Source: Burkholderiales bacterium
GTDB taxonomy: Bacteria; Pseudomonadota; Gammaproteobacteria; Burkholderiales; Burkholderiaceae_C
Assembly: GCA_947453625.1 (NCBI GenBank)
Contig: CANGHK010000013.1
Coordinates: 1 to 64,000, forward strand
Direction: 5' to 3'
DNA length: 64,000 bases
In this document: one piece after another, positions 1-64,000 of the stretch
How positions within the stretch are numbered: position 1 is the stretch's first letter
Layout of the letters: the number at the start of each line of letters is the position of its first letter
Notes under the pieces: model-generated
The model's database searches: none
The model's input: the letters and a program-made list of their open reading frames with translations, nothing else
Told to the model about the DNA's origin: nothing
Made by a program: the position numbers and the translations under genes

Positions 1-212
1 ACTGCGATTCCTGCCATGCGGCGGGTCTGCGCGGCCAGAAGCACATCCCGCGGCTGGCCGGCCAGTCGCCCGACTACCTCAGCCTGCAACTGCAGAACCT
101 GCGCAGCGGTGCGCGCGCCGACATCGACGGCACCATGGCCAGCGCCGCCCAGGGCCTGAGCAATGCCGACATCGAAGCGGTGTCGGCCTACGCTGCCAGC
201 CTCGGTCCCTGA
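1..212 (+). CDS. c-type cytochrome, C-terminal part (5' end outside window)
   Basis: Reading from base 3 gives 69 residues ending in TGA at 210-212. The piece begins with a haem c attachment motif CDSCH and has a downstream Met (GTMASAAQGLS) that suits the axial ligand. It ends with a helix of the type ADIEAVSAYAASL found in class I monohaem or the second half of dihaem c4/c553 cytochromes. Such proteins are periplasmic electron carriers. It lies upstream of the ABC importer operon on the same strand, separated by about 250 bases, so it is probably a different transcription unit. The full length and number of haems cannot be seen here. Confidence 0.8.
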   Translation, partial: CDSCHAAGLRGQKHIPRLAGQSPDYLSLQLQNLRSGARADIDGTMASAAQGLSNADIEAVSAYAASLGP

Positions 213-462
213 CCCTGCGCTGGTCTGACTGAAATCCAGGCACTTTTGGGGTGTCTGTCGGTTGTTCAGGCGGTCCGAACGCGTGCCGACAAACTGAACT
301 TCAGTCAATCGGCCTCGCGCTGGCGTCGACAGGGTCACCGGCTCACCGCTTTGCCGTGGAGAATCAGGGTGTCCGCCTGGTGTGTCTCCGGCACGCCAGT
401 TGCAATACCGGTTCACGATCCGTCACCGCTTGCCGGTGGCCACAACGCCAGGAGACCTTCAG
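213..462. other. intergenic region upstream of the ABC importer operon
   Basis: This 250-base stretch holds no convincing coding region. A reading frame open upstream of 463 only adds residues with no family resemblance before the signal peptide of the binding protein. A Shine-Dalgarno-like AGGAGA is visible at 450-455. No sigma-70 promoter with both boxes could be picked out, although the operon promoter must lie here or upstream. Confidence 0.5.
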
Positions 463-1671
463 ATGAAGCGCCGAATTTTCAGCACCACCGTCGCGGCTGC
501 CGCCGCGCTTGCCGCCGGCAGCCTGGCCGCGCCGGCCGGGTGGGCCGCCGCGCCCGCCAAGGGCGAGGTGCGCATCGCGCTGATCGCCAGCAAGAGTGGC
601 CCGCTCGAGGCCTATGCCAAGCAGACCATCGTCGGCTTCAACCTGGGGCTGGACTACGCCACCGGCGGCTCGATGATGGTCGCCGGCAAGAAGCTGGTGG
701 TGATCGAGAAGGACGACCAGGGCAAGCCCGACGTGGGCAAGAGCGCGCTGGCCGCAGCCTATGCCGACGACAAGGTCGACATCGCGGTCGGCCCGACGGC
801 GTCTCCGGTGGCGCTGGCGATGCTGCCGGTGGCCGAGGAGTACAAGAAGATCCTGCTGGTCGAGCCGGCGGTGGCCGATTCGATCACCGGCGACAAGTGG
901 AACAAGTACATCTTCCGCACCGGCCGCAACTCGAGCCAGGACGCAATCGCCAACGCGGTGGCGCTGGACAAGACCGGCACCACGCTGGTCACGCTGGCGC
1001 AGGACAACGCCTTCGGCCGCGACGGCGTCAAGGCCTTCAAGGAGGCGCTGAAGAGGGCCAAGCTGGCGCATGAGGAATACCTGCCGGCGGCCACCAGCGA
1101 CTTCACCGCTGCGGCCCAGCGCATCATCGAGAAGCTGAAGGACCAACCCGGCCGCAAGATCGTCTGGATCGTCTGGGCCGGCGGCAACCCGTTCAAGATC
1201 GCCGACCTCGATTTCAAGCGCCACAACATCGAGATCGCCACCGGCGGCAACATCCTGCCGGCGATGACGGCCTACAAGCAGTTCCCCGGCATGGAGGGCG
1301 GGCTGTACTACTACTTCGGCATCCCGAAGAACCCGGTCAACGAATGGCTGGTGGCCAACCACTACAGCAAGTTCAAGACGCCGCCGGACTTCTTCACCGC
1401 CGGCGGCATGAGCGCGGCGATCGCGGTGGTCGAGGCCTTGAAGAAGACCGCCGGCGACGCCTCGGCGCCCAAGCTGATCGCGGCGATGGAGGGCATGAGC
1501 TTCCAGACGCCCAAGGGCCGGATGGTCTTCCGCAAGGAGGACCACCAGGCGCTGCAGGACATGTACCACTTCAAGATCAAGGTGGATCCGGCGTTTGCGT
1601 GGGGGGTGCCTGAACTCGTTCGCGAGATCAAGGCCGAGGAGATGCAGATCCCGATCCGGAATCAGCGCTGA
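463..1671 (+). CDS. ABC transporter substrate-binding protein, branched-chain amino acid/amide (HAAT) type
   Basis: This is a 402-residue periplasmic binding protein. ATG 463 is chosen because AGGAGA lies 7 bases upstream and the protein then starts with a signal peptide (MKRRIF, an Ala-rich hydrophobic stretch, cleavage near GWAAAPA). The mature part begins EVRIALIASKSGP and has the two-lobed LivJ/type I periplasmic fold pattern (VGPTASPVALAM, LAQDNAFGRDG). The family captures leucine-type amino acids, amides, urea or short organic acids for a membrane importer. The downstream livGFHM-like genes encode that importer. The ligand cannot be assigned from sequence. The stop codon lies in the loop of a strong hairpin, which may set a higher dose of this protein than of the membrane parts. 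Confidence 0.88.
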   Translation: MKRRIFSTTVAAAAALAAGSLAAPAGWAAAPAKGEVRIALIASKSGPLEAYAKQTIVGFNLGLDYATGGSMMVAGKKLVVIEKDDQGKPDVGKSALAAAYADDKVDIAVGPTASPVALAMLPVAEEYKKILLVEPAVADSITGDKWNKYIFRTGRNSSQDAIANAVALDKTGTTLVTLAQDNAFGRDGVKAFKEALKRAKLAHEEYLPAATSDFTAAAQRIIEKLKDQPGRKIVWIVWAGGNPFKIADLDFKRHNIEIATGGNILPAMTAYKQFPGMEGGLYYYFGIPKNPVNEWLVANHYSKFKTPPDFFTAGGMSAAIAVVEALKKTAGDASAPKLIAAMEGMSFQTPKGRMVFRKEDHQALQDMYHFKIKVDPAFAWGVPELVREIKAEEMQIPIRNQR

Positions 1672-1694
1672 CGCGCTGATTCCGGTCGGGATCT
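1646..1694 (+). promoter_or_regulatory. long stem-loop spanning the stop codon of the binding-protein gene
   Basis: A perfect 13-bp inverted repeat (CCGGAATCAGCGC at 1656-1668 against GCGCTGATTCCGG at 1673-1685) has the TGA stop in its 4-base loop. It is extended outward by nine more pairs (1646-1654 with 1686-1694) across a single bulged T at 1655. There is no U-run, so it is not a simple intrinsic terminator. In binding-protein operons such stems often stabilise the upstream mRNA or partly block read-through; that role is inferred here. Confidence 0.7.
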
Positions 1695-1719
1695 CGATCC
1701 CCGTCCGTTGTGCTCCCCC

Positions 1720-1778
1720 AGCCCCCTCCGGGAGGGGGCTCCAGTCAGACCGACGATGCGCCGGCCCTCGGGCCGGCG
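1720..1778 (+). promoter_or_regulatory. two further hairpins in front of livG
   Basis: The first stem is AGCCCCCTC against GAGGGGGCT at 1720-1740. The second is CGCCGGCCC against GGGCCGGCG at 1759-1778 with a 2-base loop, ending 11 bases before the livG ATG where a ribosome-binding site would be expected. No clear Shine-Dalgarno sequence is seen for livG. The second hairpin may therefore restrain its translation. This is an inference from position. Confidence 0.5.
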
Positions 1779-1789
1779 AACGCACTCCC

Positions 1790-2635
1790 ATGCTCGAAAC
1801 CCAGGACCTGACCATCCGCTTTGGCGGCCATGTGGCGGTGGACCATGTGTCTTGCGCGTTCGCGCCGGGCACGCTCACCGCCATCGTCGGCCCCAATGGC
1901 GCAGGCAAGACCACCTACTTCAACCTGATCTCGGGCCAGTTGCCGGCCAGCGAGGGCCGGGTGCTGCTGGGCGGGCAGGACATCACCACGCTGGCGGCGC
2001 CGCTGCGCACGCGGCGCGGGCTGGGCCGGGCCTTCCAGTTGACGCAACTGTTCGCCAACCTGACGGTGCACGAGAACGTGCGGCTGGCGATACAGGCCCG
2101 CGAGGCCGGGCGAGGCAACGGCGGCGGCTGGGGCGGGGTGGACTTCTGGCGCGTCTGGCTAGACCGCAAGACCTGGCTGGACGAGGCTCAGGCCATCCTG
2201 GGCCAGGTGCGGCTGTCCGACAAGGCGCAAGCCCATGCCAGCAGACTGCCGCATGGCGACCAGCGCAAGCTGGAGGTGGCGCTGCTGATCGCGCTCGACC
2301 CCAAGGTCTTCATGTTCGACGAGCCCACCGCCGGCATGAGTGTCGACGAGGTGCCGGTGATCCTGGACCTGATCCGCGGCCTCAAGTCGCGGCCCGACTG
2401 CACCATCCTGCTGGTCGAGCACAAGATGGACGTGGTGCGTGAACTGGCCGACCGCATCATCGTGCTGCACAACGGCCAACTGGTGGCCGACGGCGAGCCG
2501 GCGGCGGTGATCGCCTCGCCGGTGGTGCAACAAGCCTACCTCGGCGGCCCCGCCGCCGAGGCAGGCCTTTCGGCCGAAGCTGTCGGCACCCCACCCCGGC
2601 CCCTCCCCGCCAAGCAGGGAGGGCACCCAGCATGA
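1790..2635 (+). CDS. livG: branched-chain amino acid-type ABC transporter ATP-binding protein LivG
   Basis: This 281-residue cytoplasmic ATPase is one of two that power the importer. Walker A is GPNGAGKT near residue 36 and Walker B is VFMFDEPTAGM. The LivG-specific region between them is long, and the switch His is in LLVEHKMD. The signature segment reads LPHGDQRKLEVA, where LivG proteins usually have LSYGDQR. ATG 1790 gives the usual LivG start (MLETQDLTIRFGG). The last 30 residues (PPRPLPAKQGGHPA) are low-complexity and look like read-through into a GC-rich repeat. The stop overlaps the livF start (ATGA), so the two are translationally coupled. Confidence 0.9.
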   Translation: MLETQDLTIRFGGHVAVDHVSCAFAPGTLTAIVGPNGAGKTTYFNLISGQLPASEGRVLLGGQDITTLAAPLRTRRGLGRAFQLTQLFANLTVHENVRLAIQAREAGRGNGGGWGGVDFWRVWLDRKTWLDEAQAILGQVRLSDKAQAHASRLPHGDQRKLEVALLIALDPKVFMFDEPTAGMSVDEVPVILDLIRGLKSRPDCTILLVEHKMDVVRELADRIIVLHNGQLVADGEPAAVIASPVVQQAYLGGPAAEAGLSAEAVGTPPRPLPAKQGGHPA

Positions 2636-3369
2636 ATGACGAATTCCTCGTGCTGCGCGGCGTCCACACCCACATCGGTGCCTACCACATCCTGCACGGC
2701 GTCGACCTGACCGTTCCCGAGGGCCAGGTGACGATGCTGCTGGGCCGCAACGGCGCGGGCAAGACCACCACGCTGCGCACCATCATGGGTCTGTGGCCGG
2801 CCAGCGCGGGCGACCTGCGCTTCAATGGCCGGTCGATCAAGGGCCAGGCCACGCCCGACATCGCGACCCAGGGCATCGCCTATGTGCCCGAGAGCATGGG
2901 CATCTTCAGCGACCTGACGGTCAAGGACAACATGGTGCTGGCCGCCCGCGCCGCGCGCCATGCCGGCGAGCTCGACACCCAGCGCCTGGACTGGATCTTC
3001 GGCCTGTTTCCGGCGCTCAAGAAGTTCTGGCTCTACCCGGCGGGCAAGTTGAGCGGCGGCCAGAAGCAGATGCTGGCGGTGGCGCGGGCCATCGTCGAGC
3101 CGCGCGCGCTGGTCCTGATCGACGAGCCGAGCAAGGGTCTGGCGCCGTCGATCATCCGCAACCTGATCGACGCCTTCCACGAGCTCAAGCGCCAGAAGAC
3201 CACGATCCTGCTGGTCGAGCAGAACTTCGCGATGGCCCGCGCGCTGGGCGACCAGGTGGCGGTGATGGACAACGGCTGCGTGGTTCATCGCGGCGTGATG
3301 GCCGAGTTGGCTGACGATGAAGGCTTGCAGCAACGGCTGCTCGGTTTGTCATTGGGGACCCATCAATGA
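2632..3369 (+). CDS. livF: branched-chain amino acid-type ABC transporter ATP-binding protein LivF
   Basis: This is a 245-residue second ATPase subunit, of usual LivF length. It has Walker A GRNGAGKT near residue 39, signature LSGGQKQM, Walker B LVLIDEPSKGLAP and switch segment LLVEQNF, all canonical. It pairs with LivG on the cytoplasmic face of the LivH/LivM channel. Its ATG overlaps the livG stop, and its own stop overlaps the livH start (ATGA at 3366-3369), so livG-livF-livH form a tight translationally coupled run. Confidence 0.93.
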   Translation: MNDEFLVLRGVHTHIGAYHILHGVDLTVPEGQVTMLLGRNGAGKTTTLRTIMGLWPASAGDLRFNGRSIKGQATPDIATQGIAYVPESMGIFSDLTVKDNMVLAARAARHAGELDTQRLDWIFGLFPALKKFWLYPAGKLSGGQKQMLAVARAIVEPRALVLIDEPSKGLAPSIIRNLIDAFHELKRQKTTILLVEQNFAMARALGDQVAVMDNGCVVHRGVMAELADDEGLQQRLLGLSLGTHQ

Positions 3370-4406
3370 GCACGCTCGTTTCGCCCGCCGCGGCGGCAGC
3401 CGGTCCTGCAGCGATCCCGAAAGCCCGGTTCGACGGGCGGCCGCTGGCCTTGCTCGCCGCGCTGATGCTGCTGGCGCTGCCCGCCGTCGGCAGCCCCAGC
3501 ACCTGGCTCACGCTCACCGTCGCCGGGCTGGCGATGGGGCTGATCATCTTCGTCATCGCCTCCGGCCTGACCCTGGTGTTCGGCCTGATGGACGTGCTGA
3601 ACTTCGGTCATGGCGTGTTCATCGCGCTCGGCGCCTTCGTCGCCACCACGGTGATGGGCGGGCTGGCCGGCTGGGCTGGCGAGTCCGCGCCGGCCCAGCT
3701 CGCCAGCGTCTGCGCGGCGATGGTCGCGGCGATGGTCGTGGCCGGCGCGGTGGGCTGGGCCTTCGAGCGCGTGATCGTGCGGCCGGTCTACGGCCTGCAT
3801 CTGAAGCAGATCCTGATCACGATGGGCGGCATGATCGTCGGCGAGGAGGCCATCAAGGTGCTCTGGGGGCCGCAGCAGATCGCCTTGCCGCTGCCCTCGT
3901 CGCTGCAGGGTTCTTGGCTGATCGAGGGCATAGGCAGCGGCGCGTCGATCGAGAAGTACCGGGTGCTGGCGGCCGCAATCGGCCTGCTGGTGTTCGCGCT
4001 GCTGGCCTGGACGCTGAACCGCACCAAGGTCGGCCTGCTGATCCGCGCCGGCGTGCAGGACCGCGAGATGGTCGAGAGCCTGGGCTACCGCATCCGCCGC
4101 CTGTTCGTCGGCGTCTTCGTCGCCGGATCGGCGCTGGCCGGCCTGGGCGGCGTGCTGTGGGGGCTGTACCAGCAGAACGTCACGCCGCAGATCGGCGCCC
4201 AGGTCAACGTGCTGATCTTCATCGTCATCATCATCGGCGGCCTGGGCTCGACGCTGGGCTGCTTCGTCGGCGCGCTGCTGGTCGGCCTGATGGCCAACTA
4301 CACCGGCTTCCTGGCGCCCAAGGTGGCGCTGTTCTCCAACATCGGGCTGATGGTGGCGATCCTGCTGTGGCGGCCGCAGGGGCTTTACCCGGTGACCAAT
4401 CGATGA
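3366..4406 (+). CDS. livH: branched-chain amino acid-type ABC transporter permease LivH
   Basis: A 346-residue inner-membrane permease with about eight hydrophobic segments. The LivH hallmark GLTLVFGLMDVLNFGHGVFIALGAF is present in pieces (GLTLVFGLM, LNFGHG). The EAA-like coupling region is near VQDREMVESLGY. The C-terminal hydrophobic block has the usual GGLGSTLGCFVGALLVGL style. A polar N-terminal extension of about 30 residues precedes the first membrane segment. Its start overlaps livF and livM follows after 13 bases. Confidence 0.92.
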   Translation: MSTLVSPAAAAAGPAAIPKARFDGRPLALLAALMLLALPAVGSPSTWLTLTVAGLAMGLIIFVIASGLTLVFGLMDVLNFGHGVFIALGAFVATTVMGGLAGWAGESAPAQLASVCAAMVAAMVVAGAVGWAFERVIVRPVYGLHLKQILITMGGMIVGEEAIKVLWGPQQIALPLPSSLQGSWLIEGIGSGASIEKYRVLAAAIGLLVFALLAWTLNRTKVGLLIRAGVQDREMVESLGYRIRRLFVGVFVAGSALAGLGGVLWGLYQQNVTPQIGAQVNVLIFIVIIIGGLGSTLGCFVGALLVGLMANYTGFLAPKVALFSNIGLMVAILLWRPQGLYPVTNR

Positions 4407-4419
4407 GCGCCACTTCGAG

Positions 4420-5493
4420 ATGCTGAACCGTATCCTCTCCCACGACCTGCCGCGCAGCCGCTGGCTCGCGCTGATCCTGGTCCTGATCGTCGTCGGCCTG
4501 GCCATCGCGCCGTTTGCCTTCCCCGGCAGCAAGGCGCTGGGCGTGGCCGCCAAGATGCTGGTGTTCATCCTGCTGGTGGCCAGCTACGACCTGCTGCTGG
4601 GTTACACCGGCATCGTCAGCTTCGCCCACACCATGTTCTTCGGCATCGGCGCCTACGGCGTGGCGGTGGCCAGCAACCGGCTGGGCGCGGGCTGGGGCGC
4701 GGTGGTGCTGGGCGTGGCGGCGGCGCTGGCGCTGTCGCTGGCGCTGTCGCTGGTGATCGGCCTGTTCTCGCTGCGCGTCAAGGCGATCTTCTACGCGATG
4801 ATCACGCTGGCGGTGGCCTCGGCCTTCCTGACCCTGGCCTCGCAGCTGAGCGACATCACCGGCGGCGAGGACGGCCTGACTTTCAAGAACCCGAGCTGGC
4901 TGAGCCCGGCCTTCGAGCCCTTTGATTCGCCGCTGCTCGGCTTGACGATCGACGGCCGTATCGTCAGCTACTACCTGCTCTTCTTCGTCGTCGCGGCGCT
5001 GTTCCTGGCGCTGCTGCGCATCGTCAACTCACCGTTCGGCCGGGTGCTGCAGGCGATCCGCGAGAACGACTTCCGGGCCGAGGCGATCGGCTTCCGCACC
5101 GTCGTGTTCCGCACCCTGAGCAATGTGCTGGCCGCGCTGTTCGCCTGCGCTGCCGGCGCGCTGCTGGCGCTGTGGCTGCGCTACACCGGGCCCGACACCA
5201 CGCTGAGCTTCGAGATCATGCTCGACATTCTGCTGGTGGTGGTGATAGGCGGCATGGGCACGATGTACGGCGCGGTGGTGGGCTCGGTGCTGTTCGTGCT
5301 GGCGCAGAACTACCTGCAGGACTTGCTCAAGCTCGGTGCGGGGCTGTTCGACGGCGTGCCGCTGCTCGGCCAACTGGTTTCGCCCGACCGCTGGCTGCTC
5401 TGGCTGGGCGTGCTGTTCGTGCTGTCGGTCTACCACTTTCCCGCAGGCGTGGTGGGCCGGCTGAGGACGCTGGCGATACGGGTCCGTGCCTGA
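4420..5493 (+). CDS. livM: branched-chain amino acid-type ABC transporter permease LivM
   Basis: A 357-residue inner-membrane permease that pairs with LivH. It has about nine membrane segments. LivM motifs are LLGYTGIVSFAHTMFFGIGAY (seen as YTGIVSFAH), AIRENDFRAEAIGF, which is the cytoplasmic coupling loop, and VVIGGMGTMYGAVVGS. It is the last gene of the importer operon. The 138 bases after it, before the convergent binding-protein gene, show no clear intrinsic terminator. Confidence 0.92.
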   Translation: MLNRILSHDLPRSRWLALILVLIVVGLAIAPFAFPGSKALGVAAKMLVFILLVASYDLLLGYTGIVSFAHTMFFGIGAYGVAVASNRLGAGWGAVVLGVAAALALSLALSLVIGLFSLRVKAIFYAMITLAVASAFLTLASQLSDITGGEDGLTFKNPSWLSPAFEPFDSPLLGLTIDGRIVSYYLLFFVVAALFLALLRIVNSPFGRVLQAIRENDFRAEAIGFRTVVFRTLSNVLAALFACAAGALLALWLRYTGPDTTLSFEIMLDILLVVVIGGMGTMYGAVVGSVLFVLAQNYLQDLLKLGAGLFDGVPLLGQLVSPDRWLLWLGVLFVLSVYHFPAGVVGRLRTLAIRVRA

Positions 5494-5631
5494 GCTGTCC
5501 CCCAGACCCTGGCAGCGTCCAGGATCGCGATGCGATGAGGTCCTCCTCGAGCCACCGGGCCTGCCTCGGCCGCGAGCTGCCCTGCACCGAGTTGGGCCGC
5601 GTCGCCTGCCGAGGTGGTGGCCCTCCGTCCT

Positions 5632-6753
5632 TCAGCGCCTGAAGCGGCCGTCGGCGCCGATGATCGAGAGGTCGGCGTAGTCCAGCCCGGTGTGGTCGGT
5701 CGGGCTGTAGCTCAGTTCCAGCCCGCCGAGGTCGAAGCGGCTGATCCCCTCCAGCGCCTTCTGCAGTCCGCCGCGGCTCAGGTCGCGTTTGGCCGCAGCC
5801 CGCCGCAGGCCCTCGACCAGCACCTTGGCGCTGGCAAAACCCTCCAGTAGCGCCGGCGTGATCTCGGGCGCGGTCGATCCCACGGCCCGCGCCAAGTCAT
5901 GCGCCTCCTTGACCAGGGGTGAGGCCAGCGAGCGCTCGGGCGGCAGCACCTGGCTGACGATCACCCCGCGCGCCACGTCGCCCAGCGCCTTGACGAAGCC
6001 CGACGAGGCGTTGTTCGACAACGTCAGCAACTGGGCCTTGGAGCCGGCGGCGCGCAAGGCCTTCATCGCGTCGGCCGCCGTCGTGCCCGAGCCAATCACC
6101 AGCACGGCCTGGGCGTCGGCGGCCAGGACCTGGGGCATGATCGGCGCAAAATCGGGCTTGCTGCGGTCGTACTTCTCGTAGACCACCGGCTTGACCGTGC
6201 TGCCGAAGCCGCGCAGGGCGCCTTGTACCGCGTCCTCGCCGAAGCTGTCGGCCACCTGCACGATGGCGATGCGCTGCACGCCGATCTGCATCAGGTGTTT
6301 GACCGCGCGCTCGGCCTCGCGCTGGTAGGTGGCGCGGACGTTGAAGACCCAGGGGTTGACCGGCTCGTGCAGCAGCATAGCCCCGGTGCTGGGGCCGACC
6401 AGTGCGATGCCTGCGGAGGCCAGCAGCGGCAGGATGGCCTGGTTGTGCGGCGTGCCGCGGGTCAGGAACAGCGCCAGCACGCCCTTGGCGATCAGCGCTT
6501 TGGCGTTGTCCGCCGCCAGCTTGGGGTCGAACTTGTCGTCGAGCGAGACCAGTTCTATCTGCTGTCCGCCTATGCCCCCCTGGGCGTTGACCGCGTCCAG
6601 GTAGAGCCGGGCGCCGTCAGCGGCCTCCTTGACGCCGGCCGCCGCCGCGCCGCTGAAGCCCGCCGTCTGGCCTATGCGTATCTGCGCCTGTGCCGCGCCG
6701 CAAAGGCCTGCCAACGACAGCAGCGCGGTGAACAGGTGGCGACGCAGCAGCAT
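5632..6753 (-). CDS. second ABC transporter substrate-binding protein (LivJ-like)
   Basis: This 373-residue periplasmic binding protein runs convergent to livM. The chosen start (ATG at 6753) gives a signal peptide, MLLRRHLFTALLSLAG, with cleavage after AAQA. The mature protein begins QIRIGQTAGFSGAAAAGV. A much longer reading frame continues upstream, but that part runs through the divergent promoter region and is not protein-like. Family landmarks are GGQQIELVSLDDKFDP, VGPSTGAM and VQVADSFGEDAVQG. It differs clearly from the binding protein at 463-1671. It may therefore feed the same transporter with another ligand or act with a transporter elsewhere. The ligand is unknown. Confidence 0.85.
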   Translation of the reverse strand: MLLRRHLFTALLSLAGLCGAAQAQIRIGQTAGFSGAAAAGVKEAADGARLYLDAVNAQGGIGGQQIELVSLDDKFDPKLAADNAKALIAKGVLALFLTRGTPHNQAILPLLASAGIALVGPSTGAMLLHEPVNPWVFNVRATYQREAERAVKHLMQIGVQRIAIVQVADSFGEDAVQGALRGFGSTVKPVVYEKYDRSKPDFAPIMPQVLAADAQAVLVIGSGTTAADAMKALRAAGSKAQLLTLSNNASSGFVKALGDVARGVIVSQVLPPERSLASPLVKEAHDLARAVGSTAPEITPALLEGFASAKVLVEGLRRAAAKRDLSRGGLQKALEGISRFDLGGLELSYSPTDHTGLDYADLSIIGADGRFRR

Positions 6754-6969
6754 GGCTTGGCTTTCGGTCGAGTCGGGGGTGACATTGTCGCGACTTGCGC
6801 AGCCGTTCTTTGTCAGGACCGGTCGTTGAGGTGTAACAGGCGCGTCCTGACCCCCATCGTTCACGGTCGCGCACCGGTGGCCGCGTGCCAGGTCCGGCCA
6901 CCGGCCCACTATCATCGATTTTGGCAACCGATGGGGCGCGGGCGGGGCTCGCATCTTGGGGGGGATGGG
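6754..6969. other. divergent promoter region between binding protein and TPR-sulfotransferase
   Basis: These 216 bases separate two divergent starts, so promoters for both genes should lie here. A TATCAT hexamer is present near 6910 on the plus strand without a good -35 box. No sigma-54 -24/-12 pair of the quality seen at the next two genes was found. A G-run ending 6 bases before ATG 6970 can serve as ribosome-binding site. Confidence 0.4.
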
Positions 6970-8826
6970 ATGAGGGTTTCGACCAAGCGCAGTCTCACAC
7001 GTGGCAAGAAGGCGCGCGGTGACGCGGCGGCAGTGCAAGGCCGTCTCGAAGAGGCGCATGGCCTGTTCGGTCAAGTCTGTCGAACCGACCCGGCAGATGC
7101 CGAGGCCTGGGTCAAGCTGGCGATGGTGGAACGGCGCCTGGGTCGATTGGCCGAGGCCGAGACCAGCGCACACCGCGCGCTGACTCTGGCGCCGGGTGTC
7201 GGCTTTGCCCACCATGTCTGGGCCGTTGCGGTGCATGCCCAGGGCCGTTTTCCGGAGGCCGTGGAAGCCTACCGACATGCGCTGAAGTGTCAGCCCGGGT
7301 TTGCCGATGCCCACTTCTTGTTGGCCTGTGCGCTGCGCAGCCTGGGCCAGACCCGCGAGGCCGCCGAACACCTGAAGCAGGCGCTGGCACGCCGTCCCGA
7401 CTACGCCGAGGCGTTGAGTGAACTGGGTGCGCTGAATGTGCTTGCCGGGGACCACGCGACCGGCCTCGTGCAACTCCAGCGCGCGGCGCAACTTCAACCC
7501 GGCAATGTCGAGACGCAGTGCAACCTCGCGCAGGCCCTGAGGTTGGCCGGCAGGATGCCGCAGGCCATCAGCACCTACCGGCAGACGCTGCAGTCGGCGC
7601 CGAACTCGGCGAGTGCGTGGGCGGGTCTGGCGCAACTGCTCGAACGTGTCGGACAGCTCGACGAGTCGCGGCAATGCCTGGAACGTGCGCGCGCGCTGGC
7701 GCCGTTGCTTCCTGACGCTGAGCTCGTGGCAGCGCGCCTGATGTGTCGCGAGAAGCGCTTCGAGCAGGTCGCTGCCCGCCTGCACCACTTGCTGGCGAGC
7801 CAGGGGCTGGCCGCTGAGATCAGCGCCGAAGCCGAACTGCTGCTGGGGCAGGTCCTGGACCAGCTCAACAGGCCCGAAGCCGCTCTCGACCAGTTCACGC
7901 GGGGCAAGGCCAGGCGTAGCATTGCCGCTGCGATGGACCCTCGCAACGATCCGGCGCATTACCTGCGCCGAGTCGAGCAATTGCGGGCCTTGTGCAGTGA
8001 CGGGCTGGCGAGCGCACAGCCCTTGGACTTCGGCGTTGCAGCCTCACCCGCCGATCCGGTCTTCCTGATCGGCTTTCCGCGTTCCGGCACCACCTTGCTC
8101 GAGCAAATGCTCGACGCGCACCCGCAACTGGTGGCCATGGACGAGCAACCTGCCGTGTCGCAGATGTTGCAGGCCTTCTGGGATCTGGCGGGCGATGACC
8201 CGGCGGGCGCTTTGGCCGGTCTCGGGCAACGGGACGCCAGCCACCTGCGCGACGTCTACCGCGCCGAGGCGGCGCGCCATATGCAGCTCGGTCAGCACCA
8301 GCGACTGGTCGACAAGCTGCCGCTCAACACGGCGGCCGTACCGGTGATCTGGCGCGTCTTCCCGCGAGCGCGATTCATCTTTGCGCTCCGACACCCCTGT
8401 GATGTCGTGCTCAGCTGCTTCATGCAGGACTTTGCACCCAATACCGCGATGGCCAGCTTCAATTCGCTTGCCGGGGCCGCTCGACTCTACCAGGCGGTGA
8501 TGTCGGCCTGGCTGCACTTCGTCCGCACGCTGCCGCTGGTGCACTTCGTCAACCGCTACGAAGACCTGATCGCCGATCCGCCCGGCGAACTGCGCAGACT
8601 CTGCACTTTTCTCGACCTGCCATGGGACGACGGCTTGATGGACCATGTAGCCCATGCGCGCCAGCGCGGTGCCATCAACACCCCCAGCTATCAGCAGGTG
8701 ACCCAGCCGATCTACCGCAGTGCAGCCGACCGCTGGCGGCGCTACCAGGACGGCCTGGCGCCAGTGCTGTCTACCTTGAGGCCCTTCATCGGCAGCTTCG
8801 GCTACACGGTGGATTCGGCGGCCTGA
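6970..8826 (+). CDS. TPR-repeat sulfotransferase family protein
   Basis: This 618-residue protein has two parts. Residues of about 15-330 are tandem TPR helices (for example AEAWVKLAMVERRLGRLAEAE, seen as repeated W/L-G-A-P spacing). Residues of about 360-610 form a sulfotransferase. The 5'-phosphosulfate loop is FLIGFPRSGTTLLEQM near residue 365, and the 3'-phosphate motif is FALRHPCDVVLSCFMQ near 471. The family transfers sulfate from PAPS to sugars or protein tyrosines, and the TPR part probably binds the acceptor. No signal peptide is seen. It ends 3 bases from the stop of the convergent PrsT-like gene and near a PEP-CTERM gene, which suggests modification of a secreted surface polymer or protein. 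The acceptor is not known. Confidence 0.83.
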   Translation: MRVSTKRSLTRGKKARGDAAAVQGRLEEAHGLFGQVCRTDPADAEAWVKLAMVERRLGRLAEAETSAHRALTLAPGVGFAHHVWAVAVHAQGRFPEAVEAYRHALKCQPGFADAHFLLACALRSLGQTREAAEHLKQALARRPDYAEALSELGALNVLAGDHATGLVQLQRAAQLQPGNVETQCNLAQALRLAGRMPQAISTYRQTLQSAPNSASAWAGLAQLLERVGQLDESRQCLERARALAPLLPDAELVAARLMCREKRFEQVAARLHHLLASQGLAAEISAEAELLLGQVLDQLNRPEAALDQFTRGKARRSIAAAMDPRNDPAHYLRRVEQLRALCSDGLASAQPLDFGVAASPADPVFLIGFPRSGTTLLEQMLDAHPQLVAMDEQPAVSQMLQAFWDLAGDDPAGALAGLGQRDASHLRDVYRAEAARHMQLGQHQRLVDKLPLNTAAVPVIWRVFPRARFIFALRHPCDVVLSCFMQDFAPNTAMASFNSLAGAARLYQAVMSAWLHFVRTLPLVHFVNRYEDLIADPPGELRRLCTFLDLPWDDGLMDHVAHARQRGAINTPSYQQVTQPIYRSAADRWRRYQDGLAPVLSTLRPFIGSFGYTVDSAA

Positions 8827-8829
8827 AGA

Positions 8830-11604
8830 TCAGCCCTTGAGCGCGGCCTTCAGGCTGTCCAATGCGGCCTTGTCCCGGCTGTCGAGCTTGTCCTGCGCTA
8901 TGTTCTGAACCAGACCGCCAGCGCCCTTGCGGTCGCCTTTTGCAGCCATGGCCTCGGCCAGGTGCAGCCGGGGGCTGGCGGCGGTTGGTGCGAGGTGGGT
9001 CGCGGTCAGCAGCGCGGCCATCGCCTCGTCGTTCTTGCCCGCCAGGCGCAATGCCACGCCGAGGGTGTCGAGGACCGTCGGATCGTCAGGCAGCAAGGCG
9101 GCAGCCTTGCGGGCGTTTTCCACTGCCTGGGGCTGCTTGGCCAGCACCTGTGCCCAGGCCAGGTCATTGAGCGCCATCGGGTTGCGGGGATCCTGTGTCA
9201 CGATGGTTGCCATCAATTCGACACTCCTGGCCGCGTTGCCGGCGTCGAGAGCACGCTGGGCGGCAAAGCCGAGCACCCGCGGATCCTTGGGGAACTGCCG
9301 CATCGCGGCCGCCATCGCCTCGTCGGCAGACGTGCCCCGGCCAAGGCGATCGAGCACCGTGATACTGCGCAGCAGCGCCACCGGGACCGCGCCTGCGGCG
9401 CCGGCCTTGCCATACTTGACCAGCGCCTCGCTGTACTGCTTGGCAATGGCCAGCACGTCGGCTTCGAGCACCATCCCGTCCAATTTGAGTTCATCGCGTC
9501 CGGCCATCTGGCGCGCCACCGAGAGGCCCTCGGCTGCGTTGGATTGCGCCGCCAGTTCAGCCAAGACGACGTAGGCGGTCGGGTCGTACGGGTGGCTGGT
9601 GATGACGGATCTCAGGATGGACGCAGCCTCGGTGTTGCGACCGGCAGCGACTTCGAACCGGGCCAGCTTCAGGCGCCAGTCGGCGACTTGCGGATAGCCC
9701 GAGGCCAGCTTGCGGTAGGCGTCGACCGCCAACTCGGTCTTGCCCAGGCGCTGGTATGTGGCCGCCAGCAATGCCCGGGCCTGCATCGACGCGCTGGCGG
9801 ACGCAGCGCCCGACTGCGCCGTGCTCAAGGCTTTGTCGCTGTCGCCGCCGCGCAGGTATTGTTCGACCAGCGCGGCGCGCAGACGCACTGCCTCGGGCGC
9901 CGCCATGCTGCCTTTTTCGAGCACGGCCAAGGGACTGTCCTTGGCCGCGGCGCCGGCATCGCGCAGCAGGGCGGCGTAGTCCAGGAAGGTGTCGGGATCG
10001 TTGGTCTTGGCAGCGACTGCGCTGGCGTAGCGCTGCAGCACCTCGGCACGCTGGGCCGGCTTGCGCGCCATCGCCCGCAATGCCGCCAGGGCGGGCTGGT
10101 AACCGGTATTCAGGTCCAGCGCCGCCAACGTGCTGCTCCAGGCGCTGCCGGTGTCTTTCTGCGCAGCTTGTGTGGCCGCCAGGGTCAACCTGGCCTGCGG
10201 ATCGTTGGGCTTGGCGGCCACGCCAACGTCGGCCAGGCGTCGCGCCCGCGGCACGTCGGCCATGCGCAACGCGGTCGCGACGATGCGGTCCATCAGCGCC
10301 GGGTCACCCCGGGCCATGGCCGATGCCTGGTCCAGCAATTGCGTGGCGCCGGCCTTGTCGCCCAGGCTGGCCTTCAGATTCGCCAGTCGCAGCACGCTGG
10401 CCGAATCGTCAGGCTGAAGCGCGACGATGCGCGTCAGCGTGGCCACCGCCTCCTTGCGCTTGCCCAGCAGCGCTTCGACGTCGGCCTTCTGCGACAGCAG
10501 CCTCAGATCGTCCGGTGCCTGCGACAGGCCCTTGTGCACGGTGTCTGCCGCCTCCAGGGGCTTGCCCAGCTTGAGCTGGGCCTGCGCCAGCAGCGAAAGC
10601 GCCGACAGCGATGTGGGATGCTTGACGCGTATCGTCGACAAGCGTTTGCGCGCGGTGATGACGTCACCGCGCTGCAGTTCGGCTGCAGCCGCCAGCAGCG
10701 TGGCCGGCAAATGGTCGGGTGACACCTCCAGCACCTTCAGTGCGGCGGCCAGGCTCTCATCGCTGCGGCCGGCCCGGGCCTGAAGGCTGGCATCGAGGTA
10801 CTGGGTCCAGAAGTAGCGCGGCGCAGCCTTCTTCAACTGGTCCCGCACCGCGCTGGCCTGGTCGAACTTGCCGGCGCTCATCAGCGCCTCGCCATATTCG
10901 CCCAGCAAGGCGTTGTTCCAGGGTGCAGCTTTCTGCGCGCGCTCGATCAACGCCAAGGCGGACTCCGGCTGGCCATTGATGGCTGCGACACGGCTGGTGG
11001 CGCGCAACACCCACCAGGGCGTCTTCGCGTCGGGCTGGTTGCCACCCAAGGCAGCCAGCGCCTCGACGCGCTTGCCTTCGGCCAACAGCAACTGGGCGCG
11101 CGCCAGGCTCACGGTCGACGTCGGCACGGTGCCCTGGAGTTGTTCCTGGGCCAATGGCGGTCGCCGTTGCCCGACCTGCGCCAGCGCGACGATCGCGCGC
11201 AGGTCGCTGTCGGCCTCGGGCGACTTCAGTCGCCTGTCCTTGAATTCACGGACCAGCTTCTCGTTGTCATTGCGCTCGAGCATCAGGAAGCCGATGCGCG
11301 GCAGCAAGACCTGTTCATCGCCGCCGTTGGCCAGCGCCTTTCGCAGTTCCTGCTCGACGCCGACAGAGTTGCCCACCCGCTCGAGTGCATCGGCCAACGC
11401 CAGCCTGGCCTCAACCGAATCGGGATGCTCCGCGACAGCGTTCTTGAACTCGATCACCGCCGCCGGATAGTCGCCGTCGGCCATCTTCCGGGCGCCTGAA
11501 GGCATGGCATCGTGGCTGTTGCAGCCACTCAGCGCGAGCAGGGCGATCAGGATGGCGGGCAGTGTTGCCTGCCCGGCAGCGGTCAGACCAGAGTGGCGGG
11601 ACAT
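8830..11604 (-). CDS. prsT: PEP-CTERM system TPR-repeat lipoprotein, PrsT-like
   Basis: A 924-residue lipoprotein. The start at 11604 is chosen for GGAG 7 bases upstream and a signal peptide with lipobox LSGC (ILIALLALSGCNSHD). The rest is TPR-type helical repeats throughout, beginning KMADGDYPAAVIEFKNAV and ending in a typical TPR run (LNDLAWAQVLAK). Length, lipobox and composition match PrsT, a protein of exosortase/PEP-CTERM loci thought to act in exopolysaccharide export and protein sorting at the envelope. A sigma-54-like promoter lies about 40 bases upstream. The exosortase and eps genes usually beside prsT are absent from this window. Confidence 0.85.
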   Translation of the reverse strand: MSRHSGLTAAGQATLPAILIALLALSGCNSHDAMPSGARKMADGDYPAAVIEFKNAVAEHPDSVEARLALADALERVGNSVGVEQELRKALANGGDEQVLLPRIGFLMLERNDNEKLVREFKDRRLKSPEADSDLRAIVALAQVGQRRPPLAQEQLQGTVPTSTVSLARAQLLLAEGKRVEALAALGGNQPDAKTPWWVLRATSRVAAINGQPESALALIERAQKAAPWNNALLGEYGEALMSAGKFDQASAVRDQLKKAAPRYFWTQYLDASLQARAGRSDESLAAALKVLEVSPDHLPATLLAAAAELQRGDVITARKRLSTIRVKHPTSLSALSLLAQAQLKLGKPLEAADTVHKGLSQAPDDLRLLSQKADVEALLGKRKEAVATLTRIVALQPDDSASVLRLANLKASLGDKAGATQLLDQASAMARGDPALMDRIVATALRMADVPRARRLADVGVAAKPNDPQARLTLAATQAAQKDTGSAWSSTLAALDLNTGYQPALAALRAMARKPAQRAEVLQRYASAVAAKTNDPDTFLDYAALLRDAGAAAKDSPLAVLEKGSMAAPEAVRLRAALVEQYLRGGDSDKALSTAQSGAASASASMQARALLAATYQRLGKTELAVDAYRKLASGYPQVADWRLKLARFEVAAGRNTEAASILRSVITSHPYDPTAYVVLAELAAQSNAAEGLSVARQMAGRDELKLDGMVLEADVLAIAKQYSEALVKYGKAGAAGAVPVALLRSITVLDRLGRGTSADEAMAAAMRQFPKDPRVLGFAAQRALDAGNAARSVELMATIVTQDPRNPMALNDLAWAQVLAKQPQAVENARKAAALLPDDPTVLDTLGVALRLAGKNDEAMAALLTATHLAPTAASPRLHLAEAMAAKGDRKGAGGLVQNIAQDKLDSRDKAALDSLKAALKG

Positions 11605-11643
11605 GGGAGGACTCCGAAGGCAGAGCGGTGGCGTGGCAAGTTG

Positions 11644-11658
11644 GCGACCAGCGTGCCA
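11644..11658 (-). promoter_or_regulatory. sigma-54 (-24/-12) promoter of the prsT-like gene
   Basis: On the minus strand the sequence is TGGCACG-CTGG-TCGC. This matches the RpoN consensus TGGCACG-N4-TTGC at all positions but one (TC in place of TT) with exact spacing of the GG and GC dinucleotides. It would start transcription near 11633, giving a leader of about 29 bases to ATG 11604. Confidence 0.6.
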
Positions 11659-11712
11659 GACAAGGGTGCTGGCTGCCCAGTTGCGGCCGCCAGCATGTGT
11701 GAAGTCATTCAC

Positions 11713-11747
11713 GGGCCAAGAAAAAGAGCGCTCCTTGGAGCGCTCTT
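11713..11747 (-). terminator. rho-independent terminator of the PEP-CTERM gene
   Basis: On the minus strand an 11-bp perfect stem (AAGAGCGCTCC, loop AA, GGAGCGCTCTT; 11747-11724) runs directly into further T residues, making a run of five. It lies 36 bases past the stop of the PEP-CTERM gene and before the prsT-like promoter, so the two minus-strand genes are separate transcripts. Confidence 0.85.
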
Positions 11748-11782
11748 GCCGCTATGTCCTGTCGAACAGTCGTTCGGCTGGC

Positions 11783-12616
11783 TCAGGCGGCCCGGCTCTT
11801 GGACCGGCGCCGCACGCCGACCATGCCGGTCAGGGCCAGGCCCACCAAGGCCAGCGAAGCCGGTTCGGGCACGGTGGTGTCACCGGGCCCGCCGGTCACG
11901 ACACCGAAGCCATCGAGGTAGACGTAACCCGCGTGGCCGCCATAGGGGCAGTCCGAGGCCAGCAGCGAGAGCGTGAAGTCGTCGCCCTGGGTCACCGCGA
12001 TGGTCTCGTCCTTCCAGGCGTTCCAGTACCAGCCGCCGGTATTGGTGAAGAGCCCGGCCCCGGCCGCAGTGGCCGAGCTGTAGTGGATGGTCGTGACGTC
12101 GGTGTTGGTCGTGTCGTCGCGCAGAGCGATCGTGAATTCGTCGGAGTCGGTCGGCCCATGCGATCCCTGCAGCACGGCGGCCCACGAGAAGTTGATGCTG
12201 GTGCCGCTGTAGGCCGTTACCGACTGCTGGATCAGCGAGACGCTGTAATTGTTGTTGGCGTCATTGACCTTCACCGAGTGGTTGCCATAACGCACCACGC
12301 TTTGGCCGGAGCGGCTGTCCACGCCAGCGCCACTGGTGACGGCCACCACCGAACTGCCGCTGGCGTGGGTGGCGGTGAAACCACCCGCCGAGGTGGTCGT
12401 CGCGGCGCCGGTGTAGTTGGCTGAAGTCAGCAACTGAGACGAGTTGCAAGTGCTGCCTTGTGAGCAACTTAAGGTGTTGTTCGTCCCGATGACGCCGCCA
12501 TCCTGGGTCCAGCCCGTCAGGTCGCCGGTCTCGAAACCACCGTTGTTGAAACTGCCGGCTTGGGCGCCAGCGGAAAACGCGGCCAAGATGGCCAAGGGCA
12601 AGAGATTCTTCTTCAT
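11783..12616 (-). CDS. PEP-CTERM sorting domain-containing protein
   Basis: A 277-residue secreted protein. ATG at 12616 has GGAG 5 bases upstream and gives a signal peptide (MKKNLLPLAIL, cleavage after AGAQA). The mature part starts GSFNNGGFETGDLTGW, a common opening of PEP-CTERM beta-sandwich proteins that resemble carbohydrate-binding modules. It is rich in Ser, Thr, Asn and Gly with few Cys (LSCSQGSTC, DCPYGG). The C-terminus is the sorting signal: VPEPASLALVG, a hydrophobic helix, then RRRSKSR. The exosortase is expected to cleave near PEP. The gene stands alone, with a sigma-54-like promoter and its own terminator. Its ligand and role at the cell surface or in matrix are not known. Confidence 0.9.
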   Translation of the reverse strand: MKKNLLPLAILAAFSAGAQAGSFNNGGFETGDLTGWTQDGGVIGTNNTLSCSQGSTCNSSQLLTSANYTGAATTTSAGGFTATHASGSSVVAVTSGAGVDSRSGQSVVRYGNHSVKVNDANNNYSVSLIQQSVTAYSGTSINFSWAAVLQGSHGPTDSDEFTIALRDDTTNTDVTTIHYSSATAAGAGLFTNTGGWYWNAWKDETIAVTQGDDFTLSLLASDCPYGGHAGYVYLDGFGVVTGGPGDTTVPEPASLALVGLALTGMVGVRRRSKSRAA

Positions 12617-12683
12617 GTGCGCTCCGGAGAATGGGTTGAACAAGTGCTTGGTGCGGCGGCGGGTGCCGCGCAAGTCCAGAAAA

Positions 12684-12698
12684 GCAAACTCCGTGCCG
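12684..12698 (-). promoter_or_regulatory. sigma-54 (-24/-12) promoter of the PEP-CTERM gene
   Basis: On the minus strand the sequence is CGGCACG-GAGT-TTGC followed by T. This matches the RpoN consensus TGGCACG-N4-TTGCW at every position except the first T. Transcription would start near 12672 and leave a leader of about 56 bases. PEP-CTERM genes of floc-forming Zoogloea are reported to depend on RpoN with the PrsK/PrsR two-component pair, so the element fits the family. Confidence 0.7.
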
Positions 12699-12738
12699 TC
12701 CATGGATATCCTCGGAGGAGATGCGTAAAAATCTTTAA

Positions 12739-12759
12739 AATCAACAGCTTATGTTGATT
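12739..12759 (-). promoter_or_regulatory. inverted repeat, candidate enhancer-protein site upstream of the PEP-CTERM promoter
   Basis: A perfect 7-bp inverted repeat (AATCAAC, 7-base spacer, GTTGATT) lies in an unusually A+T-rich patch (12725-12760). Its centre is about 77 bases upstream of the predicted start site, within the range used by sigma-54 activators. The binding protein (PrsR-like or other) is an inference. Confidence 0.4.
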
Positions 12760-13091
12760 GGTGTGACGCGGCTCCAGGCACGTGAAGAGCGTGTCTGATG
12801 GAATGTAAAGTAGATCGACATGCTGTGTGGACCGGGGGCTTGGCTTGGCCGGCGCCGGGTGCGACGACGATTCCAGACCGCTGTAGGCCGCACGAAGATG
12901 AATGGAGTGGGCTTGATGTCCTCGACGCTCTCTGTCCTCTTGCGGCGTGCGGGACTCGACCAGAAGGGCCCGTCGCCGTCAAGCACTGCGCGGGGCGCAG
13001 GGCCGGCGAGTCCCACCTCAGCATCTGCCGTCATCCATCCCTAGAATCTGCTGTCAATTCCTGCGCCGCCCGCCCAGCGCCCATCGTCCCC
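12760..13091. other. intergenic region upstream of uvrA
   Basis: These 332 bases sit between the divergent PEP-CTERM promoter region and the uvrA ATG at 13092. The uvrA frame stays open back to 12798, but the extra part shows no UvrA similarity. A possible -10 box, TAGAAT, is at 13042-13047, with no matching -35 box. No LexA box of the CTGT-N8-ACAG form was seen. Confidence 0.4.
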
Positions 13092-16000
13092 ATGACCGGT
13101 TCCATCCGTATTCGCGGCGCCCGCCAGCACAACCTCAAGAACCTGGACATCGACATCCGCACCGGCGAGATGACGGTGGTGACCGGGCCAAGCGGTTCGG
13201 GCAAGTCCAGCCTGGTGTTCGATACGCTCTACGCCGAGGGCCAGCGGCGCTATGTCGAGACCTTCTCGGCCTACGCCCGGCAATTTCTTGACCGCATGGA
13301 TCGGCCGGCGGTCGACCGGGTCGAGGGCGTGCCGCCGGCGATCGCCATCGACCAGACCAACCCGGTGCGCACCAGCCGGTCGACCGTCGGCACGATGACC
13401 GAACTGAACGACCACCTCAAGCTCTTGTTTGCCCGCGCGGCCCAGTTGTTCGACCGGCAGACGGCGCAACCGGTACGCCACGATACGCCGGAGACCATAC
13501 ACGCCGACCTGCTGCGGCGCGCCACTTTGCTGGGCGATCCGCGGGTCGTGATCACCTTCCCGGTCGAATTGCCCGCGACGGTGACGCCTGCCGAGGTCGA
13601 GCAATGGCTGTCGGCCAGCGGCTTCACCCGGGTCCAGGCCGAGCGGGTGGTCGATCACCGCAAGGTGCTCGACGTGGTGGCCGACCGGGTGCGCCTGGCC
13701 GGCGCCGACAAGGCGCGGGTCGTAGAGGCGCTGGAGGTCTCGCTCAAGCGCGGCAGCGGGCGGGTCAACGTCTACGCCTTGAATGAGGGCGTCGAGCCCG
13801 AACTGTGGCGTTATTCCACCGGCCTGCACTGCCCCGACAGCGACCTGCGCTACGCCGACCCGCAGCCGGCCTTGTTCTCGTTCAACTCGGCCTTCGGTGC
13901 CTGCGAGACCTGCCGCGGCTTCGGCCGGGTGATTGGCGTCGACATGGGACTGGTGATCCCCGACCCCCGCAAGACCCTGCGCAACGGCGTGATCAAGCCG
14001 CTGCAGACGCCTGCCTGGGCCGATTGCCAGAGCGACTTGCTGAAGTACGCCGGCGAGGCCGGCATCCCGCGCGACACCGCCTGGAGCCAGCTCTCGCAAG
14101 CCCAGCGCGACTGGGTGATCGAGGGCAACCCCGAATGGGCCGGCCACTGGAACAAGCAGTGGTACGGCGTGCGGCGTTTCTTCGGCTACCTGGAGAGCAA
14201 GGCCTACAAGATGCACATCCGCGTGCTCTTGTCCAAGTACCGCAGCTACACGCCATGCGGCGCCTGCGGCGGCGCCAGGCTGAAGCTCGATGCCCTGCTG
14301 TGGCGGCTGGGCAGCAAGGCCGACGCCGACGGGGTGCAAGCCCCCGACAAGCGCTTCCTGCCGGTGGGCGCGGCCTGGTCGCGCGACCAGTTGGAGGCCT
14401 TGCCGGGCTTGAGCCTGCACGACCTGATGATGCTGCCTATCCATCGCCTGCGCAGCTTCTTCGACGGCGAACCTGACCCCCAAGACGCCTTCGGCGTCGC
14501 CCCCCCGCGGGGGAACAGGCCGATTGGGGCGGCCCGGCGCGGCCTGGATCTGCCGTCGACGATGCTCGACGAGGCCCTGAAACTGCTGCTCGACGAGATG
14601 CGCACGCGGCTGCGCTACCTCTGCGATGTCGGCCTGGGCTATTTGACGCTGGACCGCCAGAGCCGCACGTTGTCGGGCGGCGAGGTGCAGCGCATCAACT
14701 TGACCACCGCGCTCGGCACCTCGCTGGTCAACACGCTGTTCGTGCTCGACGAGCCCAGCATAGGCCTGCACCCGCGCGACATGAACCGCATCGTCGAGGC
14801 CATGCACCGGCTGCGCGATGCCGGCAACACCCTGGTGGTGGTCGAGCATGACCCGGCGGTGATGCTGGCGGCGGACCGGCTGATCGACATGGGCCCGGGG
14901 CCGGGCGAGCGCGGCGGCCAGATCGTCTTCGACGGCACGCCCGACGCGGCGCGCAACGCCGACACCCTGACCGGGGCCTACCTCAGCGGCCGTAAACATG
15001 TTGGCATGGGCCTGCGCCGCTTCGTCAATGAGGCCACCCCGAAACTGATCCTGCAGGGCGCGCGCGAGCACAATCTGAAGAATATCGAGGTCGTCTTCCC
15101 GCTTCAGCGCTTGACGGTGGTGACGGGTGTCAGCGGTTCGGGCAAGAGCACGCTGATCCAGGACGTGCTGGTGCCGGCGTTGTTGCGCCATTTCGGCAAG
15201 CCCACCGAGGGCGCCGGCGAACACGACGCGCTGCTGGGCATGGACTGGCTGGCCGAGGCGGTGTTCGTCGACCAGAGCCCGATAGGCAAGACCGCGCGCA
15301 GCAACCCGGCCAGCTATGTCGGCGCCTTCGACGAGATCCGCAAGCTGTTCGCCTTCGCCCCGCTGGCGGTCGAGCGCAGCTACACCGCCGGCATGTTCAG
15401 CTTCAATGCCGGCAACGGGCGCTGCCCGACCTGTGGCGGATCGGGTTTCGAGCATGTCGAGATGCAGTTCCTGTCCGACGTCTACCTGCGTTGCCCGGAT
15501 TGCGACGGCAAACGTTTCCGCGCCGAGTTGCTGGAAGTCAAGCTGATCCGCAGCGCCTGGCAACTGTCGGTGGCCGAGGTGCTGGAGCTGACCGTGTCCG
15601 AGGCGATGGTCGTGTTCTCGGGCGACCCCTTGGTGACTGCCCGGCTGCAGCCCATCGTCGATGTCGGGCTGGACTATGTGCGGCTCGGCCAGCCGGTGCC
15701 CACGCTGTCGGGCGGCGAGGCGCAGCGCCTGAAGCTGGCCGGTTTCCTGGCCGACGCCGCGCAAGGGCCGAGGCAGCCCGCAGCCAGGCGCGGCACCTTG
15801 TTCCTGTTCGACGAGCCCACCACCGGCCTGCATTTCGACGACATCGCCAAGCTGATGCGCAGCTTGCGCAAGCTGCTCGAAGCCGGCCATTCGCTGATCG
15901 TGATCGAGCACAACCTCGACGTGATCCGCAGCGCCGACTGGATCATCGACCTCGGCCCCGAGGGCGGTGACGCCGGTGGCGAACTGGTGTGCAGCGGCAC

Positions 16001-18857
16001 GCCCGAAGACGTCAAGGCCCATCCCAGCTCTTTCACCGGCCAGGCGCTGCACGACTACGATGCGGCAATCGGCGTCGGCAGCCTGAGCGCCGAGGAGGGC
16101 AGGCCGCTGCAACTGATTGCCAAGGCGCGGCGTGATGCCCAAAGAGTGGCGGCCAGGCTGGCCGCAGGCACCGACATCCGCATCGTCAACGCCCGCGAGC
16201 ACAACCTCAAGAGCCTGAGCGTCGACATCCCGCGTGGCAAGTTCACCGTGGTCACAGGGGTGTCGGGGTCGGGCAAGAGCACGCTGGCCTTCGACATCCT
16301 GTTCAACGAGGGGCAGCGGCGCTACCTCGAAAGCCTGAACGCCTACGCCCGCAGCATCGTCCAGCCGGCGGGCCGGCCCGAGGTCGACGCGGTCTACGGC
16401 ATTCCGCCGACGGTGGCGATCGAGCAGCGGCTGAGCCGTGGCGGGCGCAAGAGCACGGTGGCCACCACCACCGAGGTCTGGCATTTCCTGCGCCTGCTGT
16501 GGGTCAAGCTGGGCACCCAGCGCTGCACCAAGGACGGCACCGAGGTGCGGCCGCAGAGCGTCGAGAGCATCGCCGCACAACTGCTGCGCGACCACCGGGG
16601 TCAACATGTGGGCCTGCTGGCGCCGCTGGTGGTCAACCGCAAGGGCGTCTACACCGACCTGGCCAAATGGGCCAAGGCGCGCGGCAACACCCACCTGCGG
16701 GTGGACGGCGAGTTCGTCAAGGTCGATCCCTGGCCGCGGCTGGACCGCTTCAAGGAGCACACCCTCGAATTGCCGGTGGGCGACCTGGTGATCACGCCGG
16801 CCCGCGAGGGCGAGTTGCGCGAACTGCTGGCCAAGGCGCTGGACCTGGGCAAGGGCGTGCTGCACCTGCTGACGCCGCTGGATGGCCTGGGCGCGGCGAT
16901 GGCCGCGGCCGAGCCTACCGCCGGCATCGGCAGCCTCAAGGTGTTCTCGACCAAGCGCGCCTGCCCGCAATGCGGCACCAGCTACCCCGAGCTGGACCCG
17001 CGCATGTTCAGCTACAACAGCAAGCATGGCTGGTGCACCAGTTGCGTCGGCACCGGCCTGACGCTGACCCGCGAGCAGCGCAAGGCCTATGACGACAGCG
17101 TGCGTGACGACGAACAAAAGGGCCGCGAGCAGAGCTTCCCGTCCGAGGAGGCCGAGGTCGAAGGCGTCAGCGGCGAGCCTTGCCCGGACTGCCTGGGCAC
17201 CCGGCTCAACCCGATCGCCCGCAACATCCGTTTCGACGAGCACACCATCACCGCGGTGGCGCAGTGGGCCGTCGGCGATGCGCGGGCCTGGGCCGGCGCG
17301 CTGGCGCTGGTGGGCCGCGACGCCGCGATCGCCCGCGACGTCGTCAGCGAGATCCGCAGCCGGCTCGAGTTCCTGGAGGAAGTCGGCCTGGGCTACCTGA
17401 CGCTGGACCGCGCCGCGCCCACGCTGAGCGGCGGCGAGGCCCAGCGCATCCGGCTGGCGGCCCAGCTCGGCAGCAACCTGCAAGGGGTGTGCTATGTGCT
17501 GGACGAGCCCACCATCGGCTTGCACCCGCGCGACAACGCCATCCTGCTGAAGGCGCTGTCCCGGCTCAGCGAGCAGGGCAACACGCTGGTGGTGGTCGAG
17601 CACGACGAGGACACGATACGCCGCGCCGACCACATCATCGACATCGGTCCCGGCGCCGGCAAGCGCGGCGGCCACCTGGTGGCGCAAGGCGTGGCGGCCG
17701 ACCTGTCGGCGAATCCGGATTCGGTCACCGGCCGCTTCCTGGCCCACCCGCTCAAGCACCCGCTGCTGCCGCGCCGGGTGGTCAACCGCGCCACGCTGCA
17801 CCTGGGCCTGCAGGGTGCGAACCTGCACAACCTGCGCAACGTGGACCTGCAACTGCCGCTGCAGCGCCTGGTGGCGGTGACGGGGGTGTCGGGCTCGGGC
17901 AAGAGCACGCTGGCGCGCGACGTGCTGCTGGCCAACGTGCACGCCATCGTCGCCACCAAGGTCAGCAAGGCCGGGCGCGACGCGCTGGCGGCCGGGGTCT
18001 TGCCGCCGCTGGTCGGCTGCACCGGCTTGAACGGCTTCGAGCCGATAGACCGGGTGCTGGAAGTCGACCAGACACCGATAGGCAAGACGCCGCGCAGCTG
18101 CCCGGCCACCTACATCGGTTTCTGGGACACGGTGCGCAAGCTCTTCACCGAGACGCTGGAGGCCAAGGCGCGCGGTTACGCGGCGGCGCGCTTTTCCTTC
18201 AACACCGGCGACGGCCGTTGCCCGGCCTGCGAAGGCCAGGGTTTGCGCACCATCGCGATGAGCTTTCTGCCGGACGTCAAAGTGGCCTGCGATGCCTGCC
18301 ATGGCCAGCGCTTCAACCCCGAGACGCTGGCAGTGACCTGGCGCGGCAAAAGCATAGGCGACGTGCTGCGCATGGAGGTGGACGAGGCGGTGGAGTTCTT
18401 TGCCAGCATGCCGGCGATCGCGCATCCGCTGCAACTGCTCAAGGATGTCGGCCTGGGTTACCTGACGCTGGGCCAGCCCAGCCCGACGCTGAGCGGCGGC
18501 GAGGCCCAGCGCATCAAGCTGGTCACCGAACTCAGCAAGGTGCGCGACGACGTGACGCGCCGGGGCCAGAAGCCGCCGCACACGCTGTACGTGCTGGACG
18601 AGCCCACGGTGGGCCTGCACATGGCCGATGTCGAACGCCTGATCCGCGTGCTGCACCGGCTGGTGGCCGGCGGCCACAGCGTGGTGGTGATCGAGCATGA
18701 CCTGGACGTGATCGCCGAGGCCGACTGGGTGGTCGACCTGGGGCCGGAAGGCGGCACCGCCGGCGGCCAGGTGGTCTGCGCCGGGACGCCCGAGCTGCTG
18801 GTGGCGCGCGGCACGCACACCGGGGTGGCGCTGGCGCCGGTGCTGGCGCGGACCTGA
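13092..18857 (+). CDS. uvrA: double-length excinuclease ABC subunit UvrA (four ABC ATPase modules)
   Basis: At 1921 residues this is twice the usual UvrA (about 940). It is built as two tandem UvrA units. Walker A motifs lie near residues 32, 678, 1055 and 1597 (GPSGSGKSS, then GVSGSGKST three times). LSGGE signatures lie near 527, 872, 1445 and 1800, each followed by a DEP Walker B. Each half ends with a complete zinc module (GRCPTC...CPDC; GRCPAC...CDAC). The front zinc motif is complete in the second half (CPQC...CTSC) but reads CPDS in the first. UvrA detects DNA damage and loads UvrB. Long UvrA proteins of this kind are known in Burkholderiales and pseudomonads, usually alongside a normal UvrA. 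An extra segment near residues 460-490 is encoded by a palindromic repeat. The start gives [15 protein letters not shown], the normal N-terminus. Confidence 0.93.
14474..14545 (+). repeat. GC-rich palindromic repeat inserted in frame in uvrA
   Basis: The segment contains GACGCC-TTC-GGCGTC (14484-14498) and CCCCC-GC-GGGGG (14502-14513), followed by GGGGCGGCCCGGCGC. The intergenic element at 53197-53230 shares the pattern CCCCCAA..CGCCTTCGGCG...CCCCCCCG. The azlC end (41574-41616) shares the GCGGCCCGGCGC part. Here it encodes a Pro/Arg/Gly linker ([18 protein letters not shown]) between FFDGE and [14 protein letters not shown], which are nearly adjacent in normal UvrA proteins. Confidence 0.7.
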
Positions 18858-18890
18858 GGTGGCGCGCAGGCACAATCCGGCCTTGGTTCG

Positions 18891-18942
18891 CCGGCCAAAA
18901 AACCCGGCCAAAACATCCGGCCAAAACATCCGGCCAAAAAAA
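18891..18942. repeat. four tandem 13-bp units
   Basis: Units CCGGCCAAAAAAC, CCGGCCAAAACAT, CCGGCCAAAACAT and CCGGCCAAAAAAA follow each other directly between the uvrA stop and the terminator stem. The last unit supplies the A-run that is the T-run of the minus-strand terminator. Confidence 0.85.
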
Positions 18943-18976
18943 AGCCTTGCAGGTCGTTGACCGGCAAGGCTTTTGA
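18933..18976 (-). terminator. rho-independent terminator for tRNA-Met (possibly also serving uvrA)
   Basis: An 11-bp stem (AAAAGCCTTGC at 18940-18950 against GCAAGGCTTTT at 18964-18974) contains an inner GGTC-GTT-GACC stem. On the minus strand it is followed by about eight T, which ends the tRNA transcript. On the plus strand it is followed by TTTT then GAAAAAA, a weaker signal for uvrA. Confidence 0.8.
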
Positions 18977-18982
18977 AAAAAG

Positions 18983-19059
<77 letters not shown>

Positions 19060-19070
19060 ACTAGCCCGCA

Positions 19071-19076
19071 AGTATA
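19071..19076 (-). promoter_or_regulatory. -10 box of the tRNA-Met gene
   Basis: TATACT on the minus strand lies 11 bases before the tRNA 5' end, giving a leader of about 5 bases. No good -35 box is seen. The region to 19095 also contains an inverted repeat (CCCGCAAG/CTTGCGGG) shared with the start region of ftsY. Confidence 0.5.
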
Positions 19077-19124
19077 GCGGTTACTTCTTGCGGGCCCGAA
19101 TGGCCGCTGCACGCATCAGGAAAA

Positions 19125-20381
<1,257 letters not shown>

Positions 20382-20423
20382 TCAACAGGCGCCGGCGCGC
20401 CGGGGTCGCCGGTTCCATGCCCG

Positions 20424-21788
20424 TCACATGCCGGGCGGCATCATGCCCTTCATGCCGCCCATGCGCTTCATCATCTTCATCAGGCCGCCGCCCTTCATCT
20501 TCTTCATCATGTCGCGCATCTGCTCGAACTGGTTGAGCATGCGGTTCACTTCCTGCACATGCACGCCCGAGCCGGCGGCGATGCGGCGTTTGCGGCTGGC
20601 CTTGAGCAGGTCGGGCTTGCGGCGCTCCTGCGGCGTCATCGAGTAGATGATGCCCTCCATCCGGCGCACGTCGCGCTCGGCCTTGTCCATGTCGACCTTG
20701 CCGGCCTTGGCCGTCATCGCGCTGGGCAGCTTGTCCATCAGGCCTGACAGCCCGCCCATCTTCTTCATCTGCGAGATCTGCGACAGGAAGTCGTTCAGGT
20801 CGAAGGCGTCGCCCGACTTGACCTTGTCGGCCAGCTTCTGCGCCGCGCCGAAATCGACGTTCTGCTGCACCTGCTCGACCAGCGCGACGATGTCGCCCAT
20901 GCCCAGCACCCGGCCGGCATGGCGCTCGGCGTCGAACACCTCCAGCCCGTCTATCTTCTCGGATACGCCGGCGAACTTGATCGGCGCGCCGGTGATCTGG
21001 CGCACCGACAGCGCCGCACCGCCGCGCGAGTCGCCGTCGAGCTTGGTCAGCACGATGCCGGTCAGCGGCAGCGCTTCCTTGAACGCGCGGGCGGTGTTGA
21101 TCGCGTCCTGGCCCTGCATCGCGTCGACGACGAACAGCGTCTCGATCGGCTTGAGCACCGCGTGCAGGTCGGCGATCTCGGCCATCAAGGCCTCGTCGAT
21201 CGCCAGCCGGCCGGCGGTGTCGACCAGCAGCACGTCGAAGTAATGGCGTTTGGCGTGGTCAAGCGCGGCCAGCACGATGTCGTGGGGTTTCTGGTCCGGC
21301 GTCGACGGGAACCACTCGGCGCCGGCTTGGCGGGTCACGGTCTTGAGCTGCTCGATCGCGGCCGGGCGGTAGACGTCGGCCGAGACCGTCAGCACCTTCT
21401 TCTTGCGGCGCTCGATCAGGTACTTGGCCAGCTTGGCGGTGGTGGTGGTCTTGCCCGCGCCCTGCAGGCCGGCCATCAGGATCACCGCCGGCGGCTGGGT
21501 GGCCAGGTTGAGGTCGGCCACCCCGTCGCCCATCGTGGCGGCCAATTCCTTGTGCACCACGCCGACCAGTGCCTGGCCCGGGTTGAGCGAGCCCACCACT
21601 TCGGTGCCCAGCGCCTTGTCCTTGACGCGGGCGATGAAGTCGCGCACGACGGGCAAGGCCACGTCGGCCTCGAGCAAGGCCATGCGCACCTCGCGCAGCA
21701 TGTCGGCCACGTTGCTGTCGGTGATGCGGGCCTGGCCACGCATCGTCTTGACGAGGCGTGACAGGCGGTCGGAAAGGGCTGAAGCCAT
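20424..21788 (-). CDS. ffh: signal recognition particle protein Ffh
   Basis: This 454-residue SRP54 GTPase binds signal peptides and 4.5S RNA. The start at 21788 (MASALSDRLSRLVKTMRG) matches the conserved Ffh N-terminus; a frame extension of five residues upstream is unlikely. Motifs are GLQGAGKTTTTAKL, DTAGRLAIDE and TKLDGDSRGG. The Met-rich M domain ends MMKKMKGGGLMKMM and GMKGMMPPGM. It is convergent with ftsY. The divergent neighbour is a CcsA-like gene, an arrangement common in Proteobacteria. Confidence 0.96.
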   Translation of the reverse strand: MASALSDRLSRLVKTMRGQARITDSNVADMLREVRMALLEADVALPVVRDFIARVKDKALGTEVVGSLNPGQALVGVVHKELAATMGDGVADLNLATQPPAVILMAGLQGAGKTTTTAKLAKYLIERRKKKVLTVSADVYRPAAIEQLKTVTRQAGAEWFPSTPDQKPHDIVLAALDHAKRHYFDVLLVDTAGRLAIDEALMAEIADLHAVLKPIETLFVVDAMQGQDAINTARAFKEALPLTGIVLTKLDGDSRGGAALSVRQITGAPIKFAGVSEKIDGLEVFDAERHAGRVLGMGDIVALVEQVQQNVDFGAAQKLADKVKSGDAFDLNDFLSQISQMKKMGGLSGLMDKLPSAMTAKAGKVDMDKAERDVRRMEGIIYSMTPQERRKPDLLKASRKRRIAAGSGVHVQEVNRMLNQFEQMRDMMKKMKGGGLMKMMKRMGGMKGMMPPGM

Positions 21789-21839
21789 CGTCGGGGCGGG
21801 CACCGCGTTGGGTGGTGGCCGCGAATTACACTGTCGAAG

Positions 21840-22685
21840 ATGATTCTATCGTTCGCCCCTGCCGCCAACCTCGGTGCCGCGCCGCTGGTGCTGGCGCTGC
21901 TGGCCATGTTGGCCTACGCCGTGGCGGCACTGCCCGCCCGCGCCCAATCGCGGCTGCCCGCGCCCGCCCTGCTGGTGGGTTGGGTATTGCACGGTTTGCT
22001 GCTGGTGCTGGACGTCGGCGGCTGGGGTCGCGGCGAGGCCGGTGCCCGGTTAGGCTTCGGTCCCGTGCTGTCGCTGACGGTCTGGCTGGTGTTGGCGGTG
22101 CATGAGGTCGAAAGCCGCTTCATGCCCCTGGCCGGTGTGCGCCGGGTGCTGGCGATCAGCGGTGCGGCAGTCGTGCTGCTGGCCTGGGCTTTCCCGGGCG
22201 AGGTGAGGCCGACGGTCAACGCCTGGATGCCTTTGCACTGGGTGCTGGGCGTGGCTTCTTATGCGCTGCTGGGTGCGGCGGTGCTGCATGCGTCGATGCT
22301 CGATTCGACCGAACGCCGCTTGCGCACGCGCAGCGCTGGCGTGCCGGGTGTGGCGGCAGCCGGGACGGTGCAGGGTCCCATGGGCATGCCGCTGCTGCGG
22401 CTGGAGCGGATCACCTTCCGCTTCGTCGAGGCCGGCTTCGCGGTCTTGACGTTGGCCTTGCTGCTGGGCGGATTCACCTCGGCGCAATGGCGCTGGGACC
22501 ACAAGACGGTGTTCTCGCTGCTGGGCTGGGCGGTGTTTGCCGCGCTGCTGGCCGGCCGCCGTTGGCAGGGCTGGCGCGGCCGGCGCGCCACGCGCTGGTT
22601 GTACATCGGTGCCGCGCTGCTGCTGCTGGGATATGTCGGTTCGCGCTTCGTGTTCGAGGTGGTGCTGGGCCGCCCTGTGGGCTGA
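21840..22685 (+). CDS. CcsA/YpjD-family cytochrome c assembly-type membrane protein
   Basis: A 281-residue inner-membrane protein with about eight hydrophobic segments. The family trait is present in the last third: WRWDHKTVFSLLGWAVF, with WDHKT replacing the WDPKE of haem-handling relatives. Conserved His residues also lie in LVGWVLHGL and PLHWVLGVASY. Relatives take part in haem delivery for cytochrome c maturation, but YpjD-type members next to ffh have no proven role. It leads a run into the PP0621-like gene and pilS, 36 bases upstream of the former. Confidence 0.8.
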   Translation: MILSFAPAANLGAAPLVLALLAMLAYAVAALPARAQSRLPAPALLVGWVLHGLLLVLDVGGWGRGEAGARLGFGPVLSLTVWLVLAVHEVESRFMPLAGVRRVLAISGAAVVLLAWAFPGEVRPTVNAWMPLHWVLGVASYALLGAAVLHASMLDSTERRLRTRSAGVPGVAAAGTVQGPMGMPLLRLERITFRFVEAGFAVLTLALLLGGFTSAQWRWDHKTVFSLLGWAVFAALLAGRRWQGWRGRRATRWLYIGAALLLLGYVGSRFVFEVVLGRPVG

Positions 22686-22721
22686 GGGCGGTCGGCCTGT
22701 GTTGCTGCAACGGGAGCCGAC

Positions 22722-22973
22722 GTGAAATACCTGCTGGTGCTGTTGGTTGTCGGGTTTGGCTTGTGGACGCTGCTGTCGCGTCTGCGCGGGCGGGACGAAG
22801 GGGAGGGCGCCGCGCGTCCGCCCAAGGCCGGTGCCGGCAAGCCGGCGGTGATGGTGCAGTGCGCCCATTGCGGCCTGCACCTGCCGGCCGTCGATGCCCT
22901 GCTCGAGGGCTCGCGACCGTATTGCAGCGACGATCACCGTCGGCGCGGTCCGGCGGACAGTCCACCGTCATGA
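22722..22973 (+). CDS. PP0621-family small membrane-anchored Cys protein
   Basis: An 83-residue protein. It has one N-terminal membrane helix (MKYLLVLLVVGFGLWTLL), a charged Arg-rich stretch, then a putative metal-binding half with CAHCG, HLPAVDALLEG and YCSDDH. This arrangement is found in small proteins upstream of pilS in betaproteobacteria and pseudomonads. Its function is unknown. Its stop overlaps the pilS ATG (ATGA at 22970-22973), which suggests coupled expression with the PilS/PilR pair. Confidence 0.8.
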   Translation: MKYLLVLLVVGFGLWTLLSRLRGRDEGEGAARPPKAGAGKPAVMVQCAHCGLHLPAVDALLEGSRPYCSDDHRRRGPADSPPS

Positions 22974-24811
22974 GCCCCAGCCCGGATCGGCGTTGCGCCG
23001 GCCGGCGACAAGTCGACCGGCCGCTGCGCGTGGCATCTGACGCGGTCGGGCTCGGTGCCTGGGGCGATTCCCGCCAGACCGCCGAGGAGCCGGGCGCGGG
23101 CTGTTCCCGGCCAGCGGCAGGCAGCGACAGCCGCTTCATCGCGCGCGAGGCCAGGCGCCAGATGGCGGCCGAGGGAGCGGCGCTGCCGCGCACCCTGCGC
23201 ACCTACGTGGCTGCCCGCGCCGCGCTCGGTCTGGCGTTGGTGCTGGCGCCCTGGCTGGCTTCGCTGATGGGCGGCCGCACGCCGTTGCCGCTGATGGCGC
23301 TGTGCCTGGCCTACGCCGGCCAAGCTGTGTCGCTGTGGTTGCTGCACGATCCCGCCGACGAGCGACAGCGGCCCGATCATCTGTTGCCGAGTCAGTGGTT
23401 GTGGACGATAGGCGTCGATCTGGTGGCCTTCTCGCTGCTGCGTCTGCTCGATCCGCTCGGTCAGCTCAACTATGCCGCGCTGCTGGTGCTGCCGGTGCTG
23501 ATGTCGGGCGTGATGACGCAGCGTCGCGTGGCCCTGGCCACCGCCGCCGCGGTGACCCTGCTGCTGCTGCTCGGTGTCTGGCTGGCCGCCGCCGAGGGCG
23601 GCGACATGCTGGCGCAGCTGTCTCAGGCCGGGCTGGCGGGTGCCGGCATGTTCCTGGTCACGCTGCTGGCCAGCGAGCTGGCGCAGCGCCTGGCGCGCGA
23701 GGAGCGCATGGCCCGCAGCAGCCTGGAACTGGCGCGCCAGCAGACGCTGCTCAACCGCCTGGTGATCGAGGAGATGAGCGACGGCGTGCTGGTGGTCGAC
23801 CGGCAGGGCGACCTGCGGGCCATCAACCCGGCTGGCCGCGCGATGCTGGGCCAGGTGGGCCAGGCCCTCAAGCTGCCCAGCCCGCTGGCCGACCAACCGG
23901 GTCTGGACGGCCTGCGCCAGGCGCTCGATCAGGCTTATCACCACGGCAGCTGGCCGGCGTCGGCGCGCGAGATCAGTCTGTCGCTGGGCGACGGCGACGA
24001 CCGCAGGCTGCAGGTGCGCGCCCGTTTCACCCGGCGCGGCGGTATCGCCGCCGACGACACCCCGCCCGAGGACATCTGCGTGCTGTTCCTGGAGGACATG
24101 CGCAGCGTCCGGACCCGGGCGCGCCAGGACAAGCTGGCGGCGATGGGCAGGATGTCGGCGGGCATCGCGCATGAGATCCGCAACCCGCTGGCGGCCATCG
24201 CCCAGGCCAACGCGCTGTTGCTGGAGGACGCGCTGCCAGCGCCGCAACTGCAACTGGCCCGTATCGTGGCCGACAACGCCCGGCGCCTCAAGCGCATCGT
24301 CGACGATGTGCTGGACGTCGCACCCGGCGCCCGCGCGCAGGCGGTGGTGATCGATGCGGTGGCCGAGGTGGCGCAGATCTGCGCCGATTGGCGCCTGGCC
24401 GCGCCGTCCGAGACCCGGGCCGCCGAACGGCTGCACTGCGACCTGCCCGCCGCGGTGCTGCCGGTGCTGTTCGACCCCGAGCACCTGCGTCGGGTGCTGA
24501 TCAACCTGCTCGACAACGCGGCCCGCCACGCTGGCCCGCTGCCAGGCGCGCTTCGGCTGCGTCTGGCGCCGCGATCGGGCGCGGTGTGGCTGACCCTGGC
24601 CAGCGACGGCGAGGTGATCGCCGCCGATGTCGAACGTCACTTGTTCGAGCCCTTCTTTTCCACCCGCAGCCGCGGCAGTGGTCTCGGCCTGTATATTTGC
24701 CGCGAGTTGTGCGAGCGTCATGGCGCCAGCATCGAGTTCGGCGTGGCACCGCCCGCCATGCGCCACCGCAACGTCTTCACGGTGACGATGCGCGCGGCCC
24801 CCGCAAACTGA
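22970..24811 (+). CDS. pilS: sensor histidine kinase PilS
   Basis: A 613-residue polar-membrane kinase that senses pilin and signals to PilR. The ATGA overlap start gives about 75 unconserved N-terminal residues before six membrane helices (from [13 protein letters not shown]). A PAS-like segment follows ([25 protein letters not shown]), then an H box with phosphorylated His near residue 401 ([13 protein letters not shown]). The N box is [11 protein letters not shown] near 510 and the G2 box [10 protein letters not shown] near 569. The G1 box expected before FEPFF is degraded ([10 protein letters not shown], not DxGxG). The pilR start is 46 bases downstream. Confidence 0.92.
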
Positions 24812-24857
24812 GGCCGCCTGCCTGTCAAGCCGTTGCCCACGTACATCCTGGCCCACG

Positions 24858-26378
24858 ATGACCGCGACATTCAGCCTGCTGGTGGTCGATGACGAACCCG
24901 ACCTGCGCACACTCTACGAGCTGACCTTGCTGCGCGAGGGCTACGATGTGGACAGCGCCGGGACGGTCGAGGAGGCCTGGGCGCGGCTGGGTGAGCGGGT
25001 CTACAGCGCGGTGATCACCGATATGCGACTGCCCGACGGCAACGGCATCGACCTGCTGCGCCGGCTGGAGGCGGCCAGGCGAAGCGAGAAGACGATCGTG
25101 ATCACCGCCTACGGTTCGGCCGAGAACGCGGTGGAGGCGCTCAAGGCCGGCGCCTTCGACTACCTGACCAAGCCGGTGGACCTGCGGCAGTTCCGCAGCG
25201 TGGTGGCGTCGGCGCTGGGCCGCGCGCCCAGCCTGGGGCCAGCCAAGGTCGTGACGGGTGCCGCCGCTCGGCAGCCGCCGGCCTCGGGCCCAGGCCGGGT
25301 CGGTCCGGGCCAGACCGTCGCGGGCCCGGTGGTCCCCGGGCGGCCAGCGCTGATCAGCCCTCCGGCGATGCAGCGCCTGGCGGGTGCCTCGCCCGCGATG
25401 CAGCAGGTGCGTTCGCTGATAGAACGGGTGGCCCGCGGCATGGCGCCGGTGATGATCCAGGGCGAGTCGGGCACTGGCAAGGAGTTGGTGGCGCGCGCGC
25501 TGCATGAGGTGAGCTCGCGCGCCGACCAGCCCTTCATCGCGGTCAACTGCGGCGCGATTCCCGAGCAGTTGCTGGAGACCGAATTCTTCGGTCACCGCAA
25601 GGGCGCTTTCACCGGCGCGGCCGAGGACAGGCCCGGGTTTTTTCAGGCGGCGCAGGGTGGCACCTTGTTTCTCGACGAGATCGGCGACTTGCCGCTGTCG
25701 ATGCAGAGCAAGTTGCTGCGCGCGATCCAGGAGCGCTCGGTGCGCCAGATCGGCGCCGCGGTCGAGCAACCGGTCAACGTGCGCATCGTCAGCGCCACCC
25801 ACCGCGATCTGGCGGTCGAGGTGCATGGGGGGCGCTTCCGGCAGGACTTGTACTACCGCCTGAACGTGATCCAGGTTCGCATCCCGCCGCTGCGCGAGCG
25901 TCTCGGCGACCTGGGCGCGATCTGTGTCGCGGTGCTGGCGCGCATCGCGCGCGACGCCGGCGTCTCGCCGCCGCCGCGGCTCTCGGTCGATGCGCTGCGG
26001 CATCTGGCGCGCTATGGTTTTCCCGGCAATGTGCGCGAACTGGAAAATCTGCTGCACCGCGCGGTCACGCTGGCCGATGCCGAACTGATCACGCCCGAGG
26101 ACCTGGGTCTGGGCGACGAGGCCTTTGCCGACAGCGAGCCGCAGGCGCTGGAGGCGCCGCAGGCCGCTGCCGCGCCGGCGCCCGGCGAGGCCAGCGCCCT
26201 GCCGCACGACCTGGTGGCCCATCTCGACGCGGTCGAGCGCGACATCATCACCCGGGCGCTGGAAATCCACCGCTTCAACCGCACGGCCGCCGGCAGCAGC
26301 CTGGGGCTGTCGCTGCGCCAGATGCGCTACCGCATGGCCAGGCTGGGCATCCATGGCGCCGAGCATGGTTCCGACTGA
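24858..26378 (+). CDS. pilR: sigma-54-dependent response regulator PilR
   Basis: A 506-residue activator of pilin transcription. The receiver domain (residues 5-120) has the phospho-acceptor Asp55 (ITDMRLPDG) and acidic pair Asp11/Asp12. A Pro/Gly-rich linker follows (about 130-175). The AAA+ domain has Walker A GESGTGKE, the GAFTGA sigma-54 contact loop and [13 protein letters not shown]. The C-terminal Fis-type helix-turn-helix ends [24 protein letters not shown]. All activator motifs are intact. Two sigma-54 promoters at the PEP-CTERM island lie about 13 kb away; whether PilR acts on them is unknown. Confidence 0.95.
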
Positions 26379-26952
26379 CGCGCCAGCCCCGGGCCGCTGG
26401 CGCAAGGGCTGGTGGTCGGGTGCCAGCCGCTGCACCTCGCCCAACTTCGGCCCGCGCCCGCCAGGCATGGAGGTCAGCCTGGTGGTGCTGCACTCGATCA
26501 GCCTGCCGCCGGGGGTGTATGGCGGTGACGCGATAGAGCGGCTGTTCAGCAACCGGCTCGACTGCGCGGCTCACCCCTACTTCGCCCGACTCGCTGGCCT
26601 GGCGGTGTCTGCGCATTTTTTGCTGCGGCGTGACGGCCGGCCGCTGCAGTTCGTGTCCTGCGACCAGCGCGCCTGGCATGCCGGACGGTCGAGCTGGCGC
26701 GGCCGCGACAATTGCAACGATTGGTCGATAGGCATCGAGCTCGAAGGCCTGGAAGGCGATACCTTCGAGCCCGTCCAATACCTGGCCCTGGCTGGCCTGC
26801 TTCAAGCCATTGCGCGGCGCTATCCGGTGACCGAGTTGGTGGGTCACGAGCATGTGGCGCCGGGCCGCAAGCGCGACCCCGGTGCCGGCTTCGACTGGGT
26901 CGCTCTGGGCCGGCAGCCCGGGTTTCCAGCGACCATCACGATCGCCTGCTGA
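26365..26952 (+). CDS. ampD: 1,6-anhydro-N-acetylmuramyl-L-alanine amidase AmpD
   Basis: A 195-residue cytoplasmic zinc amidase that removes the stem peptide from anhydromuropeptides during wall recycling. Conserved pieces are [17 protein letters not shown], the zinc His in [19 protein letters not shown], the second zinc His in [20 protein letters not shown], and [14 protein letters not shown] with the last ligands and catalytic Lys. ATG 26365 overlaps the pilR end by 14 bases; ATG 26353 is also in frame. It is the last gene of the pilS-pilR run. A strong imperfect hairpin follows (26959-26991) without a T-run. Confidence 0.93.
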
Positions 26953-27019
26953 GGCCTGCGCAGCGCCGGGCAAGGTCTTGCCGGCGCGCTGGAGCGGACC
27001 GGGAAAATTCACGGTAATG

Positions 27020-27066
27020 ACGCTACCGGTAGTGCTTGGTGCTCGAAACGACCCTAGATATAGTGG
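27020..27066 (+). promoter_or_regulatory. nrdA promoter with tandem NrdR boxes
   Basis: Two 16-bp near-palindromes, ACGCTACCGGTAGTGC (27020-27035) and ACCCTAGATATAGTGG (27051-27066), have centres exactly 31 bp apart, the three-turn spacing typical of NrdR repressor sites. Between and overlapping them is a sigma-70 promoter: -35 TTGGTG at 27036-27041, a 17-bp spacer and -10 TATAGT at 27059-27064. NrdR bound here would cover the -10 box. NrdR itself is outside the window. Confidence 0.75.
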
Positions 27067-27294
27067 CGGTTCGTGCTATCCTGATGCCCCTGAAGGGGCT
27101 GACGCTGCGTTGCCCGTTGAGCTTGGCGCCGGCGCCCAAGCCTGTTTGACGCAGGCCGCGCTCAGCGCTGATGCCAGCGCCAAGGCCACGAACTGAGCCC
27201 GCCCGGGCAACCGGCGCCGGAAGCCGACTGAAGCGGCAGACTTTCGAATTCACCGACACGGCGGCCTTGCGTCGCCATCCATTGAGGGAAACCC
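27067..27294 (+). other. long 5' leader of nrdA
   Basis: The predicted start near 27071 leaves about 225 untranslated bases. The leader contains hairpins (GCCCCT/AGGGGC at 27087-27100 and a GC-rich one near 27120-27141). It also holds a 21-codon open frame, ATG 27084 to TGA 27147, with no good ribosome-binding site. No known riboswitch pattern was recognised. GAGGG at 27284-27288 is the nrdA ribosome-binding site. Confidence 0.45.
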
Positions 27295-30225
27295 ATGCAA
27301 TCCATCATCACCAGCAATGCGTCCGTCACGGTCGCGCCACGGGCCCCGGTCCAGGGCGCCGCCCCGGTCCAGGGCGCCGCCCCGGTCTCGGCCTATGCGG
27401 GCTACCAGATCATTCGGCGCAACGGCTCGGTGGTGATCTTCGAGCCCAACAAGATCGCGGTGGCCTTGATGAAGGCCTTCCTGGCGGTGCATGGCACCCA
27501 GGGCGCCGCGTCGGCCAGCGTGCGCGAGACCGTCGACGCGCTGACCGAGAGCGTGGTGCGTGGGCTGCTGCGCTCGCGCCCGGGCGGCGGCACCTTCCAC
27601 ATCGAGGACGTGCAGGACCAGGTCGAACTCGGCCTGATGCGTGGCAGCCACCACGAGGTGGCCCGCGCCTATGTGCTGTACCGCGAGCGCCGCTCGCAGG
27701 AGCGGGCGCGTCAGCTTCAACCGGCGACGGCGCAGCAGCAAGCGGTGTTGCATGTCGTCGACCGCGGCCAGCGTGTGCCGCTGGATTTCGAGGCGCTGCG
27801 CGCGCTGATCGAGTCGGCCTGCGAAGGCCTGGGCGCCGACGTCACCGGCGACCCGATTCTGGCCGAGACCCGGCGCAACCTGTATGACGGTGTGCCCATC
27901 GATGAGGTGCACAAGGCCAGCATCCTGGCCGCCCGCACCCTGATTGAGCGCAACCCGGCCTACACCCGCGCCACTGCCCGCCTGCTGCTGCACACCATCC
28001 GCAAGGAGATCCTGGGCGAGGAAGTCAGCCAGGCCGAGATGGCGCAGCGCTACCCCGACTACTTCCCGCAGTTCATCCAGCGCGGCGTGAAAGCCGAGTT
28101 GCTCGACCCGCGCCTGCAGCAGTACGATATGGCCCGGCTGGGGGCGGCGCTCAAGCCCGAGCGCGACTTCCAGTTCGACTACCTCGGCCTGCAGACCCTG
28201 TTCGACCGCTACTTCCTGCACATCGAAGAGCAGCGCATCGAGATGCCGCAGGCCTTCTTCATGCGGGTGGCGATGGGCTTGTCGCTGAACGAGATCGACC
28301 GCGAGGCGCGCGCGATCGAGTTCTACGACGTGCTGTCGAGCTTCGACTTCATGTCGAGCACGCCCACGCTGTTCAACGCCGGATCGCTGCGCTCGCAGCT
28401 GTCGAGCTGCTACCTGACCACCGTGGCCGACGACCTGGACGGCATCTACGAGGCGCTCAAGGAGAACGCGCTGCTGAGCAAGTTTGCCGGCGGCCTGGGC
28501 AACGACTGGACCCGCGTGCGCGCGCTAGGCAGCCACATCAAGGGCACCAATGGCAAGAGCCAGGGGGTCGTGCCCTTTCTGAAGGTGGTCAACGACACCG
28601 CGGTGGCGGTCAACCAGGGCGGCAAGCGCAAGGGCGCGGTCTGCGCCTACCTGGAGACCTGGCACCTCGACATCGAGGAGTTCCTGGAACTGCGCAAGAA
28701 CACCGGCGACGACCGGCGCCGCACCCACGACATGAACACCGCCAACTGGATCCCCGACCTGTTCATGCGCCGGGTGCTCGAAGGCGGCCAGTGGACGCTG
28801 TTCTCGCCCTCGAGCTGCCCGGACCTGCACGACCTGTTCGGTGCCGCGTTCGAGACCGCCTACGTGGCCTACGAGGCAAAGGCCGACCGCGGCGAGATCA
28901 AGCTGCACAAGCGCATGGCGGCCAAGGACTTGTGGCGCAAGATGCTGACGATGCTGTTCGAGACCGGGCATCCCTGGATCACCTTCAAGGACGCCTGCAA
29001 CGTGCGGTCGCCGCAGCAGCATGTGGGCGTGGTGCATTCGAGCAACCTGTGCACCGAGATCACCCTCAACACCAGCGACAGCGAGATCGCGGTCTGCAAC
29101 CTGGGCTCGATCAACCTGGCCCGGCACCTGGTGGACGGGCTGGAAGGCAAGACCGTCGACCAGGTCAAGCTCAAGCAGACCATACGCACGGCGATGCGCA
29201 TGCTCGACAACGTCATCGACATCAACTTCTACGCCGTCAAGAAGGCCCGCGACAGCAACCTGCGTCATCGCCCGGTGGGCCTGGGCCTGATGGGCTTCCA
29301 GGACGCGCTCTACGAGTTGCGCGTGCCCTATGCGTCGGACGCGGCGGTGGAATTCGCCGACCGCTCGATGGAGGCCATCTGCTACCACGCCTACTGGGCC
29401 AGCACCGAGCTGGCCGAGGAGCGCGGCCGCTACGCCAGCTACCGCGGCTCGCTGTGGGACCGCGGCATCCTGCCTATCGACTCGCTCGACCTGCTCAGCC
29501 AAGCCCGGGGCGGGCATGTCGAGGTCGACCGCTCGACCACGATGGACTGGGACGCGCTGCGCGCCCGCATCGCCGCCCACGGCATGCGCAACAGCAACTG
29601 CGTGGCGATCGCGCCCACCGCGACCATCAGCAACATCATCGGCGTCGATGCCTCGATCGAACCCTGCTTCGGCAACCTGTCGGTCAAGAGCAACCTGTCG
29701 GGCGAGTTCACGATCGTCAACGAGTACCTGGTGCGCGACCTGAAGCGTCTGGGGCTGTGGGACGACGTGATGGTGATGGACCTGAAGCACTTCGATGGCA
29801 GCCTTCGCCGCATCGACCGCGTGCCCGAGGACATCAAGCAGCTCTATGCCACCGCCTTCGAGGTCGATGCGCAGTGGCTGATCGAGGCCGCCTCGCGGCG
29901 CCAGAAGTGGATAGACCAGGCGCAGAGCCTGAACATCTACCTGGCCGGGGCGTCGGGCAAGAAGCTCGACGAGATCTACAAGCTGGCCTGGTTGCGCGGC
30001 CTGAAGACCACCTATTACCTGCGCACGATGGGTGCCACCCATGCCGAAAAGTCCACCGTCACCGCGGGCGCGATGAACGCGGTCTCGAGCGGTGGACCGG
30101 CCTCGGGTGGACTGTCCGCGCTGGATGCCGCGGCCGCGCAGGCCCAACGCGCCATCGACGCGACACCAGCCACCGACATCAAGTTCTGCGCCATCGACAG
30201 CCCCGATTGCGAGGCCTGCCAATAG
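27295..30225 (+). CDS. nrdA: class Ia ribonucleoside-diphosphate reductase, alpha subunit NrdA
   Basis: A 976-residue catalytic subunit that reduces ribonucleoside diphosphates for DNA synthesis. After a poorly conserved N-terminus with an APVQGA repeat come an ATP cone (about 40-130) and a second cone-like region (about 140-240), as in pseudomonad NrdA. Catalytic residues visible are the Cys in SCYLTT (about 371), the NLCTE active-site loop (about 582), the TYYLRTMGA tyrosine pair (about 907) and the C-terminal shuttle pair CEAC at 972-975. The two-cone architecture predicts dATP inhibition. nrdB follows after 137 bases with its own promoter. Confidence 0.97.
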   Translation: MQSIITSNASVTVAPRAPVQGAAPVQGAAPVSAYAGYQIIRRNGSVVIFEPNKIAVALMKAFLAVHGTQGAASASVRETVDALTESVVRGLLRSRPGGGTFHIEDVQDQVELGLMRGSHHEVARAYVLYRERRSQERARQLQPATAQQQAVLHVVDRGQRVPLDFEALRALIESACEGLGADVTGDPILAETRRNLYDGVPIDEVHKASILAARTLIERNPAYTRATARLLLHTIRKEILGEEVSQAEMAQRYPDYFPQFIQRGVKAELLDPRLQQYDMARLGAALKPERDFQFDYLGLQTLFDRYFLHIEEQRIEMPQAFFMRVAMGLSLNEIDREARAIEFYDVLSSFDFMSSTPTLFNAGSLRSQLSSCYLTTVADDLDGIYEALKENALLSKFAGGLGNDWTRVRALGSHIKGTNGKSQGVVPFLKVVNDTAVAVNQGGKRKGAVCAYLETWHLDIEEFLELRKNTGDDRRRTHDMNTANWIPDLFMRRVLEGGQWTLFSPSSCPDLHDLFGAAFETAYVAYEAKADRGEIKLHKRMAAKDLWRKMLTMLFETGHPWITFKDACNVRSPQQHVGVVHSSNLCTEITLNTSDSEIAVCNLGSINLARHLVDGLEGKTVDQVKLKQTIRTAMRMLDNVIDINFYAVKKARDSNLRHRPVGLGLMGFQDALYELRVPYASDAAVEFADRSMEAICYHAYWASTELAEERGRYASYRGSLWDRGILPIDSLDLLSQARGGHVEVDRSTTMDWDALRARIAAHGMRNSNCVAIAPTATISNIIGVDASIEPCFGNLSVKSNLSGEFTIVNEYLVRDLKRLGLWDDVMVMDLKHFDGSLRRIDRVPEDIKQLYATAFEVDAQWLIEAASRRQKWIDQAQSLNIYLAGASGKKLDEIYKLAWLRGLKTTYYLRTMGATHAEKSTVTAGAMNAVSSGGPASGGLSALDAAAAQAQRAIDATPATDIKFCAIDSPDCEACQ
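27343..27387 (+). repeat. 18-bp tandem repeat in the nrdA 5' end
   Basis: GCCCCGGTCCAGGGCGCC occurs twice in a row (27343-27360, 27361-27378), followed by the first half of a third copy. It encodes APVQGA-APVQGA-APV in the variable N-terminus before the ATP cone. Confidence 0.85.
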
Positions 30226-30310
30226 GCGCTGGCCAAGGCCTCTTTGAAGCGTCACAGGCGCCACGCTGCAAGCGTCACCACAAGAGGGGCTTTTGCGTGG
30301 CAATAAGTGC

Positions 30311-30339
30311 TTGGTGTTTGAACACAACACTCCGATAAT
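30311..30339 (+). promoter_or_regulatory. nrdB promoter
   Basis: The -35 TTGGTG (30311-30316), a 17-bp spacer and -10 GATAAT (30334-30339) repeat the nrdA promoter layout, and the flanking AGTGCTTGGTG is identical in both. NrdR half-sites (AAGTGC upstream, ACACT near 30328) are present, but the palindromes are degraded. AGGAAG at 30350-30355 is 7 bases before the ATG. Confidence 0.65.
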
Positions 30340-30362
30340 TACGGGTTACAGGAAGTACACAC

Positions 30363-31589
30363 ATGCTGGTCTGGGAAGACGACGTCATACTCCCCTCGAC
30401 GACACCCTTGAAGGCCGTTGCGCAGCAGGCTCCGAGCCTCGCGCTGCGGGTGTCTCCATCCCCCCTCGCAACAGTTCAGCCCGCGGTTCCGGCCGCAGCG
30501 CTGAAGGCTGCGATGGCCTCGGTGGCGGCTGCCCGCAGCACCGCTGATGCCCTGCCGGCGGTGGCCGATGCGCGGCGCGTCGACGCCTCCGAGAAGCGCA
30601 TCATCAATGGCCAGACCGATGTCAACCAGTTGGTGCCCTTCAAGTACAAGTGGGCCTGGGAGAAGTACCTCGCAAGCTGCGCCAACCACTGGATGCCGCA
30701 AGAGGTGAACATGTCGCGCGACATCGCGACCTGGAAGGATCCCAACGGCCTGACCGACGACGAGCGCCGCATCATCATGCGCAACCTCGGCTTCTTCGTC
30801 ACCGCTGATTCGCTGGCCGCCAACAACATCGTGCTCGGCACCTACCGCCACATCACGGCGCCCGAGTGCCGGCAGTTCCTGTTGCGCCAGGCCTTCGAGG
30901 AGGCGATACACACCCACGCCTACCAGTACATCGTCGAGTCGCTGGGGCTGGACGAATCCGAGATCTTCAACGCCTACAACGAAGTCGAGTCGATCCGCGA
31001 CAAGGACCAGTTCCTGATCCCGTTCATCAACGCGATCATGGACCCGCACTTCAATACCGGCACGCTGGAGAACGACCAGACCCTGCTGCGCTCGCTGATC
31101 GTGTTTGCCTGCCTGATGGAGGGCATGTTCTTCTACGTCGGTTTCACCCAGATCCTGGCGATGGGCCGGCAGAACAAGATGACCGGTGCGGCGGAGCAGT
31201 ACCAGTACATCCTGCGCGACGAGTCCATGCACTGCAACTTCGGCATCGACCTGATCAACCAGATCAAGGCCGAGAACCCGCAGCTGTGGACCGCGCAGTT
31301 CAAGGACGAGATCAAGGCGCTGTTCCTGAAGGCGGTGGACCTGGAGTACCGCTACGCCGAGGACACCATGCCGCGCGGCGTGCTGGGGCTGAATGCGTCG
31401 ATGTTCAAGGGTTACCTGCGCTACATCGCCAACCGGCGTGCCACCCAGATCGGGCTCGACGCGCTGTTCCCCAACGAGGAAAACCCGTTCCCCTGGATGA
31501 GCGAGATGATCGACCTGAAGAAGGAACGCAACTTTTTTGAAACCCGTGTCATCGAGTACCAATCTGGTGGCGCACTGAGCTGGGACTGA
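30363..31589 (+). CDS. nrdB: class Ia ribonucleoside-diphosphate reductase, beta subunit NrdB
   Basis: A 408-residue radical-generating subunit. An Ala-rich, unconserved N-terminus of about 70 residues precedes the ferritin-like core ([22 protein letters not shown]). Metal ligands can be seen in [24 protein letters not shown] and DESMHCNFG; the Tyr in THAYQY fits the radical site region. The C-terminal tail [11 protein letters not shown] would dock to NrdA. It has its own promoter similar to that of nrdA and a stem-loop terminator about 160 bases after the stop. Confidence 0.96.
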
Positions 31590-31749
31590 GCGCGCTGGCC
31601 AGCAGGTGCCAGCCGACAAGCCCCGGCAGCAGATCAAGATCCGCGACCGAGTCACGGCCACCATCAGAAGTGGCCGCCCCGGGCGCATCCCTGTTCATCG
31701 GCGTGGAGGCTGGGGCGGTAGGTCCGCCGCGGCTTCGCGTCGATGAATC

Positions 31750-31780
31750 GCCCCACCGCTAGACCGGTGGGGCATATTTT
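31750..31780 (+). terminator. stem-loop between nrdB and the histone-like gene
   Basis: A 9-bp perfect stem, GCCCCACCG against CGGTGGGGC (31750-31773, loop CTAGAC), is followed by ATATTTT. It probably ends the nrdB transcript. It also sits 18 bases before the ribosome-binding site of the next gene, so a leader attenuator role is possible. The remaining 160 bases of this gap show no gene. Confidence 0.6.
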
Positions 31781-31803
31781 GTAACTTGATCAAGGAGATT
31801 GTC

Positions 31804-32310
31804 ATGGCAACTGCGAAGAAGGCCGCTCCGGCCGAGAAGCCCGCCACGAGGACCGCACCGCTGAAGAAGGCTGCCGCACCGGCGAAGAAGGCTGCTGCAC
31901 CGGCGAAGAAGCTTGTGGCTGCACCGGCGGAGAAGGCTGTCGCCGCGCCGGCGAAGAAGGTTGTTGCCGCACCGGCGAAGAAGGTTGTTGCCGCACCGGC
32001 GAAGAAGGCTGCTGCGCCAGCGAAGAAGCTTGTGGCTGCACCGGCTGAGAAGGCTGTCTCCGCACCGGCGAAGAAGGCCGTTGCACCGGCGAAGAAGGCT
32101 GCTGCCGCACCGGTGGAGAAGGTCGTCGCTGCCGCACCGGCGAAGAAGCCCGCTGCGCCGGCGAAGAAGGTTGCGGAAGCACCTGCGAAGAAGGCTGCGG
32201 CAAAGAAGGCATCGGCAACGCCAGCCGCCCCCTCGACAGCCTCGTCCACCGCGAAAACGGCGCTCAGCCCGGCGGCGGCCTGGCCTTTTCCCACGGGTAA
32301 CAAACCCTGA
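31804..32310 (+). CDS. histone H1-like (AlgP-type) Ala/Lys/Pro repeat protein
   Basis: A 168-residue protein of about 15 imperfect repeats on the theme APAKKxVA or APAEKAV, strongly basic, followed by the conserved C-terminal LSPAAAWPFPTGNKP. That tail marks the betaproteobacterial H1-like family, close to eukaryotic H1 tails and Pseudomonas AlgP, which bind DNA without sequence preference. AAGGAGA lies 5 bases upstream of the ATG. The DNA repeats (GCACCGGCGAAGAAG units) can slip, so length may vary between strains. Its exact role in chromosome structure is not known. Confidence 0.88.
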   Translation: MATAKKAAPAEKPATRTAPLKKAAAPAKKAAAPAKKLVAAPAEKAVAAPAKKVVAAPAKKVVAAPAKKAAAPAKKLVAAPAEKAVSAPAKKAVAPAKKAAAAPVEKVVAAAPAKKPAAPAKKVAEAPAKKAAAKKASATPAAPSTASSTAKTALSPAAAWPFPTGNKP

Positions 32311-32333
32311 GCGTTGCCCCGCCGGGCAGCGTC

Positions 32334-32360
32334 AAACCCGGCCCAGGCCGGGTTTTTTTG
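32334..32360 (+). terminator. rho-independent terminator of the histone-like gene
   Basis: A 10-bp stem (AAACCCGGCC, loop CA, GGCCGGGTTT) merges into a T-run (seven T at 32353-32359). It lies 23 bases after the stop. On the minus strand only three T follow, so it is chiefly a plus-strand signal, although the convergent gene ends 3 bases away. Confidence 0.9.
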
Positions 32361-32362
32361 CG

Positions 32363-33448
32363 TCAGGCAGCCCTGATCTTGTTCAAGCGGGCAATCAATG
32401 CGGTCTGAAATAGCCGGTGTTCGGCGAGCGCAACTTCCGCCCGTTCACGGTATTTCTCCGCGTCACCGGTTCTGCCGCAACCCGCGGCAACCTGGGATAT
32501 CCGCGACGCCACATAGGCGATGTCGTCGTCGTCAGCCACATCAGCCAGTTTGTCGGCCGCCAGCGCGGCGAGTGACCAAGCCCGGTCAGGTGCTTCGAGG
32601 TTCAAGTTGCACCAGGCCATGTCGCACAGGACGGTCGCCCGCATCCGCTTCGGAATCTTTTCCAGATCGATGCCGAGGAATATGTCCAAGGCTTCGGCGT
32701 ATTTCCTTTCGACCGTCAAGACCAGGCCGCGCAGCATCGTCAGCAGGAAGACCATGCCGAGCGTGCCGATCGCGTGGTCGTAATGCAGCGACGAAGCGGT
32801 CTCCATCGCCGCCCTGTGGGCCTCTTTGGGGGCGCCAATGCCAAAGGAATCCGCGAACCGGGCGTTCGACGCGCGATACGCCGCCATGTTGTAGAGCATG
32901 GCGCTCAGCGTGGCGTCGTCACCTTCCGCTGCGGCAGAAAGTCTGGCCTTTTCGTACCAGGGCCTGGCCAGCGGGTAATCCCCGGCGAGGTGGTAGGCAT
33001 CTGCCATGATCAAGGCAGCACGGCCCAGGGCTTGATGGTCATCCTGTCGGGCCAAGGTCAGCGCCTCTTCAAGGTGAAGCGCCATCTTCTCGTAAAGGCA
33101 TTCGTTGAACTCAAAGTGAGCCATCCAAGCCGCGCAACTCGGCAGCGCGGATTCGGTCTTCAGCGCCAGGGCCAGGCCGTAGGCACGTCGAATCCGGTCG
33201 TAGGATTCCCGGGGCTGAAGCTGAAAGTAATGAAGTACCCCCTCGGCCAGCATCAGCCAGGAGGCGACTTCATGGTGAAGTTCGGTGCCGAATTGGGCGC
33301 GAACCACGCCTATCGAAGTCAGCGCTTCTTCGGACTTGCCGAGTCGGGCGAAATGCGATGCCGCCCGGCACACTGTCTTGGCCCACAGCACCGGATCGCG
33401 CGTGCCGACCGCCTGGGCATTCAACGTTGCGAGCAATCTTGAGTCCAT
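32363..33448 (-). CDS. TPR-like helical repeat protein, unknown function
   Basis: A 361-residue protein made of helical hairpins of TPR style ([56 protein letters not shown]). It has no signal peptide or membrane segment, so it is probably cytoplasmic. It resembles the TPR halves of GGDEF or LuxR-type sensor proteins but has no output domain. Its start lies 28 bases inside the purC end, which implies coupled translation with purC. I do not recognise a named family. Confidence 0.75.
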
Positions 33449-34356
33449 GCCAGACCCTGATCTTGCAAACCTTTCACGGCAGCAGCATAGCGCTCAGCCG
33501 TCGCCATCGCAATCGCCTGCGGCATCTCCGGCGCCGGCGCCTGCTTGTTCCAGGGATTCCCGTCCACCGTCACGCTCTCCAGCCAATCGCGCAGGAACTG
33601 CTTGTCGTAGCTCGGTGGGTTGCTGCCTTCCTGGTAGGACGCCAGCGGCCAGAAGCGGGACGAGTCCGGGGTCAGGATCTCGTCCATCAGCACCAGTCGG
33701 CCCTCGGGGTCCAGACCGAACTCGAACTTGGTGTCGGCGATGATGATGCCGCGGGTCAGCGCGTAGGCGGCCGCTTCCTGGTACAGGCGGGTCGCGATGT
33801 CGCGCACCCGTCCGGCCAGGTCGGCGCCGATGATCTCGACCATGCGGTCAAAGCTGATGTTCTCGTCATGCTCGCCCATCTCGGCCTTGGTCGCGGGAGT
33901 GAAGATGGGCTGCGCCAGGCGGCTGGCGTTCTTCAGTCCGGGTGGCAAGGCCACACCGCAGACCTCGCCGTTGTGTTGGTATTCCTTCCAGCCTGATCCG
34001 GCCAGATAGCCCCGCACCACGGCCTCTACCGGCAGCGGCTTCAGGCGCTTGACCAGCATCGCGCGGCCGCGCACCTGCGCCACTTCGTCCGGCGCCACCA
34101 CGCTCTCGGGGGCGTCGCCGGTCAGGTGGTTGGGCACGATGTGCGCCAGCTTGTCGAACCAGAACAGCGCCATCTGGGTCAGCAGCGCACCCTTGCCCGG
34201 TATCGGCTGGCCCATCACCACGTCGAAGGCCGAGATGCGGTCGGACGCGACCATCAGGATGCGGTCTTCGCCCACCGCGTAGTTGTCGCGCACCTTGCCG
34301 CGGGCCAGCAGCGGCAATGAATGCAGGTTGGATTCAAAGACTGCGTCGTTGCTCAT
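33421..34356 (-). CDS. purC: phosphoribosylaminoimidazole-succinocarboxamide synthase PurC
   Basis: A 311-residue enzyme joining CAIR and aspartate to SAICAR in purine synthesis. The start at 34356 ([26 protein letters not shown]) places the RGKVRDNY nucleotide motif where expected. Further motifs are [36 protein letters not shown] and [12 protein letters not shown]. Its length matches the longer yeast-like SAICAR synthase group. It follows fba on the same strand after a strong terminator, so it has its own promoter in 34357-34464. The unknown TPR gene overlaps its 3' end. Confidence 0.95.
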
Positions 34357-34464
34357 GGGGTCGTCGCTTGGTGCGGGTGGCAGGGCCCGGTATTGTGCCT
34401 TTCGGGGGTCGGGTGGACGGTGCGGGCCGGCCGGCCGCCAAGTCCGTGCCGCCGTGCCGAGGCC

Positions 34465-34490
34465 AAAAAAAAGGGGCCGCATCGGCCCCC
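34465..34490 (-). terminator. rho-independent terminator of fba
   Basis: On the minus strand the stem GGGGCC-GATGC-GGCCCC is followed by eight T (34472-34465). It lies 24 bases past the fba stop and separates fba from purC. Confidence 0.92.
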
Positions 34491-34513
34491 GTCTGGATTG
34501 GCGCGCCGGCCGC

Positions 34514-35578
34514 TCACGTCACCACTTGCGCCAGTTCGCCCTTGGCGTATTGCTGGGCCACGGTGGTCAGCGGCAAGGCCTTGATCTTGCTGCCCTGGCC
34601 CGAGCAGCCGAACTGCACGTAGCGCTGCAGGCAGATCTTCTTGGCCGCTTCACGCGCCGGCTTGAGGTAGTCGCGCGGGTCGAACTTGCCCGGGTTCTCG
34701 GCCAGGTAGCGGCGGACCGCCCCGGTCATCGCCAGGCGGATGTCGGTGTCGATGTTGATCTTGCGCACGCCGTGCTTGATCGCTTCCTGGATCTCCTCGA
34801 CCGGCACGCCGTAGGTCTCCTTCATGTCGCCACCGAACTGGCGGATCTCGGCCAGCAGGTCTTGCGGCACGCTGGAACTGCCGTGCATCACCAGGTGGGT
34901 GTTGGGGATGCGGCGGTTGATGGCCTTGATGCGGTCTATCGCCAGGATGTCGCCGGTGGGCTTGCGGGTGAACTTGTAGGCGCCGTGGCTGGTGCCGATG
35001 GCGATCGCCAGCGCGTCGAGCTGGGTGCGCTTGACGAAGTCGGCGGCCTGCTCGGGGTCGGTCAGCAACTGCTCCAGCGTCATCGTGGCCTCGGTGCCAT
35101 GGCCGTCTTCCTTGTCGCCCTTCATCGTCTCCAGCGATCCCAGGCAGCCCAGTTCGCCTTCCACCGTCACCCCCAGCTTGTGCGCCAGATCGACCACCGC
35201 GCGGGTGACGTCGACGTTGTAGTCGTAGCTGGCGATGGTCTTGCCGTCGGCCTGCAGCGAGCCGTCCATCATCACCGAGCTGAAGCCCAGGTCGATCGCG
35301 CCCTGGCAGACCGCCACGCTCTGACCATGGTCCTGGTGCATCACCAAGGGCACGTTGGGCCAGGATTCGACCGCCGCCTGGATCAGGTGCTTGATGAAGT
35401 GCTCGCCGGCGTACTTGCGCGCACCGGCGCTGGCCTGCAGGATCACCGGCGCGTCGACCTCGGCGGCGGCCGACATCACGGCCTGCACCTGTTCGAGGTT
35501 GTTGACGTTGAAAGCCGGGATGCCGTAGCTGTTTTCGGCGGCATGGTCCAGCAATTGGCGCATCGAGACGAGGGGCAT
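34514..35578 (-). CDS. fba: class II fructose-bisphosphate aldolase
   Basis: A 354-residue zinc aldolase that splits or makes fructose 1,6-bisphosphate (also used by the Calvin cycle if present). The start gives [27 protein letters not shown]. Zinc and active-site motifs are [35 protein letters not shown] and KINIDTDIR. Upstream is a -10 box at 35681-35686 and a long leader with an inverted repeat. It is single-gene, ended by a strong terminator. Confidence 0.96.
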
Positions 35579-35616
35579 GGCAAATCCTGCTTGAGTGGTG
35601 AATCGGCGGGGCGAGT

Positions 35617-35686
35617 TGGTTTCAGGACGCTGCAGACCAGATGCCCGTACCGGCGCTGAAACCACCTTGTAACTCCTCTGATTGTA
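35617..35686 (-). promoter_or_regulatory. fba promoter and leader hairpin
   Basis: TACAAT on the minus strand (35686-35681) is a good -10 box; no good -35 is seen. Transcription would start near 35674, leaving about 96 bases of leader. A perfect 9-bp inverted repeat (TGGTTTCAG at 35617-35625 against CTGAAACCA at 35656-35664) would form a stem with a 30-base loop in that leader. The rest of the 236-base gap to pyk shows nothing recognisable. Confidence 0.5.
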
Positions 35687-35814
35687 TCGACGGCCGGGCC
35701 TGGACAGGCTCCCGCCAGCCCCGCACCAGTGACGCTAGTCAGCCCATCGCGCGCCGGAATAGGTCGACGAACAGCCCGCCTTTGGCGCGCAAGCCGCTGC
35801 AGGCCCTGCCAGGG

Positions 35815-37245
35815 TCAGGCCACCCGGCAGACCTTGAGCATGTTGGTGCCGCCGGGGTAGCCCATGGGCTCGCCGCAGGTGATGGCGTAGGTGTCGCCCG
35901 GCATCAGCACGCCGCGCTCGACCAGCACTGCCTCGGCGTCGGCCAGCGCGGTGTCGCGGTCGTCGTGCATCGGCATCAGGATGGGTTGCACGTTGCGGTA
36001 GAGCGCCATCCGGCGCTCCGAGTTGTGCTTGTGCGTCAGGCCGAAGATAGGTACCTTGATGTTCTGCCGGCTCATCCACAGCGCGGTCGATCCGCTCTCG
36101 GTCAGCGCGATGATGGCTTTGCAGCCCAGGTGGTGGGCGGTGAACAGCGCACCCATCGCGATGCTCTGGTCGATGCGGCCGAAGTGGCGCTGCATGAAGT
36201 CGTCGTGCAGCACGACCTCCTCGGCCCGCTCGGCCTCCAGCGCGATCGCCGCCATCTGCTCGACCGTCTCCACCGGGTATTTGCCGGCGGCGGTCTCGGC
36301 CGACAGCATCACCGCGTCGGTGCCGTCTAGCACCGCGTTCGCCACGTCGCTGACCTCGGCCCGCGTGGGCACCGGGTTGACGATCATGCTCTCCATCATC
36401 TGGGTCGCGGTGATGGCGATCTTGTCCATCTCGCGCGCCATCCTGATCATCTTCTTCTGCAGCGCCGGCACGGTGGCGTTGCCCACCTCCACCGCCAGAT
36501 CGCCACGCGCCACCATGATGCCGTCGCTGGCGCGCAGGATGGCCTCCAACTGAGGGATGGCCTCGCTGCGCTCGATCTTGGCGATCATCGCCGGCTTGTG
36601 GCGCCAGGGCTCGCCCGCCACGTTGGCCAGTTGGCGCGCCATCTCCATGTCGGTGGCGTTCTTCGGGAAGCTCACCGCCAGGTAGTCGCACTGGAAGGAC
36701 ATCGCGGTCTTGATGTCGTCCATGTCCTTGCCGGTCAGCGCCGGCGCGGTCAGGCCGCCGCCCTGCTTGTTGATGCCCTTGTTGTTGCTCAACTCGCCGC
36801 CGACCTTGACGACGGTGAGCACCTGCTCGCCGCGCACCGCCTCGACCGTCAGCACGATCAGGCCGTCGTTGAGCAGCAGCGTGTCGCCGGGCTTGACGTC
36901 GCGTGGCAACTCCTTGTAGTCCAGTCCCACGCCGTCCAGGTTGCCGGGGTCGGTGCGGGCGCCGTCCAGCACGAAGCGCGCGCCGTTGACCAGTTGCACA
37001 CGCCCTTCGGCGAACTTGCCGACCCGGATCTTCGGGCCCTGCAGGTCGGCCATGATGGCCACCGTCTTGCCCAGCTTTTCGGCGATCCGGCGCACCAGCG
37101 AGGCACGGTCGATGTGGTCCTGCGCCTGGCCGTGGCTGAAATTCAGCCGCACCACGTCGACGCCGGCCCGCAGCAGCCGCTCCAGCACGTCCGGGTCGCT
37201 GCTGGCGGGGCCGAGGGTGGCGACAATCTTGGTGGCGCGTTGCAT
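35815..37245 (-). CDS. pyk: pyruvate kinase
   Basis: A 476-residue enzyme converting phosphoenolpyruvate and ADP to pyruvate and ATP. MQRATKIVATLGPASSDP is the family start; further motifs are RLNFSHG, MADLQGPKIRVG, KIERSEAI, MVARGDLAVEVG and MSAETAAGKYPVE. The C-terminal domain ends GGTNMLKVCRVA. It follows maeB by 59 bases on the same strand, so both enzymes that make pyruvate (from malate and from PEP) are likely co-transcribed. A longer frame upstream is a shadow over maeB. Confidence 0.96.
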   Translation of the reverse strand: MQRATKIVATLGPASSDPDVLERLLRAGVDVVRLNFSHGQAQDHIDRASLVRRIAEKLGKTVAIMADLQGPKIRVGKFAEGRVQLVNGARFVLDGARTDPGNLDGVGLDYKELPRDVKPGDTLLLNDGLIVLTVEAVRGEQVLTVVKVGGELSNNKGINKQGGGLTAPALTGKDMDDIKTAMSFQCDYLAVSFPKNATDMEMARQLANVAGEPWRHKPAMIAKIERSEAIPQLEAILRASDGIMVARGDLAVEVGNATVPALQKKMIRMAREMDKIAITATQMMESMIVNPVPTRAEVSDVANAVLDGTDAVMLSAETAAGKYPVETVEQMAAIALEAERAEEVVLHDDFMQRHFGRIDQSIAMGALFTAHHLGCKAIIALTESGSTALWMSRQNIKVPIFGLTHKHNSERRMALYRNVQPILMPMHDDRDTALADAEAVLVERGVLMPGDTYAITCGEPMGYPGGTNMLKVCRVA

Positions 37246-37304
37246 GGCGGCGGTCCGGAGAGGGAGAAGCGGGCAATTATCGGGGCCGCCGGACCGCGCA
37301 AAAG

Positions 37305-39653
37305 TTACCGCGCGGTTTCTTTCGCTGGCGCGATCTCGCTGGCTTCGACCGCATCGGCCACCGCCAACGCCGTCATGTTGACCAGCCGGCGCATCGTCGC
37401 CGACGGCGTCAGGATATGCACCGGCGCGGCCGCGCCAAGCAGGATCGGGCCTATCGTCACGCCGTGGCTGGCGGTGACCTTGAGCACGTTGAACAGGATG
37501 TTGGCCGCGTCCATGTTGGGCAGCACCAGCAGGTTGGCCGCGCCCTTGAGCGTGGCGTCGGTCAGGAAGGTCGAGCGGATGACCTCGGACAGCGCGGCGT
37601 CGCCCTGCAACTCGCCGTCGCATTCGATCTCGGGCGCCCGCTGCACGAACAGGTCGCGCGCGGCGCGCATCCGGCGTGCCGACGCCCGCGGCGAGCTGCC
37701 ATACATCGAGTGCGACAGGAAGGCCACCTTGGCCGGCATGCCGAAGCGCTGCACCTCGGCTGCGGCCATCAGCGCGATGTCGGCCAGTTCCTCGGCGCTG
37801 GGCTCGTCGTTGACGAAGGTGTCGGTGAGGAACAGCGTGTGTTCGTCGAGCATCAGCGCGTTCATCGTGGCGAGCGTGCGCGCGCCGGTCTTGCAGCCGA
37901 TGACATGGCGGACATGGTCGAGGTGGGCCTCGAAGCGGCCCACCAGGCCGCACAGCATCGCGTCGACCTCGCCGCGCTTGAGCATCAGCGCCGCGATCAA
38001 GGTGTTGCTGCGCCGCACGGTGGCCTTGGCGGCCTCGGGCGTCACGCCCTCGCGGCCCATCAGTTGGTGGTAGAGGGCCGAGTAGCTGCGGAAGCGCGGG
38101 TCGTTCTCGGGGTCGCAGACCTCGAAATCGACCCCGGCCCGGATGCGCAGGCCGGCGCGCTCGATGCGCATCGCGATCACCGCGGGACGGCCGATCAGCA
38201 CCGGCCTGGCCAAGCCCTCTTCCAGCACCACCGGCACGGCGCGCAGCACGCGCTCGTCCTCGCCCTCGGCGTAGACCACCCGGGCGGCGTTGCCGGCACA
38301 GGCGGCGCGCGCCGCGGCAAACACCGGCTGCATCACCATGCCGGTCTGGTAGACGAAGCGGGTGAGTTGCTGGCGGTAGGCTTCCAGGTCGGCGATCGGG
38401 CGCAAGGCCACGCCGGACTCCGCCGCCGCCCTGGCCACCGCCGGCGCGATGCGCAGGATCAGCCGCACGTCGAACGGCGTCGGGATGATGTAGTCGGGGC
38501 CGAACTTGAGTTCTTTCCCGGCGTAGGCGGCAGCCACCTCGTCGCTGGCCTCGGCCTTGGCCAGCGCGGCGATCTCGCGCACGCAGGCCAGCTTCATCGC
38601 CTCGTTGATGGTGGTTGCGCCGCAGTCCAGCGCGCCGCGGAAGATGTAGGGGAAGCACAGGACATTGTTGACCTGGTTCGGGTAGTCCGAGCGGCCGGTG
38701 GCGACGATGCAGTCGGGCCGCGCGGCCTTGGCCAGTTCGGGCCGGATCTCGGGTTCCGGGTTGGCCAGCGCCAGGATGATGGGCTGTCGCCCCATCGTGC
38801 TGACCATCTCGGGCGTCAGCACCCCGGCCGCCGAGCAGCCGAGAAACGCGTCGGCGTCGACGATGGCTTCAGCCAGCGTGCGGGCCTCGGTGCGCTGGCA
38901 GTAGCGCTGCTTGGACTCGTCGAGCTTGCCGGCGACCACGTCGGCGCGCCCCTCGCGGATCACGCCCTTGGAGTCGCAGACGAAGATGTTCGCCAGCTTC
39001 GCGCCCAGGCTGACCATCAGGTCGAGGCAGGCAATGGCCGCCGCGCCCGCGCCCGACACCACCAGCTTGATCTCGCCGATGGGCTTGCCCACCAGTTCCA
39101 GCGCGTTGAGCAGCGCCGCCGACGAGATGATCGCCGTGCCATGCTGGTCGTCGTGGAAGACGGGGATCTTGAGCCGCTCGCGCAGCTTGCGCTCGACCAG
39201 GAAGCACTCGGGCGCCTTGATGTCCTCGAGGTTGATGCCGCCCAGCGTGGGCTCAAGCGCGGCGATGATCTCGACCAGCTTGTCCGGGTCGCGCTCATCG
39301 AGCTCGATGTCGAAGACGTCGATGCCGGCGAACTTCTTGAACAGGCAGCCCTTGCCCTCCATCACCGGCTTGGCCGCCAGCGGGCCGATGTCGCCCAGGC
39401 CCAGCACCGCGGTGCCGTTGGTGATCACGCCGACCAGGTTGCCGCGCGAGGTGTATTCGGCCGCCATGCTGGGGTCGCGTGCGATGTCCAGGCAGGGGTA
39501 GGCCACGCCCGGCGAGTAGGCCAGGCTCAGGTCGCGCTGGTTGGACAGCGGCTTGGTGGGGGTGACGGCGATCTTGCCGCGTCGGGGCGAGCGGTGGTAC
39601 TCGCGGGCGGCTTCGCGCAGGGCATGTTCGGCGGGGGACAAGGGCGTGGTCAT
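37305..39653 (-). CDS. maeB: NADP-dependent malic enzyme with phosphotransacetylase-like C-terminal domain
   Basis: A 782-residue two-domain protein. The malic part (residues 1-430) has YSPGVAYPC, KDPxxA-type [29 protein letters not shown] and [14 protein letters not shown] (Rossmann). The C-terminal part (about 450-770) is PTA-like: [16 protein letters not shown] and [16 protein letters not shown]. In MaeB proteins this part regulates by acetyl-CoA rather than acting as an active transacetylase. It converts malate to pyruvate, CO2 and NADPH. The cofactor is assigned from the family. pyk follows. Confidence 0.94.
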
Positions 39654-39787
39654 GAACGCTCAACCTCGGGCAGTTGGAAACTGCCGCAGGTTACGCCGGA
39701 TTCACCGCGCTCGCGTCGGGGACTACCACAGTAGCCGGCGCGGGCTGACCCAGCGCAAAGCGGCCCGGCCCGCCGTTCCAGGCCAAG

Positions 39788-39945
39788 CCTTGTCGTCCGA
39801 CCCAGCCAGAGCCGCAGAGGGCTTGGACCCTCGTAGGCGACAAGCCCTGCGCAGGCAGGCCTTGTCGTCCGACTCAGCCCGAGCCGCAGAGGGCTCGGGC
39901 CCTCGTAGGCGACAAGCCCTGCGCAGGCAGGCCTTGTCGTCCGAC
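39788..39945. repeat. 72-bp direct repeat between pgk and maeB
   Basis: CCTTGTCGTCCGA recurs at 39788, 39860 and 39932, exactly 72 bases apart, and the sequence between is nearly identical (about 2.2 copies). Each unit holds the internal inverted pair CTTGTCG/CGACAAG and a GC-rich stem around GAGCCGCAGAGGGCTC. The last copy runs to the pgk stop codon. The other 130 bases of the maeB-pgk gap hold no gene. Confidence 0.88.
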
Positions 39946-41151
39946 TCAGCCTTGGGCGCGGCGCGCCAGGATCTCGAAGGCCGGCAGGGTCTTGCCCTCC
40001 AGCACTTCCAGGAAAGCGCCGCCGCCGGTGGAGATGTAGCCCACGTCACGCTCGATGCCGTACTTGGCGATCGCCGCCAGCGTGTCGCCGCCGCCGGCGA
40101 TCGAAAACGCCGGGCTGGCGGCGATCGCGCGCGCAATCGCCTCGGTGCCGTGCGAGAAGGCCTCGAACTCGAACACCCCGACCGGGCCGTTCCAGACGAT
40201 GGTGCCGGCCGACTTGATCTGTTCGGCCAGCAGGGCCGAGGTCTGGGGGCCGATGTCGAGGATCAGGTCGTCGTCGTCGACATCGCTGGCGGCCTTGACG
40301 GTGGCCTCGGCGTCCGCGGCGAAGCGCTTGGCGCAGACCACGTCGACGGGGATGGGCACCGCCGCGCCGCGCCCGGCCATCGCCGCGATCACGGCCCGGG
40401 CGGCGTCCAGCAGATCGGGTTCGGCCAGGCTCTTGCCTACCTTCAGCCCCGCCGCCAGCATGAAGGTGTTGGCGATGCCGCCGCCCACGATCAGCCCGTC
40501 CACCTTGGCCGACAGGGCGTTCAGGATCGTCAGCTTGCTGCTGACCTTGCTGCCGGCCACGATCGCTACCAGCGGCCGCTTCGGTGCGCTCAGCGCCTGG
40601 CTGATGGCGTCGATCTCGGCCGACAGCAGCGGGCCGGCGCAGGCGATGGGTGCGAACTGGGCGATGCCGTAGGTCGTGCCTTCGGCGCGGTGGGCGGTGC
40701 CGAAGGCGTCGTTGACATAGATGTCGCACAACGCGGCCATCTTGCGCGCCAGCGCCTCATCGTTCTTCTTCTCGCCCTGGTTGAGCCGGCAGTTCTCCAG
40801 CATCACCACCTGGCCGGGCTGCACGTTGACGCCGTCGACCCAGCCCGAGACCAGGGGCACGCCGTTTTCATACGGATGGCCCAGCAACTCACCCAGCCGC
40901 AGCGCCACCGGGGCCAGCGAATCCGCGGCCTTGAACTGGCCCTCGGTGGGGCGGCCCAGGTGCGAGGTGACCATCACCGCGGCGCCCGCGGCCAGCGCCA
41001 TCCGGATCGCCGGCAACGAGGCCCGGATGCGGGTGTCCTCGGTGATGCGGCCGGCGTCATCCTGCGGCACGTTGAGATCGGCGCGGATGAAGACGCGCTG
41101 GCCGGCCAGCTTGCCTTGGGCGATGAGTTGGTCGAGTCTGAGGATGTTCAT
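39946..41151 (-). CDS. pgk: phosphoglycerate kinase
   Basis: A 401-residue glycolytic and gluconeogenic kinase. Motifs include [69 protein letters not shown] and the C-terminal GGGDTLAAI and [11 protein letters not shown]. Normal length. It follows azlC-azlD by 60 bases on the same strand, and a 72-bp repeat array lies directly after its stop. Confidence 0.97.
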
Positions 41152-41211
41152 GGTCAGCAGCGGGGTGGGGGTTGGAAGGGTGGTTTCGGTGCGGGCGGGA
41201 AGTTTGGCAGA

Positions 41212-41541
41212 TCACCAGCCCAGCGACAGGCGCAGGATCAACATCACCGCGGTGCCGGCCAGGATGGTGCCCAGCATGTCGCGCCGCCAGGCGAACCACA
41301 GCGTGGCCGCCAGCAGGCCGAACAGCCGGGCGTCGCGCCACTGGTGGATCAGCTGGCCCTGGCTCATCAGGATGTCGGGCGCGATCACCGCCACCAGCGC
41401 GCCGACCGGGGCGTGGCGCAAGCCCTCGCGCAGCCAGCCGGGCAGCGGCAACTCGCGCGCGGGCAGGATGAAGAAGCCGCGCGTCAGCAGCGTGATCAAG
41501 GCCAGGCCGGCAATGGTCAGCACGGTTTCCCAGAGGGTCAT
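41212..41541 (-). CDS. azlD: branched-chain amino acid efflux subunit AzlD
   Basis: A 109-residue membrane protein with about three to four hydrophobic helices, and the family pieces TRGFFILP, LREGLRHAPVGALVAVIAPD and a C-terminal ILRLSLGW. It is the small partner of AzlC in export of branched-chain amino acids. Its ATG overlaps the azlC stop (ATGA at 41538-41541), so the pair is translationally coupled. Confidence 0.9.
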   Translation of the reverse strand: MTLWETVLTIAGLALITLLTRGFFILPARELPLPGWLREGLRHAPVGALVAVIAPDILMSQGQLIHQWRDARLFGLLAATLWFAWRRDMLGTILAGTAVMLILRLSLGW

Positions 41542-42353
41542 GGGCGCCCCTCGTCCGGCGAGTACGCCGGCCGGTCCCCCGAGGGGACGCGGTCCGGCGT
41601 GGGAGCGGCCCGGCGCTTGTCCCGCGGTGCGGCCGGCTCGCGCAGCGGCCGGCTGGTGTCGATCACCGTGCCCACCACCACCGCGGCGGCGATGGCCACC
41701 AGCATGTTGAGCTTGAGCGGCAGCGCATAGGCTGCCACCGCGGCAGCGCCGGCGACGATGGCTGGCAGCCAGGTGGCGCGGTCGGCCAGCATCGTGTAGG
41801 TCATCGCCAGCAGCGCGACGGTGCCGGCGAAGCCCAGCCCCCATTCAGGCGGCACATGCTGGCCCAGCGCGATGCCGAGCAGCGACATCAGGTGCCAGGA
41901 CCCGGCGTTGACCAGCACCGCGCCCCAGAAGTACGGGACTTGTTCGGGCGCGGGCACGGGATCGGGAAACCGGCGCATGAACAACACATAGTTCAGGTCG
42001 GCGGTGAAGTAGGCCATCAGCGCGCGCTGGCGCAGCGGCAGGTGACCAAGATAAGGCCGCCACTGCACCGAGAACACCACGAAACGCAGGTTCAAGCAGA
42101 GGGCGGTGGCCCAGACCACCCAGACCGGCGCGCCGCCGGCAATTAGCGGCGCGGTGGCCAGTTGCGCGGTGCCGGCAAACACCGTCAGCGACATCAGCAC
42201 CGCCAGCGCCGGCGCGACCCCGGCCTTGACCATTGCCACCCCAGTGACCAGCCCCCAAGCCCCGACGCCCAGTCCTATGCCCGCCATCTCGCGTGCGCCG
42301 CGGCTGAATTCGGGGTGCCGCACCAAGGTCTGCCATCGTGTCATGGGCGTCAT
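41538..42353 (-). CDS. azlC: branched-chain amino acid efflux permease AzlC
   Basis: A 271-residue inner-membrane protein. AzlC motifs are VFAGTAQLATAPLI, LCLNLRFVVFSVQWRPYL and YFTADLNYVLFMRRFP. About six to seven hydrophobic helices are followed by a hydrophilic tail of roughly 35 residues (from SRPLREP) rich in Pro, Arg and Asp. That tail is encoded by a GC-rich repeat and is absent from ordinary AzlC. It is coupled to azlD. The gene starts 25 bases after the upstream lipoprotein gene's stop, so it may share its transcript. Confidence 0.92.
   Translation of the reverse strand: MTPMTRWQTLVRHPEFSRGAREMAGIGLGVGAWGLVTGVAMVKAGVAPALAVLMSLTVFAGTAQLATAPLIAGGAPVWVVWATALCLNLRFVVFSVQWRPYLGHLPLRQRALMAYFTADLNYVLFMRRFPDPVPAPEQVPYFWGAVLVNAGSWHLMSLLGIALGQHVPPEWGLGFAGTVALLAMTYTMLADRATWLPAIVAGAAAVAAYALPLKLNMLVAIAAAVVVGTVIDTSRPLREPAAPRDKRRAAPTPDRVPSGDRPAYSPDEGRP
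41574..41616 (-). repeat. GC-rich palindromic repeat forming the azlC 3' end
   Basis: GTCCCC-CGA-GGGGAC (a perfect short stem) is followed by GGAGCGGCCCGGCGC. The same order (C-run/G-run stem, about 15 bases, then GGGCGGCCCGGCGC) is found inside uvrA at 14501-14540. It appears to have been recruited as coding sequence for the AzlC tail. Confidence 0.6.
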
Positions 42354-42378
42354 TGTCGACGCGCGGCGTTCGCGGTTT

Positions 42379-43233
42379 TCAGCGCCGGATCAGCGCCTCG
42401 ACGTCGTCCTCCCAACCCTTGAGCTTGGCCACCGCGTGCTGGCGCTGGGCCGGCGTCGTGCTGTTGTGCAGGCCCGCCACGATCGCGCAGTTGGCGTTCA
42501 TCAGGCTGTCGGCATAGGCCTGGTAGTCAGGTCGCGGCGACTGCAGCAGCGCGGCGCCCAGGCGCCGCAGGCCGGCCTGCACGGTGGTGGCGTCGCTGCG
42601 TTCGGCCTGCCACTGGCGCAGGCTGCGCAGGATGTCCTGCTGGCGCTGTTGGCGCTCGTCGAGCCAGCGCTGGGGGTCGAAGGGCGAGACCGCCAGGTCG
42701 GCCGCCAGACGCCGGCGCTGGGCTTCGCCGAGCTTGCCATAGACGGTCTCGGCCCGGTCCAGCGATCGCTCGAAAGCTGCCTTCTGACGCTCTGCCGGCA
42801 CCGGCTGCAGGTAATCGGCCACCGCCTCGGCCTGCTTGGCGGCATAGCGCTTCTCGATGTGGCGGATCTGCTCGGGCGACAGCGTGCGCACCAGGTCGGC
42901 CAGCGCCGGCAATGCCCGCTCCAGGACCGGCGGGTAGCGCTGCTGCCAGGCGTCCACCGTGCTGCAGACCTGGGCCGGCGTGACCTTGCCGCCGGCCAGC
43001 GGCTGCAGCGCCGCCAGCGCCTGGGCATAGTCGGGCAACTGGGTGGCCCTATGCCAGGCGAACATATCCTCCAGCGCCGCCTTGACCCGGGGCGATTGCT
43101 CGGCGGAGAAATCGGCATAGGCGTCCAGCCACCAGTACAACAGCACGGGACCCTGGTTGTAGCTCAGCCGCACCGCGCTGCAGGCCACCGCCAGCGGCAG
43201 CAGGGCCAGGATAATCCAACTTCTCCACCGCAT
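42379..43233 (-). CDS. DUF6279-type lipoprotein
   Basis: A 284-residue predicted lipoprotein. The N-terminus (MRWRSWIILALLPLAVACSA) fits a signal peptide with lipobox AVAC; the start at 43233 has GAGGGAG 9 bases upstream. The body is helical and charged, with VRLSYNQGPVLLYWWLDAY near the N-terminus, typical of DUF6279. Its function is unknown. The start is only 16 bases from the divergent glmU start. azlC follows 25 bases downstream. Confidence 0.8.
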   Translation of the reverse strand: MRWRSWIILALLPLAVACSAVRLSYNQGPVLLYWWLDAYADFSAEQSPRVKAALEDMFAWHRATQLPDYAQALAALQPLAGGKVTPAQVCSTVDAWQQRYPPVLERALPALADLVRTLSPEQIRHIEKRYAAKQAEAVADYLQPVPAERQKAAFERSLDRAETVYGKLGEAQRRRLAADLAVSPFDPQRWLDERQQRQQDILRSLRQWQAERSDATTVQAGLRRLGAALLQSPRPDYQAYADSLMNANCAIVAGLHNSTTPAQRQHAVAKLKGWEDDVEALIRR

Positions 43234-43249
43234 CGAAACAGGCTCCCTC

Positions 43250-44629
43250 ATGGCTTTGGACATCGTCATCATGGCTGCGGGCAAAGGCACCCGCATGAAA
43301 TCGCGTCTGCCCAAGGTCTTGCACCGCCTGGCCGGCCGCTCCTTGCTGGCGCATGTGCTCGCAACCACCGCCAAGCTGGGTCCCCAGCGTTGCTGGGTCA
43401 TCACCGGCCATGGCGCCGAAGCGGTCGAGTCTGCCATCGCCGGCTCGGGCGCGTCGCCGGTGCGCCAGATGCCGCAGTTGGGCACCGGGCATGCGATCGC
43501 CCAGGTGGCACCGCAACTGGCCGAGCGGGGCACGACGCTGATCCTGAACGGCGACGTGCCGCTGATCGAGGCCGCCACAGCGCGGGCGCTGGCCGATGCC
43601 TGCGCCGGCCAGCGCCTGGCGCTGCTGACGATCAAGTTGCCCGACGCCACCGGCTACGGCCGCATCCTGCGCTCGGGCGACCCCGAGGGCGGGCGGGTGC
43701 TGGGCATCGTCGAGCACAAGGACGCGACGCCGGCGCAGCGCGAGATCGCCGAGGTCTATACCGGCATGATGGCCGCGCCCACCGCGGCGCTCAAGCGCTG
43801 GGTGGCGGCGCTGAAGAACGACAACGTCCAGGGCGAGTACTACCTGACCGACATCGTGGCGATGGCGGTGGCCGAAGGCGTGCCGGTGGTGGCCACCCAT
43901 GCCCATGACGATACCGAGGTGCTGGGTGTCAACAGCCCGCTGCAACTGGCCGACCTCGAGCGCCGGCTGCAGCGGCGCCAGGCCGAGGCCCTGATGGAGG
44001 CCGGCGTGCGGCTGGCCGACCCGGCGCGTTTCGACCTGCGCGGCAGCTTGAGCACCGGGCAGGATGTCGAGATCGATGTCGGCTGTGTCTTCGAGGGCGA
44101 TGTGGTGCTGGGCGACGACGTGCGCATAGGCGCCCACTGCGTGATCCGCGACGCGGTGATCCAGGCCGGCGCGGTGATCCAGCCCTTCAGCCACATCGAC
44201 GGCGCCAGCGTGGGCGCCGCATCGCTGGTCGGGCCTTTCGCGCGGCTGCGGCCCGGCGCCGTGCTGGCCGAGGAGGTGCACATCGGCAACTTCGTCGAGG
44301 TCAAGAACTCGACGCTGGCACGCGGTGCCAAGGCCAATCACCTGGCCTACCTGGGCGACGCCACGGTGGGCGAGCGCGTCAACTATGGCGCCGGCAGCAT
44401 CACCGCCAACTACGACGGCGCCCACAAGCACCGCACGGTGATCGAGGCCGACGTGCATGTCGGCAGCAACTGTGTGCTGATCGCGCCGCTGACGCTGGGC
44501 GCCGGCGGCACGGTGGGCGGCGGCAGCACGGTCAGCAAGAGCACGCCGCCCGGGCAGTTGACGGTGGCGCGCGGCAAGCAGCTGTCGATCGCCGGGTGGA
44601 AGCGGCCGATCAAGGCCAGCCCGGGCTGA
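43250..44629 (+). CDS. glmU: bifunctional UDP-GlcNAc pyrophosphorylase / glucosamine-1-phosphate N-acetyltransferase GlmU
   Basis: A 459-residue cytoplasmic enzyme that makes UDP-GlcNAc for peptidoglycan and LPS. The N-terminal uridylyltransferase domain shows IMAAGKGTRMKSRLPKVLH, QLGTGHA and LNGDVPLI. The C-terminal left-handed beta-helix hexapeptide domain (from about 250) shows GPFARLRPG, KNSTLARGAKANHLAYLGD and NYGAGSITANYDG. Length is normal. The 16-base divergent gap means its promoter must overlap the start of the lipoprotein gene. Confidence 0.97.
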   Translation: MALDIVIMAAGKGTRMKSRLPKVLHRLAGRSLLAHVLATTAKLGPQRCWVITGHGAEAVESAIAGSGASPVRQMPQLGTGHAIAQVAPQLAERGTTLILNGDVPLIEAATARALADACAGQRLALLTIKLPDATGYGRILRSGDPEGGRVLGIVEHKDATPAQREIAEVYTGMMAAPTAALKRWVAALKNDNVQGEYYLTDIVAMAVAEGVPVVATHAHDDTEVLGVNSPLQLADLERRLQRRQAEALMEAGVRLADPARFDLRGSLSTGQDVEIDVGCVFEGDVVLGDDVRIGAHCVIRDAVIQAGAVIQPFSHIDGASVGAASLVGPFARLRPGAVLAEEVHIGNFVEVKNSTLARGAKANHLAYLGDATVGERVNYGAGSITANYDGAHKHRTVIEADVHVGSNCVLIAPLTLGAGGTVGGGSTVSKSTPPGQLTVARGKQLSIAGWKRPIKASPG

Positions 44630-44813
44630 AGGGCGCCGGCCGCGATGCTGGCCTTTCGGGGCTGCGGGGGAAGGTCAATCCCTGCCCGGACAGGGTCAAG
44701 CCAGCCCGCATCATGACCGGTCCCGCCGGACGGGCATCCTGCGTCGGGGAGAATCTAGTGACCGTCACACCTTTCCGGCAATGTGGCTCCCTCTCCAACC
44801 CAGGCTCGACACC
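44630..44813. other. intergenic region before terC
   Basis: These 184 bases contain short GC-rich hairpins (for example CCCTG/CAGGG around 44690) but no clear promoter or terminator. It was checked for a manganese (yybP-ykoY) riboswitch because of the downstream gene; the conserved core was not found. Confidence 0.4.
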
Positions 44814-45560
44814 GTGGAACTGCTGACCAACCCCCAGACCTGGATGGCTTTCGCCACCCTCACCGCGCTGGAACTGGTGCTGGGCATAGACAACATCATC
44901 TTCATCGCGATCCTGGTCGACAAGTTGCCCCCCGCGCAGCGCGATCTGGCCCGGCGCTTGGGCCTGTTCATGGCGATGTTCATGCGCATCGGACTGCTGC
45001 TGGTGCTGGCCGGGATCGTCGGCCTGGTGGCGCCGCTGTTCACGCTGCTGGGGCAGGCCATCTCGGGGCGCGATGCGATCCTGATCGCGGGCGGCCTGTT
45101 CCTGATCTGGAAGAGCACGGGTGAGATCCACCAGTCGCTCGAAGGCGAGGAGGCGCATGCGGCCAGCATCGCCAAGGCCAGCTTCTCCAGCGTGATCCTG
45201 CAGATCATGGTGGTCGACATCGTGTTCTCGCTCGACTCGATCATCACCGCGGTGGGCATGGTCGACGACTTGCGCATCATGATCGCGGCGGTCATCGTCT
45301 CGGTCGCCCTGATGATGGTGTTTGCCGGCGGCATCGGCCGCTTCGTGTCCGACCACCCGACGATCAAGATGCTGGCGCTGTCCTTCCTGGTGGTGGTGGG
45401 CGTGGTGCTGATCGCCGAGGGCTTCGACCACCATGTGCCCAAGGGCTATGTCTATTTCGCGATGGCCTTCTCGGTGACGGTGGAGATGCTCAACATCAAC
45501 ATGCGCAAGCGCGCCGCGCGCAAGGTGATCTTGAACCCGCCGCGCATTCCCGGCGATTGA
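44814..45560 (+). CDS. TerC family integral membrane protein
   Basis: A 248-residue inner-membrane protein with about seven helices. TerC landmarks are LTALELVLGIDNIIFIAIL, with the acidic residue pair in the membrane, and LQIMVVDIVFSLDSIITAVGM, the second copy of the same motif. The C-terminus is FSVTVEMLNINMRKR. TerC members are linked to tellurite resistance and to manganese export during metal insertion into secreted proteins. GTG 44814 is chosen because homologues start with ELLTNPQTW; an in-frame ATG at 44781 is possible but has no better ribosome site. Confidence 0.9.
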   Translation: MELLTNPQTWMAFATLTALELVLGIDNIIFIAILVDKLPPAQRDLARRLGLFMAMFMRIGLLLVLAGIVGLVAPLFTLLGQAISGRDAILIAGGLFLIWKSTGEIHQSLEGEEAHAASIAKASFSSVILQIMVVDIVFSLDSIITAVGMVDDLRIMIAAVIVSVALMMVFAGGIGRFVSDHPTIKMLALSFLVVVGVVLIAEGFDHHVPKGYVYFAMAFSVTVEMLNINMRKRAARKVILNPPRIPGD

Positions 45561-45644
45561 GCCGGCGCTGACCTTGGCGTTCTGGCACAGACGACCTTCA
45601 TCGTGTCATCGTCGGCTGCCAGTCGCTGCGCAATCACGGGCCGC

Positions 45645-46502
45645 TCAGGCTTCAAACCCCTGCCGCGCCACCCACTCCTGGCCTGGCGCCAAGGTCACCG
45701 GGGTGCCGATGTGGGCCGCCTCGACGCAAAGGAAGCGTTGCCAGTCGTCGTCGGGCAGGTCGGCCAGCGCGGCGGCCTTGACCGGACCCGGGTTCCAGAC
45801 CACCGCGTCGTCGAAGCCTTCGGTCTGGATCGTCATCCGGCCCATCGCGGTCGACAGGCCGAGCGGCCCCTTGTGGATGGCGTGGGTGTCGAGGTAGATG
45901 CGGTCGATCTCGCCGACGAAGCCCAGCGGATCGAGTTCCTGCGGCTGGGTCAGTCCCGTCAGGTTGTCGAGGTAGCGCACACCGTACAGCCCGGCCAGCT
46001 TGGCTTGGCGCAGGTTGTCGATCAGCAGGTAGGTGTGCAGCGCGGCGGTGAACTCGAAGGTCGCATCCTTGCCCAACTCGCCGGTGTTGGTGACCGCCAG
46101 TTCGACGTCGAGTTGCAGTCCGCAGAAGCTGAAACTCAGTTCAGCCTCGAAACGGTGCGGCCAGAGGGCCCGTGTCGCCTCGTCGTCGGTCAGGCGCAGC
46201 ACGCCTATCATCACGCCGCCGCGGTCGGCGCCTTCCACCCATTGCCAGGTCCGGTCGCGTGCGAAGCCGTGGCGCGGCAGCGGGCCGCGTTGCGCGAACT
46301 GCGGAAAGATCACCGGGATGCCGCCGCGCACCGCCGGGGTGCCGCCGGCCGCCGCCAGCGGCGACAGGTAGAGCCGCTCCTGGTCGCCGGCCGGAATCCA
46401 CGACACCAGTTGGCCGCCGTGCAGCAGCACGGTGACCTCGGCGCCGTCGGGCGCGCGCAGCCACATCGCCGGCTGGCCCAGCACCTGCACAGGCTTGATC
46501 AT
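45645..46502 (-). CDS. D-hexose-6-phosphate mutarotase (YeaD-like aldose epimerase)
   Basis: A 285-residue beta-sandwich epimerase that interconverts anomers of hexose 6-phosphates. Family motifs include LLHGGQLVSWIP, YLSPLA, VRGGIPVIFPQF, LPRHGFARDRTWQ, AALHTYL, DRIYLDT, VVWNPG and CVEAAH. It lies convergent with terC and 19 bases past the end of hemL on the opposite side, with the same strand as hemL upstream; the two could be one transcript. Confidence 0.92.
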   Translation of the reverse strand: MIKPVQVLGQPAMWLRAPDGAEVTVLLHGGQLVSWIPAGDQERLYLSPLAAAGGTPAVRGGIPVIFPQFAQRGPLPRHGFARDRTWQWVEGADRGGVMIGVLRLTDDEATRALWPHRFEAELSFSFCGLQLDVELAVTNTGELGKDATFEFTAALHTYLLIDNLRQAKLAGLYGVRYLDNLTGLTQPQELDPLGFVGEIDRIYLDTHAIHKGPLGLSTAMGRMTIQTEGFDDAVVWNPGPVKAAALADLPDDDWQRFLCVEAAHIGTPVTLAPGQEWVARQGFEA

Positions 46503-46521
46503 GGCTTGTCCCGGTGCGGGC

Positions 46522-47811
46522 TCATGCCTTGAAGGCGGCGCGTGCCGCGTCCACCGTCGCCGCGATGTCCTCGGCCTGGTGCGCCGCGCTGACGAAGCCT
46601 GCCTCGTACAGCGCCGGTGCCAGGTAGACGCCGCGCTCGAGCATGGCGTGGAAGAAGCGGTTGAAGCGGGGTTGGTCGGTGGCCATCACGACGCCGTAGT
46701 TCTGCGGCAGGCTGTCGGCGAAGAAGAAGCCGAACATTCCGCCTTCGCTGTCGCCGACGAAGGGCACGCCAGCCTCGCGGGCCACGCCGCTCAGGCCCTC
46801 GACCAGCGAGCGGGTCTTGGCCGACAGCGCTTCGTAGAAGCCCGGCTTGCTGATCTCTTTCAGCGTGGCCAGCCCGCAGGCGGTGGCCACCGGGTTGCCC
46901 GACAGCGTGCCGGCCTGGTAGACCGGGCCCAGCGGCGCGAGCAGGCGCATGATGTCCCGGCTGGCGCCGAAGGCGGCCAGCGGCATACCGCCGCCGATGA
47001 CCTTGCCGAACACGCTGATGTCGGGTTTGAAGCCGGGGATCAGGCCGGCGTAGACGCTTTGCGCGCCGCCCAGCGCCACCCGGAAGCCGGTCATCACCTC
47101 GTCGAAGACGAACAGCGCGCCGTATTGCGTGCAGAGTTCGCGGATGCGGGTCATGAAGGGCACCGACGCGCGCACGAAATTCATGTTGCCGGCGATCGGC
47201 TCGATCATCACGCAAGCGATCTCGCTGCCCTGGCTGGCGAACACTTCCTCGATCTGCTCGAGGTTGTTGTACTCCAGCACCAGCGTGTGCTGTACCACCT
47301 CGGCCGGCACGCCGGCGCTGGTCGGGTAGCCGAAAGTGGCCAGGCCGGAGCCGGCCTTGACCAGCAGCGCGTCGGCGTGGCCGTGATAACAGCCCTCGAA
47401 CTTGACGATCTTGCTGCGCCCGGTGGCGCCACGCGCCAGCCGGATCGCGCTCATGCCGGCTTCGGTGCCGGACGAAACCAGCCGTACCTGCTCGATCGAG
47501 GGCACCTGGGCGATGATGGCCTCGGCCAGCTCGATCTCGCGCTCGGTGGGCGCGCCGAAGCTGAAGCCGTCCAGCGCCGCCTTCTGCACCGCTTCCAGCA
47601 CCGCCGGGTGACCGTGACCCAGGATCATCGGTCCCCAGGAGCCGATGTAGTCGATGTAGCGCTGGCCTTCGGCGTCCCACATGTAAGGGCCTTGGGCCCG
47701 GGCGATGAAGCGCGGCGTGCCGCCGACTGCGCGGAAGGCGCGCACGGGCGAGTTGACGCCGCCGGGGATCACGCGCTGGGCGCGCTCGAAGAGTTGCAGG
47801 TTGCTGGTCAT
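46522..47811 (-). CDS. hemL: glutamate-1-semialdehyde 2,1-aminomutase HemL
   Basis: A 429-residue PLP enzyme making 5-aminolevulinate for haem. It starts [29 protein letters not shown] motifs are [29 protein letters not shown] and the lysine in [17 protein letters not shown]. The phosphate loop reads [16 protein letters not shown], where most HemL have EATMSAIR. The upstream gap to the ThiD-like gene is 111 bases. The YeaD-like gene follows at once. Confidence 0.96.
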
Positions 47812-47922
47812 GTCGGCGGGCTGGAGGAGGGGGGTCTGGCGGCTCTCGATTGGACAGGGTCTGGCCCGGTTGCTCAGCCCCCGCAGCCGCATGATGCAGA
47901 CCGCCGGGGCGCTCGAGAGGAC

Positions 47923-48903
47923 TCAGTGGACGCGCCGCGGCGCGCCTTTGGCCTTGGTTTCAGGCATCTCGGGCTCGGGCAGCGGCGCGCCTTCGGGCGA
48001 ACCGTCGCCGTCCTCGTCGGTCGGCGGCAGGGCCCAGAAGAAGCGGTCGGGCACCACATTGCCCATGCCGGGGCGGAAGCCCGAATCCAGGGTCTGGTCC
48101 ATGAAGGCCAGCGCCTCGCCGACGGCCGCCTGCAGTTCCGCGCCCGCGGCCAGCAGCGCGGCCAGCGCGGCGCTCAGCGTGTCGCCGGCACCGACGAACG
48201 AGGTTTCGAACATCTCGAACTTCTCGCCGGTCAGCGCGCCCTGGGGTGAGGCCAGCACGTTGTCGATGAATTGGTCGCCGCCCTTGGCCGCGAGCATGAT
48301 GCCGGTGACCAGCACAAAGCGCGTGCCGCGCTCGCCTGCGGCCACCGCCAGTTCGCGTGCCGATGCCGGGCGCTCGCTGTCCCAGTCGGGCAGCAGGAAG
48401 TCGGTCAGCGTCTTGTGGTTGCCCACCAGCACCTCGGTGGCGGGCAGGATCAGCTCGCGGAAGGCTTCGAGGTAGGGCTGGGACTGGTCGTCGTCCAGCC
48501 AGCCCAGGTTGGGCAGGTAGGACACCAGCGGCACGTCGGGGTAGTCGGACAGGATCTCGGCCACTGCGCTGACGGCGTCGGCGCTGCCCAGGAAGCCGAC
48601 CTTCCAGCCGGCCACGGTGATGTCCTCCAGCACGGTGCGGGCCTGCTCGGCGATCACATCGGCGTCGATTGCATGGTGGTCGAAGATCTCGGCGGTGTCG
48701 CGCAGCAGGATGCTGGTGGTGACCGGCAGCGCATGCGCGCCCATCGCGGCCAGGGTGCAGACATCACCCCCCAGACCGCCGGCCCCGCTCGGGTCGGCGG
48801 CGTTGAAGCTCATCACGCAGGCCGGCGCTGCCGCGTCCTGCAGCGCATCGGCTCCGGCGTCGGCCGCTGCAGCGTCGGGGATGGAGGGGGGGCTAGCGGT
48901 CAT
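47923..48903 (-). CDS. thiD: ThiD-like hydroxymethylpyrimidine/phosphomethylpyrimidine kinase
   Basis: A 326-residue ribokinase-fold kinase of the pyrimidine branch of thiamine synthesis. The N-terminal AADPSGAGGLGGDV, GAHALPVTTSILLRDT and LVTGIML match ThiD. The anion-hole loop is FVGAGDTLSAALAALL, closer to PfkB/ribokinase GAGD than to the usual ThiD GTGC. The expected substrate loop is VLVGNHKTL where ThiD has TPN. The C-terminal 40 residues are acidic and Pro-rich. The assignment to ThiD rests on fold motifs; another pyrimidine or sugar-like substrate is possible. Confidence 0.75.
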   Translation of the reverse strand: MTASPPSIPDAAAADAGADALQDAAAPACVMSFNAADPSGAGGLGGDVCTLAAMGAHALPVTTSILLRDTAEIFDHHAIDADVIAEQARTVLEDITVAGWKVGFLGSADAVSAVAEILSDYPDVPLVSYLPNLGWLDDDQSQPYLEAFRELILPATEVLVGNHKTLTDFLLPDWDSERPASARELAVAAGERGTRFVLVTGIMLAAKGGDQFIDNVLASPQGALTGEKFEMFETSFVGAGDTLSAALAALLAAGAELQAAVGEALAFMDQTLDSGFRPGMGNVVPDRFFWALPPTDEDGDGSPEGAPLPEPEMPETKAKGAPRRVH

Positions 48904-48922
48904 GAACGGATCCGTGATTTTT

Positions 48923-48952
48923 TTGCAGGCGCAGAAACCTGGGCGCCTGCAA
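48923..48952 (-). promoter_or_regulatory. stem-loop in the leader of the thiD-like gene
   Basis: A perfect 10-bp stem TTGCAGGCGC against GCGCCTGCAA (loop of 10) lies 20 bases before the start codon, with an A-run after it on the minus strand. It is not a terminator in either direction and does not match a TPP riboswitch. It could modulate translation. Confidence 0.5.
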
Positions 48953-49020
48953 CCTGAGGAAAACTACAACAACCCGTTGCGGCCCTGCCGCAGCCCGGCA
49001 AGGCCGTGAAACGGCGTGGC

Positions 49021-49041
49021 TACAATGCCTGCTTCATTGTA
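49021..49041 (+). promoter_or_regulatory. rubredoxin promoter -10 box inside an inverted repeat
   Basis: TACAAT at 49021-49026 is a good -10 hexamer with no clear -35. It is the left arm of a perfect 7-bp inverted repeat (TACAATG, 7-base spacer, CATTGTA), which would cover the -10 box and start site. It is a possible operator; the regulator is unknown. Confidence 0.5.
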
Positions 49042-49058
49042 GTGACCTGCCCAACAAC

Positions 49059-49232
49059 GTGAATGACGCTAGAACCTGGATGTGCTTGATATGCGGCTGG
49101 ATCTATGACGAGGCGACGGGAGACCCCGAGCACGGCATCGCTCCGGGAACCGCTTGGGCTGACGTTTCGATGAACTGGACCTGCCCCGAATGCGGGGCCC
49201 GCAAGGAAGACTTCGAGATGGTCCAGCTTTGA
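49059..49232 (+). CDS. rubredoxin
   Basis: A 57-residue iron protein for one-electron transfer. It carries CLICGWIYDEATGDP and WTCPECGARKEDFEM, the two CxxCG knuckles holding the iron. The start is taken as GTG 49059 (MNDARTWMCLICG), giving the usual distance to the first knuckle; the in-frame ATG 49080 would remove it to one residue before the Cys. It stands between the ThiD-like gene and pilG, as in many Burkholderiales. Its partner is unknown. Confidence 0.93.
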   Translation: MNDARTWMCLICGWIYDEATGDPEHGIAPGTAWADVSMNWTCPECGARKEDFEMVQL

Positions 49233-49302
49233 CGCTGGCCTGATCAAGGCCTGCTCGCCGTATCCAGCGGTTCTGCCGGCAACCCCCTGACGAGGAGCCG
49301 AC

Positions 49303-49740
49303 ATGGACCCGCCCAAAGCCGCAGGATCTGCTGCCGTCACCAAGGTGCTGGTCATCGATGACAGCAACACGATCCGGCGCAGCGCCGAGATCTTCCTGCG
49401 GCAGGGTGGACATGAGGTGGTGTTGGCCGAGGACGGCTTCGACGCCCTGGCCAAGGTCAACGACCATTCGCCCCAGCTGATCTTCTGTGACATCCTGATG
49501 CCGCGGCTCGACGGCTACCAGACCTGCGCCATCATCAAGCGCAACCCGCGCTTTGCGCATGTGCCGGTGATCATGCTGTCGTCCAAGGACGGCTTGTTCG
49601 ACAAGGCGCGCGGCCGGATGGTGGGTTCGGAGGATTACCTGACCAAGCCCTTCACGAAGGACCAGTTGCTGCGTGCGGTGCAGCAGTTCGTCGGTGTCGC
49701 GGCGGAACCCGAACTTCCCACCGACCCGGTTCCGGGTTGA
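49303..49740 (+). CDS. pilG: twitching motility response regulator PilG
   Basis: A 145-residue single receiver domain. Acid pocket Asp19/Asp20 (VIDDSNT), phospho-acceptor Asp63 (FCDILMPRLDGYQ), Lys115 (YLTKPF). PilG favours pilus extension through PilB in the Pil-Chp system. GAGGAG lies shortly before the ATG. A small hairpin (ACCCGG/CCGGGT) covers the stop codon. pilH begins 88 bases downstream. Confidence 0.93.
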   Translation: MDPPKAAGSAAVTKVLVIDDSNTIRRSAEIFLRQGGHEVVLAEDGFDALAKVNDHSPQLIFCDILMPRLDGYQTCAIIKRNPRFAHVPVIMLSSKDGLFDKARGRMVGSEDYLTKPFTKDQLLRAVQQFVGVAAEPELPTDPVPG

Positions 49741-49828
49741 CCGTGCTGCGCCTGGCTTAGGGCTGCGGCAGAATCTGTCGACCAGGGTGACCGGTCTCCG
49801 GCGTCTGGTCTAGCGGGAGAAGACATCC

Positions 49829-50194
49829 ATGGCTGTGCACAAGATCTTGCTGGTCGACGATTCCAGGACGGAATTGCATATGCTGTCCGACTTGCTGCGC
49901 AAGCGCGGCTACTCGGTGCGCACGGCCGAGAACGGCGACGAGGCGCTGAAGCGGCTGGCCGAAGACAGGCCCGATCTGATCCTGATGGATGTGGTGATGC
50001 CGGGGCAGAACGGCTTTCAGCTGACTCGCTCCATCACCCGTGATCCGCGTTATCTCGGCCTGCCGGTGATCATGTGCACCAGCAAGAGCCAGGAGACCGA
50101 CCGGGTCTGGGGCATGCGGCAGGGCGCGCGTGACTATGTCGTCAAGCCGGTGCAGGCCGATGAGCTGATCGCCAAGATCAAGAAGCTCGATTGA
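49829..50194 (+). CDS. pilH: twitching motility response regulator PilH
   Basis: A 121-residue single receiver domain. It starts MAVHKILLVDDSRTE; phospho-acceptor Asp54 is in LILMDVVMPGQNGFQ, and Lys106 in VVKPVQADEL. PilH opposes PilG and favours retraction or acts as a phosphate sink. Next is pilI, 40 bases on. Confidence 0.94.
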   Translation: MAVHKILLVDDSRTELHMLSDLLRKRGYSVRTAENGDEALKRLAEDRPDLILMDVVMPGQNGFQLTRSITRDPRYLGLPVIMCTSKSQETDRVWGMRQGARDYVVKPVQADELIAKIKKLD

Positions 50195-50234
50195 GCCGCG
50201 GAACCGCCAACAAACGCCCGGCCCCGATACCGCC

Positions 50235-50765
50235 ATGGCCAACAAGCAAGCGCTGCGCGATCTGCAGACCCGGCTTGCCGAGCGCATGAAGCAGGCGCGA
50301 ACCGAGTCGCCAGGCCGGTCCTGGCTGGCGGTCGATTGCGCGGGCCAGGGCCTGCTGATCGCGCTGCGCCAGGCCGGCGAGATCTTCAAGCTCGGGGCGG
50401 TGCTGCCGGTGCCGCACACCCAGGACTGGCTGACCGGCGTCGTCAACCTGCGCGGTGGCGTCTGCGCGGTGGTCGACCTGGCGGTGTTTCTGGGCTTGCG
50501 CCCGGCGTCGAAGTCGGCGCCGCCTGCGCAGGCCCGCCTGGTGGCGCTGAACGGCGAGCTCGAGGTCAACGCCGCGCTGCTGGTGGACCGGCTGGAGGGA
50601 TTACGCCACGCATTGGACCTGCAGCGGGTGGTTGAAAGCGTTGACAATCCTGCGCAGCCGGCTTTCGCGCCGGCGCGTTGGCAGGATGCCGCGGGTCGGG
50701 TGTGGCAGGAGATCGATCTCGCCGAACTGGCGGGTTTGCCACAGTTTCTGGCAATCACCGGCTGA
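50235..50765 (+). CDS. pilI: CheW-like adaptor PilI
   Basis: A 176-residue CheW-domain protein coupling the receptor PilJ to kinase ChpA. Family marks are TQDWLTGVVNLRGGVCAVVDLAVFLGL, seen as WLTGVVNLRG and AVVDL, and the C-terminal WQEIDLAELAGLPQFLAI. The N-terminus is helical. pilJ starts 58 bases downstream in the same operon. Confidence 0.92.
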   Translation: MANKQALRDLQTRLAERMKQARTESPGRSWLAVDCAGQGLLIALRQAGEIFKLGAVLPVPHTQDWLTGVVNLRGGVCAVVDLAVFLGLRPASKSAPPAQARLVALNGELEVNAALLVDRLEGLRHALDLQRVVESVDNPAQPAFAPARWQDAAGRVWQEIDLAELAGLPQFLAITG

Positions 50766-50823
50766 GGTCAGCGACACCCGCGGGGTGGGTTTGGACCGCA
50801 GGCAGGACTGACGAGGGGATGCG

Positions 50824-53190
50824 ATGGGCTTGCTGGACAGACTCAGGAGCAACCGGCGGATTGGCGACGGCGTCCCGGAGCGTGTGCCGACCCATTTCGC
50901 TGCGTCGCAGGCGGCAGCGGATGCCGAAGAACCCACCTCCCTGACCGGGCCCGACACGCGCAGTGGCGATGCGGGGGCGCCCACGGTCAATGCCGACCTG
51001 ATGCCCAAGGTCAGCGGCCACTCGGTCGCCGACGCGATCAGCTCCGAAATGCCACCCACCGACCGGCTCAGCGACTTCGCCGACTTGTCCACCACTTCGG
51101 GCGCCGGTGTCGACGCGGGGCCGGCGCCGTCAGGCCGGGCCCTGCCGCTGATCGGCCACCGGCCGCTGCCGCAGCAGCAGCGCATCCTCGGTGCGCTGGT
51201 GATGTCTGGCCTGCTGCTGATGATGCTGGCGGCCGTGCTGGCCCTGACCGCGGCCAGTCGCAACACGCGCCAGGTCGGTGCCACCGGCCAGGCGCTGATG
51301 CAGTCGCAGCGCCTGGCCAAGGCGGTGTCGCAGGCGCTGGGCGGCAGTCCGGCTTCGTTTGACGAGGTCAAGGAGGCCGCCAGCGTGTTGGCCGCCAACA
51401 CCCGCGCGCTCAAGGAGGGCAGTTCGGGGATTGCCGCGGTGCCGGCAGCGGCCCGGTCCCTGCTCGAACCGCTGATGCCGCTGATCGACCGGGCCGAGAA
51501 GAACGCCGGCGTGGTGATGGGCCAGCAGAAGATGCTGATCCAGGTCGGCCAGGCGCTGCGCAGCATCAACAACCAGGCCGGCGAGTTGCTGGAGTCGGCC
51601 GAGACGGTGTCCGCGCTCAAACTTCAGCAAGGGGCGCCGGCCATCGAGGTGCAGCAGTCGGGCCAGTTGGTGATGCTGACCCAGCGCATAGGCAAGAGCG
51701 CCAACGAGTTCCTGACCCTGGAAGGCGCCAGCGCCGAGGCGGTCTTCCTCCTGGGCAAGGACTTGAACACCTTCCGCGACATCGCCGAGGGCCTGCTCAA
51801 CGGCAGTGCCGATCTGCGTCTGGCCGGCACCAAGGATCCCCAGGTCAAGGAGCGTCTGCAGGCTCTGCTCAAGCAATACGAGCAGACCCGTACCCAGGCC
51901 GGTGCCATCCTCGGCAACCTGCAAGGCCTGGTCAGTGCCCGCGACGCCCAGTCCGCGGTGGTGGCCGACAGCGAGCCGCTGCGCAAAGGCCTGCAAGCGG
52001 TGCAGGATCTGCTTGCAGCCGAAGGCGGCTTTCGGGCTGGCCACGCGGCGGCCATGCTGCTGGCGCTGGCGTTGGTCGCCTTGGGCGGCTGGGGTCTGCT
52101 CAAGCTCTATGTCACCGATCAGTCGCAGCGCGCCGGTCTGGCCGAGGCGCAGCGTAGCGAGGCCGAGCGCCAGGAGCAGGAGGCCAAGCGCGTCAACGAT
52201 GCCAACCAGGCGGCGATCCTGCGGCTGATGAACGAGTTGCAGACAGTGGCCGAAGGCGATCTGACCCGGCAGGCCACCGTCACCGAGGACATCACCGGCG
52301 CGATCGCCGACTCGGTCAACTACACCGTCGAAGAACTGCGCTCACTGGTGGCCCAGGTGCAGGACACTGCCGGCCGCGTCACCGAGACCGCAGGTCAGGT
52401 CGAGGCGACCTCGGTCGACCTGCTGGCCGCCTCCGACGAGCAATTGCGCGAGATCCGCGAGACCGGCGAATCGGTGCTTCAGATGGCGCTGCGCATCAAC
52501 GACGTCTCGGGCCAGGCCCAGCAGTCGGCCCAGGTGGCACGCCAGTCGCTGCTTGCGGCCGAATCGGGCCTGACCGCGGTGCAGAACTCGATCGGCGGCA
52601 TGAACGCGATCCGCGACCAGATCCAGGAGACCTCCAAGCGCATCAAGCGGCTGGGCGAGTCGTCGCAGGAGATCGGCGAGATCACCGAGCTGATCTCCGA
52701 CATCACCGAGCAGACCAACGTGCTGGCGCTGAACGCCGCGATCCAGGCCGCCTCTGCCGGTGAGGCCGGTCGCGGCTTCTCGGTGGTGGCCGAGGAAGTG
52801 CAGCGCCTGGCCGAACGCTCGGCCGACGCCACGCGCCAGATCTCGGCGCTGGTCAAGACCATCCAGACCGACACCCAGGACGCGGTGGCTGCGATGGCGC
52901 GTTCGACCCAGGGCGTGGTCGACGGCGCGCGCCTGTCTGACGCGGCCGGGTCGGCGCTGGGCGACATCGACCGCGTCACCCGGCAGCTCGCCGAGCTGAT
53001 CGAGAGCATCTCGGCCCAGGCGTCGAGCGAGGCCTCGTCAGCCAACGTGGTGGCCAGCAACATCCAGCACATCTTCGCCGTCACCGAGCAGACCGGCGAG
53101 GGCACGCGCTCGACCGCGCAGATGGTGCGCGAACTGTCGCGCGCCGCCGAGGAACTGCGCCAGTCGGTGTCGCGGTTCAAGATCGCTTGA
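50824..53190 (+). CDS. pilJ: type IV pilus methyl-accepting chemoreceptor PilJ
   Basis: A 788-residue membrane receptor. Two membrane helices (about 121-143 and 410-431) enclose a periplasmic helical domain with two PilJ-type repeats ([30 protein letters not shown]). A HAMP-like linker and the signalling coiled coil follow; its tip is conserved ([21 protein letters not shown] near 637) and is the contact for PilI/ChpA. An unusually long, disordered cytoplasmic N-terminus of about 115 residues precedes the first helix. The protein ends in VSRFKIA. Confidence 0.93.
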
Positions 53191-53196
53191 AGTGGC

Positions 53197-53280
53197 TTCC
53201 CCCCAAAGCGCCTTCGGCGCCTCCCCCCCGAGGTTGCAACGCCAGCGGACCGGCAGAGCCGGATCCGAGGCGTCCGCTGG
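53197..53280. repeat. GC-rich palindromic intergenic repeat between pilJ and chpA
   Basis: It consists of a C-run, GCGCC-TTC-GGCGC, another C-run, then arms CCAGCGGAC (53242-53250) and GTCCGCTGG (53272-53280) around a smaller CCGGC/GCCGG stem. It resembles the sequence inserted in uvrA at 14474-14513. The remaining part of this 246-base gap to ATG 53437 holds no gene. Confidence 0.7.
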
Positions 53281-53436
53281 GTCACGCCCGATGCCTCCAG
53301 CGTGGTTGGCTTTGGCCACCAGCGAGAACGGCGCTGACCCGCTGCACGGCGCTGCGCTCCGGCCTGCCCAGGCGGTGCGGCGTGGCTTTCGGTCTTTGCG
53401 GCCCGGCTTGACGCTGCAGCAAGGGCGGCGACAACC

Positions 53437-56400
53437 ATGGTGGTGAGCAACGATCGGGTCGACAGCCCCGTGATGCGGGACGACCTGAGCGCACTGTCCT
53501 GGGTGCAGGACGAGGTGCGGCGCTCGCTCGAGCTGGCCAACAAGGCCTTGCGCCGCTACCTCAAGGAGCAGGCGCAAGCTGTCGATCTCGACAGCGTCGA
53601 CCCGGCGGTGCTGCGCCAGGCGCGCAGCCAGTTGCACCAGAGCGTGGGCGTGCTCGAACTGGTCGGCCTGGGCCGTGCCGCCGAAGTGCTGCGTGCCGCC
53701 GAGGCGGCGCTGCAGCGCCTGAGCGCCCGCCCCAAGCTGATCACGCCGGCGGCAGTGGAGGCGATCGAGCGCGGCTCGTTCGCCTTGCTCGATTTCATCG
53801 CCCGCCGGCTGGCGGGCAAGCCGGTCTCCACGCTGTCGCTGTTTCCGCCGTACCGCGCCTTGCAGGAGCTGGCCGGCGTGACGCGTGCCCACCCCGCCGA
53901 CCTGTGGTCGGTCGAGTGGTGCTGGCGTGATCTGGTGCCCGAGACCGGCGTGCCTGCGGCCACGCCCGATGAGGCCACCGTCGGCCGCATCGAGGCCGAC
54001 CTGCTGGCCTTGATGCGTGGCGCGCCACCCGGCGTGGCTGCCCGCATGGCCGAGTTGTTCGCCAGCCTGGCAGCCGGGGTCCAGGCGTTGTTCGACGCCG
54101 ATGACCTGCCTGACCCGCCTCAGACTCCGGCGCCAAGACCGCCCCACCCCCGCCTGGCCACTTTGTGGCAACTCGCGGCCGGTTTCTTCGAGGCCCAGGC
54201 TGATGGCTTGCTGCAGCCCGATGCCTACAGCAAGCGCATAGGCTCCAAACTGCTGGCGCAGCTGCGCGCGGGCGTCCAGGCCGAGCCTTCCGAGCAACTG
54301 GCGCGCGACCTGCTGTTCTTCTGCAGCCAGGCCCAGCCGCGCGAGGGGATGCCGGTCGGGCCGCGGCTGGCCGCGATCCACCAGGCTTACGACCTGGCCG
54401 GGCGGGAGGTGGTCGACTATGACCAGGTCAGGCTGGGCCGATTCGATCCGGCCTGGTTGGCGCAGGCGCGCAAGCGCGTGACCGCAGCCAAGGAGTTGTG
54501 GTCGGCGGTGGCCGCTGGCGATCTGGCTCGCCTGAACGGCCTGTCCGAGCCGTTCGCGCTGGTCAGCGATTCTCTGGCCCGCCTCTATCCCGATGGCGGC
54601 ATCCTGGGTCGCGCGCTGCAGGTGGCCTCGGCCCACACCACGGCCACCGGCGCCGAGCCGCCGGCCGATCTGGCGATGGAGGTGGCCACGGCGCTGCTCT
54701 ACCTCGAGGCGTCTATCGAGGACGGCGACTTCGACCACCCCGACGGCGTCCAGCGCATTCGCCGTCTGGCCCAGCGCATCGACGCCGTGCGCCAGGCGCG
54801 CGACCCGGGCACGCTCGATCTCTGGATGGAGGAGCTCTACCGCCGTGTCTCCGACCGCCAGACCATGGGCAGCGTGGTGCAGGAGTTGCGCGCCTCGCTG
54901 TCCGAGGTCGAGCAGAACATCGACCACTACTTCCGCAACCCGGTCCAGCGCGAGGTGTTGATCCCGGTGCCGGCGCAGCTCTCGGCGATGCGCGGCGTGC
55001 TGGCGGTACTGGGGCTGGACCAGGCCTCGCAGGCGGTGCTGTGCATGCGCGACGATGTCGATGCGCTGGCCAGCACCGAGGTCAACCCGCAGCACGCGAT
55101 CGCCACCGGCACCTTCGACCGCCTGGCCGACAACCTGGGCGCACTGAGTTTCCTGATCGACATGGTCAGCGTGCAGCCGCAGATGGCGAAGTCGCTGTTC
55201 CACTTCGACCCCGACAGCGGCGTCCTGTCGACGGTGATGGCCCGGTCCGACCGACCCACCGGTTTCGATGGGTTCGACGCGCGACCGGCCGAGCCGGTGG
55301 CCGGCCCGCCCGACACCGACGCGCTGGCGGTGTCGCTCGAATTCGACAGCATCGTCACGCAGGCCCGGGCCGCCCGGCGTGCTGCCAGCGCGTCCGCGCC
55401 AGGACTCGCCACAGGCCCCGAGGCGGCGCCCGGCACGCCGGCGCAGCAGCCGTCCAGTGAGCCGGTGCTCTGCAGCCACGGATTGCCTGTGCTCAGCCCG
55501 GACAGCGCGCCGGCGGCCGAGTCGGGGTCGCCCGCTTCTCGGCCGGGCGCGGCCATGTCGCTGTCGGAGGAGGCCGTGCCGTCCGGGCTCAGTGGCCTCG
55601 AAGACGATCTCGAGATGCGCGAGGTCTTTCTCGAGGAAGCGCGTGAGGTGTTGCAGGGGGCCCAGGCAGCGCTGGTCGATTGGCAGGCCAGCCATGGTGA
55701 CCGACAGGCCATGGATACCGTGCGCCGCGCCTTCCACACCCTCAAGGGCAGTGCGCGCATGGTCGGGCTGGCTGACTTTGGCGAGGCGGCCTGGGCTTGC
55801 GAGCAGCTCTACAACGCCAGGTTGACCGAACATGGCGGCGATGCCGACCCCGCGCTGCGCGATTTTGGCGTCCAGGCGGGCCACTTTTTCGGGCGCTGGC
55901 TGCAGGCCCTGGAGGCCGGGCAGGGCGTCGGCTTCGATGCCGGCAGCCTGGTGGCGCGGGCCGATGCGCTGCGCGGCGGGCCGTCTCCTGACGCGCCGCT
56001 GCAGGCCGAGGAGCTTCTGGCGCCGTTGCCCGACCGGTTGCCGCAACCGCTGTCCGGGCGGGCAGCCGACGTCTTGCCAGCGCCGCAGTTTGAAGACACC
56101 AAGACCCCGGGCTTCGCGACCTCCGAGGTCGAACGCGAGCCCGCCGCCGGCCTGCTGGTCCATGTTCCCGATCTGCCGCTGGCCGCTGATCTGGACCTGC
56201 TGTTCCCGCCACCCGAGGTGTTGCCGCCGGCCGCAGTGCCGACCGGGCTGCCTGAGTTCGATCTGGCCGGCCTGACCGAGCCGGGCAACGAAGCGTTGGC
56301 GCCGCTGATCGCGGTGGCCGAGGCTACCGAACTCGAGCTGTCGCCTGACCTGGACTTCGAGCTGTCGCTGGACTTGCCCGAACAGGCCGAGGCAGCCGAC

Positions 56401-59400
56401 CGGTCGCGGCCGGCGGCGGCACTTCCTGCGCTCGACCTCGACAGCGGGCTGCCGGGGGTGCCGTCCGAAGCGGTGCCAGCCGGATCACCCGAGCCCGAGA
56501 CAGCGCCTGAGCTCGAGCCCGAGGCCTACCGCCAGATCGGACCGCTGCGCATAGTGATCCCGCTGTTCACCATCTACCTCAATGAGGCCGACGAGTTGTC
56601 GAGTCGGCTGGGGGTCGAACTGGCCGGGTGGGCGGTCGGGCAGGGCGGGGCGGTCGGCGATGCGGCGGTGGCGCTGGCGCACTCGCTGGCGGGCAACTCC
56701 GGCGCGGTGGGCTATACCGACCTGTCGCGGCTGGCGCGCGCGCTCGAGCACGCGCTCGATCGGTCCAACCTGCGTGGCCGCGGTCGCGGCGACGAAGCTG
56801 AACTGTTCATTCGGGCGTCCGACGAGATCCGGCGCTTGCTGCACCTGTTTGCTGCCGGCTTCCTCAATCCGCCCGACGCCGATCTGCTGCATGCGCTGCA
56901 AGCGCTGGCCCATGCCGCGCCGGCCGCCGATACCGGCGCTGCCGACCGGCAAGCCGATGTGCAACCCGAGGCCGGGCACGAGGCTGCCGAGCCGGTCGAT
57001 GCCGAGGCGCAAGACGCCGGCGCGGCGGTGCTGGGTCGTGCCGTCCTGCTGCCTTTCGCTGAAGTCGGGCCGCAGGCCGAGCCGGCGGCCGCTGAGCTGC
57101 ACGCGGGGCAGCGCGACGGGTCAATCGGTTTCGATGAGGACATCGACCAGGTCGATGCGATCGATGCCGAGCTCTTCCCTTTTCTGGTCGAGGAGGCGCA
57201 GGAATTGCTGCCGCAGTTGCAGTCGCGGCTGCGTGAATGGTCGGCCGACCCGGCCGGGCACGATGCCGCGGCGGCCAGCATGCGCAGCCTGCACAGCCTG
57301 AAGGGCAGTGCGCGCCTGGCCGGTGCGATGCGTCTGGGCGAAATGGTGCACCGTCTCGAAAGCGAGGTGCAGCAGCGGATGGCGCAGTCCGGCGTGGCTG
57401 GCGCGCTGCCGTCGGCGTCCGATCTGGCGGTCCTGGTGGCGCATGCCGATGCGCTGGAAGCGGCTTTCGACCTGCTGCGCTCCGCACCCGCGCCCGCCAC
57501 CGCTGCGGCCGTAGCCGTGGCCCAGGCGGTGGCGTTGCCGGCGATGGCGGACTCGTCGCCACCGCCGGTGACCCGCCCGGGCATGGACTGGCGGCGCTTC
57601 GCCGCGTCAGCCGTGCCGGTCGAAACCCGGCCTGTCCGACCGGCCGGTGCTGTGGCCGGGTCGGTGCGGGTGCGCGCGCCGCTGCTCGACCGCCTGGTCA
57701 ATCAGGCGGGCGAGGTCAGCATCGCGCGGGCCCGCATCGAGTCCGACCTCGGCCAGCTCAAGGGCGGGCTGGGCGACCTCGCTGACAACCTCGCTCGGCT
57801 GCGTGCCCAACTGCGCGACATCGAGTTGCAGGCCGAAACCCAGATCGCCACCCGCCTGGAAGCTGCCCGCGCCGCGGCGCAGGACTTCGACCCGCTGGAG
57901 ATGGACCGCTTCACCCGGTTCCAGGAGCTGACGCGGGTGATGGCCGAGTCGGTGGCCGACGTGGCCACCGTGCAACGTGGCCTGCGGCGCAGGCTGCAGT
58001 CGACCGAGGATGCGCTGGCGCACCAGGCGCGCATGACACGCGACATGCAGGACGACCTGCTGCGCACCCGGATGGTCGAGTTCGAATCGCTGTCCGAGCG
58101 TCTGTACCGGGTCGTGCGCCAGGCCGCAAAGGAGACCGGCAAGGCGGTGCGGCTCGACATCGTCGGTGGCGCGATCGAGATCGACCGAGGCGTGCTCGAC
58201 CGCATCACGCCGGCCTTCGAGCACCTGCTGCGCAACAGCGTGGTGCATGGCATCGAGCCGGCCGACCGGCGCAGCGCAGCCGGCAAGGCCGCCACCGGCA
58301 GCATCACGATGGCGGTCAGCCAGTCCGGCAACGAGGTCAGCGTGGAGGTGCGCGATGACGGCTCCGGTCTCGACCTGGGTGCCATCCGCCAGCGCGGCCT
58401 GGCGCTGGGCCTGATCGCGGTCGACGCGCGGCCTGACGACACCGAACTTGCGAACCTGATCTTCCAGCCTGGTTTCAGCACTGCGGCCAGCGTCACCGAC
58501 CTGGCCGGCCGCGGCGTGGGCATGGACGTGGTGCGCGCCGACGTCAACGCGATGGGCGGGCGCATCGAGACGGCCAGTGCGCCCGGCCTGGGCACCAGCC
58601 TGCGCCTGGTGCTGCCGCTGACCACCGCGGTCACCCAGGTCGTGATGCTGCGCTGCGGCGACCGCGTGGTCGCCGTGCCCTCGACGCTGGTGGAAACCGT
58701 GCGCCGGGTGACGCTGGCCGAACTGACGCGGGCTTATGCGCATTCCAGCCACCTCGACGGCGCGCAGGCCTTGCCCTTCTTCTGGCTCGACGCGCTGCTG
58801 ATGGGCACGCCGCGCGGCAGCGTCAGTGGCCGCACCGCTCCGGTGGTGATCATCCGCAGCGCCGCTCAGCGCGTGGTGCTGCATGTCGACGAGGTGCTGG
58901 GCAACCAGGAGGTGGTGATCAAGAACCTCGGTCCGCAGCTGTCGCGCGTGCCCGGCCTGGTGGGCTTGACCTTGCTGCCGTCTGGCCTGCCGGCGCTGAT
59001 CTACAACCCGGTCGCGCTGGCCACGCTGTACGGCGACGCCGCGCGCCAAGCCACCGGCCTGGCCGGCAGCTTCGAGGCCGGCCTGCCTGCTGCGGCCCAG
59101 GCGCCGCTGGTGCTGGTGGTGGACGATTCGCTGACGGTGCGGCGCATCACGCAGCGCCTGCTCGAGCGCGAGGGTTACCGCGTTGCGGTGGCCAAGGACG
59201 GCATCGAGGGCCTGGAAAAACTGCTGGCCGAGCGCCCGGCGGTGTTGCTCACCGACATCGAGATGCCGCGCATGGACGGCTTCGATCTGGTGCGAACACT
59301 GCGCGCCGATGCCCGGCTGGCCGACCTGCCGGTGATCATGATCACCTCGCGCCTGGCCAGGAAGCACCGCGACTACGCGGCCGAACTCGGTGTCGACCAC

Positions 59401-59487
59401 TACCTCGGCAAGCCCTACGTCGAGGACGAACTGCTGGGTCTGGTGACGCGCCACGCCCGGCCTCAGCCGCTCTTGACCACCGCGTAG
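53437..59487 (+). CDS. chpA: hybrid chemosensory histidine kinase ChpA/PilL
   Basis: A 2016-residue CheA-type kinase, the core of the Pil-Chp pathway. After about 550 residues of helical N-terminal region come phosphotransfer domains with FHTLKGSARM (His near 766), AHSLAGNSG (near 1082) and LHSLKGSARL (near 1286). A dimerisation helix pair follows (about 1400-1550), then the ATPase with LLRNSVVHGIE, DDGSGLDL and GRGVGMDVV (about 1600-1700), a CheW domain (about 1725-1870) and a receiver with LVVDDSLTVRR and TDIEMPRMDGF (Asp near 1939). Linkers are acidic and Pro-rich. The number of histidine domains is lower than in Pseudomonas ChpA (eight). The end overlaps the convergent photolyase gene by 25 bases. 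Confidence 0.92.
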   Translation: MVVSNDRVDSPVMRDDLSALSWVQDEVRRSLELANKALRRYLKEQAQAVDLDSVDPAVLRQARSQLHQSVGVLELVGLGRAAEVLRAAEAALQRLSARPKLITPAAVEAIERGSFALLDFIARRLAGKPVSTLSLFPPYRALQELAGVTRAHPADLWSVEWCWRDLVPETGVPAATPDEATVGRIEADLLALMRGAPPGVAARMAELFASLAAGVQALFDADDLPDPPQTPAPRPPHPRLATLWQLAAGFFEAQADGLLQPDAYSKRIGSKLLAQLRAGVQAEPSEQLARDLLFFCSQAQPREGMPVGPRLAAIHQAYDLAGREVVDYDQVRLGRFDPAWLAQARKRVTAAKELWSAVAAGDLARLNGLSEPFALVSDSLARLYPDGGILGRALQVASAHTTATGAEPPADLAMEVATALLYLEASIEDGDFDHPDGVQRIRRLAQRIDAVRQARDPGTLDLWMEELYRRVSDRQTMGSVVQELRASLSEVEQNIDHYFRNPVQREVLIPVPAQLSAMRGVLAVLGLDQASQAVLCMRDDVDALASTEVNPQHAIATGTFDRLADNLGALSFLIDMVSVQPQMAKSLFHFDPDSGVLSTVMARSDRPTGFDGFDARPAEPVAGPPDTDALAVSLEFDSIVTQARAARRAASASAPGLATGPEAAPGTPAQQPSSEPVLCSHGLPVLSPDSAPAAESGSPASRPGAAMSLSEEAVPSGLSGLEDDLEMREVFLEEAREVLQGAQAALVDWQASHGDRQAMDTVRRAFHTLKGSARMVGLADFGEAAWACEQLYNARLTEHGGDADPALRDFGVQAGHFFGRWLQALEAGQGVGFDAGSLVARADALRGGPSPDAPLQAEELLAPLPDRLPQPLSGRAADVLPAPQFEDTKTPGFATSEVEREPAAGLLVHVPDLPLAADLDLLFPPPEVLPPAAVPTGLPEFDLAGLTEPGNEALAPLIAVAEATELELSPDLDFELSLDLPEQAEAADRSRPAAALPALDLDSGLPGVPSEAVPAGSPEPETAPELEPEAYRQIGPLRIVIPLFTIYLNEADELSSRLGVELAGWAVGQGGAVGDAAVALAHSLAGNSGAVGYTDLSRLARALEHALDRSNLRGRGRGDEAELFIRASDEIRRLLHLFAAGFLNPPDADLLHALQALAHAAPAADTGAADRQADVQPEAGHEAAEPVDAEAQDAGAAVLGRAVLLPFAEVGPQAEPAAAELHAGQRDGSIGFDEDIDQVDAIDAELFPFLVEEAQELLPQLQSRLREWSADPAGHDAAAASMRSLHSLKGSARLAGAMRLGEMVHRLESEVQQRMAQSGVAGALPSASDLAVLVAHADALEAAFDLLRSAPAPATAAAVAVAQAVALPAMADSSPPPVTRPGMDWRRFAASAVPVETRPVRPAGAVAGSVRVRAPLLDRLVNQAGEVSIARARIESDLGQLKGGLGDLADNLARLRAQLRDIELQAETQIATRLEAARAAAQDFDPLEMDRFTRFQELTRVMAESVADVATVQRGLRRRLQSTEDALAHQARMTRDMQDDLLRTRMVEFESLSERLYRVVRQAAKETGKAVRLDIVGGAIEIDRGVLDRITPAFEHLLRNSVVHGIEPADRRSAAGKAATGSITMAVSQSGNEVSVEVRDDGSGLDLGAIRQRGLALGLIAVDARPDDTELANLIFQPGFSTAASVTDLAGRGVGMDVVRADVNAMGGRIETASAPGLGTSLRLVLPLTTAVTQVVMLRCGDRVVAVPSTLVETVRRVTLAELTRAYAHSSHLDGAQALPFFWLDALLMGTPRGSVSGRTAPVVIIRSAAQRVVLHVDEVLGNQEVVIKNLGPQLSRVPGLVGLTLLPSGLPALIYNPVALATLYGDAARQATGLAGSFEAGLPAAAQAPLVLVVDDSLTVRRITQRLLEREGYRVAVAKDGIEGLEKLLAERPAVLLTDIEMPRMDGFDLVRTLRADARLADLPVIMITSRLARKHRDYAAELGVDHYLGKPYVEDELLGLVTRHARPQPLLTTA

Positions 59488-60950
59488 CGCGCCAGCGTGC
59501 GCTCGCGGGCCTCGTCGTGGGCCACCACCGGCCGTGGGTACTGCTGGTCCAGCGTGATGCCGGCGGCCAACAGGTCGATCGGCCGCGCCAGCCAGGGCGC
59601 GTGGATCAGCTTGTTCGGCAGGCCGGCGAGTTGCGGCAGGTAGCGCCGGATGAACTTGCCCTCGGGGTCGAAACGTTCGCTCTGCGATACCGGATTGAAG
59701 ATGCGGAAATAGGGCTGGGCATCGCAGCCGGTGGAGGCCGCCCATTGCCAGCCGCCGTTGTTGGCCGCGAGGTCGAAATCGTTCAGGTGGGTGGCGAACC
59801 AGGCCTCGCCGCGCCGCCAGTCCAGCCCCAGGTCCTTGGTCAGGAAGCTGGCGACCACCATGCGCAGGCGGTTGTGCATGTAGCCTGTCTGCAGGAGTTG
59901 CAGCATCGCCGCGTCGACCAGCGGGTAGCCGGTGCGGCCCTCGGCCCAGGCCGCGAACAGCGCGTCGGCATGTTTGCCATGCGCCCACGCGATCGCGTCG
60001 TAGGCCGGCTTGAAGGCGTGGCCCACCACCCGCGGGTGGTGGAACAGGATCTGGTGGTAGAAATCGCGCCAGATCAGCTCAGACAGCCAGACTTCGGCGC
60101 CGCGCGACCCTGCCTGCATGCGCTGCCAGGCCTCGCGCGCCAGCCGGCGTATCGACACCGTGCCGAAACGCAGGTGGGTCGACAGGTAGCTCGGCCCCTT
60201 GACCGCCGGAAAGTCGCGCGCCGCCGCGTAGTCGTCGATCCGGTCCAGGAAGTCCGCCAGCAATTCCCGCGCGCCGGTGCTGCCGGTGGGCAGCTTGAGC
60301 TGGTGCAGGTTGGTGGGCTCGAAGCCGATCTGCGCCAGGGTCGGTACCCCGATGGGTTGATCGGCGTGCAGCGCCGCCAGCGCGCCGGCATGTCGCGCCA
60401 CCGGGTAGGGTTTGACGAAGTAGGGCTCAAGCTTGCGCAGCCAGGCGTTCTTGTAGGGCGTGAACACGCTGTACGGGCTGGCGCTGGCGGTCAGCACCTC
60501 GTCGCGCTCGAAAACGACATGGTCCTTGCTGGTGTGCAGCACGACGCCGGCCTCGGCCAGCTTGCCACGCACCCGGGCGTCGCGGGCCAGCGCGCCGGGT
60601 TCGTCGTCGTGGTTGGCGTATACCGCCTGCACATCGAGTTGCGCGGCCAGCGCCGGCAACTCGACCTGCACGTCGCCGTGGCGCACGATCAGGCCGACGC
60701 CGGCGACACCGTGGGCGATGCCCAGGCTGCGCAGCTGATCGTCCAGGTCGACCAGGCTGTCGCGGATGAATTCGACCCGCCTGTCGGCGCGCGGCAAGGG
60801 GTCGAGGATGGCGGGGTCGAAGATGAAGACGCACCAGACCTGGCGCGCCGATTTCAATGCGTGGAACAAGGCGGCCTGGTCGTCGGCGCGCAAGTCGCGT
60901 CGAAACCAGACCAGCGCGCTGGCAATCAATGGGCTGTTCGGGTGGTGCAT
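59463..60950 (-). CDS. phrB: deoxyribodipyrimidine photolyase
   Basis: A 495-residue blue-light DNA repair enzyme. The N-terminal antenna domain shows ALVWFRRDLRADDQAAL and VYANHDDEP. The FAD domain has YLSTHLRFGTVSIR, LSELIWRDFYHQIL, TGYPLVDAAMLQLLQTGYMHNRLRM and NDFDLAANNGGWQW, with the electron-transfer Trp residues, and YFRIFNPVSQSERFDP. ATG 60950 (MHHPNSPLIASALVWF) is used because TCTAAT, a -10-like hexamer, lies near 60970; ATG 60968 (MADTHG) is also in frame. Divergent from yqgE. Confidence 0.93.
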   Translation of the reverse strand: MHHPNSPLIASALVWFRRDLRADDQAALFHALKSARQVWCVFIFDPAILDPLPRADRRVEFIRDSLVDLDDQLRSLGIAHGVAGVGLIVRHGDVQVELPALAAQLDVQAVYANHDDEPGALARDARVRGKLAEAGVVLHTSKDHVVFERDEVLTASASPYSVFTPYKNAWLRKLEPYFVKPYPVARHAGALAALHADQPIGVPTLAQIGFEPTNLHQLKLPTGSTGARELLADFLDRIDDYAAARDFPAVKGPSYLSTHLRFGTVSIRRLAREAWQRMQAGSRGAEVWLSELIWRDFYHQILFHHPRVVGHAFKPAYDAIAWAHGKHADALFAAWAEGRTGYPLVDAAMLQLLQTGYMHNRLRMVVASFLTKDLGLDWRRGEAWFATHLNDFDLAANNGGWQWAASTGCDAQPYFRIFNPVSQSERFDPEGKFIRRYLPQLAGLPNKLIHAPWLARPIDLLAAGITLDQQYPRPVVAHDEARERTLARYAVVKSG

Positions 60951-60983
60951 GCCGTGAGTGTCGGCCATCATTAGAATCAGCGC

Positions 60984-61562
60984 ATGTCGCCGGGTCGCAT
61001 GAACCTCACCAACCAGTTCCTGATCGCCATGCCGGGCATGGGGGACGACACCTTCTCGGGCGCGGTGGTCTACCTGTGCGAGCACACCGAGAAGGGCGCG
61101 CTCGGGCTGGTGATCAACAAGCCGATAGACATCAAGCTTGGCAACCTGTTCGAGAAAGTCGAGTTGAGCCTGGATTCGCCGGCGCTGGCCGACCAGCCGG
61201 TGTACTTCGGCGGGCCGGTGCAGACCGAGCGCGGCTTCGTGCTGCACGAGAAGCTGGGCGAGTCGGTCAGCCCCTACAGCAGCACGCTGTCGGTGCCCGG
61301 CGGGCTCGAGATGACGACCAGCAAGGACGTACTGGAAGCCCTGGCGTCTGGCACCGGCCCCAAGCGCCTGCTGGTCACGCTGGGCTACAGCGGCTGGGCC
61401 GCGGGCCAGCTCGAAGACGAGCTTGGCCGCAACGGCTGGCTGACGGTGGACGCCGCGCCCGAGGTCATCTTCGACACCCCGGTCGAGCAGCGCTACGACC
61501 GCGCCGTCTCGCTGCTGGGCTTCGACCCGCGCATGCTCAGCCAGGAGGCTGGCCACGCATGA
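60984..61562 (+). CDS. yqgE: YqgE/AlgH family protein
   Basis: A 192-residue cytoplasmic protein of unknown biochemical role (the AlgH name comes from alginate regulation in Pseudomonas). Motifs: LTNQFLIAMPGMGDDTFSGAVVYLCEH, seen in pieces, GALGLVINKP, YFGGPVQTERGFVLH and LGYSGWAAGQLEDEL. It starts a four- or five-gene run; its stop overlaps the ruvX start (ATGA). ATG 60984 or 60999 could start translation. Confidence 0.93.
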   Translation: MSPGRMNLTNQFLIAMPGMGDDTFSGAVVYLCEHTEKGALGLVINKPIDIKLGNLFEKVELSLDSPALADQPVYFGGPVQTERGFVLHEKLGESVSPYSSTLSVPGGLEMTTSKDVLEALASGTGPKRLLVTLGYSGWAAGQLEDELGRNGWLTVDAAPEVIFDTPVEQRYDRAVSLLGFDPRMLSQEAGHA

Positions 61563-61960
61563 GCGGACCGGCGGGCCGCGTGCAGTCCTTCCTGGCATTC
61601 GATTTCGGCACCCGCCGCACCGGCGTGGCCACTGGCAACAGCCTGTTGCGCGCGGCCAGCCCCTTGACCACGGTGGCCGCCGAGGGCGACGCCCGCTTCG
61701 AGCCCATCGCCCGCTTGATCAAGGACTGGCAGCCCGATGCGCTGGTGGTCGGCGTTCCATGCCACCCCGACGGCGCGCCGCACGACAATACCCGGCGCGC
61801 GCAGCGCTTCGGCCGCCAGTTGCACGGCCGTTTCAGGCTGGTCGTGCACGAGGTGGACGAGCGCTACAGCACCACCGAAGCCCTGGCCGGCGGCGCGGTC
61901 GATGTCGATGCCGCCTCGGCCGTGGTAATCCTGGACCAGTTCTTGCGGAATCTGACATGA
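61559..61960 (+). CDS. ruvX: Holliday junction resolvase-like protein RuvX/YqgF
   Basis: A 133-residue RNase H-fold nuclease. FLAFDFGTRRTGVATG holds the first acidic residue, LVVGVPCHPDG the middle one, and VHEVDERYSTTEA and DAASAVVILDQFL the last. The family resolves junctions or matures 16S rRNA 5' ends. It overlaps yqgE and pyrR by ATGA on both sides. Confidence 0.93.
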   Translation: MSGPAGRVQSFLAFDFGTRRTGVATGNSLLRAASPLTTVAAEGDARFEPIARLIKDWQPDALVVGVPCHPDGAPHDNTRRAQRFGRQLHGRFRLVVHEVDERYSTTEALAGGAVDVDAASAVVILDQFLRNLT

Positions 61961-62469
61961 GCAACCTGTCGCTCGACGCCGAGGCCCTCTACACCGAGTT
62001 GCGCAGCGGCGTGCAAGCCCTGTGGCGGCCCGGCATGGCCATGATGGGCATCTGGTCGGGCGGGGCCTGGCTGGCCGAGCGGCTGGCCGCCGACCTGCCC
62101 GACCTGCTGGGCCAGTGCCGGCCGGCGGTGATCTCCAGCACCCTGCACCGCGACGATTTCTCGGCCCGCGGCATGGCCAGCGGCACCGACGCCACCAAGA
62201 TCCCGTTCGCGGTGGACGGCGCCCATATCCTGCTGCTCGACGACGTGTTGTTCACCGGCCGCACGATCCGTGCGGTGCTCAACGAGCTGTTCGACTACGG
62301 CCGTCCGGCCAGCGTCACGCTGGCGGTGCTGGTGGACCGCGGCGGGCGCGAATTGCCCATCCAGGCTGCCTTTGCCGCCGCCAAGATCGTCCTGCCGGCC
62401 AGTCAGACCCTGGCGCTGGCGCGCACCGAGGACGGCCGCTTGACGTTCAGCATAGAGGACCAAGCCTGA
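61957..62469 (+). CDS. pyrR: bifunctional pyrimidine regulator / uracil phosphoribosyltransferase PyrR
   Basis: A 170-residue type I phosphoribosyltransferase. The PRPP motif is [35 protein letters not shown] and [12 protein letters not shown] are PyrR-like. In Gram-positives PyrR also binds pyr mRNA. No anti-terminator leader is visible in this operon, so an RNA-binding role here is unproven. It overlaps ruvX and lies 1 base before pyrB. Confidence 0.93.
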
Positions 62470-62470
62470 G

Positions 62471-63433
62471 ATGCTCAACAAGCGCAACCCCCAACTCAAT
62501 CGCCAAGGCGAGCTGATCCACTTGCTGTCCATCGAGGGCCTGCCGCGCGACGTGGTGACCCACATCCTCGACACCGCGGGTACCTTTCTGTCGGTCAACG
62601 ACAGGGAGGTCAAGAAGGTGCCGCTGCTGCGTGGCAAGAGCGTGTTCAACCTGTTCTTCGAGAACAGCACGCGCACACGCACCACCTTCGAGATCGCCGC
62701 CAAGCGGCTGTCGGCCGATGTCATCAACCTCGACATCGCCAAGAGCAGCGCCAGCAAGGGCGAGAGCCTGCTCGACACCATCGCCAACCTGTCGGCGATG
62801 CATGCCGACATGTTCGTGGTGCGGCACAGCGAGAGCGGCGCGCCCTACCTGATCGCCCAGCACTGCGCGCCGCATGTGCATGTGGTCAACGCCGGCGACG
62901 GGCGCCATGCGCACCCGACGCAAGGCCTGCTCGACATGTACACGATCAGGCATTTCAAGAAGGACTTCACCCAGCTGTCGGTGGCCATAGTCGGCGATCT
63001 GGTGCACAGCCGGGTGGCGCGCTCCGACATCCACGCGCTGACCACGCTGGGCGTGCCCGACATCCGCGCGGTCGGCCCCAAGACCCTGGTGCCTGGCGAT
63101 TTCCAGGGCATGGGCGTGCGGGTCTGCCACGACATGGCCGAGGGCATTCGCGGCGCCGACGTGATCATCATGCTGCGGCTGCAGAACGAGCGCATGAGCG
63201 GCGGCATGCTGCCCAGCGCGGGCGAGTTCTTCAAGCATTACGGCTTGACCGAGGACAAGCTCAGGCTGGCCAAGCCCGACGCGATCGTGATGCACCCGGG
63301 GCCGATCAACCGCGGCGTCGAGATCGATTCGTCGGTGGCCGACGGCACGCACAGCGTGATCCTGCCGCAGGTGACCTTCGGCATCGCGGTCAGGATGGCG
63401 GTGATGTCGATCATTGCGGGCAACGAGGCTTGA
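62471..63433 (+). CDS. pyrB: aspartate carbamoyltransferase catalytic subunit
   Basis: A 320-residue enzyme joining carbamoyl phosphate and aspartate in UMP synthesis. Carbamoyl phosphate loop [76 protein letters not shown]. No pyrI is adjacent; instead a non-catalytic dihydroorotase-like gene follows after 7 bases, as in the class A dodecameric enzyme of pseudomonads. Confidence 0.96.
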
Positions 63434-63440
63434 ACCGACC

Positions 63441-64000
63441 ATGAAGATACTCATCAGGAACGGTCGCTTGGTCGACCCCGCCTCCGGCCGCGACGAACCC
63501 GGCGATGTCGCGATCGCCGCCGGCCGCATCCTCACTTTGGGCCAGGTGCCGGCCGATTTCCAGCCGAACCGGGTGATAGACGCCAGCGGCTGCATCGTCG
63601 CGCCTGGGCTGGTCGACCTGGCCGCGCGGCTGCGCGAGCCCGGCCATGAGCATGAGGGCATGCTCGAGAGCGAGTTGAACGCGGCGGCCGCGGGTGGCGT
63701 CACCAGCTTGGTCTGCCCGCCCGACACCGACCCCACGCTCGACGAGCCGGGGCTGGTGGAGATGCTCAAGTTCCGCGCCCGCAAGCTGTCGCTGTGCCGG
63801 CTGTTTCCGCTCGGCGCGCTGACCCGCGGCCTGAAGGGCGAGGTGCTGACCGAGATGGCCGAGCTGACCGAGGCCGGCTGTGTCGGCTTCTCGCAGGCCG
63901 AGGTGCCCATACTCGACACCCTGGTGCTGTCGCGCGCGCTGCAGTACGCCGCCACCTTCGGCTACACCGTGTGGTTGCGGCCGCAGGACGGCTGGCTGGG
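63441..64000 (+). CDS. dihydroorotase-like protein PyrC' (inactive homologue), 5' part
   Basis: The first 186 residues are in the window and the frame runs off the end. It is an amidohydrolase: MKILIRNGRLVDPASGRDEPGDVAIAAGRI and VIDASGCIVAPGLVDL. The metal-binding His-x-His of active dihydroorotase (DLHVHLREPG) is replaced by DLAARLREPG. The TMPNT region is CPPDTDP, and the HxED region reads LRPQDGWL. It is therefore predicted not to be catalytic but to be the structural partner of PyrB. The second half is not seen. Confidence 0.88.
   Translation, partial: MKILIRNGRLVDPASGRDEPGDVAIAAGRILTLGQVPADFQPNRVIDASGCIVAPGLVDLAARLREPGHEHEGMLESELNAAAAGGVTSLVCPPDTDPTLDEPGLVEMLKFRARKLSLCRLFPLGALTRGLKGEVLTEMAELTEAGCVGFSQAEVPILDTLVLSRALQYAATFGYTVWLRPQDGWL

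Follow-up and report, generated by a model that had tools for sequence, protein, structure and literature searches.

In Xanthomonas the cytoplasmic TPST-type PAPS sulfotransferase RaxST is encoded beside the gene of an exported protein, RaxX, whose modification precedes export and needs a supply of PAPS (PMC6637879, PMC9372746). The same papers describe the roles of the 5'-PSB arginine, the base (H or E) and the 3'-PB serine in sulfotransferases, and in the papers cited here bacterial tyrosine sulfation rests on the RaxX example. In Aquincola tertiaricarbonis, pepA has a sigma-54 (RpoN) promoter and is followed by a stem-loop and a downstream prsT, which is required for flocs (PMC9850573). For PrsT, Haft and others raised the possibility that its TPR domains direct covalent modification (PMC1569441). 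The processing of PEP-CTERM proteins besides sorting is poorly known, and among open-licence papers we found no published link of a sulfotransferase to PEP-CTERM/exosortase systems.

The locus described here lies in a window of 64,000 nucleotides, positions 1-64000 of contig C13 of a 5.18-Mb draft genome. The initial annotation had claimed three neighboring genes, all of which are present. The features are:

6970..8826, + strand: TPR-sulfotransferase gene, 618 aa; TPR superhelix at about residues 2-320, TPST-like PAPS sulfotransferase domain at about 356-617, without signal peptide (Pfam, AlphaFold model, fold matches, invariant residues)
8830..11604, - strand: PrsT-like TPR lipoprotein gene, 924 aa; converging on the sulfotransferase gene, of a private PrsT clade tied to the window PEP-CTERM family (TIGR02917, tree clade)
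11644..11658, - strand: possible sigma-54-like element 5' of prsT, 9/10; a single site, raw score
11724..11747, - strand: intrinsic-terminator-like hairpin separating the PEP-CTERM gene from prsT; 10-pair stem and T-rich tail
11783..12616, - strand: PEP-CTERM protein gene, 277 aa; by-eye signal peptide MKKNLLPLAILAAFSAGAQA; family block DCPYGGHAGYVYLDGFG (PF07589, TIGR02595, family alignments)
12684..12698, - strand: sigma-54-like -24/-12 element 5' of the PEP-CTERM gene, 9/10 consensus positions

The sulfotransferase had been described as ending 3 bases from prsT. The gap is indeed of 3 bases, but the two genes are on opposite strands and meet tail to tail, with these bases separating their stop codons. 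A three-gene operon is ruled out by these convergent strands together with the terminator-like hairpin between the PEP-CTERM gene and prsT. We call this hairpin by its perfect 10-pair stem and its placement and not by site count, a hairpin scan having returned 2 terminator-like sites against a mean of 3.6 in shuffles. Enzyme and PEP-CTERM gene are 2956 bases apart with prsT in between, and the flanks of the sulfotransferase gene (6970-8826) are prsT and a gene that by eye is periplasmic-binding-protein-like. At 12798-18857 (+) the window also holds a 2019-aa ORF that by eye is UvrA-like and of double length, 2019 aa being about twice the usual length of UvrA.

A Pfam search with the 618-aa product found TPR repeats and PF13469 (Sulfotransfer_3) at residues 363-554 (E 2.4e-41), which confirms the annotated TPR protein fused to a PAPS-dependent sulfotransferase; the claim that it has no signal peptide fits sequence and model. 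In the AlphaFold model (pLDDT 94.2, pTM 0.90) the catalytic part has the TPST fold and matches TPST1/2, while the TPR part matches the OGT-type TPR. Residues R371, E392, K449, R474 and S482 are invariant among 47 TPR-sulfotransferases. Of these the 5'-PSB arginine R371, the catalytic glutamate E392 and the 3'-PB serine S482 align with the TPST positions; the TPST glutamate aligned with E392 we take to act as catalytic base. The enzyme is of the protein-tyrosine-sulfotransferase type with its catalytic residues intact. Protein-tyrosine sulfotransferases are the best match of the catalytic domain by sequence and by fold, the carbohydrate sulfotransferases listed match more distantly (heparan 3-O, E 0.0016), and CurM and polyketide synthase matches are also found among its sequence relatives.

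The neighboring 277-aa protein scores above the cut-off of both models of the C-terminal tail (PEP motif, hydrophobic stretch, basic end), PF07589 with 25.4 bits (cut-off 20.7) and TIGR02595 with 24.1 bits (cut-off 16), and is a PEP-CTERM protein as annotated. The start we favor is 12616 (MKKNLL...), since the longer ORF, beginning at 12703, would include the sigma-54-like element. The 9/10 score of this element was reached in 1 of 100 shuffles; seven other family members checked scored 8 or 9/10, equaled in 0-3 of 100 shuffles except for L083 (17/100). For the enzyme gene the best sigma-54-like element reached 7/10 and is not comparable with that of the PEP-CTERM gene. A beta-sandwich-like body had also been claimed for the PEP-CTERM protein. 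This is weakly supported by a model of pLDDT 46.8 with low-scoring matches to carbohydrate-binding modules and other beta-sandwich or jelly-roll domains, so that the body may be a beta-sandwich like those of carbohydrate-binding modules. It had no Pfam match and no PDB sequence below E 0.06, and among NCBIfam models only a sub-cut-off PepA match spanned it (flocculation PepA model NF033554, 26.7 bits against a cut-off of 80).

The claim of a PrsT-like TPR lipoprotein holds as well: the protein scores 369.4 bits with TIGR02917 (equivalog cut-off 312.2) and contains, by eye, a lipobox-like LSGC. It is the lowest-scoring of five PrsTs above the cut-off in this genome (369 versus 824, 693, 671 and 627 bits). 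In the PrsT tree the window protein forms a clade on a long branch with those of L083, L084 and L184 (100/100), placed inside or beside the high-scoring PrsTs, both compatible with the midpoint root; five rows of this tree are wrong-strand shadow ORFs that form a false clade of their own. Identity to the window PrsT is 36-52% among its clade mates and at most 29% in the next 16 rows listed. All four PrsTs of the private clade adjoin a gene of the window-type PEP-CTERM family, and upstream of the other three the sigma-54-like score is 6 or 7/10. A distance screen for PrsT across genomes was dropped, since two PrsT candidates per genome were scored and the window's own was missed.

Dedicated PEP-CTERM/PrsT pairs look common: a PEP-CTERM tail lies within 1.5 kb in 8 of 34 PrsT loci, the window included and one (L070) doubtful. 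Two more PrsT paralogues of the window genome (L188 and L189, on contigs C43 and C7) are each located beside PEP-CTERM genes. An accessory sulfotransferase might have met an ordinary pepA-terminator-prsT pair tail to tail by accident, a reading that fits the frequency of such pairs, the convergent genes, the hairpin between PEP-CTERM gene and prsT, and the fact that the pepA-stem-loop-prsT layout is already known from Aquincola (PMC9850573). The relatives of the enzyme disfavor it. In Dechloromonas and Rhodoferax the same enzyme clade is again found together with the same PEP-CTERM family and PrsT clade, and we consider an accidental neighborhood very improbable.

These relatives were collected by scanning 84,980 species, each represented by one genome, with an enzyme alignment as query and keeping the best 80 loci; further relatives may exist. 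TPR-sulfotransferases are numerous, with at least 572 confirmed stretches in one genome scan. The nearest three among the best 80 loci, L083 (Dechloromonas), L084 (Rhodoferax; the same contig as G325:C16) and L085 (Crenothrix), share 43-47% identity over nearly the full length; the next by E-value shares 36%, and none of the remaining 77 exceeds 40%. A PEP-CTERM gene of the same family is located within 1 kb of all three and of none of the other 77. At those 77 loci we found neither a PEP-CTERM tail nor a PrsT, PrsT-profile matches of 103-126 bits being below the level used for PrsT; both flanks reached about 10 kb in 42 of them and at least 3 kb in 63. The PEP-CTERM search led to a fifth clade member, L193 in G601, where the PEP-CTERM gene is convergent with the enzyme gene and a fused ATP sulfurylase/APS kinase adjoins the enzyme.

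Gene arrangement and flanking genes vary across the five loci. L083 reads enzyme, APS kinase, PEP-CTERM, PrsT on one strand. In L084 the order is PrsT, PEP-CTERM, enzyme on one strand, with a second sulfotransferase and CysQ on the opposite strand and then an APS kinase. L085 has the enzyme followed by the PEP-CTERM gene. Enzyme and PEP-CTERM gene are 878 (L083), 145 (L084), 571 (L085) and 360 bases (L193) apart. The partner found most regularly is the PEP-CTERM protein, encoded within 3 kb in 5/5 loci, while a PrsT of the private clade is nearby in 3/5 (window, L083, L084; none in the stretch examined of L085 and L193) and an APS kinase or PAPS synthase in 3/5. A quick tree of 105 sulfotransferase domains, left after a motif filter had removed 19 rows above 150 bits, unites the five linked enzymes in one clade with SH-aLRT 99 and no unlinked member; its only extra row is the Rhodoferax gene, present twice. 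Enzyme clade, PEP-CTERM family and PrsT clade are linked by more than proximity.

As controls we took the surroundings of 73 other PF13469 sites in the sample of the bacterial family, leaving out the window and Rhodoferax sites as linked; 52 of these regions were of full length (18 kb or more) and the rest shorter, down to 3 kb. None held a PrsT or a member of the window PEP-CTERM family; any PEP-CTERM tail was present in 6 (5 without the doubtful L276), an exosortase-like ORF in 5 (one barely at the limit) and an APS kinase in 19. The corresponding counts for 40 regions in the same genomes, placed by hand at contig fractions rather than drawn randomly, were 0, 0, 2, 0 and 2. Since our home-made sulfotransferase profile picks up 50 of the 73 known sites, '0/40' for the control regions is a weak count. 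PEP-CTERM tails were detected in the scans with a home-made pattern, and its hits L276 and L070 look spurious. The second sulfotransferase region of the window genome (L185), scanned separately from the 73, held none of the partners.

We conclude that the co-occurrence proposed by the initial annotation fails for TPR-sulfotransferases in general and passes for the clade of the window enzyme. A general link to PrsT is ruled out (0/73 versus 0/40), and PEP-CTERM tails are found in 6/73 versus 2/40 regions; in the clade the figures are 5/5 for PEP-CTERM within 3 kb and 3/5 for PrsT. For the three clade members found by the scan, Fisher tests of PEP-CTERM proximity gave p 1.2e-5 against the other 77 loci and p 0.001 against the 73 regions, all on small numbers. 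APS kinases are common near sulfotransferases generally and not specific to the clade, as seen from the 19/73 regions.

Outside the window clade, sulfotransferase genes of L243, L244 and L248 (G319, G237, G150) are situated directly beside PEP-CTERM genes that do not belong to the family, one pair being divergent and two codirectional; such pairing may thus have originated repeatedly. In L232, L238, L240 and L241 (G287, G210, G290, G095; genera g76 and g83) two to three sulfotransferase genes are located about 2-13 kb from an exosortase, an association different from that of the window.

The PEP-CTERM proteins of the window, L083, L084 and L085 form one family with the well-conserved block DCPYGGHAGYVYLDGFG, as seen in their alignment with two further relatives. 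We searched overlapping samples of 299 genomes of the bacterial family and 399 of the order, scoring the best 9 or 6 candidates per genome. Counting matches above 200 bits as strong members gave n=12; seven weak matches (below 125 bits) stand outside this count, and in the six of their regions examined neither enzyme, PrsT nor APS kinase was nearby. As far as the contigs reach, the enzyme is encoded within about 10 kb of 3/12 strong members (window, G325, G601), PrsT of 4/12 (window, G325, G284, G051) and an APS kinase or PAPS synthase of 4/12 (G325, G601, G573, G051). All three are absent in 6/12 (G024, G268, G461, G346, G390 and G359, the last near a contig end). APS kinases near 11 family members other than the window's exceed the 40 regions with p 0.015 (0.048 when each genus contributes a single row), again on small numbers.

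The G051 locus (L192) has a tandem PrsT pair after the family PEP-CTERM gene, a PAPS synthase divergent upstream and no sulfotransferase in its 20-kb stretch; both PrsTs fall elsewhere in the PrsT tree. In G573 (L197), of the same genus as G601 (L193), PEP-CTERM gene and PAPS synthase are adjacent and the enzyme is missing between them, likely by natural deletion or through a gap of the 70% complete assembly.

Sulfation appears accessory to the family, whose members lack the enzyme in 9/12 cases. The PEP-CTERM protein can do without sulfate, since G024, G268 and G284 contain a family PEP-CTERM gene and no PF13469 match at 1e-10, the first two being also without APS kinase. The 9/12 family members that lack the enzyme, together with the 77 of the best 80 enzyme relatives whose loci are free of PEP-CTERM genes and the metabolite pathways served by related domains (the CurM and polyketide synthase matches), would suit an enzyme that sulfates some other small molecule or protein and has only regulation or mobility in common with the PEP-CTERM gene. 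Linkage in all five clade members found, despite varied arrangement and different flanks, argues against this, and we regard it as improbable. When linked and unlinked PEP-CTERM members were aligned, no acceptor residue stood out. The tyrosine of DCPYGGH is present in 5/5 linked and 3/8 unlinked members (Fisher 0.04), and by eye tyrosines of this type are located outside acidic stretches of the kind preferred by metazoan TPSTs.

The main rival reading has the enzyme sulfating a matrix glycan or lipid-linked repeat unit, with the PEP-CTERM protein as a carbohydrate-binding-module-like lectin that holds the sulfated glycan. In cyanobacteria most sulfotransferases found with PF13469 and two other Pfam families are encoded in polysaccharide clusters, and the exopolysaccharide synechan is sulfated (PMC8205485). 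The weak matches of the PEP-CTERM model include carbohydrate-binding modules among other beta-sandwich folds, L084 has glycosyltransferase 9 and GtrA genes about 8 kb from the enzyme, L193 has an O-antigen-ligase-like gene at about 4 kb (31.0 bits, cut-off 31.7), and exosortase-like ORFs were detected in the 5/73 sulfotransferase regions mentioned above versus 0/40. However, in all five loci the enzyme, PEP-CTERM and PrsT genes have no glycosyltransferase gene among them or as an immediate neighbor (partly by eye), the constant partner is one protein family and no EPS locus, and the catalytic domain resembles protein-tyrosine sulfotransferases more closely than it does the listed carbohydrate sulfotransferases. 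We hold glycan sulfation to be rather unlikely. The initial annotation had left it at a sulfated polymer or protein; the TPST-type enzyme tips this toward a protein, while the glycan genes in the wider flanks of two of the five loci keep the polymer in play.

It had further been claimed that these genes belong to exosortase/exopolysaccharide systems. The genome does encode exosortases, with three PF09721 matches on contigs C20, C1 and C73, but all are on other contigs than the window and the link is indirect. A profile built from these three found no exosortase in the 64-kb window, which is thus no XrtA exopolysaccharide locus with prsT and PEP-CTERM near an exosortase and EPS genes. The highest-scoring PrsT of the genome, which is not the window's, is about 11 kb from the exosortase on C20. 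One APS kinase (a 760-aa open frame) and one other sulfotransferase are encoded in the genome, both on C28. None of 20 same-genus genomes had any of the three window genes at the strict E limits used (best 21 or 14 candidates per genome scored for enzyme and PrsT), for which reason the cassette looks accessory. A plasmid search gave no match for the PEP-CTERM protein or PrsT and a single distant one for the enzyme (31.9%, Azospirillum).

The location of the enzyme near a surface protein of the same kind in a few close relatives suggests sulfation before export. Our preferred reading, to which we give not quite an even chance, is that a cytoplasmic, TPR-guided TPST-like enzyme sulfates its partner PEP-CTERM precursor before export as part of an accessory surface-protein cassette. 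The sulfotransferase would act in the cytoplasm, where the TPR superhelix would hold the unfolded PEP-CTERM precursor in the way the TPR of O-GlcNAc transferase holds substrates, and the TPST-like domain would transfer sulfate from PAPS to hydroxyls of the precursor, most likely those of tyrosines. The sulfated precursor would leave via Sec and in the periplasm be passed to an exosortase whose gene lies outside this locus in the genome, and the dedicated PrsT lipoprotein would help to place the protein in the extracellular matrix. We infer the PEP-CTERM protein as acceptor, tyrosine as residue, selection by the TPR part and the role of PrsT from the genes. Counting against this reading are the 9/12 family members without a nearby enzyme, the genomes that have the PEP-CTERM protein and no PF13469 match, the lack of a distinctive acceptor residue and of an acidic setting for the tyrosines, the missing PrsT in the stretches examined of L085 and L193, the weaker sigma-54-like score of the enzyme gene, the glycan genes flanking L084 and perhaps L193, and the origin of several loci from metagenome-assembled genomes.

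A more far-reaching version, possible but more doubtful, is a dedicated PEP-CTERM/exosortase protein-sulfation system with its own PAPS supply in several genomes, in which sulfated tyrosines of a carbohydrate-binding-like matrix protein would bring fixed negative charge into the matrix. The parts of the cassette are already known; for a PEP-CTERM protein, sulfation would be a novelty if true. The five-locus cassette, which joins a TPST-like enzyme to one PEP-CTERM family and often to one PrsT clade and PAPS-supply genes, names a concrete candidate acceptor; as a general lead, gene neighborhood may name the acceptors of TPR-sulfotransferases clade by clade.

With metazoan TPST1 and TPST2 (3ap1, 5wri, 5wrj, 8w5z) the window enzyme has in common the fold over 250-256 residues as well as the 5'-PSB arginine, a glutamate at the position of the catalytic base, a lysine and the 3'-PB serine. 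It differs from them by an identity of 20-24%, the lack of a membrane anchor and the added TPR domain. O-GlcNAc transferase likewise combines a TPR superhelix with a transferase domain, although its catalytic domain is of another kind, and substrate selection by the window TPR is proposed by analogy with it only.

The order of PEP-CTERM gene, hairpin and prsT and the sigma-54-like element resemble the pepA-prsT locus of Aquincola, so that the PEP-CTERM/prsT pair is of a known kind and the enzyme is the unusual part; the account of that locus, as far as cited here, mentions no sulfotransferase (PMC9850573). The window PEP-CTERM protein also scores below the PepA cut-off (26.7 of 80 bits), and the window PrsT belongs to another clade than the high-scoring PrsTs compared, the Aquincola protein not being among them.

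The likeness to RaxST and RaxX lies in the cytoplasmic enzyme beside the gene of an exported protein, in modification before export and in the need for PAPS. In contrast to RaxST, the window enzyme bears a large TPR superhelix and is without an exporter pair directly beside it, so that the locus is no raxX-raxSTAB cluster. Its partner differs from RaxX in that it belongs to the PEP-CTERM proteins, is about 250-280 residues long, bears by eye a Sec-type signal and is a putative sulfation substrate. As far as the cited papers go, such a system, if real, would be the second for tyrosine sulfation in bacteria, after that of RaxX, and the first for a cell-anchored or matrix protein.
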